Assembly (NCBI GenBank): GCA_025934485.1
Contig: JAICXX010000014.1
Location: 1 to 64,000 of the forward strand
DNA: 64,000 bases
Direction: 5' to 3'
DNA from: Chitinophagaceae bacterium
Lineage (GTDB): Bacteria; Bacteroidota; Bacteroidia; Chitinophagales; Chitinophagaceae
Made by a program: the position numbers and the translations under genes. Every line of letters begins with the position of its first letter. The stretch's first letter is position 1. The notes beneath the pieces are model-generated. The model searched no databases. It was not told where the DNA came from and worked only from the letters and a program-made list of their open reading frames with translations. Of the stretch, positions 1 to 64,000 are shown piece by piece.

Positions 1-1400
1 TCGGCTTCTTTTTGTTGCAGCTCTACGAGGTATTCTTTGCCACCGGTGGCGATCTTGCGTAACCTGTCGAGCTCGGGATGTATACCGGCTCGGATGGTAT
101 CGCCTTTGGCGGCGACGGCCGGCGGGTTGTCGGCGATGGTGGCCTTTATGCGTTCGAGGACGGCGGGGCAGGGGTCGAGCCGGGCTGCGGCGGACTGGAG
201 CAGGGGCTCATAGAAACTGCCGGATTGTGCTTTGATCCGTGTGATGTGTTCGAGACCGCGTGCGAGCTGTAGCAGTTCCCGGGGCCCGATCTTCCGATTA
301 GGGATCTTGGCTACGACCCGTTCGATGTCGCCGCATTCGTGGATATGCTGGGCAAGGGAGGTGCGCAGGGCCGGGTCTTTGATAAAGAATTCGACGGCGT
401 CGAGTCGTTGCCGGATGGGGTCGAGCTCTTTGAGCGGCATCAGCAGCCAGCGTTTGAGCAGGCGCGCGCCCATGGGGGATACGGTGTTGTCGATCACTTT
501 GAGCAGGCTTTGCCCCTGTTCGCCGGTGGCGGGGCCCATGAGCTCGAGGTTGCGGATGGTGAACCGGTCCATCCAGAGGAAATCGCCGCGGTCGATGCGT
601 TGGATGGATGCCAGGTGCTGCAGGTGCGGGTGTTCGGTATCTTTGAGATAATACAATACGGCGCCTGCGGCGATGATGCCCGAGGGCATGTCTTCGACAC
701 CAAATCCTTTGAGGGAATGGGTCTGAAAGTGTTTGAGCAGGCTTTCGGTGGCGAACTTTTCTTCGAAGAGCCAGCTTTCCAGCGTATAAGTAAAGAACTT
801 GCTGCCGAAGATCTCCTTGAAATGTTTTTGAAAGCTGCGTTGGAAGACGATCTCGGCGGGCTTCAAGGTTTGGAGGAGTTTGTCGGCGTATTCGGTGTCA
901 CCTTCCGCAAGGAAGAACTCACCCGTGGAGATGTCGAGAAAGGAGAGGCCGATGCCCGCTTTTGTCTTGCCGCCCGTTTCCGGCCAGCCTTCGGGGAAGT
1001 AGATCCCGGCGAGGAAGTTGTTGCTACTGCCTTCCAGGAGCTTGTCGTTGGTGGCCACGCCGGGGGTCACCATTTCTGTGACGCCTCTTTTTACGATGCC
1101 TTTGGCCATCTTGGGGTCTTCGAGCTGATCGCAGACGGCGACGCGATGCCCGGCTTTGACGAGTTTGTGCAGATAGGTATCGAGGGCATGGTGCGGGAAG
1201 CCGGCGAGCTCCGAGGAAGCCGCGGCGCCGTTGTTGCGTTTGGTCAGGGTGATACCCAGGATCTTCGAGGCGACGATGGCGTCTTCGCCAAAGGTTTCGT
1301 AGAAGTCGCCGACACGGAACAGGAGGATGGCATCGGGATAACGTTGTTTGATCGCCCGGTGTTGCTGCATTAGTGGGGTGTCTGCGCTGTTTTTGGCCAT
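1..1400 (-). CDS. mutS: DNA mismatch repair protein MutS (N-terminal part; runs off the window edge)
   Basis: Reverse-strand translation from ATG at 1400 reads MAKNSADTPLMQQHRAIKQRYPDAILLFRVGDFYETFGEDAIVASKILGITLTKRNNG..., the classic MutS N-terminus. Not in the ORF track because the frame is open at the edge. Confidence 0.96.
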   Translation of the reverse strand, partial: MAKNSADTPLMQQHRAIKQRYPDAILLFRVGDFYETFGEDAIVASKILGITLTKRNNGAAASSELAGFPHHALDTYLHKLVKAGHRVAVCDQLEDPKMAKGIVKRGVTEMVTPGVATNDKLLEGSSNNFLAGIYFPEGWPETGGKTKAGIGLSFLDISTGEFFLAEGDTEYADKLLQTLKPAEIVFQRSFQKHFKEIFGSKFFTYTLESWLFEEKFATESLLKHFQTHSLKGFGVEDMPSGIIAAGAVLYYLKDTEHPHLQHLASIQRIDRGDFLWMDRFTIRNLELMGPATGEQGQSLLKVIDNTVSPMGARLLKRWLLMPLKELDPIRQRLDAVEFFIKDPALRTSLAQHIHECGDIERVVAKIPNRKIGPRELLQLARGLEHITRIKAQSGSFYEPLLQSAAARLDPCPAVLERIKATIADNPPAVAAKGDTIRAGIHPELDRLRKIATGGKEYLVELQQKEA

Positions 1401-1517
1401 GGGGGACAAAAATAAGAAAGCCGCGACATATCGGCAGAAGGGACTTTTTGCTGGGGATAAGTTGTTGGTTACCTGAAAACGCGGTAGCGTTTTCGCCCGG
1501 GGGGCTTATCTTTGCGG

Positions 1518-2093
1518 ATGCGCAAGTTGGGTATGGATGAGCTGAACCGGTTATCCGTGAATGAATTCCGGCAATCGGAGAAAATGCCGATCGTGGTGGT
1601 TTTGGACAATATCCGGAGCATGCACAATGTGGGAAGTGTGTTCAGGACCGCGGATGCATTTCTGGTCCGGGGCATCTATCTTTGTGGTTTTACTCCACAG
1701 CCACCGCACCGGGATATCCATAAGACGGCGTTGGGGGCCACGGAGACGGTGAAATGGGCCTATTTCGACACGACCGTTTCGGCGGTTCGGGCGTTGCGGG
1801 AGGAGGGGTATACGGTTTTTGCGGTAGAGCAGGCGGAGGGGAGCATTCCGCTGCAGGAAGTTTGTAGGCGTTTTTCGGATGGGTCGGGTGGTTCGGGCGC
1901 CGGGGGCGGTTCGGGTGGGTCGGGGCCGCTGGCGGTGATCTTTGGCAATGAGGTGGAGGGTGTGGGTGCGGAAGCGTTGGCGTTGTGTGATGGGGCGATC
2001 GAGATCCCGCAATGGGGGATGAAGCATTCGTTGAATATCTCGGTGGCGGCGGGCATCGTGTTATGGGAGCTGGTTAGGGATTATAAAAAATAA
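1518..2093 (+). CDS. TrmH/SpoU family RNA methyltransferase (true start may be ATG 1533)
   Basis: VVVLDNIRSMHNVGSVFRTADAFLVRGIYLCG and FGNEVEGVGAEALALCDGAIEIPQWGMKHSLNISVAAGIVLWE are SpoU motifs 1-3. Confidence 0.93.
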   Translation: MRKLGMDELNRLSVNEFRQSEKMPIVVVLDNIRSMHNVGSVFRTADAFLVRGIYLCGFTPQPPHRDIHKTALGATETVKWAYFDTTVSAVRALREEGYTVFAVEQAEGSIPLQEVCRRFSDGSGGSGAGGGSGGSGPLAVIFGNEVEGVGAEALALCDGAIEIPQWGMKHSLNISVAAGIVLWELVRDYKK

Positions 2094-2095
2094 TT

Positions 2096-3064
2096 ATGAG
2101 TACAGTTAAGAATTATCTGAGTTTGATCCGGTTCTCGCATACCATTTTCGCGATGCCGTTTGCGATGATCGGGTTTTTTCTGGGGATAAATTATCCGTTT
2201 GGAGTCAGAATGTCGCAGGTGGGTCTGCGTGTCGGATACAATGTCGCGCAGGTGAGTCTTCACCACGATCAGTTCAATACGAATATGGAATATGCCCGGC
2301 TTTTTGTCCTGGTGGTGTTGTGTATGGTCTTTGCACGCAGTGCAGCCATGGCCTTTAACCGGTGGCTGGATGTAAAATGGGACGCAATGAATCCGCGGAC
2401 GGCGATCCGGGAGATACCGCGCGGGATCATCTCGAAGAGTAGCGCGTTGCGGTTCGTGATCTCCAATTGTATTGCCTTTATTGTTTGCACCTGGTTTATC
2501 AACCCCGTGTGTTTTGCCTTATCTTTTGTGGCGCTGGCGGTGGTGCTGGGGTATAGCTACACTAAGAGGTTCACGCCTTTGTGCCACCTGGTGCTGGGTG
2601 TAGGGTTGTCGCTTGCACCGATAGGGGCGTATCTGGCGGTGACAGGGCATTTTGCTTTGTTGCCGATCCTTTTTTCGTTCGCCGTGATCTTCTGGGTGAG
2701 CGGTTTCGACATCATCTATGCGTTGCAGGATGAGGAGTTCGATCGGAACAATCAATTATACTCCATGCCTTCATGGCTTGGGAAGGCCCGGGCGTTGCGG
2801 GTCTCGGAGTTCCTGCATTTGTTGAGCACGATCTGTGTGGTAACTGCCGGGATCTATGGCAGCTTCGGAATGGTGTACTGGCTGGGCATCGCCGTCTTCG
2901 GAGGCATGCTGGTCTATCAACATATGATTGTGAAACCCAATGATCTACGGCGGGTGAATCTGGCCTTCATGACGGCTAATGGGATTGCCAGCGTAGTCTT
3001 TGCCGCATTGGTGATTGCGGATCTCTATATATTTCCCGCGGAACTGGTAAGGTATGCGCATTAA
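2096..3064 (+). CDS. UbiA/MenA-family prenyltransferase
   Basis: NRWLDVKWDAMNPRT and DIIYALQDEEFD aspartate-rich motifs in a polytopic membrane protein. Confidence 0.9.
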   Translation: MSTVKNYLSLIRFSHTIFAMPFAMIGFFLGINYPFGVRMSQVGLRVGYNVAQVSLHHDQFNTNMEYARLFVLVVLCMVFARSAAMAFNRWLDVKWDAMNPRTAIREIPRGIISKSSALRFVISNCIAFIVCTWFINPVCFALSFVALAVVLGYSYTKRFTPLCHLVLGVGLSLAPIGAYLAVTGHFALLPILFSFAVIFWVSGFDIIYALQDEEFDRNNQLYSMPSWLGKARALRVSEFLHLLSTICVVTAGIYGSFGMVYWLGIAVFGGMLVYQHMIVKPNDLRRVNLAFMTANGIASVVFAALVIADLYIFPAELVRYAH

Positions 3065-3089
3065 TTGAAATTATGCGTATATTTGAGGC

Positions 3090-3290
3090 ATGAAGGAGAG
3101 ACTTAATCTGACCATCGATGGGGCGTTGCTGGAAGCCATGAAGGTTTACGCGGCCGCAAAGGGAATAAGTGTTTCCGAATTGGTCGAAAATTATTTTCGG
3201 AGTGTAACCAAGCCGGTGCAGCGGAAGAATATCCTTGATCTGGTGGATGAATTGGAGCCGCCGGATAATAAGGCAAAATATGGCTTTTAG
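3090..3290 (+). CDS. Small DUF6364/RHH-like putative antitoxin
   Basis: 66 aa MKERLNLTIDGALLEAMKVYAAAKGISVSELVENYF; directly upstream of and overlapping a PIN gene. Confidence 0.75.
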   Translation: MKERLNLTIDGALLEAMKVYAAAKGISVSELVENYFRSVTKPVQRKNILDLVDELEPPDNKAKYGF

Positions 3291-3699
3291 AGTGTTCATG
3301 GATGCGGATATTCTGCTCGATCTCACGTTGAAACGGGAGCGTTATACTTCGGCGCGGCAGTTGATGGAGTGGGCGGTGAAGGGGAGGATACAGGCCTATG
3401 TAACTCCGGCGGTGATCCAGGAAGCGGGGCGGAGGTTGAAGGAGGTGTATGGAGCGGCGCGAGCCAAAGAATTGTTGCTGGCGTTGCTGGCGGAGGTCTC
3501 TGTGATCGAGAGCGGTCATGCGGTTACGGTCAGCGCGTTGCATTCGACGATGAGTGATCTGGATGGGGCATTGAGCTATTATACGGCTCTGCATCACAAG
3601 CTCGACTATTTCATCACGCGTGACGAGGACCTTCCGAAGGCGGCCATACCCGTGCTGCCGGTGTGTACTCCCGAAGAATTTTTAAAAAGTAACCAATAG
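3280..3699 (+). CDS. PIN-domain protein, VapC-like putative toxin
   Basis: In-frame ATG at 3280: MAFRVFMDADILLDLTLKRERY...DYFITRDEDLPKAAIPVLPVCTPEEFL; conserved PIN acidic residues. Confidence 0.85.
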   Translation: MAFRVFMDADILLDLTLKRERYTSARQLMEWAVKGRIQAYVTPAVIQEAGRRLKEVYGAARAKELLLALLAEVSVIESGHAVTVSALHSTMSDLDGALSYYTALHHKLDYFITRDEDLPKAAIPVLPVCTPEEFLKSNQ

Positions 3700-3707
3700 A
3701 CAACTCA

Positions 3708-4124
3708 ATGGCGCGCATTCTGGCGATAGATTATGGGCTCAAGCGAACCGGTATTGCAGTGACCGATCCGTTGCAGATCATTGCGACGGGGTTGACGACG
3801 GTGGAGTCACCCAAGCTGATCCCTTTTTTGAAAGAGTATATGCGGAGGGAGTTGGTGGAATTGATCCTGATCGGAGAGCCGAAGAACTGGGATGACACCG
3901 ATACACATGCGACGCCGTTGGTGCGGCACATCATGCAGCGGTTGCAAAAGGAATTTCCGGCCATTCCCTTGAAGCCGGTGGATGAGCGGTTCACCTCCAA
4001 GCTGGCTTCGCGGGCGATGGTGGAGATGGGCATGAGGAAAAAACAACGACAGAACAAGGCCCTGGTGGATGAGATCGCGGCGACGATCCTGCTGCAGGAG
4101 TATCTGGGAAGGGCTGGGCAATAA
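3708..4124 (+). CDS. ruvX: Holliday junction resolvase-like RuvX/YqgF
   Basis: MARILAIDYGLKRTGIAVTDPLQ...PVDERFTSKLA...KALVDEIAATILLQEYL. Confidence 0.95.
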   Translation: MARILAIDYGLKRTGIAVTDPLQIIATGLTTVESPKLIPFLKEYMRRELVELILIGEPKNWDDTDTHATPLVRHIMQRLQKEFPAIPLKPVDERFTSKLASRAMVEMGMRKKQRQNKALVDEIAATILLQEYLGRAGQ

Positions 4125-4225
4125 ACAAAGCCGCTGGAAGCCCCTCGCTCCGCACCATTGGCGAGGACGCCGGTCGTCCTGCGGCCTCAGACGCAAGGAC
4201 AGACATTAACTCTATATATTTTATT

Positions 4226-4804
4226 ATGATTCTACCAATTGTAGCTTATGGAACACCGATCCTGCGGGCCGTAAGCAAGGATATTACCCCCGACTACCCC
4301 AACCTGGCGCAGCTCATCGCAGACATGTGGGAAACGATGTATTCGAGCAACGGCGTGGGTCTGGCGGCGCCGCAGATCAACCGGGATATCCGGCTTTTTG
4401 TGATCGATTCGCACCAGATCTTCGAGAACCTGGAGGAGGGCGAGAAGGATAAATATCCGGATGGTCCCGGCGTGAAGCAGGTGTTCATCAACGCGCATAT
4501 CGTAGAGCTCAACGGCGAGGAATGGGCCTATAATGAAGGTTGTCTGAGCATCCCCAAGATCCGCGAAGACGTTTATCGCAGCGAAGAGGTGACGCTGGAG
4601 TATGTCGATGAGAACTTCGAACCGCATACGACGACTTTCAACGGCATCACGGCGCGGGTCATTCTGCATGAATACGATCACATCGAGGGGAAGCTGTTCA
4701 TCGACTATCTGAAACCGTTGAAGCGGAAATTGCTCAAGGGTAAGCTGGATGATATTACAAAGGGTAGGATCAATGTGGATTATAAGATGAGTTTTCCGCG
4801 CTAG
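4226..4804 (+). CDS. def: Peptide deformylase
   Basis: GVGLAAPQI, NEGCLSIP and HEYDHIEG motifs. Confidence 0.97.
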   Translation: MILPIVAYGTPILRAVSKDITPDYPNLAQLIADMWETMYSSNGVGLAAPQINRDIRLFVIDSHQIFENLEEGEKDKYPDGPGVKQVFINAHIVELNGEEWAYNEGCLSIPKIREDVYRSEEVTLEYVDENFEPHTTTFNGITARVILHEYDHIEGKLFIDYLKPLKRKLLKGKLDDITKGRINVDYKMSFPR

Positions 4805-4856
4805 GGGGCGGGGAAAAATAAGCTGATGAGCGAAGAAAAGTTTGTATCTTTATACT

Positions 4857-5024
4857 ATGGGAGACAAAGATATACAACGCCTTAAAGAGCTGGCAGAGAA
4901 CCTGTTACAGCAAACCCCTACTAGGGAGGAGGCGATTGCCATGTTTGTCGAAGCGGGTATTATGGACAAGAATGGTGATCTTACACCTCCTTATCAGGAA
5001 TTATTGGCGTCTGACCAAGAATAA
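4857..5024 (+). CDS. Small protein, putative antitoxin partner of the downstream ART-like protein
   Basis: MGDKDIQRLKELAENLLQQTPTREEAIAMFVEAGIMDKNGDLTPPYQELLASDQE; ends 7 bp before the ATG of the next gene. Confidence 0.6.
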   Translation: MGDKDIQRLKELAENLLQQTPTREEAIAMFVEAGIMDKNGDLTPPYQELLASDQE

Positions 5025-5031
5025 CTTTTAC

Positions 5032-5676
5032 ATGTATGATAATAGATCCAATTTAATTATTGGATTCCATGGATGCGACAAGGAAGCCGCCGCAGCTTTA
5101 ATTAACAATCCAAACGTCATAAAGATTAGCAGCGAGCCATATGATTGGCTCGGGCATGGTATGTATTTTTGGGAGAATAACCAGGAACGGGCTATGCAGT
5201 GGGCTGTTGAAAGACAACTGCGCAGAAAAAAGGATGTTGCCGATGCTGCCGTGATAGGAGCTGTCATTCAGCTTGGATATTGTTGCGACCTGATGGACTC
5301 GCGTTTTACAAGTCTGTTGAAGGATTATTATAAACCGATGCAAGATTGGTATTATAAGACGGGAAAGCCATTACCTATTAATAAAGACCTTTCAACTGAT
5401 CCACATAAGGGCAAGCTCTTGAGATTTTTAGATTGCGCGGCAATTGAATGGATGCATGCCAACATCGGAGTTCAATATAAGAAGAATAAGAAAGAGCAAG
5501 GATTCAGCGATCTGAAGATATTCGATTCCACCCGCGGGGCATTTATGGAAGGAGCTCCCATTTACGACGGTGCGGAGATCTTCGAGAAAACGCATGTGCA
5601 GCTATGTATCCGCAATTCGAATTGCATCAAGGGCTTTTTTCTGCCGCGCAGGGAGATCGACTTTCTGGCCGCTTGA
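5032..5676 (+). CDS. ADP-ribosyltransferase-like (PARP/DUF3990-type) hypothetical protein, putative toxin
   Basis: IIGFHGCD...YDWLGHGMYFWENNQERAMQWA...STRGAFMEGAPIYDGAEIFEKTHVQLCIRNSNCIKGFF; resembles the PARP-style H...GxYF signature. Confidence 0.6.
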   Translation: MYDNRSNLIIGFHGCDKEAAAALINNPNVIKISSEPYDWLGHGMYFWENNQERAMQWAVERQLRRKKDVADAAVIGAVIQLGYCCDLMDSRFTSLLKDYYKPMQDWYYKTGKPLPINKDLSTDPHKGKLLRFLDCAAIEWMHANIGVQYKKNKKEQGFSDLKIFDSTRGAFMEGAPIYDGAEIFEKTHVQLCIRNSNCIKGFFLPRREIDFLAA

Positions 5677-5701
5677 GCTGCCCGATAGAATTAGAGATGG
5701 G

Positions 5702-6784
5702 TTAATTGGTGAATTGAAGCGAATAGATCATGGGCAGGTAATTGTTGATTGTTTCCCAGGATTCTCCTCGGTTCGCCGAAAAGAATAGGTTACCGGTGGT
5801 CGTGCCAAAGGCAAGGGCATCGCCGGAGGTAGCCAGCGCATGACGGTAAACGATATCAAAGCAATTTTGCTGCGGCAGCCCCTTTCTCAATTCTTTCCAG
5901 GTCTTTCCTCCGTTGTCCGTCCGGCAGATGCAGAGCCCGCCGTTGATGGCGATACGGTTACCATCACTGCGAGCGGGCGCCACCCAGGCTTGATCGGGGT
6001 CATCGCCGGCTACGGCTATGGCGAACCCAAAGCGGGCGGGACCTTCTTTTTGGCTGACCTCCTGCCAGGACCGTGCACCGTCGCCGGACCGAAAGATACC
6101 GCAATGATTTTGTTGCCAGAGGGTATCGGGGTCAGAGGGTGCTGCGACGAGGATGTGGGGGTCATGGCCCACACCCGTTTCGGGGTCGGGCAGGAATTCC
6201 GCCCGTAGGCCGTTGTTGCGTATTTCCCAGTGGTTGCCGCCGTCCGAGGTCTCGAAGATACCTGCGCAGCTGATGCCGATATGGATATGATCTTCATTGC
6301 GGGGATCGACGACGATGGAGTGGATGCCCGGCTGATCGCGGCCACCGCCTAACCAGCCTGTTTTGCGGGAGGGATGGTTCCAGAGCGATTCTACGAGCTG
6401 AAAGCTGGCGCCGCCGTCGTGGCTCCGGAAGAGGCCGCCGGGATCGGTGCCCAGCCAAAGTCTTGACCGATGTGTATCGCCGCCATGTGCTATTGCCCAA
6501 ATATACCTGGTGGTGGCGGGTATGCCTTCTTTGATCTCCTCCCCTTGGGGATAAGCGGGAGCTGGAATCTCTTCCCAGTGGGCCCCGCGGTCCATCGAGC
6601 GGTGTAGTTTCACGCCCCAGTGGCCGTGATCGAGACCGGCCCACCAGGTGCCGGTCCTGGGGTCGGCATAGGCGATGGAGACAGGCTGACCTTCGAAGGA
6701 GAGATTCTCTACGGTCCAGCCGGCGTGGTTGTTTCGATAGGAAATGAGCCCCTTGCGAGTACCCAATAGCATCGTTAGATCCAT
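5702..6784 (-). CDS. WD40/YVTN/BNR-like repeat (sialidase/sortilin-type beta-propeller) protein
   Basis: Repeated S(H/D)DGGxxW-type Asp-box motifs: RSHDGGASF, ETSDGGNHW, RSGDGARSW, RTDNGGKTW, SANRGESW. Confidence 0.88.
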   Translation of the reverse strand: MDLTMLLGTRKGLISYRNNHAGWTVENLSFEGQPVSIAYADPRTGTWWAGLDHGHWGVKLHRSMDRGAHWEEIPAPAYPQGEEIKEGIPATTRYIWAIAHGGDTHRSRLWLGTDPGGLFRSHDGGASFQLVESLWNHPSRKTGWLGGGRDQPGIHSIVVDPRNEDHIHIGISCAGIFETSDGGNHWEIRNNGLRAEFLPDPETGVGHDPHILVAAPSDPDTLWQQNHCGIFRSGDGARSWQEVSQKEGPARFGFAIAVAGDDPDQAWVAPARSDGNRIAINGGLCICRTDNGGKTWKELRKGLPQQNCFDIVYRHALATSGDALAFGTTTGNLFFSANRGESWETINNYLPMIYSLQFTN

Positions 6785-6801
6785 ATGAAGTGGTTTTTGG
6801 T

Positions 6802-7074
6802 TTACCCTCCCGATAGCGCCTGCATAATGTAAATCTCGCTGTTCTCTTTACACCCGTCGCTCAGGTGCAGGCGGTCCGTTATCAATTCGCCGTCTATAAA
6901 GATGTTTACATGTTTGCGTAGATTGCCCTGCTCGTCGAGGATATAGCTCTGGAGTCCGGGATAGGCACCTTCCATCTCCCGCAGGATATCCGGAAGCGTC
7001 CCGCTACTGGCCGTAGTGTCCCTGATAGCAGGGAAGAATCGTTTCAAGGCGTATGTGAATCTAACGGTTGGCAT
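6802..7074 (-). CDS. MoaD/ThiS family ubiquitin-like sulfur carrier
   Basis: MPTVRFTYALKRFFPA...ILDEQGNLRKHVNIFIDGELI...EIYIMQALSGG; C-terminal GG. Confidence 0.88.
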   Translation of the reverse strand: MPTVRFTYALKRFFPAIRDTTASSGTLPDILREMEGAYPGLQSYILDEQGNLRKHVNIFIDGELITDRLHLSDGCKENSEIYIMQALSGG

Positions 7075-7103
7075 ACATTCGGTTTTAGTTTGCAGGCCGC
7101 GGA

Positions 7104-8171
7104 TCAGGGGCGGGCGCGGGTGGCGCTGGTATACGAGCGCCATTTTTCGATCACGGAGCGCATGTCTTCCGGCAGCTCGCTTTCGAAAAGCATTTCCTTT
7201 CCCGTCGTGGGGTGTACGAATCCGATGGTTTTAGCGTGCAACGCATGCCGCGGACAGGCTTCGAAGCAGTTGTCCACGAACTGGCGGTATTTGCTGAAGA
7301 CGGTGCCCTTGACAATCTTATCGCCACCGTAGGTCTCGTCGTTGAAGAGGGGGTGCCCGATGTGCTGCATATGCACCCTGATCTGGTGGGTGCGTCCGGT
7401 CTCCAGGATACATTGTACGAGGGTGACATAGCCGAAACGTTCCAGGACTTTATAGTGAGTGATCGCTTCTTTGCCGTGCTCCCCATCCGGGTAGGCGTCG
7501 AATAGTTTCCGGAAGCGCTGATGGCGGCCGACGTGCGCTACGACGGTTCCGGTGTCTTCAACGAGATCGCCCCAGACGAGGGCGATGTATTGCCGTTTTA
7601 CGCTGTGGTCGAAGAATTGTTTGGCCAGGCTGCGAACGGCGGGCTCCGATTTCGCGAGTACCATGAGGCCGGTGGTATTCTTGTCGATGCGGTGCACGAG
7701 TCCCCAGCGGGGCAGGTTTTGCTCGGTGAGGGCTTTGTTCTTTTGCAGCAGGTACCAGGCGACCCCGTTGATCAGCGTGCCGGAGTAATTCCCGCTGGCC
7801 GGATGGACGACCAGACCGGGTGGTTTGTTGATGATCATCACATCGTCATCCTCATACTGGATGTTCAACGGAAGCTCTTCGGGGATGATCTCCTCGCCCG
7901 GCGCTTCTTTGTCCGAATAGAGCACGATCTCGTCCAGGGGTCGGATCCTATAATTGGGGGCTACCGGCTTGTTGTTGACGAGCACCATGCCCGCCTCCAG
8001 CGCCTTCTGGATCTTGTTGCGTGAGGCATGCTCGATCCGCTGGGTTAGGAACTTGTCGATGCGCAGGGGTTCCTGGCCTTTATCCACCTTGAGGTTCAGG
8101 CGTTCGTAGAGTTCCTCCGAACTGTCGGCGGATGAATTTTCGTCCAGCTCTCTGTGTTTGTCAGCATGCAT
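7104..8171 (-). CDS. RluD/RluA family 23S rRNA pseudouridine synthase
   Basis: S4 domain followed by HRIDKNTTGLMVLAKS and GRTHQIRVHMQHIGHPL. Confidence 0.95.
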   Translation of the reverse strand: MHADKHRELDENSSADSSEELYERLNLKVDKGQEPLRIDKFLTQRIEHASRNKIQKALEAGMVLVNNKPVAPNYRIRPLDEIVLYSDKEAPGEEIIPEELPLNIQYEDDDVMIINKPPGLVVHPASGNYSGTLINGVAWYLLQKNKALTEQNLPRWGLVHRIDKNTTGLMVLAKSEPAVRSLAKQFFDHSVKRQYIALVWGDLVEDTGTVVAHVGRHQRFRKLFDAYPDGEHGKEAITHYKVLERFGYVTLVQCILETGRTHQIRVHMQHIGHPLFNDETYGGDKIVKGTVFSKYRQFVDNCFEACPRHALHAKTIGFVHPTTGKEMLFESELPEDMRSVIEKWRSYTSATRARP

Positions 8172-8205
8172 AGCGTACAAAGGTACGATTTAGTAAATTT
8201 GCGGC

Positions 8206-8907
8206 ATGCAAATCGTGAATTTCAAAGATCTGGGTCGGATGGAATACCAGCGGGCGTGGGATTACCAGGAGGCGTTATTGAAGGAGAATGTTCGGATCAA
8301 GACGGAGGCTGGGGAAGAAACCGACACGACGCATTACCTATTGTTTGTAGAACATCCGCCGGTGTATACCCTGGGGAAGAGCGGGCATATAGAAAATGTG
8401 CTGATCGGCGAAGAGACGATGCGGGAGAAGGGCATCCAATTCTTCCGAAGCAACAGGGGCGGTGATATCACCTATCATGGGCCGGGTCAGTTAGTGGGAT
8501 ATCCGATCCTGGATCTCGAGAAGTTCTATACCGATATCGGAAAATATCTGCGAAACCTGGAGGAAGTGGCGATCCGGGTGTTATCGGATTATGGGATCAC
8601 GGCGGGCAGGAGCCCGGGAGAGACGGGGGTGTGGATAGAGCCCGAAGTGAACGGGAGGGCGCGGAAGATCATGGCGATCGGAGTACGATGCAGCCGGTGG
8701 ATCACGATGCATGGATTTGCCTTGAATGTAAATACGGATCTGAGCTATTTTGGGAATATCGTTCCGTGCGGCATACAGGACAAGCAAGTGACGTCGATCG
8801 AACGGGAACTGGGCCGAGCGGTGTCGATGGAGGAGGTGAAAGAAAAATGGAAGACGCGGTTTGCCGAGGTATTCGGAGTCACGCTCGCGGAAGACCGGCA
8901 GGCATGA
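8206..8907 (+). CDS. lipB: Octanoyltransferase LipB
   Basis: PVYTLGKSG, RGGDITYHGPGQLVGYPI, ARKIMAIGVRCSRWITMHGFALNV, PCGI. Confidence 0.95.
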   Translation: MQIVNFKDLGRMEYQRAWDYQEALLKENVRIKTEAGEETDTTHYLLFVEHPPVYTLGKSGHIENVLIGEETMREKGIQFFRSNRGGDITYHGPGQLVGYPILDLEKFYTDIGKYLRNLEEVAIRVLSDYGITAGRSPGETGVWIEPEVNGRARKIMAIGVRCSRWITMHGFALNVNTDLSYFGNIVPCGIQDKQVTSIERELGRAVSMEEVKEKWKTRFAEVFGVTLAEDRQA

Positions 8908-9852
8908 TCAAAACTCTTTTGGTATAAAGAATTTATTTTTCTCTCTTAGCAGATCACCATCGTAGAGCTCGAAACGATACCAGCCGGAGTGCTGGAAGTT
9001 GGTCTTATCGAGGATAAGCGAAGGGTCTTTGATCTCCGACAGCTCGAACAGGAGTTTGCCTGTCTCATCGAAGAATTTTACGGCATAGTGTCTTTTGGAC
9101 GCTTCGGGCAGGGTAATATGAATATTGCCATATTTCCCCGTGTAGACAAAGGGGGAGACCCTGTAGACCTCTTTTGGGACAAAGGGTTTGATGACCAGGG
9201 TGTCCCCGTTGACAAAGATGATCGTGTCTTTGGAGTGGCGGAGGACCGAATCGCGAAAGGCCTGGATAGCCGTGCCGGGCAACTTACCCAGCTGGGTATC
9301 ACCCCTGCGAACGAAGATGGAACTGGCGATCGCGAGCTCTGGTGAGCCATGGATGGTTGATGGCAGTTTCAAACTGTTCCTGGACCTGCTGTCCGCGGGG
9401 GAGAGGAACATGACGCGATTATCCTCCGGTAGGACGATGGTATTATCAGCATGGTCGGTATTGATGCCATGATCGGCATTATCCGCCTTAACCGTTGCGA
9501 CGGTTTCGCCGGTATTTGCGCGAGGACGCTGGGAGCGGGAAAACAGGTATTTGCCGTTATCCAGGACGATGAAAAGCCGGTAATAGAAATTGGGATGCGG
9601 CGCCTTGTTATCCACCGCGCCGTTCTCCGGCAGATGGGGATCCGGGACGGTGATGAGCGTCGTAAAATCCCTGAGGCTGTCCGACGAGCGCTGGATACTG
9701 ATCTGGGAGACAACGGGATAATTGTTGTGCCAGCTGATGAGGATCTTTCCAGGGCCGCGTGCGGTGGCGATGAACCGGGGAAGCGTGTCCTGTGCCCGGA
9801 GGACAACTGTAAGAAAGACGCCGATAAACAGTAATCCTGCGGTCCTATGCAT
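8908..9852 (-). CDS. Secreted protein with fibronectin type III-like region, function unknown
   Basis: Signal peptide plus PRFIATARGPGKILISWHNNYPVVSQISIQRSSDS pattern. Confidence 0.65.
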   Translation of the reverse strand: MHRTAGLLFIGVFLTVVLRAQDTLPRFIATARGPGKILISWHNNYPVVSQISIQRSSDSLRDFTTLITVPDPHLPENGAVDNKAPHPNFYYRLFIVLDNGKYLFSRSQRPRANTGETVATVKADNADHGINTDHADNTIVLPEDNRVMFLSPADSRSRNSLKLPSTIHGSPELAIASSIFVRRGDTQLGKLPGTAIQAFRDSVLRHSKDTIIFVNGDTLVIKPFVPKEVYRVSPFVYTGKYGNIHITLPEASKRHYAVKFFDETGKLLFELSEIKDPSLILDKTNFQHSGWYRFELYDGDLLREKNKFFIPKEF

Positions 9853-9910
9853 GGCGGCAAAGTTACAAATTCCGGGCCTAAAATTGGTTCGCGGGGAGGG
9901 GAGCCGGATG

Positions 9911-10792
9911 CTAAAAAAGTAGTCGGCCCGGGGCGAGCGAGCGGTTGCCCTGGAGACCGCCGCTGTGGATGATCAATAGACGCGAGTGGGCGGGAAAAAA
10001 ATGGCGGCGAAGGCTATCGGTTACGGCATAGAACAATTTCCCGGTGTAGACAATGTCGGTGGGGATGGCGGAGCGGGTATAGAGCTCGTTGATGAAATCG
10101 AGTAATTCCCCGGGATGCCGGGCATAGCCGCCGAAATGATAGCCGGGCAGAAGCCGGGCGCGGCCGGCTTGTTCCGGAGTCAGGATACCAGTGCGGTCGA
10201 TGGCTGAAATCGTCTCCAGACCTTTTAACACGGGTACGCCGATCACCAGGGTTCCCGGATGCGATGCCCGCACCAGACCGAGGAAGGTGGTACCGGTGCC
10301 GACGGCGCATAAAATATGCGTGTAAGATCGGGCATCTATTTTGCTTAGAATTGTTTCGCTGCCGATAATTCCCGGCAAACCGCCGCCGCCTTCGGGGATG
10401 ATATAAGCGCCGGGATAGCGACGGTCTTTTAGATACTGTGTTTTTTGAGCGTATTGTTCCCGGGTGATGAATTCCAACTGCATGCCATAGCCTGCTGCTT
10501 CCTGCAAGGTTGCAGAGAGGGTTGATGACCGTTCGCCGCGGATGATGCCGATGGACGGGAGACCGGCTTGCTGCGCAGCGAAGGCGGTTGCGACGAGGTG
10601 GTTCGACCAGGCGCCGCCGAAGGTGAGGAGGCGTGAGTGGCCGGCCAGTTCGAGATGCCGGTGGAGTTTGAACCATTTGTTCCCCGAGAGCACAGGGTGC
10701 AGCAGATCCAGGCGCAGCACGTCGGCTTCGATGTGTTGTGCGGTCAGTTCCGGCAGGTTTAGCGGATCGCTTTGGAGTGCTGGAGGTTTCAA
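9911..10792 (-). CDS. PLP-dependent deaminase, ACC deaminase/D-cysteine desulfhydrase family (TTG start)
   Basis: LHPVLSGNKWFKLHRHLE...LTFGGAWSNHLVATAFAA...GTGTTFLGL. Confidence 0.9.
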   Translation of the reverse strand: MKPPALQSDPLNLPELTAQHIEADVLRLDLLHPVLSGNKWFKLHRHLELAGHSRLLTFGGAWSNHLVATAFAAQQAGLPSIGIIRGERSSTLSATLQEAAGYGMQLEFITREQYAQKTQYLKDRRYPGAYIIPEGGGGLPGIIGSETILSKIDARSYTHILCAVGTGTTFLGLVRASHPGTLVIGVPVLKGLETISAIDRTGILTPEQAGRARLLPGYHFGGYARHPGELLDFINELYTRSAIPTDIVYTGKLFYAVTDSLRRHFFPAHSRLLIIHSGGLQGNRSLAPGRLLF

Positions 10793-10834
10793 CGTAATGC
10801 TTTATTTTCGTGTCCTAAATTTAAAATTGTCATA

Positions 10835-11734
10835 ATGCAACCAACCCTTTTGATCTTAGCTGCCGGCATGGCCTCCCGTTATGGAAGTATGAAACAGATA
10901 CAAGGATTCGGACCCGGTGGTGAAACGATAATGGATTATTCCATCTACGATGCCATCCGGGCGGGATTTACAAAGGTAGTGTTCATTATCCGGAAAGATT
11001 TTGCCGATGATTTCAAGGCGCTCATGGAACCCAAGCTAAAGGGGAAGGTTGCCATCGACTATGTTTACCAGGATCTGCACAGTTTCACCGGTGCTTACCC
11101 TGTGCCTGCGGACCGGACCAAGCCCTGGGGTACGGCGCATGCCGTTCTCTGTGCGAGGGATGCGATCAAGGAGCCCTTTGCGGTGATCAACGCGGATGAT
11201 TTCTATGGCCGGGATGCGTTCGAGAAGGCCTACAAGTTCCTTACAAAGGAAGTGGACCCGAAGACGCAAAGTATCATCGGGTACGAACTGGCCAAGACCC
11301 TGAGCGACAATGGAACGGTAAGCCGCGGCGTCTGCCAGGTAGATGCATCGGGCAACCTGGTCTCTATTGCTGAGCGGACCAAGATCTACCAGGATGGGGA
11401 CAAGATCACGTATGAGGAAGGGGATAAAAAATTCACGGTGCCTTTCGATTCGCAGGTTTCGATGAATTTCTGGGGTTTTGACGCCAGCATCTTTCCATAT
11501 CTCGAGAAATTGTTTGGAGAGTTCCTGAAGGAGCAGGGTACGAATCCCAAGGCCGAGTTCTTTATACCGATCATCGGCGATAAGTATATCAAAGAAGGGA
11601 AGGGGGTGATCAAGGTGATCCCGACGTCGGCAAAATGGTTTGGCGTGACTTACAAAGAAGATGCACCGGGGGTGCAGGAGAGCTTGAACGCGTTGATCAA
11701 GAAGGGAGAATATCCGAATAATCTCTGGAAATAA
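10835..11734 (+). CDS. NDP-sugar pyrophosphorylase/nucleotidyltransferase family protein
   Basis: LLILAAGMASRYGSMKQIQGFGPGGETIMDYSIYDA; ATG at 10835. Confidence 0.9.
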   Translation: MQPTLLILAAGMASRYGSMKQIQGFGPGGETIMDYSIYDAIRAGFTKVVFIIRKDFADDFKALMEPKLKGKVAIDYVYQDLHSFTGAYPVPADRTKPWGTAHAVLCARDAIKEPFAVINADDFYGRDAFEKAYKFLTKEVDPKTQSIIGYELAKTLSDNGTVSRGVCQVDASGNLVSIAERTKIYQDGDKITYEEGDKKFTVPFDSQVSMNFWGFDASIFPYLEKLFGEFLKEQGTNPKAEFFIPIIGDKYIKEGKGVIKVIPTSAKWFGVTYKEDAPGVQESLNALIKKGEYPNNLWK

Positions 11735-11740
11735 GCAGTA

Positions 11741-11766
11741 AAAAGGCCCGCCTCGGCGGGCCTTTT
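11741..11766. terminator. Bidirectional intrinsic terminator between convergent genes
   Basis: AAAAGGCCCGCCtcGGCGGGCCTTTT perfect stem with flanking A/T tracts. Confidence 0.93.
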
Positions 11767-11769
11767 CAA

Positions 11770-12867
11770 TTAGTTACTTTTCACGATGAAGATATAATCT
11801 TCGAGGCGTTTGAGCTGTGTTTTCCGCTCCATGCCTTTGATAAAGCTGTTGGTAGGGATCTTGAGGTGACTCAGCGTGCTGTCCGTGGTCTGCAGGGTGC
11901 TATCGGCGCGCATGGCGTCGAGAGCCTGGAAAATATTCCTGGAACGAACCGCGAAGACCATACCCTGAGCATTTTGCTGGGTAGAGCTTACCATGCCGAC
12001 GACTTCGCCATCGTTGTTGAGTACCGGGGTACCGCTGTTGCCGGGATTGGCGGCAATGGTCAGCTGGAAGTTCGTGGTGTCACCCTGGTAGCCGGTGTTG
12101 GCGCTCATATAACCTTTTCCATAAACGATCTCGGGGCGGGGGTAACCCAGGGTGAAGACGTCTTCACCCATATCGGCGCCCGTCTTGCTGATGCCGTAGG
12201 GCAGGGAAGCGAAGGCGTGATAGGTCGTGTCCTCGATCTTGAGGAGCGCGAGGTCGGCCTGATGGTCCACCTGGATGATCCTGGCGTGGTATTCTCCGAG
12301 GGTATTCTGTACTTCGACCTGGGTGGCATTTTTGAAGATATGGGCAGCCGTGATCAGGTAGCCTTTGCCATCTATGAGGAAGCCAGTACCGCCGCGGCTA
12401 AAGGAAGGAGCCGGCGTTTCGGTTGAGTTCACCTTGTTGTCGAGCTTGTTCAGCTTATACCCCTGGGCCGCGATCTGTCCGCTGAGGTATTCGAGCTGTG
12501 AAGGTTTTACCTTGGGGGAAAGCAGGGAAACGAGGCCGCTGATCACGAGGGCAGTGATGCCGGCGATGGAGGCGGCGACGAAGACCGTGCGTTTGTATTT
12601 CTTCCAGAGGGTCACGACGATAGCGGGCCGTTGTTCGGCGGCGCCGCCTTCCCGGACGAACTGGTTATGAATTTCTTTCAGCTGGTTTTTGAACCGGCTG
12701 GTAACACCGTATTGGGTGAATTTATCCAGGAATAAGGAATGTTCGACGACGAGCTGGTCCACCTCCGGATTGGTATTACGGAGATGTTCGAACAATGCTT
12801 TTTCTTCGGGGGGCATTTCCCCGCGGATATAGCGTTCGACAGCGTCTAACAGGGTGGTGTCTTGCAT
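11770..12867 (-). CDS. Membrane-anchored trypsin-like (S1C/HtrA-type) serine protease with cytosolic N-terminal domain
   Basis: Cytosolic N-term, TM VFVAASIAGITALVISGLVSLL, catalytic ITAAHIF / HQADLALLKI / NPGNSGTPVL. Confidence 0.9.
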   Translation of the reverse strand: MQDTTLLDAVERYIRGEMPPEEKALFEHLRNTNPEVDQLVVEHSLFLDKFTQYGVTSRFKNQLKEIHNQFVREGGAAEQRPAIVVTLWKKYKRTVFVAASIAGITALVISGLVSLLSPKVKPSQLEYLSGQIAAQGYKLNKLDNKVNSTETPAPSFSRGGTGFLIDGKGYLITAAHIFKNATQVEVQNTLGEYHARIIQVDHQADLALLKIEDTTYHAFASLPYGISKTGADMGEDVFTLGYPRPEIVYGKGYMSANTGYQGDTTNFQLTIAANPGNSGTPVLNNDGEVVGMVSSTQQNAQGMVFAVRSRNIFQALDAMRADSTLQTTDSTLSHLKIPTNSFIKGMERKTQLKRLEDYIFIVKSN

Positions 12868-12901
12868 CGGGGCCACTTATTTTTTTAACTGACAGAATTA
12901 T

Positions 12902-13459
12902 TTATTTCAACTGATTGAATATCTTTTTCAACCGCATCAGGCATTTGTACTTCTGGTTCTTTGCGTTGTCTGCATTCGTGTAGCCGAAATCGCCTGCAAT
13001 TTCGACCATGCTCCTTTTTTCAAGGTAATAGGCTTCCAACAGACTTTTGCAGGGTTCGCCGAGGCTGTTCATGGATTGCTCCATCAGGAGGAAATCCTTG
13101 TTTCGCTGCTCGTGCGCTTCCAGCTCTTCTTCAACGGGTACGGTTTGTTCGAGGTTTTCTACCTCGGGCGAGACCTTGCGGTGCATTTGGTTCAGTCGTT
13201 TGAGCCAAAGCCGGCGGCAGACGGAATACAGATAGGTCTTTAGCTGGCTATTGAGCTCAAAAGAGCCTGAAGTTACCTTTTCGTACAGCACGATCATGGC
13301 TTCCTGGAAGATGTCGCGGGCATCGTCGGGGTATCCACTGTTGCTGAGTATCAGGGACTGCACCATGTTGTAGTGTTGCCGGTAGATCGTCTCGATGGCC
13401 TTTCGATCGTTTTGAGCCAGTCCTTCGAGTAATTTTTGGTCGTTGATCTCTGTCCTCAC
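12902..13459 (-). CDS. ECF-type RNA polymerase sigma factor (GTG start)
   Basis: DDARDIFQEAMIVLYEKV (region 2) and EAYYLEKRSMVEIAGDFGYTNADNAKNQKYKCLMRLK (region 4). Confidence 0.93.
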   Translation of the reverse strand: MRTEINDQKLLEGLAQNDRKAIETIYRQHYNMVQSLILSNSGYPDDARDIFQEAMIVLYEKVTSGSFELNSQLKTYLYSVCRRLWLKRLNQMHRKVSPEVENLEQTVPVEEELEAHEQRNKDFLLMEQSMNSLGEPCKSLLEAYYLEKRSMVEIAGDFGYTNADNAKNQKYKCLMRLKKIFNQLK

Positions 13460-13674
13460 GCGTTGTACTATGCTTTAATACCCAAATTAAACATTCGTAA
13501 CCCAAACTACCCGTGATAATTCAAAAAAAAGCATGCGGCCCCTTATTGTTAACCCAATATGTATTATGATTAGGAATATATAAAAAAGGCTGATCCGGGC
13601 GGGTTACTTTTCTTTCAAGCGGGTATTAATCCCACGAAACCATTCAATTAACGTTAATTTAAAACAATCTCACA

Positions 13675-13878
13675 ATGAAAAAATTCTTGTTTGTAGCCGC
13701 TATCGCCGCTTTCGCCGCATGTAACAACAGCTCCAGCACCGAAGCTAAGGCTGATTCCTCCAAGATGGCTGTTGACAGCTCCAAGATGTCTGCTGATTCC
13801 AGCAAGATGTCCGCTGACAGCTCGAAGATGGCTGCTGATACCAGCAAAATGGCTGCTGACACTTCCAAGAAGAAATAA
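13675..13878 (+). CDS. Small lipoprotein made of 7-residue repeats
   Basis: Signal peptide with lipobox AFAAC then DSSKMAV/DSSKMSA/DSSKMSA/DSSKMAA/DTSKMAA/DTSKKK. Confidence 0.85.
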   Translation: MKKFLFVAAIAAFAACNNSSSTEAKADSSKMAVDSSKMSADSSKMSADSSKMAADTSKMAADTSKKK

Positions 13879-13902
13879 GTCTTTATAGGCAAGCAATCGT
13901 TA

Positions 13903-13938
13903 GAGGCCGTCCCCGAGAGGGGACGGCCTCTGATTTTT
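13903..13938 (+). terminator. Intrinsic terminator of the heptad-repeat lipoprotein gene
   Basis: GAGGCCGTCCCCgagaGGGGACGGCCTC followed by TGATTTTTT. Confidence 0.95.
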
Positions 13939-14039
13939 TGGGCCGGCTTCCTATGGGAGAAAGTAGTCGCCTGCCCAAAAATCTAATGATGGCCCTTCGG
14001 GCAGCGGACCTGTGGTCCGCTTTGGGCCGTAGCCGGTTG

Positions 14040-15266
14040 CTATCGTTTTTTCTCCGGGTTGGGGAGGAAGGCGGTGAGCATACCCAGGAGGGGGAGGAAG
14101 GCGCAGAGGTGAAAGACGTGGCGGATGCTGGTTTGGTCGGCGAGCCGGCCGAGGACGGCGGCGCCGATGCCGCCCATGCCGAAGGCGAGGCCGAAGAAGA
14201 GGCCGCCGATAAGCCCCACCTTACCCGGCACCAGTTCCTGGGCGTAGACGAGGATGGCGGAGAAGGCCGAAGCCAGGATGACGCCGATGACTGCGGAGAG
14301 AACGCCGGTCCAGAAGAGGTTGGCATAGGGCAGCATGAGGGTGAAGGGGGCGACGCCGAGGATGGAGAACCAGATGACGTATTTGCGGCCGACGCGGTCG
14401 CCGATGGGGCCGCCGATCATGGTGCCGGCGGCAACGGCGAAGAGAAAGAGGAAGAGCATCATCTGGGACGTCTGTACCGAGACGTGAAATTTATCCAGCA
14501 GGTAAAAGGTATAATAGCTGCTCATGCTGGCCATATAAAAGTATTTGGAGAAGATGAGCACGAGGAGGATGAGCAGGGCGGTAGCCACGCGGAGCTTTGA
14601 GAATGGCAGGGGTTCGGCCGGGGCTGCGGTGCGTTTTTTACGGTTGCCGAGATTGCGGCTATACCAGCCGGCGGTGCGCAGGAGGATGCCGATGGCAAGG
14701 AGCGCGAAAAGTCCGAACCAGATGATATTGGACTGGCCATAGGGTGCCACGATCTGCGCGGCGAGAAGGGGGCCCAGGGAAGCCCCGGCATTGCCGCCGA
14801 GCTGAAAGATGGATTGGGCCAGACCGCGTTTGCCGCCGGAGGCGAGATAGGCCAACCGGCTGGCTTCGGGATGAAAGATCGAAGAGCCGACGCCGACGAG
14901 GGCGACCGATAGGAGCACCATGGAAAAGCTCGAGGCGCGGGACAGCAGCACGAGACCCACGAGTGTGAAGCACATGCCGGCGGCGAGCGAATAGGGTTGC
15001 GGTCTTTTATCGGTGTAGAGTCCCACGAAGGGTTGCAGCAGCGAAGCGGTGAGCTGAAAGGCAAAGGTGACGAGGCCGAGCTGGCCGAAGTCGAGGTGGA
15101 GGGATTTCTTTAATAAGGGATAGGTGGAGGGAATAAGGGATTGCATCGTGTCATTCAGCATATGGGAGATGCTGATGGCCAAAAGGATGGAGAACACGGT
15201 TTTTTGGACCGTTTGGTCTGCGGCTGCCGTGGCGGCGTTTGTCGGTGGGGCGGTAGTCGAGCTCAT
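14040..15266 (-). CDS. MFS transporter (fosmidomycin-resistance-like)
   Basis: Polytopic; SHMLNDTMQSLIPSTYPLLKKSLHLDFGQLGLVTFAFQLTASLLQPFVGLYTDKRPQP. Confidence 0.92.
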   Translation of the reverse strand: MSSTTAPPTNAATAAADQTVQKTVFSILLAISISHMLNDTMQSLIPSTYPLLKKSLHLDFGQLGLVTFAFQLTASLLQPFVGLYTDKRPQPYSLAAGMCFTLVGLVLLSRASSFSMVLLSVALVGVGSSIFHPEASRLAYLASGGKRGLAQSIFQLGGNAGASLGPLLAAQIVAPYGQSNIIWFGLFALLAIGILLRTAGWYSRNLGNRKKRTAAPAEPLPFSKLRVATALLILLVLIFSKYFYMASMSSYYTFYLLDKFHVSVQTSQMMLFLFLFAVAAGTMIGGPIGDRVGRKYVIWFSILGVAPFTLMLPYANLFWTGVLSAVIGVILASAFSAILVYAQELVPGKVGLIGGLFFGLAFGMGGIGAAVLGRLADQTSIRHVFHLCAFLPLLGMLTAFLPNPEKKR

Positions 15267-15280
15267 GATGGTCGGGATAT

Positions 15281-15973
15281 TTAGGCTGGACGGGAGATCT
15301 TTTCTGCATATTGCCAGGCTTTTTTAGGGTCCTTGTCAATAATGCTTTGTAACAATTGTTCGTGCAGGTGCTGGGATGCCACGAACCGGTCCGTGGTAAG
15401 ATAGGTCTGGCGGAAATGGCGGCCCATTTGTTCGGCCACGGTTCGATACAGATCCGCGAGGATATCGTTGCGGGCGGCAACGGCCATGGCTACGTGAAAA
15501 CGGATATCGACGGCGATGGCTTCCTGGGTATCGCCGTTGCGCGCGGCGCTTTTGCGCTCGTCCAGCAGGGACTGCATTTTGGTGATGTCCTTGCGGGTCC
15601 GGAGCAGGGCGGCCTTTTCGGCGATCTTCATTTCGAGCAGCTGCCGGACCTCGTCCAGATCGTCGGCGGAAGCGCGCTTCAATCGCTGGGGCAGCGGTTC
15701 GGCGATGCCGCGTTGTGCTTCCACCATGGTTCCGGAGCCCTGCCGGACGGTCACCAGACCGGTGTTGGCGAGGATGCGGATGGCTTCACGGATGGTGCTG
15801 CGGCCGACGCCGAATTGCGCCATCAGTTCGGGTTCCGAGGGCAGCTTGTCGCCGGCCTGGTAGGCGCCGAGGGAGAGCTGTCGCTGCAGGCGGCCGACGA
15901 CGGCGTCGGCGAGCGAATGACGGGGAAGGGGTGTTGAAGGGGATTTTTTCATCTCATGATTTGGCTTTTTCAT
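15281..15973 (-). CDS. GntR/FadR family transcriptional regulator
   Basis: YQAGDKLPSEPELMAQFGVGRSTIREAIRILANTGLVTVRQGSGTMV wHTH plus FCD domain. Confidence 0.95.
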   Translation of the reverse strand: MKKPNHEMKKSPSTPLPRHSLADAVVGRLQRQLSLGAYQAGDKLPSEPELMAQFGVGRSTIREAIRILANTGLVTVRQGSGTMVEAQRGIAEPLPQRLKRASADDLDEVRQLLEMKIAEKAALLRTRKDITKMQSLLDERKSAARNGDTQEAIAVDIRFHVAMAVAARNDILADLYRTVAEQMGRHFRQTYLTTDRFVASQHLHEQLLQSIIDKDPKKAWQYAEKISRPA

Positions 15974-16040
15974 CGTATCATCTGATGACTTGAGAACAAA
16001 AATAGAAAAAAAGGTCGTTAGATCGGAAAATTTTTTTCCT

Positions 16041-16070
16041 GAGCCGCCGCGGGCGGCTCGTCCGAAGGAC
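16041..16070. repeat. Two adjacent short hairpins
   Basis: GAGCCGCC-gcg-GGCGGCTC followed immediately by GTCC-gaa-GGAC. Confidence 0.8.
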
Positions 16071-16084
16071 AGACATTAACGTTT

Positions 16085-16126
16085 TGCCGGGGATGTACTA
16101 ATTTTCCGGGCAGGACATCCCCGGCA
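16085..16126. repeat. 12-bp perfect inverted repeat (hairpin) just after the receiver gene stop codon
   Basis: TGCCGGGGATGT-18 nt-ACATCCCCGGCA. Confidence 0.85.
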
Positions 16127-16128
16127 TA

Positions 16129-16596
16129 TTACCGGTTCAGACGGTACAGAACATAGAGCGAGTGGAGCATGGGGGAGAGATAGCATTCGCCCTGGAGGAG
16201 ACGATACCAGGCGGTGCGGATCTCGTCCGCACCTTCGTGTTTGTGGATGCAGGCGTCGATCCCGTCGCCGATCTTGCTGATGAGGACGGGGTCATAGTCT
16301 TCGGTATAGATCATGATCCGCGCGCCGGGATATTTCGCTTTTAGTTCCGCCGCGGGAAGCAGATAGCCGTCGGTGGAATGGGCTTCGCCAGATCCGAGGA
16401 AGCCTTCTTCGCCAGATCCGAGGATGATGAGATCGTAGGACCGCTTTTGGGATTCGGAAGAAGAAAGGGCGGTGAGTACATGGTCGGCGTGGTCTATTTG
16501 TACAGCCGGGTGCACAGAACGAAGCGTTTCCCGGAGGCCGACGACGATGAGCGGCATTTCATCAATTATAAGGACGGAATTGAATGTTAGTGACAT
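16129..16596 (-). CDS. Stand-alone atypical response-regulator receiver protein (no HTH)
   Basis: MSLTFNSVLIIDEMPLIVVGLRETLRS...YDLIILGSGEEGFLGSGEA...IMIYTEDYD...CIHKHEGADEI. Confidence 0.8.
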   Translation of the reverse strand: MSLTFNSVLIIDEMPLIVVGLRETLRSVHPAVQIDHADHVLTALSSSESQKRSYDLIILGSGEEGFLGSGEAHSTDGYLLPAAELKAKYPGARIMIYTEDYDPVLISKIGDGIDACIHKHEGADEIRTAWYRLLQGECYLSPMLHSLYVLYRLNR

Positions 16597-16684
16597 CTGT
16601 TGCAAAGGTCTATAAAAATACGGGAAGCATCGGTATGTGTTTACCTGTATATTTGCTCCTCTAATCATACTAGTTGCTATAATT

Positions 16685-17689
16685 ATGCGGATTGCGATCA
16701 ATGGAATGGGCCGGATCGGCCGGTTGCTGGCGAGGCGGTTGCTTTCGCTGGAGGGCATCGAACTGGTAGCCGTCAATGACATTATGGAGCCCGAGAACCT
16801 GGCGTATCTGTTGCGGTATGATTCCGTATACGGAACGCTGCCTATGTCTTTGTCTTACATCGACGGACAGATAATGGTGGGGGAGAAGCGTTTCGCGGTC
16901 TTTCAGCAAGGGGACCCGGTGAAGCTGCCCTGGGCGGAACTGGAAGTGGACATCGTGCTGGAATGTTCCGGCAGTTTTACGCACACATCGTCTTCTGGTC
17001 CGGCGGCGGCCATTCATCTTCGTGCAGGTGCGCGGAAGGTATTGTTGTCGACCACGGGATCGCCGGATCTGCCGTTGTTGATCTATGGGTTCAACAACCA
17101 TTTGCTGACACCGGCCGTGGATATCGTGGCGCCGGGTGGATGTATGACCAACTGTTCGACGCATGTGCTGAAGCTGTTGGATCAGCCCGGCATCGAGTCG
17201 GCGCAGGTGAATATCCTGCATTCCTATACCTCCCGGCAGGAACTGGTGGATGCGCCGCACGCGCCATACCGGCGGGGCCGTGCGGCAGCGGAGTCGATCA
17301 TACCGGTGGAGATCGATCTGGCGGGTTCGCTGGAACGGTTGTTGCCGGCGCTAAAGGGCAGGATCGCGACAGTGTCGACGCGGGTGCCGGTGGCTAATGG
17401 GGCCATGGCGGATTTTACCGTCCAGTTGCAAACGTCCGTGACGGCGGGGGATGTGAATGCGCTGTTCCGCCAGGCTGCGGAGCGGGAATACAAGGGTATC
17501 CTGGAGTATACCGAGGAGCCGTTGGTATCGCTGGACATCAAGGGGAACACGCATTCGTGTGTCGTCGACGGAACATTGACGTCTGTGGTTGGACGTCAGT
17601 TGAAACTGATCGCCTGGTTCGATAACGAATATGGGTATACGAGCCGGATGATCGATTGGCTTTTTTACTGGAAAAAATTGATTATATGA
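16685..17689 (+). CDS. Glyceraldehyde-3-phosphate/erythrose-4-phosphate dehydrogenase family protein
   Basis: MRIAINGMGRIGRLLARR, GGCMTNCSTHVLKLLD, HSYTSRQELVDAPHAPYRRGRAAAESIIPV, WFDNEYGYTSRM. Confidence 0.9.
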   Translation: MRIAINGMGRIGRLLARRLLSLEGIELVAVNDIMEPENLAYLLRYDSVYGTLPMSLSYIDGQIMVGEKRFAVFQQGDPVKLPWAELEVDIVLECSGSFTHTSSSGPAAAIHLRAGARKVLLSTTGSPDLPLLIYGFNNHLLTPAVDIVAPGGCMTNCSTHVLKLLDQPGIESAQVNILHSYTSRQELVDAPHAPYRRGRAAAESIIPVEIDLAGSLERLLPALKGRIATVSTRVPVANGAMADFTVQLQTSVTAGDVNALFRQAAEREYKGILEYTEEPLVSLDIKGNTHSCVVDGTLTSVVGRQLKLIAWFDNEYGYTSRMIDWLFYWKKLII

Positions 17690-18489
17690 CGCTATCATTG
17701 ACGGGGAGAACGGCTCTAGTTACCGGTGCCAGCAAGGGGATCGGAGCGGCGGCGGCGTTGTCGCTGTCGGAGGCGCGGGCTAAAGTGGCTATTTGCGCAC
17801 GTGATGCCGCGGAGCTGCAAAAGACGGCTGCGGAGATCGAGGGTAAGACCGGACATCGGGTTTTGGCTATACCCGCCGATGTGACCTCGGCGAGCGATGT
17901 GGAGCGGCTGATGGCGGAGGTTCAGTCTGCATTGGGTGGTGTCGACATTCTTGTGAACAATGCCGGGGGGGTGGGGCAAGTAGGCCCTTTTGAAGAAATA
18001 CCCACGGAAATTTACGGAGAGTTGTATGAGCTGAATGTCATATCTATGATAAGGTTCGTGAAGGCGGTGGTGCCGGCGATGAAGGCCAAACGGTGGGGGC
18101 GCATCATCAATGTTTCTTCGGAGAACGGGTTACAGCCCGATCCGGATATGACGCCCTATAATCTTACGAAGGCCGCCATCATCAATTTGAGCAAGAGTCT
18201 TTCCCGATCGCTGGGTGCGTACAATATCCTGGTGAATACGGTATCGCCGGCTTTTATCTATACGCCGCTGGTCGCCGACATGCTCAAGGACATTGCGGCC
18301 AGGACGGGTAAGACGGCGGAACAGGCCTTGCAGGATTTCCTGGAGCAGAAGCGGCCGAATATCGAGCTAAAGCGACCGGGGAAGATCGAAGAGGTGGGCG
18401 CCGCTATAGCTTTTCTTGCTTCGGAACAGGCCTCATTTATCACCGGCACCAATCTGCGCGTCGACGGCGGGTCGGTGGCTTCCATTTAA
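17686..18489 (+). CDS. SDR family oxidoreductase
   Basis: TGASKGIG, NNAGG, YNLTK; ATGA overlap with the upstream dehydrogenase. Confidence 0.93.
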   Translation: MTLSLTGRTALVTGASKGIGAAAALSLSEARAKVAICARDAAELQKTAAEIEGKTGHRVLAIPADVTSASDVERLMAEVQSALGGVDILVNNAGGVGQVGPFEEIPTEIYGELYELNVISMIRFVKAVVPAMKAKRWGRIINVSSENGLQPDPDMTPYNLTKAAIINLSKSLSRSLGAYNILVNTVSPAFIYTPLVADMLKDIAARTGKTAEQALQDFLEQKRPNIELKRPGKIEEVGAAIAFLASEQASFITGTNLRVDGGSVASI

Positions 18490-18498
18490 TCACTCACA

Positions 18499-19707
18499 AT
18501 GACCATAACCACCGCCACTGCTCCCCGCAAGCGTTTGGCATCCATAGACGCTTTCCGGGCCCTGACCATGTTCTTCATGATCTTTGTCAACGATCTTGTT
18601 CTCGACATCCGTATCCCCGATTGGCTAGAGCATGCGAGAGAGGGGGAAGACAGGCTGGGTTTTGCGGATACGATCTTTCCCGCATTCCTTTTTATTGTCG
18701 GGCTTTCGATCCCGCTGGCCATGCGGTATGGCCAGCAGCGGGGTTTCTCTAAAGGAAGGACGGTGTGGAATATCCTGCGCCGGAGTTTTGCACTGGTGGT
18801 GATGGGCTTTTTCCTTGTCAATTATGAAGAATTCGTCACTCCGGCCCCGGGGTTCGTCGGGCAGTTCGGTTTTTTGCTGATCATCACACTGGCGTTCTTT
18901 TTTATCTGGCTGGTCTATCCCGAGACATGGCCGGTGTGGAAGCGGTGGCTTTTCCGCGGTGTGGGTATTGTGGCACTGGTATGGATGGCTTGTGTCTTCC
19001 AGGGTGGTACACCTGCGCATCCCATGGCGCTGGGGCCGCATTGGTGGGGTATCCTGGGGTTGATCGGCTGGGCGTATCTCAGCTGTGCGCTATTGTACTT
19101 TCTTGCAGGCGATCGCTTGTGGCTGCTGGGTTTATTCGCCTTGTATTTTCTCTGTGTGTCGATCGCCGCGTGTTCGAGTCTGGGTGATGATTTGCCTTTA
19201 CGTTGGTTTACGCTGGGTGGAAGCGGCGGGCTAAGTGCGTTTACGATGGTGGGCCTGATGACGACGGTGTATTACCGGAGGATGATGGAGAAGGGTAAGA
19301 CGGTTCGGGCTCTCGGGGTGCTGGCGGCATTGGTGCCGGTGCTGCTGGTAGCGGGATTCCTGCTCAGGCCGTTGAAAGGAATCTCCAAGCTCGAGGACTC
19401 GCCTTCGTGGATACTGATCTGTACGGGGATCAGCATCGGTTGTACGGTGATCCTGGCGTATGTCGTGGACTTGAAGAACAAACAAGGCTGGTACCGGTTG
19501 CTACGGCCGGCCGGTACGATCACGCTGACGTGTTATCTCCTGCCTGATATTCATTTTGCCATCCTCAAACTGCTCGGCGAATCGTGGCGGATACCGGAAG
19601 CTTTGCGCACCGGCTGGATCGGCGTGGGCAAATCGCTGGTGTTTGCTTTCCTTATCGTCTTACTCACCGGAGTGCTCGAGCGGAAGAAGATACGGTTGTC
19701 GGTTTAA
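18499..19707 (+). CDS. DUF5009/NagX-like acyltransferase-type membrane protein
   Basis: RLASIDAFRALTMFFMIFVNDL...GFADTIFPAFLFIVGLSIPLAM. Confidence 0.88.
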   Translation: MTITTATAPRKRLASIDAFRALTMFFMIFVNDLVLDIRIPDWLEHAREGEDRLGFADTIFPAFLFIVGLSIPLAMRYGQQRGFSKGRTVWNILRRSFALVVMGFFLVNYEEFVTPAPGFVGQFGFLLIITLAFFFIWLVYPETWPVWKRWLFRGVGIVALVWMACVFQGGTPAHPMALGPHWWGILGLIGWAYLSCALLYFLAGDRLWLLGLFALYFLCVSIAACSSLGDDLPLRWFTLGGSGGLSAFTMVGLMTTVYYRRMMEKGKTVRALGVLAALVPVLLVAGFLLRPLKGISKLEDSPSWILICTGISIGCTVILAYVVDLKNKQGWYRLLRPAGTITLTCYLLPDIHFAILKLLGESWRIPEALRTGWIGVGKSLVFAFLIVLLTGVLERKKIRLSV

Positions 19708-21881
19708 GGGGTGACCGAGAATTCTGCGGTTGTCTTCGAGTCGCGCGAATTACTTCCCAGGATCAGCTTGTATTTGCCCGGATAGAGCTTCCATTTTCCG
19801 GCATCGAGATCCCATTTCCGCAAATCGTTAACCGGGATAGACATACGCACGTCTACTCGATGATCCGGCAGCAGATCCTTTATGCGATAGAAAGCTTTTA
19901 ATTCTCGAACGGGCATGCGCGGGCCTGCGGGATATTCGATATATGCCTGGACCACTTCGTCTGCGGTCACCGCGCCCTGGTCGAAGTTGCTAACCGACAC
20001 GACAAAGGAGATGGCTTCGCCCGCCTTATATGATTTTTTAGGTGCATCGAGCATCTTGTAGGAGAAATTCGTATAGCTCAATCCAAAACCAAACGGGTAT
20101 TGAACAGGGCCGTTGTAGTAACGGTACGTGCGTCCCTTCATGCTGTAGTCCCGGTATGGGGGAAGGTCGCCGGTTGACCGGTAGAAGGTCACGGGTAAAT
20201 GACCCGAGGGCGAGATCTTGCCGAAGAGGATATCGGCCAGGGCGTTGCCGCCTTGTTCGCCGGGGTACCAGGCGAGGAGGATAGCGTCGGCATAGGGGGC
20301 GATGGGCGTGACGTCGACGGCGCTGCCGGCGGTCACAACGACGATGAGGGGTTTATTACCGATGGCCTTACGCAGCGCTTTGATATAAGCGATATGGGCG
20401 TAAGGGAGGCTGAGATCGGCGCGGTCGCCGCCATGGGGTGCGAGAAAGGCGTCGCCTTCTTCGCCTTCCATTACGGGGGTCAGACCGATCACGGCGATGG
20501 TAGCCTGGCAGTTTGATGCGGCCCAGGTGCCACCGAAATGGACAGAGTCTTTATAGTCGCAGCCCTGGTCGTATTCGACGTGCATCGCGGGGCCGGCGGC
20601 GGCGGTTATGCCTTCCAGGAAGGTGACCATATGGGAGGATACCCCGTGGTAGTTGCCGGAAAGGGCATCGAAGTTGAAAGCGTTGGGACCGACGATCATC
20701 AACGAGGCGAGCGAGGTCTTGCGGAGAGGGAGGACATTGTTTTCGTTCTTGAGAAGGACGATGCTTTCGGCGGCCATTTGCCGGGCGAGGTCGGTATGGT
20801 AGGCGTTATGAACGCTATCCGCACCATAGCCGCTAAAGGGAACCGCGCTTTTATCATCGAAGAACCCCAGTTTCATCTGTGTGCGGAGGAGCGCGGCCAG
20901 GGCGGAGTCGACCTGTGTTTTGGTGAGCAGGCCGGCATTTATCGCTTTCAGTACGTCGTCCTGCAGGATGTCCGAGCAGTCGAGGTCTACGCCGGCTTTG
21001 ATGGCTGCGGCAGCGGTGGCAACAGGTCCGGGAAGGGACTTATGCCGTTCGAAGATGTCATCAAGTGCGCCACAATCAGTTACTACATGTCCCTTGAAAT
21101 GCCATTCTTCGCGGAGAATGCGGTGGAGGAGTGTGGGGCCGGAGCAGCAGGGTTCGCCGTTTACGTTGTTGTAGGCGCACATTACGGATTCCACGCCCGA
21201 GTCCACCAGCTGTTTAAATGCGTAGAGGTAGGTCTCGCGGAGGTCTTTCTGGTCTACGATGGCATCGAAGGTGTGACGGTCCGCTTCGGGGCCGCTGTGA
21301 ACGGCAAAGTGTTTGGCGCAGGCGGAGGCTTTGAGGTAATGGGGGTCGTTACCCTGGACGCCATGGACGAACGCGGTGCCCATGGTAGCCGTCAGGTAGG
21401 GGTCCTCGCCATAGGTCTCCTGGCCACGGCCCCAGCGGGGGTCGCGGAAGATGTTGATATTGGGTGACCAGAAGGTAAGGCCCATGTATTGTTCATGCCG
21501 GCCGGCGGCGGTGGAGAGGTTGTATTTGGCGCGGGCTTCCGTGGAGATCGCATCGCCGATCTGGCGGAGCAGGCTGTTATCGAAGGACGCTGCCATGCCG
21601 ATGGCCTGTGGGAAGACGGTTGCCTCGCCGGCGCGGGCCACGCCGTGCAACCCTTCGTTCCACCAGTTGTAGGCGGGGATGGAAAGCCGGTCGACGGCTT
21701 TGCTGCGATAGCCTAATAAAGACACTTTTTCTTCCAGGGTAAGGCGGGACAGGAGGTCGTCCACCCGCGCATCCATGGAAAGGGTGGAATTGCGAAAGGG
21801 AAGCGTTTGTGCATGGGCGATAGTGATCAGCAGGACTGCGGGCAGTAAGAGAAATCTGTTAATTGAAAGGTAGCGATGCAT
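19704..21881 (-). CDS. Glycoside hydrolase family 3 (beta-glucosidase/xylosidase), exported
   Basis: NWWNEGLHGVARAG, GQETYGEDPYLT, GHVVTDCGALDDI, SGHLPVTFYRSTGDLP, FGFGLSYT, Fn3-like C-terminus. Confidence 0.94.
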   Translation of the reverse strand: MHRYLSINRFLLLPAVLLITIAHAQTLPFRNSTLSMDARVDDLLSRLTLEEKVSLLGYRSKAVDRLSIPAYNWWNEGLHGVARAGEATVFPQAIGMAASFDNSLLRQIGDAISTEARAKYNLSTAAGRHEQYMGLTFWSPNINIFRDPRWGRGQETYGEDPYLTATMGTAFVHGVQGNDPHYLKASACAKHFAVHSGPEADRHTFDAIVDQKDLRETYLYAFKQLVDSGVESVMCAYNNVNGEPCCSGPTLLHRILREEWHFKGHVVTDCGALDDIFERHKSLPGPVATAAAAIKAGVDLDCSDILQDDVLKAINAGLLTKTQVDSALAALLRTQMKLGFFDDKSAVPFSGYGADSVHNAYHTDLARQMAAESIVLLKNENNVLPLRKTSLASLMIVGPNAFNFDALSGNYHGVSSHMVTFLEGITAAAGPAMHVEYDQGCDYKDSVHFGGTWAASNCQATIAVIGLTPVMEGEEGDAFLAPHGGDRADLSLPYAHIAYIKALRKAIGNKPLIVVVTAGSAVDVTPIAPYADAILLAWYPGEQGGNALADILFGKISPSGHLPVTFYRSTGDLPPYRDYSMKGRTYRYYNGPVQYPFGFGLSYTNFSYKMLDAPKKSYKAGEAISFVVSVSNFDQGAVTADEVVQAYIEYPAGPRMPVRELKAFYRIKDLLPDHRVDVRMSIPVNDLRKWDLDAGKWKLYPGKYKLILGSNSRDSKTTAEFSVTP

Positions 21882-22028
21882 ACGGGGGGTAAGATAAATG
21901 AAAATCATTAGATGGTCGTCAAATTATTACGATGAGGCATTGATCTTTCTCGTAGGATTTTGTTAAAATCCGCTACAGGCTTGCATTTCCGAAGGCTTTT
22001 GATAGTTTTGTCTTCCAAACCCTATGAT

Positions 22029-24518
22029 ATGCCACCCCCTGCAAAACCCTTAGACCTCTCCAGGCGAACACGTATTTTATTTACCCTGAGTCTTCTGTTC
22101 GCCGGCTCGTTCCTACAAGCCCAAACCTATTACGTAAAGCCTGCTGCTTCCGGTTCCGGTAACGGTTCCTCGTGGACCAATGCGGCCGGGGCAACCCAAC
22201 TGGCGGCCATCATCAGCGCTGCCGCATCAGGCAGTCAGGTATGGGTGGCGGCGGGGACGTATTATCCCGGGGCCACGCGTGCTGCTGCATTCGTGCTGAA
22301 GAGCGGGGTCGCGCTTTACGGTGGTTTTGCCGGGACCGAGACGACCTTGAGTCAACGTAACTGGACCACCAATGTTACGACACTTTCCGGAAATATCGGC
22401 GGCGCCGGCAATTCTTATCATGTGGTGGTGTCGAATGGCAACACCGGCACGACGGTGCTGGATGGGTTTACGATTATGAGCGGCGATGCCAATGGAGCGG
22501 GCAGCGACACCTATAATGGTATTTCCGTCGCCGAGAACCTGGGCGGCGGGGTCATGTGTTACCAGACGACGGTCACGATCTCCAACTGTACCATCACCGG
22601 GAATACAGCAAGCAGCAATGGCGGGGGGCTGTACACCTATGGCACTACCGTGACGTTCACCAACTGTGCATTCAGCAACAACAACTCTCAGGGCGAGGGT
22701 GGCGGGATGATGATCAATGCCAATGGCGGTGGTGGATATACGCTGACCTCCTGTACCTTCAACAACAATACGGCCACGGGCAACGGGGGCGGCCTGGCAA
22801 GGGACAACGGCAATGTAACCGTGGCGATCACGGGTTGCACGTTTACCAGTAATCAAAGTACCAGCACTGCTTCACAAACCGGTGGCGGCGGTGTATACCT
22901 TGCGAACGGCGGGCTTACCATGACCAATTGCAGCATCAGCGGGAATACGGCCAGCGGAATGGGCGGCGGGCTGCTTTATAACCAGGGGTCCAATAGTCCC
23001 ATCACCTATACCACCTTTACGAACAATACGGCGACTACCTATGGTGGTGGAATGGCTATTGTCAATTCTTCCCCGCTCGTAAATGAAAGCAATTTTTCAA
23101 AGAACACCGGTCTGGAAGGCGGCGGCATCTATTTTACCAGCGCCGGTTCGCCGTCGCCTTACCTGACCACCGATACGTTCTCGCAAAACAAAGCGACTGC
23201 CACGGGGCCCGGAGGTGGAGGAGCTATGTTCGCAAACGGGTCGAATGTAACGCTGATCCACAGCCTTTTTCTGAATAATGTTTCCATAGGAGATGGCGCA
23301 GGGCAATACGACAGCACGTCCAATGTGATCGACAGCGAAAACGTCTACGACGGGAATGTGGCGTCGGGTAATGGCGGGGGCATGGTCTATAATGGCAACA
23401 ATCCGAAGATCTATAATTGTGTGTTGGCTGATAATGTCGCTGCCGGTTATGGCGGTGGCATGTACATCACCAATAGCAACGGCACGGTGATGAGCAGTAC
23501 GATCTACAATAACGCGTCGACGAGCAGCACCTCTTCCACGCCTTATGGTGACGGAGTGTATTACCTGAGCGGCAATTTCAAATTCTACAGCAATATCGTC
23601 TGGAGCAGGAGCAGCACGACCAGTGTGGGTTTTGTGGCGTCGGGGTCCAGCGAGACGTTGGATTACGATGATATTCAAAATGACGCGAACCTGGTGGCTT
23701 CTTATGGTTCGTATGCCAGCAATCACAATATCGGTTCGGCCCCGCAATTTGGCAACAGCGGCAACTATGCGGGGGTCGACGGAATGTGGGCTACGGCAGA
23801 CGATGGTCTTCACCAGGTGTCGGGGTCGCCCGCGGCGGATGTAGAGCCTACCAATGCTTCCGGTAACGGCGATGTCATGGCTTATGATATCACCATGGCC
23901 GCGAGACCGTATTCCGGCAATACGGATGCCAGCATGGGCGCTTATGAAGGACCCGGAACATTCGTCAGCCTGGCAGGTACCTGGCTGGGGCTGGGGGTTT
24001 TGCCGGAAGGAGCCGGCAAGGTCATGCTGGATTGGACGGCCGATGGACCGGCGGCGGTTTCGGACTATGTGGTCGAGCGGGCTGTCAATGGTGGGGACTT
24101 TCAACCCATGGGGAAGATAGTGGTGATGGCCGGACAGCAGGAATATCAATTCGAGGATATCGGGGCGCCGGGCGGCAACCTGAGCTATCGCATTCGGCAG
24201 GATGAAGGCGGCGGTGGGCTTTTGTACAGCAATATCGTATCGCTCACGACCTTACCAGCCGGTTATTCGGCTTCTCTTAGACCTTCCGTATTGACCCAGG
24301 GAGCGACGAACATATTTATTGCTGTTCCACATGCCATGATGATCGATCTGGTGATTGCCGATGGATCGGGAGCCATCCTGATGCATACGGTTACCGGCGT
24401 GTCGGCGGGAGGTCAGAACATTGCTTTGGGCGGGCTGCATTTTCCTGCCGGAGTGTATTATCTGCGGCTTCGGGGGGATGACGGTTTTGCGACCACGATC
24501 CCGCTGGTGAAGCTGTAA
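22029..24518 (+). CDS. Right-handed parallel beta-helix / polymorphic-OMP-like secreted protein with T9SS-type C-terminal domain
   Basis: Many GGG(M/L)/NCTISGNTAS repeats; C-term INI..GLHFPAGVYYLRLRGDDGFATTIPLVKL resembles T9SS type A sorting domain. Confidence 0.85.
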   Translation: MPPPAKPLDLSRRTRILFTLSLLFAGSFLQAQTYYVKPAASGSGNGSSWTNAAGATQLAAIISAAASGSQVWVAAGTYYPGATRAAAFVLKSGVALYGGFAGTETTLSQRNWTTNVTTLSGNIGGAGNSYHVVVSNGNTGTTVLDGFTIMSGDANGAGSDTYNGISVAENLGGGVMCYQTTVTISNCTITGNTASSNGGGLYTYGTTVTFTNCAFSNNNSQGEGGGMMINANGGGGYTLTSCTFNNNTATGNGGGLARDNGNVTVAITGCTFTSNQSTSTASQTGGGGVYLANGGLTMTNCSISGNTASGMGGGLLYNQGSNSPITYTTFTNNTATTYGGGMAIVNSSPLVNESNFSKNTGLEGGGIYFTSAGSPSPYLTTDTFSQNKATATGPGGGGAMFANGSNVTLIHSLFLNNVSIGDGAGQYDSTSNVIDSENVYDGNVASGNGGGMVYNGNNPKIYNCVLADNVAAGYGGGMYITNSNGTVMSSTIYNNASTSSTSSTPYGDGVYYLSGNFKFYSNIVWSRSSTTSVGFVASGSSETLDYDDIQNDANLVASYGSYASNHNIGSAPQFGNSGNYAGVDGMWATADDGLHQVSGSPAADVEPTNASGNGDVMAYDITMAARPYSGNTDASMGAYEGPGTFVSLAGTWLGLGVLPEGAGKVMLDWTADGPAAVSDYVVERAVNGGDFQPMGKIVVMAGQQEYQFEDIGAPGGNLSYRIRQDEGGGGLLYSNIVSLTTLPAGYSASLRPSVLTQGATNIFIAVPHAMMIDLVIADGSGAILMHTVTGVSAGGQNIALGGLHFPAGVYYLRLRGDDGFATTIPLVKL

Positions 24519-24522
24519 GGGG

Positions 24523-26418
24523 TTATTCCGGCAGTTCCCATTTGTTGTCGGCGGCGTTGGCGTCCACGTAGATGCCATTGTCGAGCGTCACCGTCTTTAA
24601 TTTTTTACCGTGGGCGATGGTAACCGGTAGCTTGAGATGGGCCTGGTTAGCTTCCCAGACGCCGGGTGAACGATGCTGGCGTTCCTGGCTGCCATCGTCG
24701 TAGGTGAGGACCAGGTCGAAGGGGATGGCGAAACCACCGACATTGTCGATGAGAACGGTATAGTTATCGTCCGTGCCGGTGACATTCGTGATCGCGAGAT
24801 CGATATAGTTGTTGGAGAAGAACCAATTCGTCCAAAACCAGTTGAGGTCTTTTTCGGCGATGTTGTCGAAGGTGTAGAAGAAGTCCCAGGGGATGGGGTG
24901 TTTGCCGTGCCAGCGGTCCATAAACCCGTGCAGACATTTTCCAAACAGCGAGTCGCCCAGCATGTCCTTGATGGCCAGGTAGGCCAGGGACGGTTTGCCG
25001 TAGGCATTGTTGCCATAGCCGATGCCTTTCAGGGCATCCGCGGGCGTGATGATGGGCAGGTCTTCTTCGGCCGAGGGATCGTACGTATAGCTGTTGATGC
25101 GAAACTCCTTATAGAGCTCGTCGTTCCTTTTTTTGCCGAGATCGGCCTGCCCGATAAGGTGTTCGAAGGTGGTGGCCCACCCTTCGTCCATAAATGGGTA
25201 GCGGGATTCGTTGATGCCCATATAGAACGGGAACCAGCTGTGGGCGATCTCGTGTTCGGCGACGAAACGGGAGAAGAGGGGATCGGGGGTAGTGTTGTCG
25301 TTTACCATCATGGGGTATTCCATGTCGGCATAGCCCTGGAAGATGGTTGTTTTGGGGAAGGGGTAAGGGACACCGGGCTGGTGGTGCGAGAACCAGTCGA
25401 GTGCATGCCGGCCGTATTCTACCATATGATGAAAGTCTTTTGCCGTATCGCTATAGGCGGCCTGGACGCTCGCGCGGCGGCCGGTGGCGTCGTCGACGAC
25501 AACGCTGGAGGCATCCCAGACAAAGTGATCGCTGATACCGACGGCCATATCCGAGATGTCATTCGCGGTCCAGATCCAGGTGTTCCTATCGCCGGGCGTC
25601 GTTACTTTTCCTTTAGCGATCTCGGCGGGGGTGGCGATATTGACGATCTCGTCCGACGTCATGGACCGGGCGAGCTTTCGGGCATAGGAGGCAGTAAGGA
25701 CGGCATCGGGGTTTTGCAGGATGCCGGTGGACCAAACGATGAAGTTTTGGGGCACGCGTACCCGCAGGGTATAATCGTTAAAGTCGTTGTAGAATTCCTG
25801 TAGGTCGGTGAAATCCATTCGGTCCCAGCCGTTGTAGTCGTCGTATACGGCTACGCGGGGGTAGAAATAGGCGAGATAGAAGGTGGTGGGATCGATCATC
25901 CCTTCGCGGTTGCTCTTTAACGAGATGAGGTAGTGCCAGCCGATGTCGAGACGGACCGAATCGTGGGGAGCCAGGGGAGCGTTGAGATGGATCAATTTCC
26001 AGGTGCCGTCTGTGGGGTTGTTCTGCCAGGGTTTGGCCTGGCCGTTCTCGGCATACGTGTCGATGAAGATGCCGGGTGTAAGATAGGTGGAGTCTTCCTG
26101 GCCGTAGCGGGCGGTCCCGGGTTTATGGATATTGACGATGAGCCGGAAGTCGAGGATCTTGAGGGTATCGGGGGAGTTGTTGGTATAGACGATGGTTTCT
26201 GTGCCCCGGATCGTGCGGTCGGGTGGGAGGGCGGTGACGGTGATGTCGTAGCGCCCGCTGTTCTGCCAATAATGCGGGCCGGGCCGGCCGTCGATGGATC
26301 GGGTACCCTTCTTATAGGCCTGTTTAATATCCCGGGGAGTATAGAGCGATTGACTTTGACTCTGTAGTGAAAGGAAGCTCACCAGGGCCAGCAGGGGCGT
26401 GAGTAGTCGTCTATGCAT
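24523..26418 (-). CDS. M1 family metallopeptidase
   Basis: HEIAHSW-18 aa-E (MDEGWATTFE) zinc motif. Confidence 0.94.
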   Translation of the reverse strand: MHRRLLTPLLALVSFLSLQSQSQSLYTPRDIKQAYKKGTRSIDGRPGPHYWQNSGRYDITVTALPPDRTIRGTETIVYTNNSPDTLKILDFRLIVNIHKPGTARYGQEDSTYLTPGIFIDTYAENGQAKPWQNNPTDGTWKLIHLNAPLAPHDSVRLDIGWHYLISLKSNREGMIDPTTFYLAYFYPRVAVYDDYNGWDRMDFTDLQEFYNDFNDYTLRVRVPQNFIVWSTGILQNPDAVLTASYARKLARSMTSDEIVNIATPAEIAKGKVTTPGDRNTWIWTANDISDMAVGISDHFVWDASSVVVDDATGRRASVQAAYSDTAKDFHHMVEYGRHALDWFSHHQPGVPYPFPKTTIFQGYADMEYPMMVNDNTTPDPLFSRFVAEHEIAHSWFPFYMGINESRYPFMDEGWATTFEHLIGQADLGKKRNDELYKEFRINSYTYDPSAEEDLPIITPADALKGIGYGNNAYGKPSLAYLAIKDMLGDSLFGKCLHGFMDRWHGKHPIPWDFFYTFDNIAEKDLNWFWTNWFFSNNYIDLAITNVTGTDDNYTVLIDNVGGFAIPFDLVLTYDDGSQERQHRSPGVWEANQAHLKLPVTIAHGKKLKTVTLDNGIYVDANAADNKWELPE

Positions 26419-26554
26419 AGGAACAAAGATATTTAGGCGGTGATCTTGATGATCGCCGGGACAAGCAGTCGTTTTGAATGGTTCACCCCAGACTTGACGC
26501 AAGGAAGGGCTACACAATGATCATAAATATAGGAAAAACTAACGAATCTAACCA

Positions 26555-27310
26555 TTAGAATCCCACAGAATTACCACCATCCACAGGGAGTATTACACCG
26601 GTGACATATTTAGCCTGTTCGGATGCCAGGAAGAGGGCGGCGTCGCCGATGTCGCCGGGGTCGCCGAGGCGTCCCATGGGGGTGCGGGAGAAGACCTTTT
26701 GTTTCCGTTCCGCGTCGCCGTCAAGGGCTTTCGAGGACATATCGGTGGCGATGAATCCGGGGGCGATGCAGTTGACGAGAATGCCTTTGGGCGACAGTTC
26801 GACGGCCATGGCTTTGGTCATGCCTTCCACGGCCGATTTGGAGGCGGTATAGGCGATCACTTTGGGGATGCCATATTGCGCGGCCATGGAGCTGATGTTG
26901 ATGATATGTCCTTTACCGCGGGGCAGCATGGTGCGGACGACTTCGCGGCTTACGGTGAAGACGGACCGAAGATTGGTATGGAGAATGCGTTCGAAGTCCT
27001 CGTCCGTGACGTCGGTGAATTCCTTTTTCATGTTGATACCGGCGTTGTTGACGAGGATGTCGATGTGGCCGTGGCGATGGACGAGCTGGTCGATGAGGCC
27101 GGGGATGGCGGCGAGGTCATCGAGGTCCTGGCAGACGGGCTCGCAGAGGTCTCCGAGTTGTTTTTGTGCGGCGCCGAGTTTTTTCTGATCGCGGCCGATG
27201 ATGATGGTGAGGATGGATGCCTGTACAAATTTCTCTGCGATGGCCAGGCCGATGCCTGAGCCGCCGCCGGTTACGATCGCTATTCGTTGTGTGGTAGTAT
27301 GTGTTTTCAT
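26555..27310 (-). CDS. SDR oxidoreductase (gluconate/uronate-type dehydrogenase)
   Basis: TGGGSGIGLAIAEKF, NNAGINMKKEF, YTASK, AVELSPKGILVNCIAPGFIATDM; 13 bp downstream of the lacI-type gene. Confidence 0.92.
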   Translation of the reverse strand: MKTHTTTQRIAIVTGGGSGIGLAIAEKFVQASILTIIIGRDQKKLGAAQKQLGDLCEPVCQDLDDLAAIPGLIDQLVHRHGHIDILVNNAGINMKKEFTDVTDEDFERILHTNLRSVFTVSREVVRTMLPRGKGHIINISSMAAQYGIPKVIAYTASKSAVEGMTKAMAVELSPKGILVNCIAPGFIATDMSSKALDGDAERKQKVFSRTPMGRLGDPGDIGDAALFLASEQAKYVTGVILPVDGGNSVGF

Positions 27311-27323
27311 GTGAAGTGTAAAA

Positions 27324-28355
27324 TTAGGGTTTCGGTTTCGAAGAAGACTCACGGACGATAAGTTCGGAGCGGAGTATGATGGTATTGGTCGCCTGGATGC
27401 TGGCTGCGCCGTTGAGGTGATCGATGAGATTGCGGGTGGCCACCTGACCCATTTCGTAACCGGGGTTATTAATGGTCGTGAGGTTGGGTTCGACGACGGT
27501 GGAGACGGGGTCGTTGTTGAACCCGACGAAGGCGATGTCTTCCGGGATGCGGACGCCCAGTCCTTTGAGTGCGATCATGCAGCCTACGGCGCAATTGTCG
27601 TTCGCTACGAATACGGCATCGGGCAGCGGTTTCAACTGGCGAATGTGGTTGGCGGCCTCGGCGCCGGCTTCCTGGCTCAGGTTGCCGACGATCACATAGT
27701 CTTCACGGAAGGCAATGCGCTGGTCGGCGAGTGCCTGTTTATATCCCTGGAGACGGTCGATATAGACGTTGCGTTTAGGGGGAGCCGTGATATGGACGAT
27801 GCGGCGGCGGCCCTGGCTGATCAAATGGGTAGTGGCCTCGTACGCCGCCCGCTGGTTGTTGATCTGGATGCAGATGCTGCTGGGAAGGTCGGCGGTACGG
27901 TCGAAAAAGATCACCGGGATCTTTTTCTTAAGGAAGGGTTCGAAGTGGGCGAGGGAGTCGGTGTCATAGGCCAGGGAAACGAGCAGGCCATCCACTCTAC
28001 TATTGAATAAGGTGACGGTGTTCGCCTTCTCTTTGTCCACCGACTCGGAGCTTTGGCTGATGATGAGGTTATAGCCTTCGCTGGTAGCGACATTCTCCAT
28101 GCCGGCGATCACCGCGGACATAAAATGACTATTGATGCGGGGAATGATGACCCCGAGGGTATTGGTGCGCTGGGTACGAAGATTGCGTGCAAAATGATTC
28201 GAACGGTAGCCCATTTCCCTGGCGAGATCGGCGATGCGTTTCTTGGTTTTTTTGCTCACAACGGGATCATCCTTCAACGCCCGGCTGACCGTGGCGATGG
28301 AGATGTTCAGCTTGCGCGCAAGATCGTAAATGGTCACTTCTTTGGGGCTACTCAT
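27324..28355 (-). CDS. LacI family transcriptional regulator
   Basis: TIYDLARKLNISIATVSRALKDDPVVSKKTKKRI HTH plus periplasmic-binding fold. Confidence 0.96.
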   Translation of the reverse strand: MSSPKEVTIYDLARKLNISIATVSRALKDDPVVSKKTKKRIADLAREMGYRSNHFARNLRTQRTNTLGVIIPRINSHFMSAVIAGMENVATSEGYNLIISQSSESVDKEKANTVTLFNSRVDGLLVSLAYDTDSLAHFEPFLKKKIPVIFFDRTADLPSSICIQINNQRAAYEATTHLISQGRRRIVHITAPPKRNVYIDRLQGYKQALADQRIAFREDYVIVGNLSQEAGAEAANHIRQLKPLPDAVFVANDNCAVGCMIALKGLGVRIPEDIAFVGFNNDPVSTVVEPNLTTINNPGYEMGQVATRNLIDHLNGAASIQATNTIILRSELIVRESSSKPKP

Positions 28356-28368
28356 ACAATCGTTTACA
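28355..28368. promoter_or_regulatory. Degenerate candidate LacI operator overlapping the regulator start codon
   Basis: TACAATCGTTTACA matches TGTAATCGGTTACA at 11 of 14 positions. Confidence 0.4.
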
Positions 28369-28411
28369 TGCAGTTTATGAAGGTGAAGATAGAGTTTTTT
28401 ATGAAAAAAAT

Positions 28412-28425
28412 TGTAATCGGTTACA
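28412..28425. promoter_or_regulatory. Predicted LacI-family operator upstream of susC
   Basis: TGTAATCGGTTACA, near-palindrome in the lacI/susC divergent intergenic region. Confidence 0.7.
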
Positions 28426-28579
28426 TTTTATTGGATTTTTCCCTACTTTAGCCTTGTCAACCCGTCACGCGGTTCAAAACAAAACGATTGATCTTATGCA
28501 GCCATATCGACCTCGCGCCATCTGTGCGCACGCTTCAAAGGTTTTGTTATCCTCACGTTTTACAAAAACTAAACTACAT

Positions 28580-31500
28580 ATGCGAAAATTCACCTTTCGA
28601 GACATCCTTGTTTCGAGTATTCTGACGATTGCTGTGAGCCTGTTTTCGTCTTCGTCGCTGTTCGCACAGGACGTCGGCGACGTGGTCCATGGAAAAGTGG
28701 TCGATTCCGCCGGCGCTCCCATCGGCGGAGCTACCGTATTGAATGTTAAAAGCGGGAAAGGGGCCCCTGTTGATGCAGATGGGAATTTCACCATCCGAGC
28801 GGTCAAAGGACAGACCCTGCAGATATCCTTTGTAGGGTATCAGTCGGCAAAGGTTGTCTACAAGGGACAGCCGAATGTCGCCGTAACGCTTTTACGCGAG
28901 AACACCGTCCTTGGGGATGTGGTGGTAATCGGTTATGGTACGCAGCGGAAAGAGGCGGTGACCGGATCGGTGGCCTCGATCGGCGGAACTACATTGCGCG
29001 AAGTGCCGGCGCCTAACATTTCCGATGCCTTGCAAGGCCGTTTGCCGGGTGTGGCTATATCGGAGACCTCGTCGCAGCCGGGTGCTACGATGCAGATCCG
29101 CATCCGTGGTACGCGTTCGCTGACGGCCACCAACGATCCGCTCATCGTGCTGGATGGGATCCCCTTCCCGGGAAATATCGCCGATATCGACATGAACGAT
29201 GTCAAGAGCCTGGATGTGCTGAAGGATGCGTCCGCTACGGCGATCTATGGTTCGCGCGGCGCCAACGGCGTAATCCTCATCACCACTTATAAAGGTATTT
29301 CGGGCCAGGAGCCGCGGATATCGGTCAACGGGTATTATGGTGCGAACAAGGTCTTCTCTAAATACCCGATGATGAACGGGCCGCAGTTTGCCGCTTTGCG
29401 CAAGGCGGCAGGTCGCTATTTGCAGCAGGGCGGAGCGATCCAATTGGGGGCCGACGAGAACCTAAACACCAATACCGACTGGCAGAGCCTGTTTTATCAA
29501 ACCGGCAACGTGACGAACGAGGACATCAGCGTTTCTGCGGGGACGAAGAGGGGAAGCTATAGCTTTGGCGGCTCTTTTTATAATAACGAGGGCGTGATCC
29601 CTACGCAGGGATACCGCCGTTTTTCGATCCATGGTTCGCTCGATCAGCGCGTTGGAAAATATGTTCGCATGGGCTTTACCACGAACAGCAACTATAATTA
29701 TACCCAGGGTTCGAATGTAGGGCTTTACAATGTGCTGTCCAGCTCGCCGCTTGCCAGCCCATATGACAGCCTCGGACATACGAAATATACCATAACGATG
29801 CCGCTGGATGTAACGTGGGTGGAGACCAAAAAAGTGATCGACAGTCTGAAGAACCAATACCTGAGCCAGCAAAAGGGATATGCCACTTACAATTCCATCT
29901 ATGGTGAGCTACAGATCCCGGGTGTGCCGGGATTGGCCTACCGCGTCAATGTGGGGCTGAATCTCTATGACCGCAAAACCGGTTCGTATACGGCGATGGG
30001 CGTCAACAGCAACAATCCCACGGCGCCGGCGACGGCCAACTCGGGTGATTCGTCGATAACGGATTGGACGGTAGAGAACCTGCTGACCTACGATCATAGC
30101 TTCGGAAAAAGTCAGATCAATGCACTGGCCTTGTATTCTACCGAGCGGACCCAGGGCAGCAGTACGAATATCGGCGGCATCGGCATTCCCTCGGACGCAT
30201 TGCAATACTACAATATCGGCACCGCCAGCCAGGAGATCGACGTTCTGCCGGGCGGTCAGGGTGGTCAGTTTTATTACGAAAGAGGGTTGTTGTCCTATAT
30301 GGGACGTTTGATGTATACGTATGATAATCGTTATATGATCTCAGCCACCGTTCGTTCGGATGGCGCCTCGGTATTGGCTCCCGCGCATCATTGGCATACC
30401 TATCCGGCCGTTTCCGCCGGTTGGAATGTAGCCAACGAGTCGTTCATGAAGGGCCTTCCCATGATCAATATGCTGAAGCTGCGGGCGGGTTATGGTCAAA
30501 CCTCCAACCAGAGCGTGCTTCCTTATTCCACGCTGGGTGTGTTGAGCACGAGCCCTTATAATTTTGGTTCTACCGGCTATGCTACGGGCTATTATGTGTC
30601 GCAGCTGCCTAATCCCGCACTGAGCTGGGAGTACTCGAAGACCTGGAATTATGGCGTCGACTTCAGCGTGCTGGACAACCGGCTTTCCGGTACGGTAGAA
30701 TATTATGTCACGAATACCAGCGGTTTGCTGCAGAGTGTGACGCTGGCGCCGACAAACGGTGTGGGCAGCTATACGGCCAATGTGGGCAATACGCAGAACA
30801 AGGGTATCGAATTCTCGTTGGAGGGAACCATCCTGAAAACGCATAGCGGTGTTACCTGGGATGCAGGCGTCAATATGTCGTTCAATCGGAACAAGGTCAC
30901 GCATCTGGCTTCCGGTGTCCTGGCGGACCAGACCAACTGGTGGTTTGTGGGACATCCGATTAATTCTATCTACGATTATCAGAAGATCGGATTATGGAAG
31001 AACGCGGCGGATAGTGCCGGCGGCCATGAGAATATTTTGCAGCCTGGCGGAACCCTCGGGACGATCAAAGTGAAATATACGGGCGGCTATGGCGCGAATG
31101 GCGTACCGAACCGGGCCATCGATCCGGATGACCGGCAGATCATGAATGCCGATCCTAATTTTATCGGCGGTTTCAATACGCGCGTCGCTTATAAGGGGTT
31201 TGATTTTACGGCAGTGGGCATCTTCCAAAGCGGGGGTATCCTGATCAGCACGATATATGGATCGGCCGGCTACCTCAATCTGGAGAGCGGCCGGAGGAAC
31301 AACTTGAATATCGACTATTGGACGCCTACCAATACCAACGCGAAATATCCCAATCCTGCAGGGCAGATCAGCGGGGACAACCCCATCTATGGTCAATCCT
31401 TAAGCTATTTCAGCGGATCGTATCTCAAGATAAGCACGCTTTCGCTTGGATATGATTTCACCAAATTTGCAAAGCGGTTCGGCGTACCGCAGGCGCGGCT

Positions 31501-31702
31501 CTATGTTACGGCGCAGAATCCGTTCGTGACCCTGTCGCCCTATCACAAGGAGACCGGGCTTGATCCGGAAACCAACTCGTATGCCGATCAGGCCGCCGAC
31601 GCTGCGGTGCCGCAACCTTCATCGTTGCACCGCTTCCTCACACAAGGATACAACACACCTGCCACGCGCAGCTATTTGGTAGGTCTTAACATAACCTTTT
31701 AA
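28580..31702 (+). CDS. SusC/RagA family TonB-linked outer membrane protein
   Basis: CarboxypepD_reg-like N-term, TonB plug (VVVIGYGTQRKEAVTGSVASI...LQGRLPGVAI...DVLKDASATAIYGSRGANGVILITT). Confidence 0.97.
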   Translation: MRKFTFRDILVSSILTIAVSLFSSSSLFAQDVGDVVHGKVVDSAGAPIGGATVLNVKSGKGAPVDADGNFTIRAVKGQTLQISFVGYQSAKVVYKGQPNVAVTLLRENTVLGDVVVIGYGTQRKEAVTGSVASIGGTTLREVPAPNISDALQGRLPGVAISETSSQPGATMQIRIRGTRSLTATNDPLIVLDGIPFPGNIADIDMNDVKSLDVLKDASATAIYGSRGANGVILITTYKGISGQEPRISVNGYYGANKVFSKYPMMNGPQFAALRKAAGRYLQQGGAIQLGADENLNTNTDWQSLFYQTGNVTNEDISVSAGTKRGSYSFGGSFYNNEGVIPTQGYRRFSIHGSLDQRVGKYVRMGFTTNSNYNYTQGSNVGLYNVLSSSPLASPYDSLGHTKYTITMPLDVTWVETKKVIDSLKNQYLSQQKGYATYNSIYGELQIPGVPGLAYRVNVGLNLYDRKTGSYTAMGVNSNNPTAPATANSGDSSITDWTVENLLTYDHSFGKSQINALALYSTERTQGSSTNIGGIGIPSDALQYYNIGTASQEIDVLPGGQGGQFYYERGLLSYMGRLMYTYDNRYMISATVRSDGASVLAPAHHWHTYPAVSAGWNVANESFMKGLPMINMLKLRAGYGQTSNQSVLPYSTLGVLSTSPYNFGSTGYATGYYVSQLPNPALSWEYSKTWNYGVDFSVLDNRLSGTVEYYVTNTSGLLQSVTLAPTNGVGSYTANVGNTQNKGIEFSLEGTILKTHSGVTWDAGVNMSFNRNKVTHLASGVLADQTNWWFVGHPINSIYDYQKIGLWKNAADSAGGHENILQPGGTLGTIKVKYTGGYGANGVPNRAIDPDDRQIMNADPNFIGGFNTRVAYKGFDFTAVGIFQSGGILISTIYGSAGYLNLESGRRNNLNIDYWTPTNTNAKYPNPAGQISGDNPIYGQSLSYFSGSYLKISTLSLGYDFTKFAKRFGVPQARLYVTAQNPFVTLSPYHKETGLDPETNSYADQAADAAVPQPSSLHRFLTQGYNTPATRSYLVGLNITF

Positions 31703-31713
31703 ATCTCGAGAAT

Positions 31714-33687
31714 ATGAAACGAATGCTTTTCAATAAAACATTGTTGGGGATGGCCCTGGCGGTACTATTCCTCGCGGGATGCAGTAAGGTCCTGCAGGAA
31801 CAGCCGCGCAGCAACTATACACCGAGCTTTTTTACTACACAAACCGGTGTTATCGGGGGATTAACGGAAATGTATGCACACCTTCGGCAATTTTATGGAG
31901 ATGGCTATTGGTACAATACCCTCGAGGTCGGCACCGACGAGTCGACCTATGGGCAGAGTGCCGATCAGAACTTCCTCGTCATGGATATGAGCGGTCGGGG
32001 GGCGATCACCTCCACCACCAGCCGTTCGGATGCGATTTGGAATGCCTGCTATACGAATATCAATACGGCCAGCGGCGTGATCCAATACGGGGCCAAGGCC
32101 GGCGTAAGTGCTGCGCTGACGTCGGAAGCCAATTTCTTCCGGGCCTTCGATTATTTCCTGTTGGTGCAGAGCTTTGGCGGCGTGCCCCTGGATCTGGGCG
32201 CGGGTATTTTGCAATTCAACACCTCGCCGCAGCCTGGCTCGGTGCGCAACAGTGTACAAAGCGTATACACCCAGTGTATCTTCCCGGACCTGCTGACAGC
32301 GATTAACAACCTGCCGATGAAATCGCGATTGACCGGCACCGTTACCAAGCCGGTGGCGCAGCTGTTCCTGGCCAAGGCGTATCTCACGTATGCCTGGTGG
32401 CTGAAGAACCCCAATAATATCCCTACCTACCCGGATTCGGGCCGTACCGATCCGGCCGGGCATGACGCGAGCTATTACTTTGCGCAGGCTTATACCGTTG
32501 CGACCAACGCTATCGAGAACCCCGGTCCTTATGGATTGCAGCCTACTTTCTATGATGTGAATGCGGGTGCAAACGACCGGAACAGCGAGATCATGCTGTA
32601 TGCCGACCATACGCAGCAGAGCCAGCAATACAATGCCGCGAGCCTTACGTATAGCAATGGCGCACCGCCCGACAATTTCTCTTGCTGGATGCAGACCTGG
32701 AACTACCCCGTGATCACGAGCAGCAAGAGTTCCAGTTCCTGGACGAATGTGAATTCGGTTCAGCGTCAGAGTGTACAGGGTTATGGCCGGCCGTATATCC
32801 GTATGGCTCCCACGATCGGCGCCATCGTGAATACGTTTGCCGATAAGACCAATGATTCCCGTTACGACGGCACTTTCCAGACGGTATACCGGGCGGATTT
32901 TGTCGAGGCCGGTTTAGGCTCGGGTACGTTCTACAATGCCAACTTTATGCCCGTCAGCGAGGGGAGCCCTATCCTTAGCTTTCTGCCTGATGAAACCCTT
33001 GCCGGGTCCATCGATTATTCGAACTCGGTATACAAGAGCAGTGTTGGTGCGGGTGTCACGCCGGGAAGAGCCGATTTCGTGATCGATCCCAATGGAATCA
33101 GCCGGATCGTCTTTCCGGGTCTTTGGAAGATCGGTGTCTACCGTACGGATAACGCAGGCGGATTGGGGAATCCGAACGCTGCCAGTACCCGGCCCTGGAA
33201 TATTGCCAAATTCTCGGAACTGTTCTTTATCGCGGCGGAGGCTGCTATAGAAGGTGCACCGACTTCCGCGGTAACCGGCACCTATGCCAACGACGGCACT
33301 GCCTATGGGTTGATCAATGTCATCCGTGCCCGGGCCGGTAAATGGAAATTCAACAATGCTGCTAACGCGGCACAGGTCGCAGATAACAGTGCTGCCATGG
33401 TCGCTGCCACGCCTCTAACGATCACGCTGGATTATCTTTTGGCGGAGCGTTCCCGTGAATATTACGGCGAAGGTTACCGTTGGTTCGACCTGGTTCGGAC
33501 GCAGGAGTGGACGAACCTTTCATCTTCTTACCAGATCTGTGGCACCGCCTATGGCAATCATACACCGGCGACGGTCGCGCGTACGATCACGCCAAACCTG
33601 TATCTGCGGCCTATACCGCAGGGACAATTGGATGCCATGCAGGTGAGTGCGGCGGTGAAGGCAGCCTATCAGAATCCGGGCTATTAA
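31714..33687 (+). CDS. SusD/RagB family nutrient-binding outer membrane lipoprotein
   Basis: Lipobox LFLAGCSK; C-term LLAERSREYYGEGYRWFDLVRTQEW; follows susC by 11 bp. Confidence 0.96.
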   Translation: MKRMLFNKTLLGMALAVLFLAGCSKVLQEQPRSNYTPSFFTTQTGVIGGLTEMYAHLRQFYGDGYWYNTLEVGTDESTYGQSADQNFLVMDMSGRGAITSTTSRSDAIWNACYTNINTASGVIQYGAKAGVSAALTSEANFFRAFDYFLLVQSFGGVPLDLGAGILQFNTSPQPGSVRNSVQSVYTQCIFPDLLTAINNLPMKSRLTGTVTKPVAQLFLAKAYLTYAWWLKNPNNIPTYPDSGRTDPAGHDASYYFAQAYTVATNAIENPGPYGLQPTFYDVNAGANDRNSEIMLYADHTQQSQQYNAASLTYSNGAPPDNFSCWMQTWNYPVITSSKSSSSWTNVNSVQRQSVQGYGRPYIRMAPTIGAIVNTFADKTNDSRYDGTFQTVYRADFVEAGLGSGTFYNANFMPVSEGSPILSFLPDETLAGSIDYSNSVYKSSVGAGVTPGRADFVIDPNGISRIVFPGLWKIGVYRTDNAGGLGNPNAASTRPWNIAKFSELFFIAAEAAIEGAPTSAVTGTYANDGTAYGLINVIRARAGKWKFNNAANAAQVADNSAAMVAATPLTITLDYLLAERSREYYGEGYRWFDLVRTQEWTNLSSSYQICGTAYGNHTPATVARTITPNLYLRPIPQGQLDAMQVSAAVKAAYQNPGY

Positions 33688-33697
33688 AATTAGGAAG

Positions 33698-36295
33698 ATG
33701 CGAATAGTACGCTTGGTCGTCGTGTTATGTTTTATGAGTATGAGAGGCTTTGCCCAGGACCTCCTAACGGAGAAGTTTGCCCCCGGCGTTTTTTCGGTAG
33801 TGTCGGGAAAAGCGACGGCAACTATTTGTGTCGACGATAGTGATTATACCCTGGTAAAAAAGGCAGCAGCTTTCTTACAACACGATATAGAACTGGTAAC
33901 CAATAAAAGACCGGCGGTGACGAATTCTTTGTCATCGCCGGTTAAAAATATCATCCTCATCGGTTCGGTGGGCCGGAGCGGGATGATCCGGCGACTGATC
34001 GATAATGGAAAGTTCAAAGTCGACAGCCTGCAGGGGCAATGGGAAGCCTATCGATTGCAGGTGGTGCACCGGCCATTTCCCGGAGTCGACAATGCGCTGG
34101 TGATTGCGGGCAGCGACCGGCGGGGTACTGCTTATGGCGTTTTTACTTTGTCGAGGCAAATGGGGGTATCGCCGTGGTATTGGTGGGCGGATGTACCGGT
34201 GAAGAAAAAACGGGAGATCTTTATAAAAGATGCGATCTACCGGGCCGGGCCGCCTTCCGTAAAGTACCGCGGTATCTTTCTAAACGATGAGGCGCCTGCC
34301 TTGTCGGGTTGGGTGCATGAGAAATTCGGTAATTTCAATCATCAATTTTATGAAAAGGTCTTTGAGCTGCTGTTGCGGTTAAAGGCCAATTATCTCTGGC
34401 CTGCCATGTGGGGCAATGCCTTCAACAATGACGATACGCTCAATCCGGTGATGGCCGATGAATACGGTATCGTCATGGGCACGTCGCACCAGGAGCCGAT
34501 GAACCAGGCCACGGAGCATTGGCGTCACTCCCAGTTAGGAGCATGGGACTATACCAGCAATGATTCCGTATTGCGGGATTTCTGGAGAAAGGGGATCGAA
34601 AATATGGATCATCGGGAAACCATCGTTACGCTTGGCATGAGGGGTGACGGCGATAAGCCGATGACGCAGGGTACGGCCATCGATCTTTTGGAACGGATCG
34701 TAGCGGACCAGCGAAAGATCATTGCCGATGTTACCGGCAAGCCGGCGTCCCAGACGCCGCAGGACTGGGCATTGTACAAAGAGGTGCAGGATTATTATGA
34801 TAAGGGCATGCGGGTACCGGATGATGTCACGCTTTTGCTGAGCGATGACAACTGGGGCGATATCCGCAGGTTGCCTTCTTTGACGGACAAGCCCAGGAGT
34901 GGCGGCTACGGGATTTATTATCATTTTGACTACGTAGGCGGCCCGAGGAATTATAAATGGCTTAATACGAATAATATTTCGAGGGTGTGGGAGCAGATGC
35001 ACCTGGCCTATGAATACGATGCGAGGAAAATATGGGTGGTGAATGTCGGCGATCTGAAACCCATGGAATTCCCGATTACGTTCTTCCTGGATTATGCCTG
35101 GGACGCCCATAAATGGGATGCCGGTAATTTGCCCGATTATTATACGCAATGGGCGGCGGAGCAGTTTGGACCGCCGCATGCCAGGGAGATCGGGGCGATC
35201 CTTCGACAATATACACAGATCAATGCCAGGAGGAAGCCGGAATTATTGAATGCCGATACGTATAGCCTTACCGATTACGATGAGTCGAACCGGGTTAAGG
35301 ACAACTACGATAAGCTGGCTGAAGAGGCCGGAAAACTCAGCGGCGAATTGCCGGAGGAATATAGGGAGGCTTTTTTCGAGCTGGTGCTTCACCCGGTAAA
35401 GGCGTGTGCGAACCTGCAGGACCTTTATACGGCGGTGGCCTGGAATCACTATTACGCACAGCGGAACGATTCGCGGGCGAATCCGTATGCCGATTCCGCG
35501 AAGCAATTTTATTTGAACGATTCGCTAATTTCGGCGGAGTATAATCATATGAACAACGGCGAGTGGGACCATATGATGGACCAGACACATATCGGTTACC
35601 GGTATTGGCAGGAGCCGAGGCACCAGTCGATGCCGGAGGTGACATATATTCCCGGCAATCCTTCGGGTGCCGGCGTCCCGACGGCCGGTTCAGGTGATGA
35701 TGCGGCCGATCCTACCGTTCGTTCCGCTGAGGTTTCCATTCCGAAGAATGCCGCCGGCCGGCTGTTCTATGAGCGGAACGGCTATGTTTCCATCGAGTCG
35801 GCGCATTATACGGGTAAGACCAACACCGGCGCGATCCAATGGCAGGTGATCCCAGGTATCGGCAGGGACGGGGACGGCATTACCACTTTTCCGGTAACGG
35901 CTATGACACAGGCCGCCGGTCCCGGCAGTCCGCGGCTCGATTATGTTTTTTATTGCTATGATACCGGTGCGGTACGGGTGAATGCTTATTTCTCTCCCAC
36001 GCTTAATTTCGGGCATGATTCCACGGGGTTGCAATATGCCATGTCCATAGACGGAGAAACGCCGCAAGTGGTTTCCATCAATAAGGACGATGCTAATCCG
36101 AGGATATGGGGCGCTTGGGTAGCGAATGATGTCATTATCACCACTACAGGCCATAGCATACCCCGGAAGGGAAAGCATACCATTAAGTTCTGGCGGGTGA
36201 GCCCGGGAGTCGTATTACAGAAGATCGTGGTCGATTTCGGGGGAGAGAAACCGAGTTATCTGGGACCGCCGGAAACGCTGTTCCGTGCGAAATAA
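33698..36295 (+). CDS. GH115 family (xylan alpha-1,2-glucuronidase-type) glycosyl hydrolase
   Basis: DRRGTAYGVFTLSRQMGVSPWYWWADVPVKK, VKYRGIFLNDEAPALSGW, LLLRLKANYLWPAMW. Confidence 0.93.
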   Translation: MRIVRLVVVLCFMSMRGFAQDLLTEKFAPGVFSVVSGKATATICVDDSDYTLVKKAAAFLQHDIELVTNKRPAVTNSLSSPVKNIILIGSVGRSGMIRRLIDNGKFKVDSLQGQWEAYRLQVVHRPFPGVDNALVIAGSDRRGTAYGVFTLSRQMGVSPWYWWADVPVKKKREIFIKDAIYRAGPPSVKYRGIFLNDEAPALSGWVHEKFGNFNHQFYEKVFELLLRLKANYLWPAMWGNAFNNDDTLNPVMADEYGIVMGTSHQEPMNQATEHWRHSQLGAWDYTSNDSVLRDFWRKGIENMDHRETIVTLGMRGDGDKPMTQGTAIDLLERIVADQRKIIADVTGKPASQTPQDWALYKEVQDYYDKGMRVPDDVTLLLSDDNWGDIRRLPSLTDKPRSGGYGIYYHFDYVGGPRNYKWLNTNNISRVWEQMHLAYEYDARKIWVVNVGDLKPMEFPITFFLDYAWDAHKWDAGNLPDYYTQWAAEQFGPPHAREIGAILRQYTQINARRKPELLNADTYSLTDYDESNRVKDNYDKLAEEAGKLSGELPEEYREAFFELVLHPVKACANLQDLYTAVAWNHYYAQRNDSRANPYADSAKQFYLNDSLISAEYNHMNNGEWDHMMDQTHIGYRYWQEPRHQSMPEVTYIPGNPSGAGVPTAGSGDDAADPTVRSAEVSIPKNAAGRLFYERNGYVSIESAHYTGKTNTGAIQWQVIPGIGRDGDGITTFPVTAMTQAAGPGSPRLDYVFYCYDTGAVRVNAYFSPTLNFGHDSTGLQYAMSIDGETPQVVSINKDDANPRIWGAWVANDVIITTTGHSIPRKGKHTIKFWRVSPGVVLQKIVVDFGGEKPSYLGPPETLFRAK

Positions 36296-36338
36296 AGTGA
36301 CTCGTCCTTTCAGACTGAACTTTATAAAATAATATAAG

Positions 36339-38264
36339 ATGAGACGGAGAATCAGCTTTGTACTCCTATGCTTAACGACGTATCTAATTCCCTATGCACA
36401 AGTAAGATTACCGCGTCTGGTGAGCGATAGCATGATCCTGCAGCGGGATGTGAAGATCAATATCTGGGGTTGGGCGTCGAAGCGCGAACGGGTGACGGTC
36501 AAATTCAACGGCAGAACCTATCGATCGAAGACGGGCGCCGACGGTAAATGGGCGTTGGAATTGCCGGCGATGAAGGCGGGCGGCCCCTATACCATGGAGA
36601 TCAGCGGGAAAAACAAGATCATCCTGCATGACGTGCTTATCGGTGATGTTTGGCTTTGTTCCGGGCAGTCGAATATGGTGCACCAGATGAGGCTGCACAG
36701 TGTGCGTTATGCCGATGAGATAGCCGCGGCACATTACCCGGAGATCAGGCAATTCTGGATACCGACATTAACCGATGTGCAGGGGCCGAAGGACGACCTG
36801 CCGCCGGGTAGCTGGAAATCGGCCAACCCGGAAGATGTGCTGGAATTTTCGGCGGTGGCTTATTTTTTCGCGCGCGATCTCTACGAGAAATACCATATTC
36901 CGATAGGCATCATTAATGCCAGTGTCGGCGGGACGCCTATCGAAGCGTGGATGAGCGAGCAGGGGTTCAAGGACTTTCCCGAGTTATCGGCGACGGTTGA
37001 GAAGAACAAAGACACTGCCTATATCAACGGTCTGAGCCATAAGAGGCCTATGGGCGATATGCCGCGGCCGGTGGACAAGGGGCTGGCGGGTTCGACACCA
37101 TGGTACAGTCCTGCTTATATTCCCAAAGAATGGCGACCGATCGGGGTGCCGGGTTATTGGGAGGACCAGGGCCTGCGGAATCTCGACGGGGTGGTTTGGT
37201 ACCGGCGGGAGATCGATGTTCCGGCGGCCATGACCGCCGGACCGGCCAAGGTTTTCCTGGGAAGGATCGTAGATGCGGATGCGTTATACATCAACGGGAA
37301 GGAAGTAGGAAATACGACCTATCAGTATCCGCAAAGGAGATATGCCGTTCCGGCCGGTGTGCTTAAAGCGGGCAAGAATCTATTTGTCGTTCGTGTGACC
37401 AACACGTTTGGTAAGGGCGGCTTTGTTCCCGACAAGCCATATTGCCTGATTGCCGGGAGCGATACGGTCGATCTCAAGGGCTATTGGGATTATAAGGTAG
37501 GGGAAGTCTTCGTCCCGCGACGGAGATTTGGCGGCGGCGGCCTTGGTTTTTCGGCGCAGAATGCGCCGGCGGCGTTGTACAATGCAATGATCGCGCCGGT
37601 GGTAAATTATCGCATAAAGGGCTTTGTCTGGTACCAGGGAGAAGCCAATACGGGCCGCGCGGCCGAGTATGCAAAATTGCAGCCCGCACTGATCGCCGAC
37701 TGGCGCGCGAAGTGGGACGAAGGCGAGATCCCGTTTTTATATGTGCAGCTACCGGGTTTTGGGGATTACAACTACCTGCCGGAAGAAAGCTCCTGGGCGG
37801 AACTGCGGGAGGCGCAACTGAAATCCCTGTCGGTCCCCAATACGGGCATGGCCGTGGCCATCGATCTCGGCGAATGGAACGATCTCCATCCCGACAGGAA
37901 AAAGCCGGTGGGGGACCGTTTGGCGCTGGCAGCGGAGCATATCGCGTATGGCGAAGATATCGTGTATTCGGGGCCCATTTATAGTTCGGCGGCCATTTCG
38001 GGCGATAAGATAACCATTTCCTTTTCCCATACGGGCGGCGGGTTGATCACTAACGATGGCGAAGAGCCGCAGGAGTTCGCCATTGCGAGCGCCGATAAAA
38101 AATTCGTTTGGGCCCAGGCGAAGATCGAGGGCGACAAGGTGGTCGTTTGGAGTGCGGAGGTTAAAGATCCCAAATATGTGCGATATGCCTGGGCGGATAG
38201 TCCCGTGGACCCGAACCTGTTCAACAAGGAGGGACTGCCGGCATCGCCCTTTGAGACGGAATAA
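36339..38264 (+). CDS. Sialate O-acetylesterase-type SGNH esterase (CE20-like, with inserted jelly-roll module)
   Basis: WLCSGQSNMVHQM, jelly-roll insert VVWYRREIDVPAAM...DADALYINGKEVGNTTYQYPQRRYAVP, FVWYQGEANTG, NDLHPDRKKPVGDRLA. Confidence 0.92.
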   Translation: MRRRISFVLLCLTTYLIPYAQVRLPRLVSDSMILQRDVKINIWGWASKRERVTVKFNGRTYRSKTGADGKWALELPAMKAGGPYTMEISGKNKIILHDVLIGDVWLCSGQSNMVHQMRLHSVRYADEIAAAHYPEIRQFWIPTLTDVQGPKDDLPPGSWKSANPEDVLEFSAVAYFFARDLYEKYHIPIGIINASVGGTPIEAWMSEQGFKDFPELSATVEKNKDTAYINGLSHKRPMGDMPRPVDKGLAGSTPWYSPAYIPKEWRPIGVPGYWEDQGLRNLDGVVWYRREIDVPAAMTAGPAKVFLGRIVDADALYINGKEVGNTTYQYPQRRYAVPAGVLKAGKNLFVVRVTNTFGKGGFVPDKPYCLIAGSDTVDLKGYWDYKVGEVFVPRRRFGGGGLGFSAQNAPAALYNAMIAPVVNYRIKGFVWYQGEANTGRAAEYAKLQPALIADWRAKWDEGEIPFLYVQLPGFGDYNYLPEESSWAELREAQLKSLSVPNTGMAVAIDLGEWNDLHPDRKKPVGDRLALAAEHIAYGEDIVYSGPIYSSAAISGDKITISFSHTGGGLITNDGEEPQEFAIASADKKFVWAQAKIEGDKVVVWSAEVKDPKYVRYAWADSPVDPNLFNKEGLPASPFETE

Positions 38265-38293
38265 ATGGCCGTAAAAATTCCAACAAAAAGACA

Positions 38294-39913
38294 TTGAATA
38301 AAGCACTATTCCTTTCGGTTGCGGTTCTTTGTTGCGCATCGGAGCTAAGCGCACAAACAGCATCGCTGCCCAGGCTGGTAAAGACCGGCGTCTCCACCCA
38401 ATTGCTGGTAGATAACAAGCCTTACCTGGTCCTCGGTGGCGAACTGGGAAATTCGAGCGCGTCGAGCAATGATTATATGAGACCGGTGTGGCCGAAGCTC
38501 AGACAGATGAATATGAACACCGTAATCGCCCCCGTGTATTGGGAGCTAATGGAGCCCGTGGAGGGGCAGTTCGATTTTTCGCTGTTGGACAGCCTGATCA
38601 CGAATGCCCGGCTGAATGACATGAAGCTGGTCTTGCTTTGGTTCGGCTCGTGGAAGAACAGCATGTCCTGTTATGCGCCGGCATGGGTCAAGACCGATGT
38701 GAAAAGGTTTCCCAGGTCGCTGAATAGAGATGGCGTTCCGCAGGAGATCCTGTCTCCGTTCAGTAAGGACAACCTGGACGCCGATAAAAAGGCCTTTGTG
38801 GCGTTGATGCGGCATATCCGGGAGGCCGATGACCGGCAACATACGGTGATCACCATCCAGGTAGAAAATGAAATAGGCATGCTTGGCAGCGCTCGCTCCT
38901 ATGATGAGGCGGCGAACGCGGCATTCGGCCGCCCTGTTCCGCGCGAGCTGCTGGCTTACCTGCAGAAGAACAAGGACAATTTAACGCCGCAGCTGGACTC
39001 ACTGTGGAAAATTAACGGGTTCAAGACCTCCGGTAATTGGGAAGCTGTTTTTGGCAAAGGCCTGGCGACAGACGAGATGTTCATAGCCTGGAACTATGCA
39101 AGGTATGTAAACGAGATCGCCGCGGCGGGGAAGGCGGTTTATGACCTGCCGATGTATGTCAATACGGCCTTGAACCGCGCCGGCTGGAGACCCGGGGTAT
39201 ATCCCAGCGGCGGCCCCGTGCCGCATTTGAGGGACATCTGGAAGGCAGGTGCGCCGGCCATCGACCTTTTGGCACCGGATATCTATTTCCCCGATCTACA
39301 GCATTGGTGCGATCTGTATACCCGTTCTGCCGCCCCGCTCTTCATACCCGAGATCCATTTTGAAAAGGATGACGGCGCCAAGGCATTCTTTGCTTTCGGG
39401 CACTATGACTGTCTGTCTTTTTCGCCGTTTTCGATCGAGTCGGCCGAGCATCCGGAGAACGAACCTATCGGCAAGGCTTACCGGGTTCTGCGAGAGGTCA
39501 GCCCGCTGATCGTGAAATACAGACCGGAAGGAAAAGTAAGTGGTTTTTTGTTGAGCAAGGATTCTTCCTCGCAGACCGTCACCGTGGGCGATTACCGGAT
39601 TACGGTAAAGCACGATTTTACCTTGCCCTGGTCGCCCGGTTCGCGGGAAGGCCAGTGGCCCCTTACGGGATGCCTGATCATCGCCGTATCGCCCGACGAA
39701 TTTTTTGTGGCAGGCACGGGGTCGGTAGTCAGGTTTGCTTCGGCTGATCCCGGGAAATGCGCGGGGCTGTTGAGCGTGGATGAAGGAGATTTCGAAGATG
39801 GTAGATGGGTGCCTGGCCGTCGCATGAATGGGGACCAGGACAACCAGGGCAGGGATATCAGGATACCGATGAATGAATACGGCATCCAGCGTGTTAAACT
39901 ATATCAATATTAA
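38294..39913 (+). CDS. GH35-type beta-galactosidase with DUF5597-like C-terminus (TTG start)
   Basis: MNTVIAPVYWELMEPVEGQFDFSLLDSLI, ITIQVENEIGM, PLFIPEIHFE. Confidence 0.88.
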   Translation: MNKALFLSVAVLCCASELSAQTASLPRLVKTGVSTQLLVDNKPYLVLGGELGNSSASSNDYMRPVWPKLRQMNMNTVIAPVYWELMEPVEGQFDFSLLDSLITNARLNDMKLVLLWFGSWKNSMSCYAPAWVKTDVKRFPRSLNRDGVPQEILSPFSKDNLDADKKAFVALMRHIREADDRQHTVITIQVENEIGMLGSARSYDEAANAAFGRPVPRELLAYLQKNKDNLTPQLDSLWKINGFKTSGNWEAVFGKGLATDEMFIAWNYARYVNEIAAAGKAVYDLPMYVNTALNRAGWRPGVYPSGGPVPHLRDIWKAGAPAIDLLAPDIYFPDLQHWCDLYTRSAAPLFIPEIHFEKDDGAKAFFAFGHYDCLSFSPFSIESAEHPENEPIGKAYRVLREVSPLIVKYRPEGKVSGFLLSKDSSSQTVTVGDYRITVKHDFTLPWSPGSREGQWPLTGCLIIAVSPDEFFVAGTGSVVRFASADPGKCAGLLSVDEGDFEDGRWVPGRRMNGDQDNQGRDIRIPMNEYGIQRVKLYQY

Positions 39914-39923
39914 ACGGAAGTCC

Positions 39924-42455
39924 ATGAAACGAATTCTTTTCTGTTTGGTGGTGCTGGCTTCGATCCAAAGAGGGCAGGCCCAGGACACCATCGTAAACGG
40001 AACCCGGTATCCGCGGCCGGTGATCTTTACCGCCCAGGAGGATCATGACAACATGATGCGGCAGCTGGGTATCACTGAATTGAGGCCGGGGCCCAGCGGC
40101 GATGCCAATGCGCCTAATCATGCGAACTATGATGAGACAAAGGCGAATCCCTGTCCCATGTTGCCGGATGCGCTGACCTTGAAAGACGGGCAGAAGGTGA
40201 CGACGGCCGGGATATGGTGGACCCAGCGGCGTCCTGAGATCGTCGGGGATCTCGAGCGCGAAGTATATGGGCGGATGCCTGCCCATACGCCCGGGGTGAC
40301 CTGGACGGTGAAGGTGACCGATCACGAATTGGTGGGGTTCATGCCGGTGATCGCAAAAGAACTGGTCGGACATGTCGATAATAGCGACTACCCTTTGATC
40401 GACGTGAACATCAAAATGACCGTAGTCGTACCGGCAAATGCAAAGGGGCCGGTGCCGGTGCTGATGATGTTCGGCCGTCCGGAACTTCCTGCGCCCGCGC
40501 AACCGTCGCCCGAAGAAATGGAAAAATTGAATTCGGTTTTTAAGGAGATGATGATAAAGGCCGATCCATCCGTAAAAGAGATCTTCGATAAATACCCGGC
40601 GTATTCACCTGTCACCCGTCTGCCGGCACCGAATTTTTTTGCGCCGCGGCCGGCAGAGCTTCCGCCTACGGAGCAGCTGATCCGTGCAGGGTGGGGCTAT
40701 GCGACGATCGATCCGAACAGCATACAGGCCGATAATGGAGATGGTCTGACGAAGGGGATCATCGGGTTGGTGAATAAGGGCCAGCCGCGTAAACCGGAAG
40801 ACTGGGGAGCGCTTCGCGCCTGGGCCTGGGGGGCAGCGCGCGGCCTCGATTACCTCGAGACCGATCCCGCCGTGGATGCGCGAAAGGTGGGGATCGAAGG
40901 CGTCTCCAGATACGGCAAGGCTGCGCTGGTCACGCTGGCCTTCGAGCCAAGGTTTGCGGTCGGGTTGATCGGGTCGTCCGGGAAAGGCGGCGCGACCTTG
41001 CTGCGGCGCAATTATGGCGAAGCCGTGGAGAGTCTCACGGGTGGGGAATACTATTGGATGGCGGGGAATTTCCTTCGTTATGGTGCGGCCGCGGCGGGTT
41101 TCGGCAGCAAGACGGGTTGCGATCTCGACGTCGACTCGCATGAGCTGATCGCGCTATGTGCGCCGCGGCTCACCTTTATCAGCTATGGCATTCCGGAAAA
41201 AGGCGATGCGCATTGGCTCGATCATGAAGGCAGCTATAGGGCCACCATCGCGGCGGGCGCGGTATTCAAATTGTTGGGCGCCGGCGATCTGGGCGTTTCC
41301 AATGATTATATGAAGGAGAAGATGCCGCCGGTAGATTCGGGATTGCTGGGCGGTGTGCTGGCATGGCGGCAACATGACGGCGGCCATACCGATGCGCCAA
41401 ACTTCAAGTATTTTATCCCGTGGGCCAGTAAATCCCTTGGCGATGAAAATGCTAAAGGCCTGAAGGATTACTATAAGGACTATTTTCCCATCGGTGTGGC
41501 CGTCGCTCCGCGGGACCTGCATGGCGATGAGGCTGGGCTGATCCTGCAACAGTTCAACAGCCTGACGCCGGAAAATGCGATGAAGATGGGGCCCATCCAT
41601 CCGCAGGAGAATGTTTATAACTGGGCGGATGCGGATTCGATCGTCGCCTTTGCGCAGCGACATCATCTGCGGGTACGCGGACATAATCTATGCTGGCATA
41701 ATCAGGCGCCCCGATGGATGTTTAAGGATTCTGCCGGAAACACGGTTTCGAAGGAGGTATTGTTACGGCGGCTCAAGGATCATATCACGACGGTCGTCAG
41801 CAGGTACAAGGGCAAATTATACGCATGGGATGTCGTAAACGAGGCTATTGCGGACGATAGCGCGCATGTTATGCGGCCTTCCTTATGGTACCGGATCTGC
41901 GCGGAAGAATTCATTGAAAAGGCTTTCGAGTGGGCCCATGCTGCGGACCCCAAGGCGGTGCTCTTCTATAACGATTATAACACCGAGAACCCCGCGAAAA
42001 GAGAAAAGATCTATACGATGCTGAAGAAGCTGCTGGCCAAAGGCGTGCCGATCAACGGCATCGGTCTGCAGGCGCACTGGTCCATCAGCACGCCGACGCG
42101 TGAAGAGCTCGAAAAATCCATCCGGCTTTTTTCTTCGCTGGGATTGCAGGTACAGATCACCGAATTGGATATCTCCGTGTATCCCGGTCATCAAGGTGGG
42201 CAGATCGTGACCGGCAATGGCGGCAATGGGGTGGATTCCGGTTTTACGCCGGAGATGGAACAGAAACAGCTGGACCAGTACAAAATGGCTTTCGAGGTTT
42301 TCCGCAAATACAGGAAGAAGATCACGGGCGTAACGTTTTGGAATGTCTCGGATCGTTATAGCTGGCTGGACAGGCGTGGCAGGAAGAACTATCCGCTGCT
42401 CTTCGATAAGGACCTTCAGCCGAAGAAGGCGTATGATGCCGTGGTGAATTTCTGA
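39924..42455 (+). CDS. Bimodular CE15 glucuronoyl esterase - GH10 endoxylanase
   Basis: CE15: GIEGVSRYGKAALVTLAFEPRFAVGLIGSSGKGGATLLRRNYGE...HDGGHTDAPN; GH10: LTPENAMKM, GHNLCWHNQAP, WDVVNEAI, QITELDIS. Confidence 0.94.
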   Translation: MKRILFCLVVLASIQRGQAQDTIVNGTRYPRPVIFTAQEDHDNMMRQLGITELRPGPSGDANAPNHANYDETKANPCPMLPDALTLKDGQKVTTAGIWWTQRRPEIVGDLEREVYGRMPAHTPGVTWTVKVTDHELVGFMPVIAKELVGHVDNSDYPLIDVNIKMTVVVPANAKGPVPVLMMFGRPELPAPAQPSPEEMEKLNSVFKEMMIKADPSVKEIFDKYPAYSPVTRLPAPNFFAPRPAELPPTEQLIRAGWGYATIDPNSIQADNGDGLTKGIIGLVNKGQPRKPEDWGALRAWAWGAARGLDYLETDPAVDARKVGIEGVSRYGKAALVTLAFEPRFAVGLIGSSGKGGATLLRRNYGEAVESLTGGEYYWMAGNFLRYGAAAAGFGSKTGCDLDVDSHELIALCAPRLTFISYGIPEKGDAHWLDHEGSYRATIAAGAVFKLLGAGDLGVSNDYMKEKMPPVDSGLLGGVLAWRQHDGGHTDAPNFKYFIPWASKSLGDENAKGLKDYYKDYFPIGVAVAPRDLHGDEAGLILQQFNSLTPENAMKMGPIHPQENVYNWADADSIVAFAQRHHLRVRGHNLCWHNQAPRWMFKDSAGNTVSKEVLLRRLKDHITTVVSRYKGKLYAWDVVNEAIADDSAHVMRPSLWYRICAEEFIEKAFEWAHAADPKAVLFYNDYNTENPAKREKIYTMLKKLLAKGVPINGIGLQAHWSISTPTREELEKSIRLFSSLGLQVQITELDISVYPGHQGGQIVTGNGGNGVDSGFTPEMEQKQLDQYKMAFEVFRKYRKKITGVTFWNVSDRYSWLDRRGRKNYPLLFDKDLQPKKAYDAVVNF

Positions 42456-42570
42456 CAAGGAACGCGGATGAGGCGCAACCTTTTGTAGATAGCGCACGTT
42501 TTACGGCGGTGAGAATCCCTGGCACATTTTTAGTCAAAAGACCGATATTGCGGTACAAATCGGTTTTCCA

Positions 42571-44034
42571 ATGACTAGTAAAAAGAGGAAGGGATGGGGG
42601 CTGTTCTTATTGCTGTTTTCCGGATCCGCTTGTTTTGCCCAGATCAGAGTGCCCAGGATGATAAGTGACGGCATGGTCCTGCAACGGGAGATGCCGCTGC
42701 GCATCTGGGGGTTTGGCACACCGGGAGAAAAGGTGACGGTCAAGTTTGACGGCGAGACAGCGAGCAGTGTCACTGCCGATGATGGGAAATGGATCGTTGA
42801 GCTTTCGCCCAAAAAAGCCGGTGGTCCTTATTCGATGGACATCGACGGCATCAATCACATCTGGCTCAAGAATATCATGGTGGGGGAGGTCTGGTTCTGT
42901 TCCGGGCAGTACAATATGCAGCTGCCGATGGAGCATGTCAGGGAGCAGTATGCAGAGCTGATCGCCCATGCGGGCGATGTTCCGGTCCGGCAGTTCTATA
43001 TCGGTGAACATTATGACTACAAGGGACCGCGGAACAACGTGGCCGGCGGGCATTGGGAGACGGCTGATACCAATTCCGTGCTGACCTTCTCTGCGCTGGG
43101 GTATCTTTTTGCACGGCAGATCTACGACCACTATCACTGTGCGGTGGGGTTGATCAATGCCTGTGTGGGTGATGCGCCGGCCGAGGCCTGGCTGAGTCCG
43201 GATGCGTTGCGGCAATTTCCCGAATATGCGTCTGCTGCCACCCGTTATGCCGACAGTGTGTTTCCGGAGGGCGCGGGCCCGGCGGATCGCATGGCTACCG
43301 GGGGCCTGTTCAATGGCATGGTGGCCCCGGCGGATCTGTACACGGTACGGGGTATCCTTTGGTGGCAGGGAGAGGCCAATGTGTCGAAGGCGGGCGATTA
43401 TTCCGCTATTTTTCCGCTTGTTATCCAGGACTGGCGGCGGCATTGGGTGGAAAACGAGATGCCATTCCTCTATGTGCAGCTGGAGGCCCATGGACCGGTG
43501 CAGGAGCAGCCGGGCGAGAGTACCTGGGCCGATCTGCGGGAGGCACAGCGTATGGCATTGACGTTACCGGGGACGGGGATGACGGTCAGCGCCGATCTCG
43601 ATGCGGACGGCAAGCTGCAACCGAAGGATTACGAGGAGGTCGCGCGGCGGCTGATGGTGTCGGCCGAAGGCGTTGCCTATGGAAAGAAGGACATCATTTT
43701 TTCCGGTCCGCTTTATGAATCGATGAAGGTGCATGGCGATAAGGTGCACATCCTTTTCACCGATGCCGGTAATGGGCTGGTCGTCAAGGATGGTGGTGAG
43801 CTCAAGGGCTTTGCCATTGCGGGACCCGATAACAAGTTCGTACCGGCCAGGGCCGAGACGGATGGAAAGAAGGTGATCGTATGGAGCGATCAGGTTCCAC
43901 ATCCTGTGGCCGTGCGATACGGCTGGGCGAATAATCCTTATGGCGTCAATTTATACAACCGCGATCTGCTATTCAAAGACGGGTTACCTGCCCCCCCTTT
44001 TGCAGGTCGTGCCAAGGTGAAGAAAAGCCCGTAG
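42571..44034 (+). CDS. SGNH acetylesterase paralogue lacking the catalytic triad (predicted pseudoesterase)
   Basis: Collinear with the 36339 gene but CSGQYNM in place of CSGQSNM and GKLQP in place of NDLHP. Confidence 0.88.
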   Translation: MTSKKRKGWGLFLLLFSGSACFAQIRVPRMISDGMVLQREMPLRIWGFGTPGEKVTVKFDGETASSVTADDGKWIVELSPKKAGGPYSMDIDGINHIWLKNIMVGEVWFCSGQYNMQLPMEHVREQYAELIAHAGDVPVRQFYIGEHYDYKGPRNNVAGGHWETADTNSVLTFSALGYLFARQIYDHYHCAVGLINACVGDAPAEAWLSPDALRQFPEYASAATRYADSVFPEGAGPADRMATGGLFNGMVAPADLYTVRGILWWQGEANVSKAGDYSAIFPLVIQDWRRHWVENEMPFLYVQLEAHGPVQEQPGESTWADLREAQRMALTLPGTGMTVSADLDADGKLQPKDYEEVARRLMVSAEGVAYGKKDIIFSGPLYESMKVHGDKVHILFTDAGNGLVVKDGGELKGFAIAGPDNKFVPARAETDGKKVIVWSDQVPHPVAVRYGWANNPYGVNLYNRDLLFKDGLPAPPFAGRAKVKKSP

Positions 44035-44050
44035 ACGAAGATCAACAAGA

Positions 44051-45310
44051 TTAATGCTGTGAGGGGTCGTTCACCACGCCGATGAACAGGATCAGACCCG
44101 TGGTTTTTTCCCGGATGAGATAGACAAAGGGGTGATCGAATTTAACTGCCAGCGTAGCAGGTGCAGACGTGGTCGCCATGCCGACACCCGTAACGGCGGC
44201 GGCTACTGTGCCATTTTCCGATACGGAAATATAGGTCTTATGGATAACCTGGGAGATGTTCGTTTGCTCGCCGGGGTACATCGTGGTGAAATTCGCATGG
44301 TCCGAAAAGGCGATGCCCATACCCAGCGCCGTGAGCTCGGGTTCCATATTATCGATACCATAGCTGTATTCCCATTTGGGCATGGTCAGGTCGATCTTTG
44401 CCGAATCGAGGGTATTCAGGGCCTGCCCAAGGGTCGTCGCGTTCAACCCGCTGACGAAGGAGTTGATAGGTTGGGTCCTGCTAACGGGTAAGACGAGGTA
44501 CATGTCGAATGCTTCCCCTGTGCCATAGGGCATTTCGACCATGATCAGGTTGCTGTCCGAATGAAGACGCAACAAGGCCGTTTGGGTCATGAAGGGAACG
44601 GTGGCGGTGCTTCCCGTGGAGGTAAAGAAAGGTCCATTTTGGGTGGCGCTGGAGGGAAAGCCATGGAGCCAGGAGCCATTGAAGTAAACGGCATTTACCA
44701 GAAGCATGACAAGGGCGGGGTCGAGTTGCTTTAGCAGCTGGGGGATCTTGCCTGCTGTATTCTTCGAGACCCAGCTATTGATCGTATTCAGCGATCCCGG
44801 ATTGGTGAAGTCGAGGGGTTGTACCGCTCCCTGGTAACTATTGGTCATGCTGTCTTTGAAGCCCGGTGCGGGTGCCGGGAATTTCGTTGCATACCAAATG
44901 GAATTGGCGATACTCAGCTGGACCTTGCTGTCCTCTTTGGGCAGCTGTTGGAGGAGCGCGTGGCTTACGGCATTGAGCCGACCCAGCGGGACGCCCGACA
45001 GCTGGAGGGTCGCGGCCATCGAATCCGCGGTGGACCCGGCGGCGCCGTTGTAGACCATGTCCAGGGCAAGGTAGATGCTCAGCGGGGAGATCAGGGTGTT
45101 GGGCCCGGCGGGTTCTGTTTTCAGGGTCTGCTGAAACGTATTGATGGCAAACTGGTTGGCGGCGTCGGTTACGGCGGTACTCCCGGCTGGCAGGTCGAGG
45201 GGCGTGTCGACGCCGGGTCCCGGGATCGTTTTATGACAGGAAGCAAACGTTAGCGCAAAAAAAAGGATAAGGCCTGCGAAGAGGTCTCCGGCGAAGGTGC
45301 GGGGCTCCAT
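44051..45310 (-). CDS. Serpin family protease inhibitor, predicted lipoprotein
   Basis: Lipobox LTFASC; NAVYFNGSWLHGF; HKTYISVSENGTVAAAVTGVGM...VKFDHPFVYLIREKTTGLILFIGVV. Confidence 0.94.
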   Translation of the reverse strand: MEPRTFAGDLFAGLILFFALTFASCHKTIPGPGVDTPLDLPAGSTAVTDAANQFAINTFQQTLKTEPAGPNTLISPLSIYLALDMVYNGAAGSTADSMAATLQLSGVPLGRLNAVSHALLQQLPKEDSKVQLSIANSIWYATKFPAPAPGFKDSMTNSYQGAVQPLDFTNPGSLNTINSWVSKNTAGKIPQLLKQLDPALVMLLVNAVYFNGSWLHGFPSSATQNGPFFTSTGSTATVPFMTQTALLRLHSDSNLIMVEMPYGTGEAFDMYLVLPVSRTQPINSFVSGLNATTLGQALNTLDSAKIDLTMPKWEYSYGIDNMEPELTALGMGIAFSDHANFTTMYPGEQTNISQVIHKTYISVSENGTVAAAVTGVGMATTSAPATLAVKFDHPFVYLIREKTTGLILFIGVVNDPSQH

Positions 45311-45366
45311 AAATGCTGTTTTTTAGGGTGACAATCATATGGGCAAGACCGTTGCACTCTTAAAAA

Positions 45367-45380
45367 TGTAATCGGTTGCA
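45367..45380. promoter_or_regulatory. Predicted LacI-family operator upstream of GH3
   Basis: TGTAATCGGTTGCA; 13 of 14 bases identical to the susC-upstream site, inside AAAAATGTAATCGGTTGCATTTTTT. Confidence 0.7.
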
Positions 45381-45401
45381 TTTTTTGCTTATCTTTCCGG
45401 T

Positions 45402-47576
45402 ATGAAACGACTTTTAACGATTGTATTTGCCGGCATGATCCTGCGGGCCGGGGCTCAGCAGGAAGCCTATCTGAATCCCACTCTTCCCATCGATGTGCGG
45501 GTCAACGATCTTATTTCCCGGATGACGCCGGAGGAGAAGGTGTATCAGATGATGAACAGTACGCCGGCCATTCCCCGGTTACATATACCCGCTTATGACT
45601 GGTGGAACGAGGCGTTGCATGGCGTGGCCCGGAGTGGCATTGCCACGATCTTCCCGCAGCCTATAGGTATGGCCGCGACGTTTGACGATGGGCTTGTACA
45701 CCAGGTGGCCACGGCCATCTCGGATGAGGCCAGGGCGATGTACAATGCCGCCATGCAAAAGGATTATCATTCCCGGTTTGGCGGGCTGACGTTTTGGACG
45801 CCCAACATCAATATCTTCCGTGACCCGCGTTGGGGCAGGGGGCAGGAGACATATGGCGAGGATCCTTTTCTGACGTCCAAAATGGGAGTAGCGTTGGTCA
45901 CGGGGCTGCAGGGTGATGATCCGCGTTATTTAAAAGTCGCGGCGTGTGCCAAACATTATGCGGTCCACAGCGGTCCCGAGCGGCTGCGGCATCAATTCGA
46001 TGCCGAGGTGTCGCCCAAGGATCTGTGGGAGACCTATCTGCCGGCCTTTCATGCATTGGTCAATGCCAAGGTCGAGGCGGTGATGTGCGCGTATAATCGT
46101 ACGGATGGGGAGGCCTGCTGTGCGAATACGTACCTGCTGGATGATGTGCTGCGGAAGCAATGGGGTTTTAAGGGACATATCGTGTCGGACTGTGACGCGA
46201 TCGCCGATATCTACGAGGGGCATAAGTTGGTGTCGAGTAAGATGGGGGCAGCCGTGCTGGCCTTGCAGCGCGGGGTGAATCTGAATTGCGGGGATACCTA
46301 TCTTTCGTTGCTGGATGCCCTGCACCAGGGCCTGGTCACGCAAAAGGAGATCGACAGTTCGCTGGCGGTCCTGCTGAGGACGCGGTTCCGGTTGGGGATG
46401 TTCGATCCTGCGGGGATGGATCCGTATGATAAGATCCCGGTGTCGGTTATCAATAGCCCCGAGCATCGGGCGTTGGCGCGGAAGGCCGCGGAGAAGTCGG
46501 TGGTGTTGTTGAAGAACGACGGCGCCTTGCCGTTGTCGAATGGGTTAAAGAAATATTATATCACGGGACCCAATGCCGCCGCGGTGGATGTATTGTTGGG
46601 TAACTATTATGGTGTCAACGACCGGCTGGTGACGATCCTGGAGGGCCTGGCGGGTCAGGCGCAGCCGGGCAGCCAGATGACCTACCGGCAGGGGGTGTTG
46701 CTGGACCGGCCCAATGTGAATCCTATCGATTGGGCATCGGGTGAAGCCGCTACGGCGGATGCTACGATCGCGGTGCTGGGCATTTCGGGTCTGCTGGAAG
46801 GGGAGGAAGGCGAGTCGCTGGCTTCGCCTTCGTTCGGGGACCGGCTCGATTACAATATCCCAGCTGCGCAGATCGAGTATTTGAAGAAACTCAAGAAGGA
46901 CAACCCGCATCCGGTGATTGCCGTCATCACCGGTGGGAGTCCGATGAATCTCGAAGAGGTGCAGAAGTTGGCCGACGCGGTGTTGCTGGTATGGTATCCC
47001 GGCGAGGAAGGCGGGAATGCCGTGGCCGATATCCTATTTGGAAAACTTTCGCCTTCGGGAAAGCTGCCGGTGACCTTTCCTCGTTCGTACGACCAGCTGC
47101 CGCCGTATGAGGATTATTCGATGAAGGGGCGGACCTACCGGTATATGAGTGCCGAGCCTTTGTATCCGTTTGGATTTGGGCTCAGCTACACCAGTTTTGC
47201 CTACAGCGATATCCAGGTTTCGAAGGCCAGGATAAAAAAGAACGAAATCGTTTCCGTAGCCGTGACCCTCACCAATACGGGGAAAATGGCCTCGGATGAG
47301 GTCGCGGAGCTGTATGTTACACATGAAGGCATGGGACAAGACGTGCCTTTGTTTTCATTGAAAGGGTTCCAGCGTGTATCTTTGGCCCCCGGCGCCTCCA
47401 CGCGGTTGAATTTTACCCTGACTCCGGAGCAGCTGGCGTTGGTGGACGCGGCAGGTAAGTCATATGAACCGGCGGGGAAGATCAGGATCAGTGTGGGCGG
47501 GTCCTTGCCTACGAGTCGAAGCGCGGCGCTTGGAGCGCCGCAGGCGGCGACAGTGGAAGTGGAAGTGTCTAAATAA
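45402..47576 (+). CDS. Glycoside hydrolase family 3 (beta-xylosidase/glucosidase)
   Basis: DWWNEALHGVARSG, GQETYGEDPFLT, GHIVSDCDAIADI, SGKLPVTFPRSYDQLPPYEDYSMKGRTYRY. Confidence 0.95.
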   Translation: MKRLLTIVFAGMILRAGAQQEAYLNPTLPIDVRVNDLISRMTPEEKVYQMMNSTPAIPRLHIPAYDWWNEALHGVARSGIATIFPQPIGMAATFDDGLVHQVATAISDEARAMYNAAMQKDYHSRFGGLTFWTPNINIFRDPRWGRGQETYGEDPFLTSKMGVALVTGLQGDDPRYLKVAACAKHYAVHSGPERLRHQFDAEVSPKDLWETYLPAFHALVNAKVEAVMCAYNRTDGEACCANTYLLDDVLRKQWGFKGHIVSDCDAIADIYEGHKLVSSKMGAAVLALQRGVNLNCGDTYLSLLDALHQGLVTQKEIDSSLAVLLRTRFRLGMFDPAGMDPYDKIPVSVINSPEHRALARKAAEKSVVLLKNDGALPLSNGLKKYYITGPNAAAVDVLLGNYYGVNDRLVTILEGLAGQAQPGSQMTYRQGVLLDRPNVNPIDWASGEAATADATIAVLGISGLLEGEEGESLASPSFGDRLDYNIPAAQIEYLKKLKKDNPHPVIAVITGGSPMNLEEVQKLADAVLLVWYPGEEGGNAVADILFGKLSPSGKLPVTFPRSYDQLPPYEDYSMKGRTYRYMSAEPLYPFGFGLSYTSFAYSDIQVSKARIKKNEIVSVAVTLTNTGKMASDEVAELYVTHEGMGQDVPLFSLKGFQRVSLAPGASTRLNFTLTPEQLALVDAAGKSYEPAGKIRISVGGSLPTSRSAALGAPQAATVEVEVSK

Positions 47577-47585
47577 GCATAAACT

Positions 47586-48767
47586 ATGGAGCGACCTTTT
47601 TTAATGGAAGAAACGATGCGCTGGTATGGCCCTAACGATCCCGTGAGTCTTTGGGATATCCGTCAGGCGGGCTGTACGGGGGTGGTCACGGCCCTGCATC
47701 ATGTCCCGGTGGGCGAAGTCTGGACAAAGGAAGAGATCAACAAGAGAAAGATGGAAGTCGAGGCGGCTGGCATGCGCTGGACGGTGATCGAGAGTCTTCC
47801 GGTGCATGAAGATATCAAGAAGCAAACGGGCAACTATCAAGGATATATCCGCAATTACAAGGAGAGCCTGCGCAATGTCGCTGCTCTGGGTCTCGAGGTC
47901 GTGACGTACAACTTCATGCCGATCCTGGACTGGATGCGTACCGATATCGCCTATGAGATGGCGGACCGGAGCAAGGCGTTGCGGTTCGAGAAGGCGGCAT
48001 TCATCGCCTTTGATCTGTTCCTGCTCAAGCGGCCGGGAGCTGCTGCCGATTATACGCCCGGCGAGGTTGCCAAGGCCGAGCGGCGGCTGGCTACGATGAC
48101 CGAAGAGGAGAAGGAGACCTTGTACCGGAATACGCTATTGGGGTTGCCGGGCAGCGAAGAGCGGTTTACGGAGGAACAGATCCTGAAGGCGTTGAAAACA
48201 TATGAAGGTATAGATGCTGCGAAACTCAAACAGCATCTCTTTTACTTTCTTCAACAGGTTGTGCCGGTGGCGGAAGAGTTGGGGTTGAAGATGGCCATAC
48301 ACCCCGATGATCCGCCATATCCAATATTAGGGCTCCCGAGGATTGTAAGCACCGAACAGGATGCCCGGGAGTTGCTGGACTGTGCGCCGTCTCCCGCCAA
48401 TGGGCTTTGTTTTTGTACCGGGAGCTATGGCGTACGGGCCGACAATGATCTGCCCGGTATGGTCAGCCGGCTGGGGGATCATATCCATTTTATCCATTTA
48501 CGCAGCACGAAACGGGATGCGGAGGGCAATTTCTTCGAAGCCGACCATTTAGGCGGGGATGTGGATATGGTGGCGGTGGTCCGGGAACTGCTGGCCGTGC
48601 AGCAGCGACGGAACTTGTCGCTGCCGATGCGTCCCGACCATGGGCATCAGATGCTGGATGATCTCAAAAAGAAAACCTATCCGGGTTATAGCGCGATCGG
48701 GCGGCTGCGTGGGTTGGCGGAACTGAGGGGGATACAATGGGCATTATCTGCAAAAACTCATTCATGA
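47586..48767 (+). CDS. uxuA: Mannonate dehydratase
   Basis: [65 protein letters not shown]. Confidence 0.96.
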
Positions 48768-50161
48768 ATAAGCATCTTTTCGACAAGGCGACATACGAGG
48801 CCCGGCGGGCACGATTGAAGGAACAAGTTGGCAAGGGTTTGATCCTGTTGCTGGGCAATGAAGAGAGCAGTATGAATTATCGGGATAATCTTTATCCGTT
48901 TCGCCAGGACAGTACCTTCTTATACTTTTTTGGGTTGGACAAACCCGGGCTGGCGGGCGTGATCGATATCGATGACGATAAAGATCTTGTCTATGGCCGT
49001 GATCTGACGATGGATGAGATCGTGTGGACGGGACCGCAGCCTTCGCTGGCCGAGCAGGCGGTGGAGGCGGGTATCAGCCATACGTTGCCGGTGGCGTCGT
49101 TGGCTGCGGATCTGAGCGCCGCGCACACTTCGGGTCGCACGATCCATTTTTTACCGCCTTACCGGCCCGAGAATATCCTTAAGCTGAGTTCTTGGTTGGG
49201 GATGGCACCGGGGATGGCGGCGCAGCGTGCTTCGGTACCGCTGATCAAGGCCGTCGTAGCGCAGCGGAGCATCAAGACGGAAGAAGAGCTCGTACAGATC
49301 GAAGAGGCGGTAGACATCACGGCGGCGATGCATCTGGCGGCGATCACCGGTGCGCGGGATGGCATCACGGAATATCAACTGGCCGGAGGCCTGCAGGGCA
49401 TTGCCATTGCGGGCGGCGGTAACCTGGCTTTTCCGACGATCCTCACGGTCAACGGACAGGTATTGCACAATCACTATGGCCCCACGGTGATGCGCGAGGG
49501 TCGGATCGCCATCTGTGACAGTGGGGCGGAGAATGCGATGCATTATGCCGGGGATATGACGCGGACCTTTCCCGTGGGCGCCAGGTTCACTCCGGTGCAG
49601 CGGGAGATGTACGATATCGTGCTGAGTGCGCAGGAGGCCGCGATACAGGCGTTGAAACCTGGTGTGCTCTTCCGTGACGTGCATGCGCTGGCGGCGCAGA
49701 AATTGATGGAGGGACTCCGGGCCGCGGGTGTTGCGAAGGGGGACCCGGCGGAAGCCGTTGCGGCGGGTGCGCATACGATGGTCTTCCAATGTGGGCTGGG
49801 GCATATGATGGGGTTAGATGTCCACGATATGGAAGATCTCGGAGAGGAGTATGTGGGATATACCGATACGCTAAAGAAAAGGGAGGAATTCGGGTGGAAG
49901 TCGTTGAGGCTCGCGCGGGCATTGGAGCCCGGTTTCGTCGTGACCATCGAGCCGGGACTTTACTTTATTCCTGAATTGATGGATCAGTATAAGGCCGGGA
50001 AGAAATTTGTTGACTTTTTCAACTATGATAAGCTGGAGCAATTCCGGGACTTTGGGGGGATTCGCATAGAGGAGGATTTTGTGATCACTTCCGCCGGTAG
50101 CCGGTTACTCGGTAAGCCGCTGGCGAAGACGGCGGATGCGATCGAGGCGTTGCGGCGTTAG
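48764..50161 (+). CDS. Xaa-Pro aminopeptidase-type M24 metallopeptidase
   Basis: AMP_N domain; [50 protein letters not shown]. Confidence 0.94.
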
Positions 50162-52893
50162 CTTTGGGGCCTGGGTTTCGCGCCGGGAAAGTGGCGGAAG
50201 CGGTAGATAAAGCTGAGTAGGAGGATGCGGCCGGGTAGATTGGTTTGGCTGGTCTCCTGATAGTTGATGCCGATGGTCTGGGAGAAATTGCTCACGGTAT
50301 TGAGGATGCCGAAGGCGGAGAAGCGAAGCTGTGCGCTTCGGTCGCGTAGAAAATCCTTAAAGATGCTCGCGTTCCAGAGCGCCACCGTTTTTGAGGGCAG
50401 GGTTCCCTGTGGTCCGGTGATCTGCAAATTATAATTACTGGCGATGGTGATCGCACCTGGCAGTTCGTACGAGGCGTCGACGGAATAGTTCTGCAGCCAT
50501 GTATTGGTGTTCTGACCGGGGTTGACGGAATATTGTGTATTGGTGTAATTCACGGATGCCAGTCCTTCCACGAACAGTTTCTCCACGGGATGAAAATTGA
50601 GCTTCCAGGCGGAGCCCCAGCCGAGGGAAGTGTTGACGTCCTGCACGCCATTCAACAGGCTGATGTCACGGCCATAATTCATCCGGACGCCAAGGCTACT
50701 GTTGCCCTTGCGCTGGTTACCGAGCGGGAAGCCGTAGGTGATGTTCGAGCTGCCGTGCCAAATACCATTCACATTTACATATTGGATCTGCTGGATGCCG
50801 CCCGAGAGGATCGTCGTGGACGGCGTGATCTCGTGTTCGGTATAATTGCCTTGCAGCGCGATCTGCAGGTTTTGAAAGTTCCTGGCGTTGAATTGGGTGT
50901 AGCTGGCGTTGAGAGTATGGGTAAGCTGTTGCAGGAGGCCGGGGTTGCCGATCCGCACGAGGAAGGGGTTGGTGAGATCGGGCAGCGGTTGGAGTTGTTG
51001 GATCGTGGGGCTGGTGGTGGAGGCGGTATAGACGAGCTTGACGTTCTTGCCCTGGGACGGTGTATAGATCAGGGAAGCTCGCGGATACCAGTTCGTCTGT
51101 CGTTGATTAAGAGCAGTTTTGGCCGTCAGGTTGTGATCGTCGAGGTCGCTGAATTGCAGGGTGAGGCCGATTTGATAACGATACCTGCCATCCGTGGCGT
51201 TGTAACCTGCGCCAACACGTTGGATGGTATTGTAACTCACGAAGTGATTGGTGGTAAGCGTGTCTGGAAGATCGTAGTGGCCGGTGACCGTGTCATAATC
51301 AAAGGCCTGGCGGTCTGAATGGCTGATGGTCCGGTTCACGTGATAGGAAAAATCCAGGAGGTGACCGGGTTTCAACGGTTCGGTATAGGCGATGGAGCCG
51401 GCATAAGTTTCGTTCCTCGACAGCTGGGCCTGGGTTTGATTGGTGAGGGTCTGAGACAGGTGGCTGCCGGTGCTGTCGTAGTTGTTTACGAGGGAGAAGA
51501 TCTTCTGGGGTTGATTCTGGTGATCATAGCTCTCCGAAAGGCTTGCGTATAGGGTGCGGCCCGGCCTGCGCCAGCGTCTGCGGAAGTTGAGGATATTGTT
51601 GATGTTGTATTCGTTGGAATGGTTGCTATTGTCGGTACGGCCCTGGTTGCTGAGATAGCCGGGGCCGGTCTTTTGGGTTTGGATGGCTACGGTATCCAGC
51701 TCGGAGCTACCGGACCAGGAAGGAGTCACGGTGGAGCGGAGGTTGATGAGCGAGAAGCTATCGATGGTATACTCCAGGTAGGCGTTGCCGTGAACGCTTT
51801 GGTTATGGGAGACCTGGTGCCTGAGTCGATTCTCCAGCAGGGAAGAATCGGTGAGGGTGGTGAGCCGCTGATCGGTTTGATCCAATGTGGTGCGGGTGCC
51901 GTTGGTACCCGCGTTCAGGGTAAAGCTCAGGGCTTTTTGTTTGTTGTTGCGAAAGTTGAGCTGGAGGTTGTTGAGCGTTTGAACGCCGCCGGCACCGGGG
52001 CCGTTCTTGTTATCGGTGCCGGTGAACTGGTTGTTCATGTTATTGCTATTCCCCGTGCCGAAGACCCAGGCGTCGCCGAGACTGGTCGCCGTGCCTCCCA
52101 CGGAATAGCTGCTGGTCACGGAGGAAGGGCTTGCCGGGCCACCGGAGCCGGTGCCGGCGTAGAGCTTGCCGAAATAGCCTTTTTTCCGGCTTTTCTTCAA
52201 TTTGATGTTCAGGGATTTTGTGCCGGTGGTTTCCCGGACACCGGTGAGCCGGGCCCTTTCCGTTTGTGAATCGAAGGCTTCTATCTGGTCCACGATATCC
52301 GCGGGAAGGTTTTGGGTGGCGGTGCGAGGGTCGTCGAGAAAGAATTCTTTGCCATCGAGATAGATCTTGTCGACCTTTTGGCCCTGCATAGTAACATTGC
52401 CGTTTTTATCGATCTCGATGCCCGGCAGTTTGCGTAGGAGGTCTTCGACGGTGGCATTGGGCCGGGTGGGGAAGGCGCCGGCGTTAAAGGCGATGGTATC
52501 GTTCTTTACGATGGCCGGGGGGATATTGGCATGGACGACGACTTCCATCAGGGCGTTGGCGGCGTGATGGAGCAGGATGCGCAGTTTTCTTTCGGTGCTG
52601 TCCGTTCCGGCGAGGGTCATCAACGTGGTGTCGGTGGCATAGCCGAGATAGGAGGTGATGAGGCGGTAGTCGCCGGGAGTGAGGTTGTGAAAGCTGATGC
52701 CCTGCCGTCTGCTGCGGATACGATGCAGCAAGGTGCCGGCGGGGGCTTTGACGAGCGAGATGGTGGCGTCGTCGAGGGGTTGTTTGCTGGTGCTGTCCTG
52801 CACGATCACGCGGATTGATCTGCCCGGCATTTGGGCGAAGGTGGTGAGGCACGAGACAACGAATACGGTAATGGCTGCAAATTTTCGAAACAT
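50158..52893 (-). CDS. TonB-dependent receptor-like outer membrane beta-barrel protein with carboxypeptidase-regulatory-like domain
   Basis: VQDSTSKQPLDDATISLVKA..., plug VEDLLRKLPGIEIDKNGNVTMQGQKVDKIYLDGKEFFLDDPRTATQNLPADIVDQIE. Confidence 0.92.
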   Translation of the reverse strand: MFRKFAAITVFVVSCLTTFAQMPGRSIRVIVQDSTSKQPLDDATISLVKAPAGTLLHRIRSRRQGISFHNLTPGDYRLITSYLGYATDTTLMTLAGTDSTERKLRILLHHAANALMEVVVHANIPPAIVKNDTIAFNAGAFPTRPNATVEDLLRKLPGIEIDKNGNVTMQGQKVDKIYLDGKEFFLDDPRTATQNLPADIVDQIEAFDSQTERARLTGVRETTGTKSLNIKLKKSRKKGYFGKLYAGTGSGGPASPSSVTSSYSVGGTATSLGDAWVFGTGNSNNMNNQFTGTDNKNGPGAGGVQTLNNLQLNFRNNKQKALSFTLNAGTNGTRTTLDQTDQRLTTLTDSSLLENRLRHQVSHNQSVHGNAYLEYTIDSFSLINLRSTVTPSWSGSSELDTVAIQTQKTGPGYLSNQGRTDNSNHSNEYNINNILNFRRRWRRPGRTLYASLSESYDHQNQPQKIFSLVNNYDSTGSHLSQTLTNQTQAQLSRNETYAGSIAYTEPLKPGHLLDFSYHVNRTISHSDRQAFDYDTVTGHYDLPDTLTTNHFVSYNTIQRVGAGYNATDGRYRYQIGLTLQFSDLDDHNLTAKTALNQRQTNWYPRASLIYTPSQGKNVKLVYTASTTSPTIQQLQPLPDLTNPFLVRIGNPGLLQQLTHTLNASYTQFNARNFQNLQIALQGNYTEHEITPSTTILSGGIQQIQYVNVNGIWHGSSNITYGFPLGNQRKGNSSLGVRMNYGRDISLLNGVQDVNTSLGWGSAWKLNFHPVEKLFVEGLASVNYTNTQYSVNPGQNTNTWLQNYSVDASYELPGAITIASNYNLQITGPQGTLPSKTVALWNASIFKDFLRDRSAQLRFSAFGILNTVSNFSQTIGINYQETSQTNLPGRILLLSFIYRFRHFPGAKPRPQS

Positions 52894-52939
52894 AGATGCG
52901 TGCGATAAAGGTACGGAACAATGCACGTAACAATGACAG

Positions 52940-53539
52940 TTATTGTGTTGATCGGTGGATGAGATCTTCGTAATCACCGGGTTTATCCAGGTCGCGGAGA
53001 ACATGGTCTGTGGGCATGGGAACGCGATGGTGATGATCGGGGTGCGCGCGTAAGAGCGATTTGGCGCCTTCGCCCTGGGGCAATGACAAGAGAGCGTCGC
53101 GATAAAAGGAGGAAAAGATCACGGGGTTGCCGGTGTGTCCCTGGTAATCGGGAAGCATGATGCACTGGACGTCGTGGCGATATTGCTGTTCGAACGCCGT
53201 TCTCAGCAGGACGTATTCGGGGGCAGTGACCAGGAACATATCCGCGAGACAGATCATATAGCCTTCGCCGTGGGCCATGCGAATGCCCGATCGAATGGAG
53301 CCGGTGAGTCCCTTTGCGTGTTCGGGGTTATGGACGAACTTGACGGGGAATGCATGCAGGGCGGCGGCGATGGCGGCTGACTCGTGGCCGGTGACGACAA
53401 TGAGCTCATCGATGCCCGAGGCGAGTAAGTGGTTTGCTGTATGATAGACGATGGGTTTCTGCTGCCAGGGGAGGAGGAGCTTGTTGGCGGGAGCCATCCG
53501 CGTCGAGGAGCCGGCGGCCAGGAGGATTGCACTTAGCAT
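52940..53539 (-). CDS. MobA/MocA-like nucleotidyltransferase
   Basis: MLSAILLAAGSSTRMAPANKLLLPWQQKPIVYHTANHLLASGIDELIVVTGH. Confidence 0.92.
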   Translation of the reverse strand: MLSAILLAAGSSTRMAPANKLLLPWQQKPIVYHTANHLLASGIDELIVVTGHESAAIAAALHAFPVKFVHNPEHAKGLTGSIRSGIRMAHGEGYMICLADMFLVTAPEYVLLRTAFEQQYRHDVQCIMLPDYQGHTGNPVIFSSFYRDALLSLPQGEGAKSLLRAHPDHHHRVPMPTDHVLRDLDKPGDYEDLIHRSTQ

Positions 53540-53563
53540 TGCTAAATGTAGTATTTTTAAGTC

Positions 53564-54238
53564 ATGAAAAAGACCGCAACGACTCTTGCCTCTACACTTC
53601 TGCTAACTGTTTTTTTTCACATCGTTCCGGTATCTGCGCAGACTGCTCAACCGGCTTTCTGGACTGAGATCGCCGAATTCAAACATCGGGACAGTATCCA
53701 GCGACCGCCTGTGAATGCGATCCTTTTTGTGGGCAGCTCTTCGTTCCGGAAATGGACAAACGTGCAAAGTGCATTCCCGGGCTATCCGATCGTCAACCGG
53801 GGGTTCGGCGGTTCTACGCTGGACGATGTCATCCGGTATGCCGGTGATATCATCTATCCTTATCATCCCAGGGAGGTGGTGATCTATTGTGGTGACAACG
53901 ATCTCGCGGCGGGCAAACCGGCGAAGAAGGTATACAAACGTTTTGTGAAGTTATACGACATGATCCGGAAGCGGTTAGGCAATATCGATATCGTGTATGT
54001 GTCGATCAAGCCGAGTCCCAGCAGGGAGAAGCTGATGCCGGAAATGGAAGAGGCCAATGATCTGATCCGGAATTTTATCGCCGAGCGGAGTCATGCGAGT
54101 TTTGTAGATGTCTATCATTTGATGTTGAATGCGCAGGGTCAGCCGATCGACAGTCTCTTCGTTGCGGATAAGCTGCACATGAATGAGAAGGGATATAAGA
54201 TCTGGCAGCAGGCGATACTACCCTACCTTGACAAGTAA
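53564..54238 (+). CDS. SGNH/GDSL hydrolase, exported
   Basis: ILFVGSSSFRKW, NRGFGGSTLDDV, CGDNDL, DKLHMNEKGY. Confidence 0.92.
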   Translation: MKKTATTLASTLLLTVFFHIVPVSAQTAQPAFWTEIAEFKHRDSIQRPPVNAILFVGSSSFRKWTNVQSAFPGYPIVNRGFGGSTLDDVIRYAGDIIYPYHPREVVIYCGDNDLAAGKPAKKVYKRFVKLYDMIRKRLGNIDIVYVSIKPSPSREKLMPEMEEANDLIRNFIAERSHASFVDVYHLMLNAQGQPIDSLFVADKLHMNEKGYKIWQQAILPYLDK

Positions 54239-54315
54239 TATTAAGGAATTGTAATTTCTGTTCGGCGGTGATCATGGTAGCCCGGATACGGTGAAATTTG
54301 CGGATCAGTGCAACC

Positions 54316-55413
54316 ATGATCCAACGGAAAAAAATACTTTTCATCATAGGATCTCCCAACCAGACGAGCCAGATGCATCAGATTGCGTCTCTGCTCCCTG
54401 ACTATGATTGTTACTTCAGCCAATTGTATACGAAGCATCCGTTGATCCGTTTGGCCATTTCCCTGGGATGGGCGGACAGGATGATCCTTGCAGGAGAGTT
54501 CAAGCACAAGGGTGATGCTTATCTGAAAGCGCATGGTTTGCGAAATGACTATGCGCGTTCGGTGTATGGATATGACTATGATCTGGTGGTATTGTGCAGC
54601 GATCTGATCGTGACTCCGGATCTGCGGCAATTCAAAACAGTTTTTGTACAGGAAGGGATGACCGATCCCCTTACACGCTGGGCGCGGTTTACGCACTGGC
54701 TGGGTTTGCCGGGTTATTGGGCCGCCAATACGGCTTATAATGGATGTGGGAATGTCTGCGATATCTACTGTGCTGCTTCTACCGGTTACAAGGCGCAGTT
54801 TGGACGGATGGGTACCGATCCGGCGAAGATCGTGGTTACCGGTATTCCCAATTATGACAACGCAGCGGCGTTGCTGAACAATGATTTCCCGTATCATGGG
54901 TATGTCATGGTGGCCACTTCGGATATCCGGGAGACCATGCGGAAGGAGGATCGTCCGGCTTTTATCCGGGAGTGTGTGCGGATCGCGGGCCGGCGGCAGC
55001 TGATCTTCAAATTGCATCCAAACGAGGAAAAAGAAAGGGCTATTGCCGAGATCAGGCAATGGGCTCCGTCCGCCCTGATCTATACGGAGGGGAAGACGGA
55101 GGAGATGATCGCGAATTGCGAGGAGCTCATCACGCAATATTCCACGGTAGTCTATATCGGGATCGCGCTTGGAAAAAAGGTGCATTCCTATTTCGATGTG
55201 GAGCAGTTGAAGCGGCTGGCTCCGATCCAGAATGGCGGTACATCGGCGGCGGTGATCGCGCAACTATGCCGCCGGTATATCGAGTTCAAAGGACCAAAAG
55301 ACGAATTTTTACGCACGACAAGAACGGCTATTACAACAATCAGTGTACATGAACGAGAAAGCGCCAATTATCACCGTTATCCAAACCCGGAGGGGGTCTT
55401 CCCGTCTGCCTGA
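54316..55413 (+). CDS. GT-B-like transferase (CDP-glycerol/capsule-synthesis type), candidate glycosyltransferase
   Basis: FKLHPNEEKERAIAEIRQWAP...EGKTEEMIANCEELITQYSTVVYIGIALGKKVHSYFD. Confidence 0.6.
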   Translation: MIQRKKILFIIGSPNQTSQMHQIASLLPDYDCYFSQLYTKHPLIRLAISLGWADRMILAGEFKHKGDAYLKAHGLRNDYARSVYGYDYDLVVLCSDLIVTPDLRQFKTVFVQEGMTDPLTRWARFTHWLGLPGYWAANTAYNGCGNVCDIYCAASTGYKAQFGRMGTDPAKIVVTGIPNYDNAAALLNNDFPYHGYVMVATSDIRETMRKEDRPAFIRECVRIAGRRQLIFKLHPNEEKERAIAEIRQWAPSALIYTEGKTEEMIANCEELITQYSTVVYIGIALGKKVHSYFDVEQLKRLAPIQNGGTSAAVIAQLCRRYIEFKGPKDEFLRTTRTAITTISVHERESANYHRYPNPEGVFPSA

Positions 55414-56158
55414 CAAGGTATTGATGCCTGTGCAGGGTAAGCCGCTTTTCCTTCGACAGGTCGAGCGGGTTGCGGCGGCCCGTTTAGCGGGGCGGATCAT
55501 CGTCGCCACTACGACCGACGGGCAGGACGATGTCATCGAGGAGATATGCCGGCAGGAGGGATTGGACTCGTTCCGAGGGCATGCCACCGACCTGCTGGAC
55601 CGGCATTACCAGGCCGCGTTGCGGTTTCCTGCCGATGCCGTGATCAAGATCCCCAGCGACTGTCCGCTTGTCGATCCCGCTGTTATCGACCGGGTGATAG
55701 GTTTTTATCTCGCCCATCTTTCCGATTTCGATTTTGTAAGCAATCTGCATCCGGCGACCTATCCTGATGGTAACGATGTGGAGATCATGTCTTTTGCCAC
55801 CCTTGAGCGGGCCTGGCTTGGAGCGCGCCGGCCGATGGAGCGCGAGCATACCACGCCCTATATCTGGGAGAATCCGCATCTTTTTCGCATCGGGAATGTG
55901 GTGATGGAGGGTGGGGTGGACTATTCGATGAGCCATCGTTTCACCATAGATTATTTGGAAGATTACACATTTATCCGGACTGTTTTTGACGAATTGTATC
56001 CGGGGGATCCAATGTTCGGGGTGGGTGATATTCTGGCATTACTCGAGCGGCGCCCGGACATCTATGCGATCAATGCGTCCTATGCGGGGGTGAACTGGTA
56101 TAGGCATCATCTCGATGAACTGAAAACGGTGAGTGGAGAACACACCAAACAAGTATAA
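55349..56158 (+). CDS. Cytidylyltransferase, SpsF/acylneuraminate cytidylyltransferase family
   Basis: ITVIQTRRGSSRLPDKVLMPVQGKPLFLRQVERV...IKIPSDCPLVDPAVIDRVI. Confidence 0.9.
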   Translation: MNEKAPIITVIQTRRGSSRLPDKVLMPVQGKPLFLRQVERVAAARLAGRIIVATTTDGQDDVIEEICRQEGLDSFRGHATDLLDRHYQAALRFPADAVIKIPSDCPLVDPAVIDRVIGFYLAHLSDFDFVSNLHPATYPDGNDVEIMSFATLERAWLGARRPMEREHTTPYIWENPHLFRIGNVVMEGGVDYSMSHRFTIDYLEDYTFIRTVFDELYPGDPMFGVGDILALLERRPDIYAINASYAGVNWYRHHLDELKTVSGEHTKQV

Positions 56159-56160
56159 AT

Positions 56161-57006
56161 ATGAAGAAAATTGAATTGGAGGAGCTTCAAGAGACGGCGG
56201 TGAAGGTGCGGGAGCATGTCATAAAGATGACGGCGGATGGAGGGTGTTTTATCGGGGCCTCGCTGAGCTGTGTAGAGTTGATGGTGTATGGTTATGCGCG
56301 GGTGATCCGCCGGGACCGCGTGGATCTGCATCGGGACTATCTTTTTTTATCGAAGGGGCATGACGTGCCTGCGCTCTATGGGACGTTTGTAGAGATGGGG
56401 CTTTTGGCGCCGGAGCGTTTGGGGAATCATTTGTCTACGGCCGACAGCATTTACTGGCATCCGAACCGGAATATACCGGGTGTAGAGTTCCATAGCGGTT
56501 CGCTGGGGCATCTGCCGGGCGTGGCGGCCGGCGTGGCGCTGGATTGCAAACTGCGGGGTGGCGATAACCGTGTCGTGGTGATCACGGGTGACGGAGAGCT
56601 CAATGAAGGGAGCGTTTGGGAGACGGTTCTCGTTGCCAATGCCTATGGGTTGGATAATCTGACGATCGTGGTCGACCGGAATCAGTTCCAGGCCAATATC
56701 CGGACGGAGGACCTGATCCCGCTGGAGCCGTTAGAAGATAAATTCACGGCGTTCGGCTGTAACGTGCAGAGAATCGATGGACATGATTTCGCGGCGCTGG
56801 AGCAGGCGTTCACATGCGTCGCGGACGGAGGCAAGGTCAACGTCATCATCGCCGATACGGTACGTGGGAAGGGGTTGCCGAGCATCGAGGCGCGGGCCGA
56901 CCGCTGGTTCTGTTCTTTTACGGCGGCGGAGGTAGGACAGCTGTTGCAGGAACTGCATGGGAATTTAAAAGCGACTATTCAATCTGAAACACAAGTAGTA
57001 CGATGA
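56161..57006 (+). CDS. Transketolase, N-terminal (TPP-binding) subunit
   Basis: FLSKGHDVPALYG, GDGELNEGSVWE. Confidence 0.95.
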   Translation: MKKIELEELQETAVKVREHVIKMTADGGCFIGASLSCVELMVYGYARVIRRDRVDLHRDYLFLSKGHDVPALYGTFVEMGLLAPERLGNHLSTADSIYWHPNRNIPGVEFHSGSLGHLPGVAAGVALDCKLRGGDNRVVVITGDGELNEGSVWETVLVANAYGLDNLTIVVDRNQFQANIRTEDLIPLEPLEDKFTAFGCNVQRIDGHDFAALEQAFTCVADGGKVNVIIADTVRGKGLPSIEARADRWFCSFTAAEVGQLLQELHGNLKATIQSETQVVR

Positions 57007-57896
57007 ACTACGAACAACTTTTGATCGAAACGGCATTGGCGGATGAGCGGATCGTCGTGATGACGGCGGAGAACCGGGCCCTGGTCCGCAATGCACCGGC
57101 GGCCCTGAAGGGACGATTTATCGATACGGGGATTACCGAGCAGACGATGATCGGGATGGCGGCGGGTCTGGCGCTCAGGGGGCGGATCCCCGTGGTGCAT
57201 GCGCTGGCTCCTTTTCTCACCATGCGTGCCTATGAATTCATCCGGACGGATGTGGGCATTCCGCATTTGCCAGTGAAGCTGAGCGGCTATATCCCGGGTT
57301 TCCTGTCCGACGGGAACGGACCAACGCATCAGGCCATCGAAGACGTGGGCATCATGCGCGGGATACCGGGTATGGAGGTGTATGCACCGGCCGATGAAGC
57401 GGACCTCGTGGGCATGCTTCCCGCCATTTGGAGCTCGCCGGCGCCTGCTTATGTGCGGATCAACCACAAAGCAGGGAGCTATGTGCATATGCCTTATGTC
57501 CCGGGGAAGGCGGAGATCGTATCGAAGGGCAGGGACATCACTTTACTTGTCTATGGATTTCTTTTTGAGAACGCTTTGCGTGCGAAGGGCCTGCTGGAAG
57601 CGGAGGGTTTGTCGGTGGGATTGATCAATATGCGGTCGTTGAAGCCGGTGGATGAAGCGGCCATCGTGGAAGCGGCACGCGGATCGGAGCGGCTGGTCAC
57701 GATCGAAGATCATTTTCAAACCGGCGGGTTGTATTCTATCGTCGCCGAGGTGTTGCTGAGGCATCGGATGATGGCGAATGTCACGCCGTTGTCGCTCGGC
57801 GAGCGCTGGTTCAAACCCGGGCTCCTGGGACAGGTGCTGGAGACCGAAGGATTTACGCCGGAAAAACTGGTTGAGAAAATAATGATATATGCCTAA
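57003..57896 (+). CDS. Transketolase, C-terminal subunit
   Basis: DTGITEQTMIGMAAGLALRGRIPVVHALAPFLTMRAYEFIR; ATGA overlap with the preceding gene. Confidence 0.94.
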   Translation: MNYEQLLIETALADERIVVMTAENRALVRNAPAALKGRFIDTGITEQTMIGMAAGLALRGRIPVVHALAPFLTMRAYEFIRTDVGIPHLPVKLSGYIPGFLSDGNGPTHQAIEDVGIMRGIPGMEVYAPADEADLVGMLPAIWSSPAPAYVRINHKAGSYVHMPYVPGKAEIVSKGRDITLLVYGFLFENALRAKGLLEAEGLSVGLINMRSLKPVDEAAIVEAARGSERLVTIEDHFQTGGLYSIVAEVLLRHRMMANVTPLSLGERWFKPGLLGQVLETEGFTPEKLVEKIMIYA

Positions 57897-59229
57897 TAAG
57901 ATTGCCTTTAATGAAAATTATCCCGACATCACGGGGTCGGAACAACTGTATGAGCGGGCCAGGCCCATTATGACGCCGGTAACGCAAACATTGGCCAAGG
58001 GGCCTGGTCAGTACATCGACGGCATAGCCCCGAAGTATCTGAAGAGAGGAAGCGGCGCTCACGTATGGGATGTCGACGGTAACGAATTTATCGATTACAA
58101 TATGGGGATCGGTCCCTTGTCGCTCGGCTATGCCTATAAGCGGGTCGACGACGCGATCATCGCGCAATTGAAAGACGGCATCACGTTCTCTATGATGCAT
58201 GAGCTGGAGGTTACGCTGGCCGAGCTGATCCATAAAATCATCCCGAATGCCGAGAGTATCCGCATCAGCAAAACGGGTGCGGATGTGACGAGTGCCGCGG
58301 TGCGGGTGGCAAGGGCTTTTACCGGCCGGAACAAGGTGCTGTGTTGCGGGTATCATGGTTGGCATGATTGGTACATTGGGATTACCAGCAGGAGTGCTGG
58401 AATTCCTGATGCCGTAAAGGACCTGAGTGCGACGTTCGACTATAACAATCTGGATTCCGTACGCGACGCACTCGATGAGGACGTTGCGTGTGTGATCCTG
58501 GAACCTTTTGTGTTCGAGGCGCCGAAAAATAACTTCCTGCAGGAGTTGAAGGCATTGTGTGCCGCCAATGGTACGCTCCTCATCTTCGACGAGATGTGGA
58601 CTGGTTTCCGGATCGCCGTCGGCGGGGCGCAGGAATATTTCGGGGTAACGCCCGACCTGGCTTGTTACTCGAAGGCCTTTGCCAACGGGATGCCGATCTC
58701 GCTGCTTACCGGTCGGCGGGATGTGATGCAGCTGTTCCAGGACGAGGTCTTTTTCTTCACGACGTTTGGAGGAGAGGCGTTGTCGCTGGCCGCGGCTGTG
58801 GCGACCATCCATGAAATGATCGAAAAGAATGTCCCGGCCTATCTCGAGGCGAAGGGCAAGCTGTTGAAGGATGGCTATAATGCGATAGCTGCAGACCTGG
58901 GCATCGCCGGTTATACCCGTTGCACGGGATACGACTGCCGTTCGCTGGTAAGCTTCGATGCCAGTGCGGGAAATCCTTTGGAGGTGAAGTCATTCGTACA
59001 GCAGGAATTGATGAAGCGGGGTGTTCTTTGGGCCGGCTTTCATAATATGAGCTTTAGTCATAGCGCCGACGATGTAGACTATACGCTTAACGCGTACAGA
59101 GAAGTATTAGGCCTGTTGAAGGAAGCTGTAATTGCCGGGGATCTGGCATCGCGGTTGAAGGGTAAGCCGGTGGAAGCGGTCTTTAGAAAGATCAATAATT
59201 TCAATATGAAGCCTGCGAGGGCTAAATAA
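57889..59229 (+). CDS. Class III aminotransferase, glutamate-1-semialdehyde aminomutase-like
   Basis: VWDVDGNEFIDYNMGIGPLSLGY, TGADVTSAAVRVARAFTGRNKVLCCGYHGWHDWY, IFDEMWTGFR, YSKAFANGMPIS. Confidence 0.93.
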   Translation: MPNKIAFNENYPDITGSEQLYERARPIMTPVTQTLAKGPGQYIDGIAPKYLKRGSGAHVWDVDGNEFIDYNMGIGPLSLGYAYKRVDDAIIAQLKDGITFSMMHELEVTLAELIHKIIPNAESIRISKTGADVTSAAVRVARAFTGRNKVLCCGYHGWHDWYIGITSRSAGIPDAVKDLSATFDYNNLDSVRDALDEDVACVILEPFVFEAPKNNFLQELKALCAANGTLLIFDEMWTGFRIAVGGAQEYFGVTPDLACYSKAFANGMPISLLTGRRDVMQLFQDEVFFFTTFGGEALSLAAAVATIHEMIEKNVPAYLEAKGKLLKDGYNAIAADLGIAGYTRCTGYDCRSLVSFDASAGNPLEVKSFVQQELMKRGVLWAGFHNMSFSHSADDVDYTLNAYREVLGLLKEAVIAGDLASRLKGKPVEAVFRKINNFNMKPARAK

Positions 59230-59236
59230 TTAGCGG

Positions 59237-60040
59237 ATGGAGCTATTCTCACTCAAAGATAAAGTGACGGTCGTCACGGGGGCCTGCGGGTTATTGGGGA
59301 CGCAGCATTGCGAGGCGCTAGCCGCGGCCGGTGCGAATGTCGTCGTGGCCGATCTTGACGAAAGGGCTTGTGAGTCCGTTGCGGGGCAGCTCCCCGGAAG
59401 ACCGCTAGCCGTAAGAATGGATGTGACGAGCACGGATTCATTACAGGCGGCGCGCGAGCGGATCCTGGAGGTCTATGGACGGATCGATGTATTGATCAAC
59501 AATGCGGCGATCAACGACATGTTCGAGAACCCGGCTTTAGCGGGGCATCAGTCGATGTTTGAGCATTATCCGTTAGACGTTTGGGATCGTTCGTGGAAGG
59601 TCAATGTCAGCGGGGTCTTTCTGTGTTCTCAGGTTTTAGGTGGAGTAATGGCCGAACGGGGCTCGGGCATCATCATCAACATTGCTTCAACCTATGGGAT
59701 CGTTGCACCCGACCAGACCGTTTACCGGAACGAGGAGGGGGAGCAGACCTTTTACAAATCTCCGGCCTATCCTGTGACCAAATCGGCGGTGCTGGGGTTC
59801 ACGAAGTTCCTGGCCGCCTATTGGGGGCATAAGGGGGTGCGGGTCAATGCACTTTCGCCTGGTGGAGTGGAGAACCGGCAGGATGCCTTTTTTCAAACCA
59901 ATTATTCGAAGAAGACCTTGCTGGGGCGTATGGCGGCCCCGGCGGATTACAAAGGTGCCATCGTTTTTCTTGCCAGTGACGCCTCGGCTTATATGACGGG
60001 GGCCAACTTGGTGGTTGATGGAGGGTGGACAGCCATTTAA
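59237..60040 (+). CDS. SDR family oxidoreductase
   Basis: VTGACGLLGTQHCEALAAAGANVVVADLD, NNAAIND, YPVTK. Confidence 0.93.
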   Translation: MELFSLKDKVTVVTGACGLLGTQHCEALAAAGANVVVADLDERACESVAGQLPGRPLAVRMDVTSTDSLQAARERILEVYGRIDVLINNAAINDMFENPALAGHQSMFEHYPLDVWDRSWKVNVSGVFLCSQVLGGVMAERGSGIIINIASTYGIVAPDQTVYRNEEGEQTFYKSPAYPVTKSAVLGFTKFLAAYWGHKGVRVNALSPGGVENRQDAFFQTNYSKKTLLGRMAAPADYKGAIVFLASDASAYMTGANLVVDGGWTAI

Positions 60041-60071
60041 GCCGGCAGGCATATGCATGCGACGCAAGACT

Positions 60072-60575
60072 ATGATTGAACAACAAAATAAACTAAAAGC
60101 GGAAAAGATCAAGCTGCTGTTGACGGATGTAGACGGCGTGCTCACCGACAACGGGGTGTATTATGGTGAGAGCGGGGAGGTGCTCAAGCGGTTCTCCATC
60201 CGGGACGGGATGGGGGTGGAACGGTTGCGGAAGCTGTGTGGTATCGATACGGGCATCGTGACGGGTGAGGTTTCGCCTTCCGTGGCGCGGCGGGCGGAGA
60301 AGCTTCAGATTACGCAGCTGCATCTGGGTGTCAAGGACAAACTGGGGCGGTTGGAGGAGATCCTCCGGGCAGGCGGGTGGAGCTGGGAAGAGGTGGCGTT
60401 CATCGGCGACGATGTCAACGACCTGGAGGTGTTGCAACGAGTAGGGCTAACCGCGTGTCCGGGGAATGCGATGACGGCGGTAAGGGAGATCGTCCATTAT
60501 CAATGTGCCGCACATGGGGGAGACGGGGCGTTTAGGGAATTCGCGGAGTGGATCATATCATTAAGAAATTTTTAA
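60072..60575 (+). CDS. KdsC-type HAD phosphatase (3-deoxy-ulosonate phosphate phosphatase family)
   Basis: LLLTDVDGVLTDNGVYYGESGEVLKRFSIRDGMGVERLR...FIGDDVNDLEVLQRVGLTACPGNA. Confidence 0.93.
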   Translation: MIEQQNKLKAEKIKLLLTDVDGVLTDNGVYYGESGEVLKRFSIRDGMGVERLRKLCGIDTGIVTGEVSPSVARRAEKLQITQLHLGVKDKLGRLEEILRAGGWSWEEVAFIGDDVNDLEVLQRVGLTACPGNAMTAVREIVHYQCAAHGGDGAFREFAEWIISLRNF

Positions 60576-60610
60576 GGTCTTAAAACGAGTTATCCATAAA
60601 ACTTTAATTT

Positions 60611-61507
60611 ATGAACACCACACTGGGTAAATCCTTCACCGTAAGCGCGAAGCGGAGCATTGGGGCGGGGCAGCCTGTTTACATCATTGCCGAGATCGGG
60701 ATCAACCACAATGGGTCGCTGGACATTGCCAAAAAGCTGATCGATGAAGCGGTCGCTGCGGGTTGCGATGCCGTCAAATTTCAGAAGCGTACGCCCGAGC
60801 TTTGTACGCCCAAGGACCAATGGCATCTGGAGCGGGACACGCCCTGGGGCCGGATGACCTATATCAATTACCGGAAGATCATCGAGCTGGGGTACGACGA
60901 GTATGCGGCGATCGATGCGTATTGCACAGAAAAGGGCATCGACTGGTTCGTTTCCTGCTGGGACGAGGAGTCGGTAGATTTTATGGAGCAGTTCGATCCG
61001 GGCGTGTATAAGTTCGCATCTGCTTCGCTTACCGACCATGGGCTCATCGGGAAGGTGAAGAGCACGGGTAAACCTTATATCCTCTCTACGGGCATGTCCA
61101 CTATCGATGAGATCAGGGCTGCCGTGGATACTTTTGGTACCGACAATCTGCTGATCGCACATTCGACGTCCGCCTATCCCTGTCCACCGCAGGAGCTGAA
61201 TCTAAAGATGATCGACACGCTGGCCGGGCTGTATCCGGGGGTACCCATAGGTTACTCGGGACACGAGACGGGGCTGGCTACGACGGTGGCCGCGGTAGCC
61301 ATGGGCGCCAGTTTTGTGGAAAGGCATTTTACGCTGGACCGGGCTATGTGGGGCTCCGACCATGCCGCTTCCGTAGAGCCGCAAGGCATGCAGAAGCTGG
61401 TAAGAGACATCAGAGATGTAGAGCAATCGATGGGAGATGGCATAAAGCAGGTATATGAAAGTGAGTTGGGCGCGAGGAAGCGGCTGAGAAGGGTGCAAGC
61501 CTTATAA
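60611..61507 (+). CDS. NeuB-family ulosonic/sialic acid synthase, apparently without SAF domain
   Basis: YIIAEIGINHNGSLDIAKKLIDEAVAAGCDAVKFQKR...STGMSTIDEIRAAV...GYSGHETGLATTVAAVAMGASFVERHFTLDRAMWGSDHAAS. Confidence 0.93.
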   Translation: MNTTLGKSFTVSAKRSIGAGQPVYIIAEIGINHNGSLDIAKKLIDEAVAAGCDAVKFQKRTPELCTPKDQWHLERDTPWGRMTYINYRKIIELGYDEYAAIDAYCTEKGIDWFVSCWDEESVDFMEQFDPGVYKFASASLTDHGLIGKVKSTGKPYILSTGMSTIDEIRAAVDTFGTDNLLIAHSTSAYPCPPQELNLKMIDTLAGLYPGVPIGYSGHETGLATTVAAVAMGASFVERHFTLDRAMWGSDHAASVEPQGMQKLVRDIRDVEQSMGDGIKQVYESELGARKRLRRVQAL

Positions 61508-61512
61508 TTTGT

Positions 61513-62484
61513 ATGGGAACGATCGTTTATTATACTACCGGTCTGCTGGTATTGAGCGTATTCATCTTTATCTGGCTGGAGCGGAAGTATCCGTATACCA
61601 AGGGCATGCCGGTCTTCAGGGATGGGTTCTGGGTGGACCTGATCTGGTATACGTTCATCCAGAGCTATTTCCTGAAGATCTTCATCTTCGATTATCTGAT
61701 CGAGCCGATGCGGCGGAGCTGGCATCTGGAATCGATGCACTGGCTGGATCATTGGCCGGTGGCGTTGCAGGTATTGCTGTTCCTGGTGATCCATGATTTC
61801 TATATCTACTGGTTCCACCGGGCGCAGCATCACAGCAAGCTGTTGTGGCGGACGCATGAGGCGCATCATTCGAACAAGGAGGTGGACTGGCTGGCTGGGG
61901 CGCGTTCGCATATCGTGGAGATCATTGTCAACCAGACCATCGAATTTGCGCCGATCGTACTATTGCTGGGGCCGAACTCGCCGGTGGTGGCAATCAAGGC
62001 GTTGATAGACGCGGTGTGGGGCATGTATATCCATTCCAATATCGATGTCCGCAGCGGTAAGCTGCAATATGTGATAAACGGGCCGGAGATGCATCAGTGG
62101 CATCATGCCGATGATAAAAGTGTTTTTTATTCCAATTATTCCACCAAATTTGCGGTCTGGGACTGGCTTTTCGGCACGGCTTATCTGCCCGGGCGGAAGA
62201 AGCCCCGGGTTTTCGGGTTGCCGTATGCCTATCCCAGGGATTATTTTGGGCAACATTGGTTTTCGGTGAAGCGGTTCGATGAGGAGGAGCTTGTGGCGAA
62301 ATATCCGCTGTTCAGGACCTATCATCTGTCGAGATTGCGGCTGGCGAAATGGATATTCGGGGGGATCGGCTGGGCGCGCAAGCTCGGGCTGGCGGGAAGC
62401 CCTGGCGACAAGCCGGCGAATGGTGGCCGCATGGGCCAGCGGGTGGTAGAGTCCGTTGCTGAGGGCACGGAATCTGCTATATAA
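61513..62484 (+). CDS. Sterol desaturase/fatty acid hydroxylase family protein
   Basis: HDFYIYWFHRAQHHSKLLWRTHEAHHSNKEVDW and MHQWHHADD histidine clusters. Confidence 0.93.
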   Translation: MGTIVYYTTGLLVLSVFIFIWLERKYPYTKGMPVFRDGFWVDLIWYTFIQSYFLKIFIFDYLIEPMRRSWHLESMHWLDHWPVALQVLLFLVIHDFYIYWFHRAQHHSKLLWRTHEAHHSNKEVDWLAGARSHIVEIIVNQTIEFAPIVLLLGPNSPVVAIKALIDAVWGMYIHSNIDVRSGKLQYVINGPEMHQWHHADDKSVFYSNYSTKFAVWDWLFGTAYLPGRKKPRVFGLPYAYPRDYFGQHWFSVKRFDEEELVAKYPLFRTYHLSRLRLAKWIFGGIGWARKLGLAGSPGDKPANGGRMGQRVVESVAEGTESAI

Positions 62485-62502
62485 GTATTGTAAAATAAAA
62501 TT

Positions 62503-62868
62503 ATGTCCTGGTTATACCTTTTTGCGGCTGCGATCTTCGAAATGGCATGGACGTTCTCTCTACGGTTCATGTCGGTAAAGAAACTAAAAGCCCTGCACTG
62601 GCGGGGTTTTTTTAGTGTATCGGCTAATTGGCTGATCATCTGGCCGTTTCTGGGGTATGTGGTCTTTGGTCTGGGGAATGTGTATTGTATCTCGATAGCC
62701 ATGAAAACGATACCGGCGTCTACGGCCCTGGCGGTCTGGATGGGCACGGCGCTCATAGGCGTCAAGCTGGTAGAGATCCTTTTTCTCAAGATGCCGTATG
62801 ACGGCTGGCAATTCCTTTTTATCGCTTTCATCCTGGTGGGTATCGTGGGTCTGAAGCGCATGCCTTAG
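62503..62868 (+). CDS. Small multidrug resistance (SMR) family transporter
   Basis: WLYLFAAAIFEMAWTFSLRFM...KTIPASTALAVWMGTALIGVKLVEILFLKMP. Confidence 0.92.
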   Translation: MSWLYLFAAAIFEMAWTFSLRFMSVKKLKALHWRGFFSVSANWLIIWPFLGYVVFGLGNVYCISIAMKTIPASTALAVWMGTALIGVKLVEILFLKMPYDGWQFLFIAFILVGIVGLKRMP

Positions 62869-63980
62869 AAGGCCTCTCGTAGCTGGACCGTAAAGGCGTT
62901 GGAGTGTTTGGCGACGCCGTAGTCGATGCGCAGGTTGAGCTTTTCCTCTTTGCTCAGCGCGAAACGGAGCCCGCCGCCGCCGCTGTAATGAAAGCCGTTC
63001 AATTCGAAACGGCCGGGGGTCGAGGCGACCTCGCCGGTGGCCGTGAAGAGTACCATGCCGATGCGCCAGAAGAGAAAGCGCCGGTATTCCGCCTGATAGG
63101 CCATGAGACATCTATCCGTGTATCTTCCTCCATAATAACCACGCATCATATCTGTCCCGCCCAATTCTTCCAGTTTCCTGAAGGGCGTATTGCCGAAAGT
63201 AAGACCCGAGAGTCCCTGTAGCGCCAATACCGATTTAGCCGACAATCTAAAGAACTTCCGGAGATCGATGGACAGGAGGCTGAATTTAAAATCGCTGCCC
63301 AGGAAAGGGCGGAAATAGGCATATTCTATCTCGGCGAAGCCGCCCTTATCGGGACTATAGGCGTTATTGCGGGTATCCCAGGAAAGGATGGGGCCGATAC
63401 CCGAGGTATTCCCGCCATGGCGGCCGGCGATATTCTCCTGGTCGAACACCTCGCCGGGGGTATATTCCACGGGTCTTGTAATCTGGTATTCATAGGACAC
63501 GCCGACGTATATATTGCCATGAATGCGTTTCAGGTACTGGGGTTGGACGAAGAACTGTTTTTGGCTGAAGCCTTCTTTGGCGGTATAGGCGGTGTGGTTG
63601 CCGAGCCCCCAGAAATCATCGGGATAATAACTATAGGAGGCCTGGAAACGGATGATGTTGTCTTCGTGGGGGAAGAAAACCGTGGAGGTCAGCGCGAGGA
63701 TCAGCTGGGAGCGGAGGGTGTAGAGGCCCAGCATATTCACGTCCGAGGTCCGGACGGTCGTGTCGTGTCCAGGGCGGAAGAAACGGGCGGCGATACCGCC
63801 AAAGCCCCATTTGGTCTCCAGGGACCGTACGACGAAGGGGAAGGCGAGGAGGTTCTTGGCATTATAGGGGACGAGGTCTTTTTTGCTGGGGATAGTGTCG
63901 ATGGGAAGGCTTTTTTGCTGCCAGGCCGATGCGGGTACGGTAAAACAGCATAGAATCAAGAAAAAAATGCTCCCTCTCAT
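62865..63980 (-). CDS. BamA/TamA-type surface antigen (D15-like) outer membrane beta-barrel
   Basis: GGIAARFFRPGHDTTVRTSDV, LSWDTRNNAYSPDKGGFAEIEYAYF, LGGTDMMRGYYGGRYTDRCLMAYQAEYRRFLFWRIG. Confidence 0.88.
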   Translation of the reverse strand: MRGSIFFLILCCFTVPASAWQQKSLPIDTIPSKKDLVPYNAKNLLAFPFVVRSLETKWGFGGIAARFFRPGHDTTVRTSDVNMLGLYTLRSQLILALTSTVFFPHEDNIIRFQASYSYYPDDFWGLGNHTAYTAKEGFSQKQFFVQPQYLKRIHGNIYVGVSYEYQITRPVEYTPGEVFDQENIAGRHGGNTSGIGPILSWDTRNNAYSPDKGGFAEIEYAYFRPFLGSDFKFSLLSIDLRKFFRLSAKSVLALQGLSGLTFGNTPFRKLEELGGTDMMRGYYGGRYTDRCLMAYQAEYRRFLFWRIGMVLFTATGEVASTPGRFELNGFHYSGGGGLRFALSKEEKLNLRIDYGVAKHSNAFTVQLREAF

Positions 63981-64000
63981 GGTGTTTGGTGTCTTCTGCT

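Follow-up and report, generated by a model that had tools for sequence, protein, structure and literature searches.

The gene at positions 42,571-44,034 on the forward strand of the window, the 64,000-nucleotide stretch of Chitinophagaceae DNA analysed here, encodes a homologue of carbohydrate esterase family 20 (CE20) that has been retained under purifying selection after the loss of its catalytic residues. Its product (P0001, 487 amino acids, from an intact reading frame) is very probably a pseudoesterase with a non-enzymatic role so far undescribed. We think it fairly probable that P0001 is exported, that it no longer hydrolyses esters by the CE20 route and that it is kept for a non-catalytic role, most likely the binding of xylo-oligosaccharides or of a partner protein via its beta-sandwiches.

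The CE20 affinity of P0001 is seen in a match to the Pfam SASA domain (PF03629, 46.6 bits), in the solved structures closest to it by sequence, which are both CE20 (9h4u, E=2.5e-114; 9ega, E=9.5e-114), and in a Foldseek search whose best nine matches are all CE20, in agreement with the sequence search. Read by eye, the protein begins with a predicted type I signal peptide (approximately residues 1-23; 42,571-42,639), with a hydrophobic run before the mature start, at which relatives end in FAQ or IAQ; the same reading found in this peptide no lipobox, the outer-membrane lipoprotein signal of surface glycan-binding proteins. The SGNH core is bracketed by an N-terminal beta-sandwich (residues 24-105; 42,640-42,885) and by a C-terminal one (residues 373-480; 43,687-44,010). 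An AF2 model derived from a six-row alignment has a moderate mean pLDDT of 62.6, and for this reason no geometry is argued from it.

The solved enzyme used for comparison is Fl8CE20_II (9h4u), in which Ser112, His515 and Asp513 form a water-mediated triad and Gly199 is an oxyanion-hole residue, and whose D513A mutant is inactive (PMC12313940). When P0001 is aligned to this enzyme the serine is found to be replaced by Tyr114 (42,910-42,912), the oxyanion-hole glycine by Asp201 (43,171-43,173), the catalytic or anchoring aspartate by Lys348 (43,612-43,614) and the histidine by Gln350 (43,618-43,620). The corresponding blocks read CSGQYNM (residues 110-116), CVGDAP and GKLQP (residues 347-351), as against CSGQSNM, SVGGTP and NDLHP in the paralogue P0002 encoded at 36,339-38,264 of the same strand, and the two proteins align gap-free across the first and the last of these. 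The initial annotation had reported the Ser, Asp and His replacements as well as the intact motifs of the paralogue, and the open reading frame and the alignments to the paralogue and to 9h4u bear it out on both counts. The motif that it gave as Asp-x-x-His is in fact DxH, and its description of all three catalytic positions as replaced, correct in itself, understated the loss by overlooking both the glycine and an entire domain. This is the ancillary GH2-like beta-sandwich, which closes the active-site cleft in Fl8CE20_II; it is inserted in P0002 at residues ~232-408 (PF02837 match at 270-366) and is absent from P0001 at residues ~232-246 (43,264-43,308). Hence the view that the fold is otherwise intact applies to the frame and the remaining fold, but not to this domain, which supplies half of the active-site cleft of the paralogue. 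P0001 has none of the features that distinguish a CE20 enzyme, namely the Ser of GQSNM, the His of DxH, the oxyanion Gly of block II and the ancillary domain of cluster II, and ester hydrolysis via the CE20 mechanism would appear to be excluded, as far as sequence can show. A sequencing or assembly error behind the substitutions was ruled out, as Tyr114 and Gln350 have identical counterparts in the closest orthologue, from the congener G004.

We searched 33 genomes of the genus, along with 399 draws at the family level and 396 at the class level, and the motifs were read in the top-scoring loci of each search, a coverage from which more distant dead copies may have escaped. Copies with disrupted catalytic motifs, here termed dead, were recovered from four congeneric species besides that of the window, i.e. 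from five species in all. These are the copies of G004 (69% identical to P0001; CSGEYQM, AEAP and GGLQP), G009 (65%; LSGQMGM, PEAP and DDVPG), G012 (54%, an incomplete copy at the end of a contig, several of the genomes being fragmented drafts; CAGGSGM and AESP, with no DxH) and G017 (54%; CVGQSKM and AEAT, with block V deleted). The copies of G004, G009 and G017 adjoin the same GH3 and UxuA genes as in the window, and that of G012 adjoins UxuA. The same slot is occupied in G029 and G031 by active-type copies with the ancillary domain and in G032 by one without it, "active-type" denoting the presence of the catalytic motifs as judged from sequence alone. The G032 copy (L058:265-1722), with its intact motifs and lost ancillary domain, could represent an intermediate state. 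Further afield, CE20 homologues from Prevotellaceae (L039:3834-5897 and L042:7887-9935) show GGQSNA rather than SGQSNM in block I.

Across the family the catalytic histidine is kept in 75 of the 80 other rows of the alignment, and is missing only in the dead group and in one split gene fragment without block V. The catalytic aspartate position is naturally variable (D in 42 and N in 18 of 80 homologues, the rest having other residues), so its change to Lys348 says little when taken alone. Family-invariant positions are retained in the dead copies at 28 of 55 sites (51%) in the catalytic blocks I, II and V versus 386 of 427 (90%) elsewhere (Fisher p = 1.6e-11, a value that overstates independence as the five rows are related). 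This preferential loss in the three blocks implies more than chance drift.

Could the protein still be an esterase with a relocated dyad? The CE20 aspartate is dispensable in relatives that lack the ancillary domain, as in eukaryotic SIAE, which works by a Ser-His dyad (PMC12313940). Relocation of the catalytic residues, raised as a counter-possibility in the initial annotation, was accordingly sought in the sequences, and no newly conserved Ser or His was found near the blocks: the five dead copies share no serine in the vicinity of block I, and the sole histidine common to them, His96, sits in the N-terminal beta-sandwich. As the oxyanion glycine has moreover given way to an acid, we regard such an enzyme as very improbable. 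A different proposal is that the old pocket was rebuilt with new catalytic residues. It draws on the acid at position 201, which is present in all five dead copies (Asp or Glu) and in no other sequence among 81 homologues, and on Gln266 and Glu268, which are still present in P0001. The former oxyanion hole might on this basis have become a new pocket, made up of the acid at 201 with Gln266 and Glu268, that serves new chemistry or a specific ligand and that arose possibly more than once independently within the genus, an idea to which we attach little likelihood. The homologues do not conserve the Tyr/Lys/Gln combination whose survey had been suggested, the nucleophile position being Tyr, Tyr, Met, Ser and Ser and the histidine site Gln, Gln, Pro, Val and deleted in the five dead copies. 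Replacements of Ser, Asp and His that differ among species are the opposite of what a new conserved active site would produce, and constraint is now weakest in the SGNH core; the new chemistry that the initial annotation had entertained is therefore improbable.

The gene for P0001 has persisted under selection. The window and G004 copies, both with intact frames, differ with a dN/dS of 0.153 at a dS of 1.41, as compared to 0.140 for the active-type pair of G032 and G029 and to 0.078, 0.053 and 0.204 for the neighbouring GH3, UxuA and serpin genes respectively; these ratios are NG86 estimates and are rough, as dS is near saturation. Tyr114, Gln350, an acidic residue 201 and the missing insert are common to both copies, so that the simplest assumption is that they diverged after catalysis had been lost. 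Simulated neutral evolution at 0.2 substitutions per site along one lineage, a fraction of the divergence observed, introduced about 8 in-frame stops, and none of 1000 replicates was free of stops. A pseudogene was ruled out by the dN/dS and the open frames; with five dead copies, intact frames and purifying selection after the loss, the earlier verdict of a pseudoesterase rather than a decayed pseudogene stands. What we observe is thus an enzyme homologue without catalytic residues that is kept by selection, and in this sense a pseudoenzyme. A slowly decaying relic without function would be in keeping with amino-acid change that, relative to UxuA, is somewhat faster in the dead than in the active copies, and with the deletions in block V and the loops of the G017 copy; indeed, erosion may continue in G012 and G017, whose cores are shorter or gapped. 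Nevertheless, we hold such a relic to be very unlikely, given the open frames, the dN/dS of ~0.15 since the shared loss, the many stops expected under neutral drift and the retention of about 90% of the family-invariant non-catalytic positions.

The evidence on the number of times that catalysis was lost points both ways. All eight copies in the slot cluster together with 100/100 support, and within this cluster the dead five group together at 69/49 in the full tree. Upon removal of the catalytic columns the G017 copy joins the active-type copy of G031 at 86/91, and a constraint uniting the dead five in one clade is not rejected (AU p = 0.236). The acid at 201 common to the five favours a single loss, whereas the insert junctions of G012 and G017, which differ from those of the window trio, and the trees of neighbouring genes, in which the dead-copy genomes are not united, favour repeated loss.

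The gene lies in what looks like a glucuronoxylan utilization locus, whose members code for a LacI-type regulator, SusC-like, SusD-like and GH115 proteins (the last three at 28,454-36,295, forward strand), the CE20 paralogue P0002, a GH35-like protein, a CE15-like/GH10 fusion immediately upstream of the pseudoesterase (39,873-42,455, forward strand), a serpin, and the GH3 and UxuA proteins (45,402-48,767, forward strand), which are the conserved downstream neighbours of the slot. Fusions differ among the congeners: the CE15-like part is joined to GH10 in the window and to CE20 in G009 (L057:10298-13585). The serpin gene (44,051-45,310, reverse strand) is convergent with that of P0001 and lies 16 bp downstream of it; G004, G017 and G029 have a serpin gene at the equivalent place, where G009, G031 and G032 lack it. 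A second CE20, with motifs intact in its available parts, is present in all eight genomes with a slot copy, which would explain how the slot copy could be freed from its ancestral activity; the intact paralogue would probably cover xylan deacetylation. The P0002-type paralogue is partial in G032, and that of G029 (L062:8984-12271), whose slot copy is active-type, is broken by an in-frame stop.

An indication of what selection might be preserving comes from the distribution of constraint. The N-terminal beta-sandwich is the slowest evolving domain of P0001, and the ratio of its distance to that of the core, with the catalytic blocks excluded, is 0.54 [0.33-0.82] in a trio of dead copies versus 0.97-1.75 in five active-type trios, with a bootstrap overlap of 0 to 0.03; the contrast, though strong, has an exception in the active-type pair of G032 and G029, whose ratio is low as well (0.52). 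Constraint has moved from the SGNH core to the N-terminal beta-sandwich in the dead copies, which lends indirect support to the carbohydrate-binding or scaffold role suggested in the initial annotation. Based on these observations we propose that, with the nucleophile Ser, the base His, the anchor Asp, the oxyanion Gly and the cleft-forming ancillary domain gone, the pseudoesterase would carry out no hydrolysis by the CE20 route and may be kept by selection, most likely for binding to xylo-oligosaccharide (in acetylated or glucuronoylated form) or to another protein encoded in the xylan locus, the contacts probably being made by its beta-sandwiches and chiefly by the one at the N terminus. Glycan binding at the old active site is less likely, because the domain that completes the cleft has been lost. 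P0001 might instead act purely through protein-protein contact, with a regulatory or chaperone-like effect on the active CE20 paralogue or another enzyme of the locus. The now most constrained N-terminal beta-sandwich could be the interface, and the active-type paralogue coexists in all eight genomes, in G009 directly adjacent to the dead copy across a 7-bp gap; however, in G012 and G017 the two are on separate contigs, and no CE20 oligomerisation is described in PMC12313940. We consider this role, the main alternative, rather unlikely.

Pseudoenzymes have been examined extensively in eukaryotic signalling; to our knowledge they have rarely been documented in bacterial polysaccharide utilization loci. 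From annotation alone P0001 would be named an acetyl esterase, and counts of CE20 genes should accordingly not be taken as counts of deacetylases. The occurrence in one slot of active-type, insert-less active-type and dead versions provides a series for tracing the passage from an esterase to a non-catalytic protein and for probing the role of the pseudoesterase in xylan use. Literature searches on SGNH and CAZyme pseudoenzymes and on inactive carbohydrate esterases brought up no CE20 pseudoenzyme at the level of titles and abstracts, which does not prove absence.

Among known systems the nearest are the enzymes of CE20 cluster II (Fl8CE20_II, 9h4u; PpCE20_II, 9ega), which resemble P0001 in sequence, fold, the N-terminal beta-sandwich/SGNH/C-terminal beta-sandwich layout and placement in a xylan locus (PMC12313940), but from which it differs in lacking the Ser, His, Asp, oxyanion Gly and ancillary domain. 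Eukaryotic SIAE (8f9o-8f9r) is, like P0001, a CE20 protein of similar length without the ancillary domain; however, both residues of its Ser-His dyad are replaced in P0001. A precedent for non-catalytic polysaccharide binding is CtCE2 of Clostridium thermocellum, the active site of whose SGNH esterase module binds cellulose non-catalytically (PMC2661963), though unlike P0001 it keeps the Ser-His dyad and activity. Dead members of hydrolase families comparable to P0001 are also known among plant GDSL proteins (PMC4757993) and beetle GH28 proteins, the latter pseudoenzymes being important in pectin digestion (PMC6549527) and thus likewise connected to the breakdown of the plant cell wall; these are eukaryotic and belong to other families, whereas P0001 is a bacterial CE20 homologue in a polysaccharide utilization locus.
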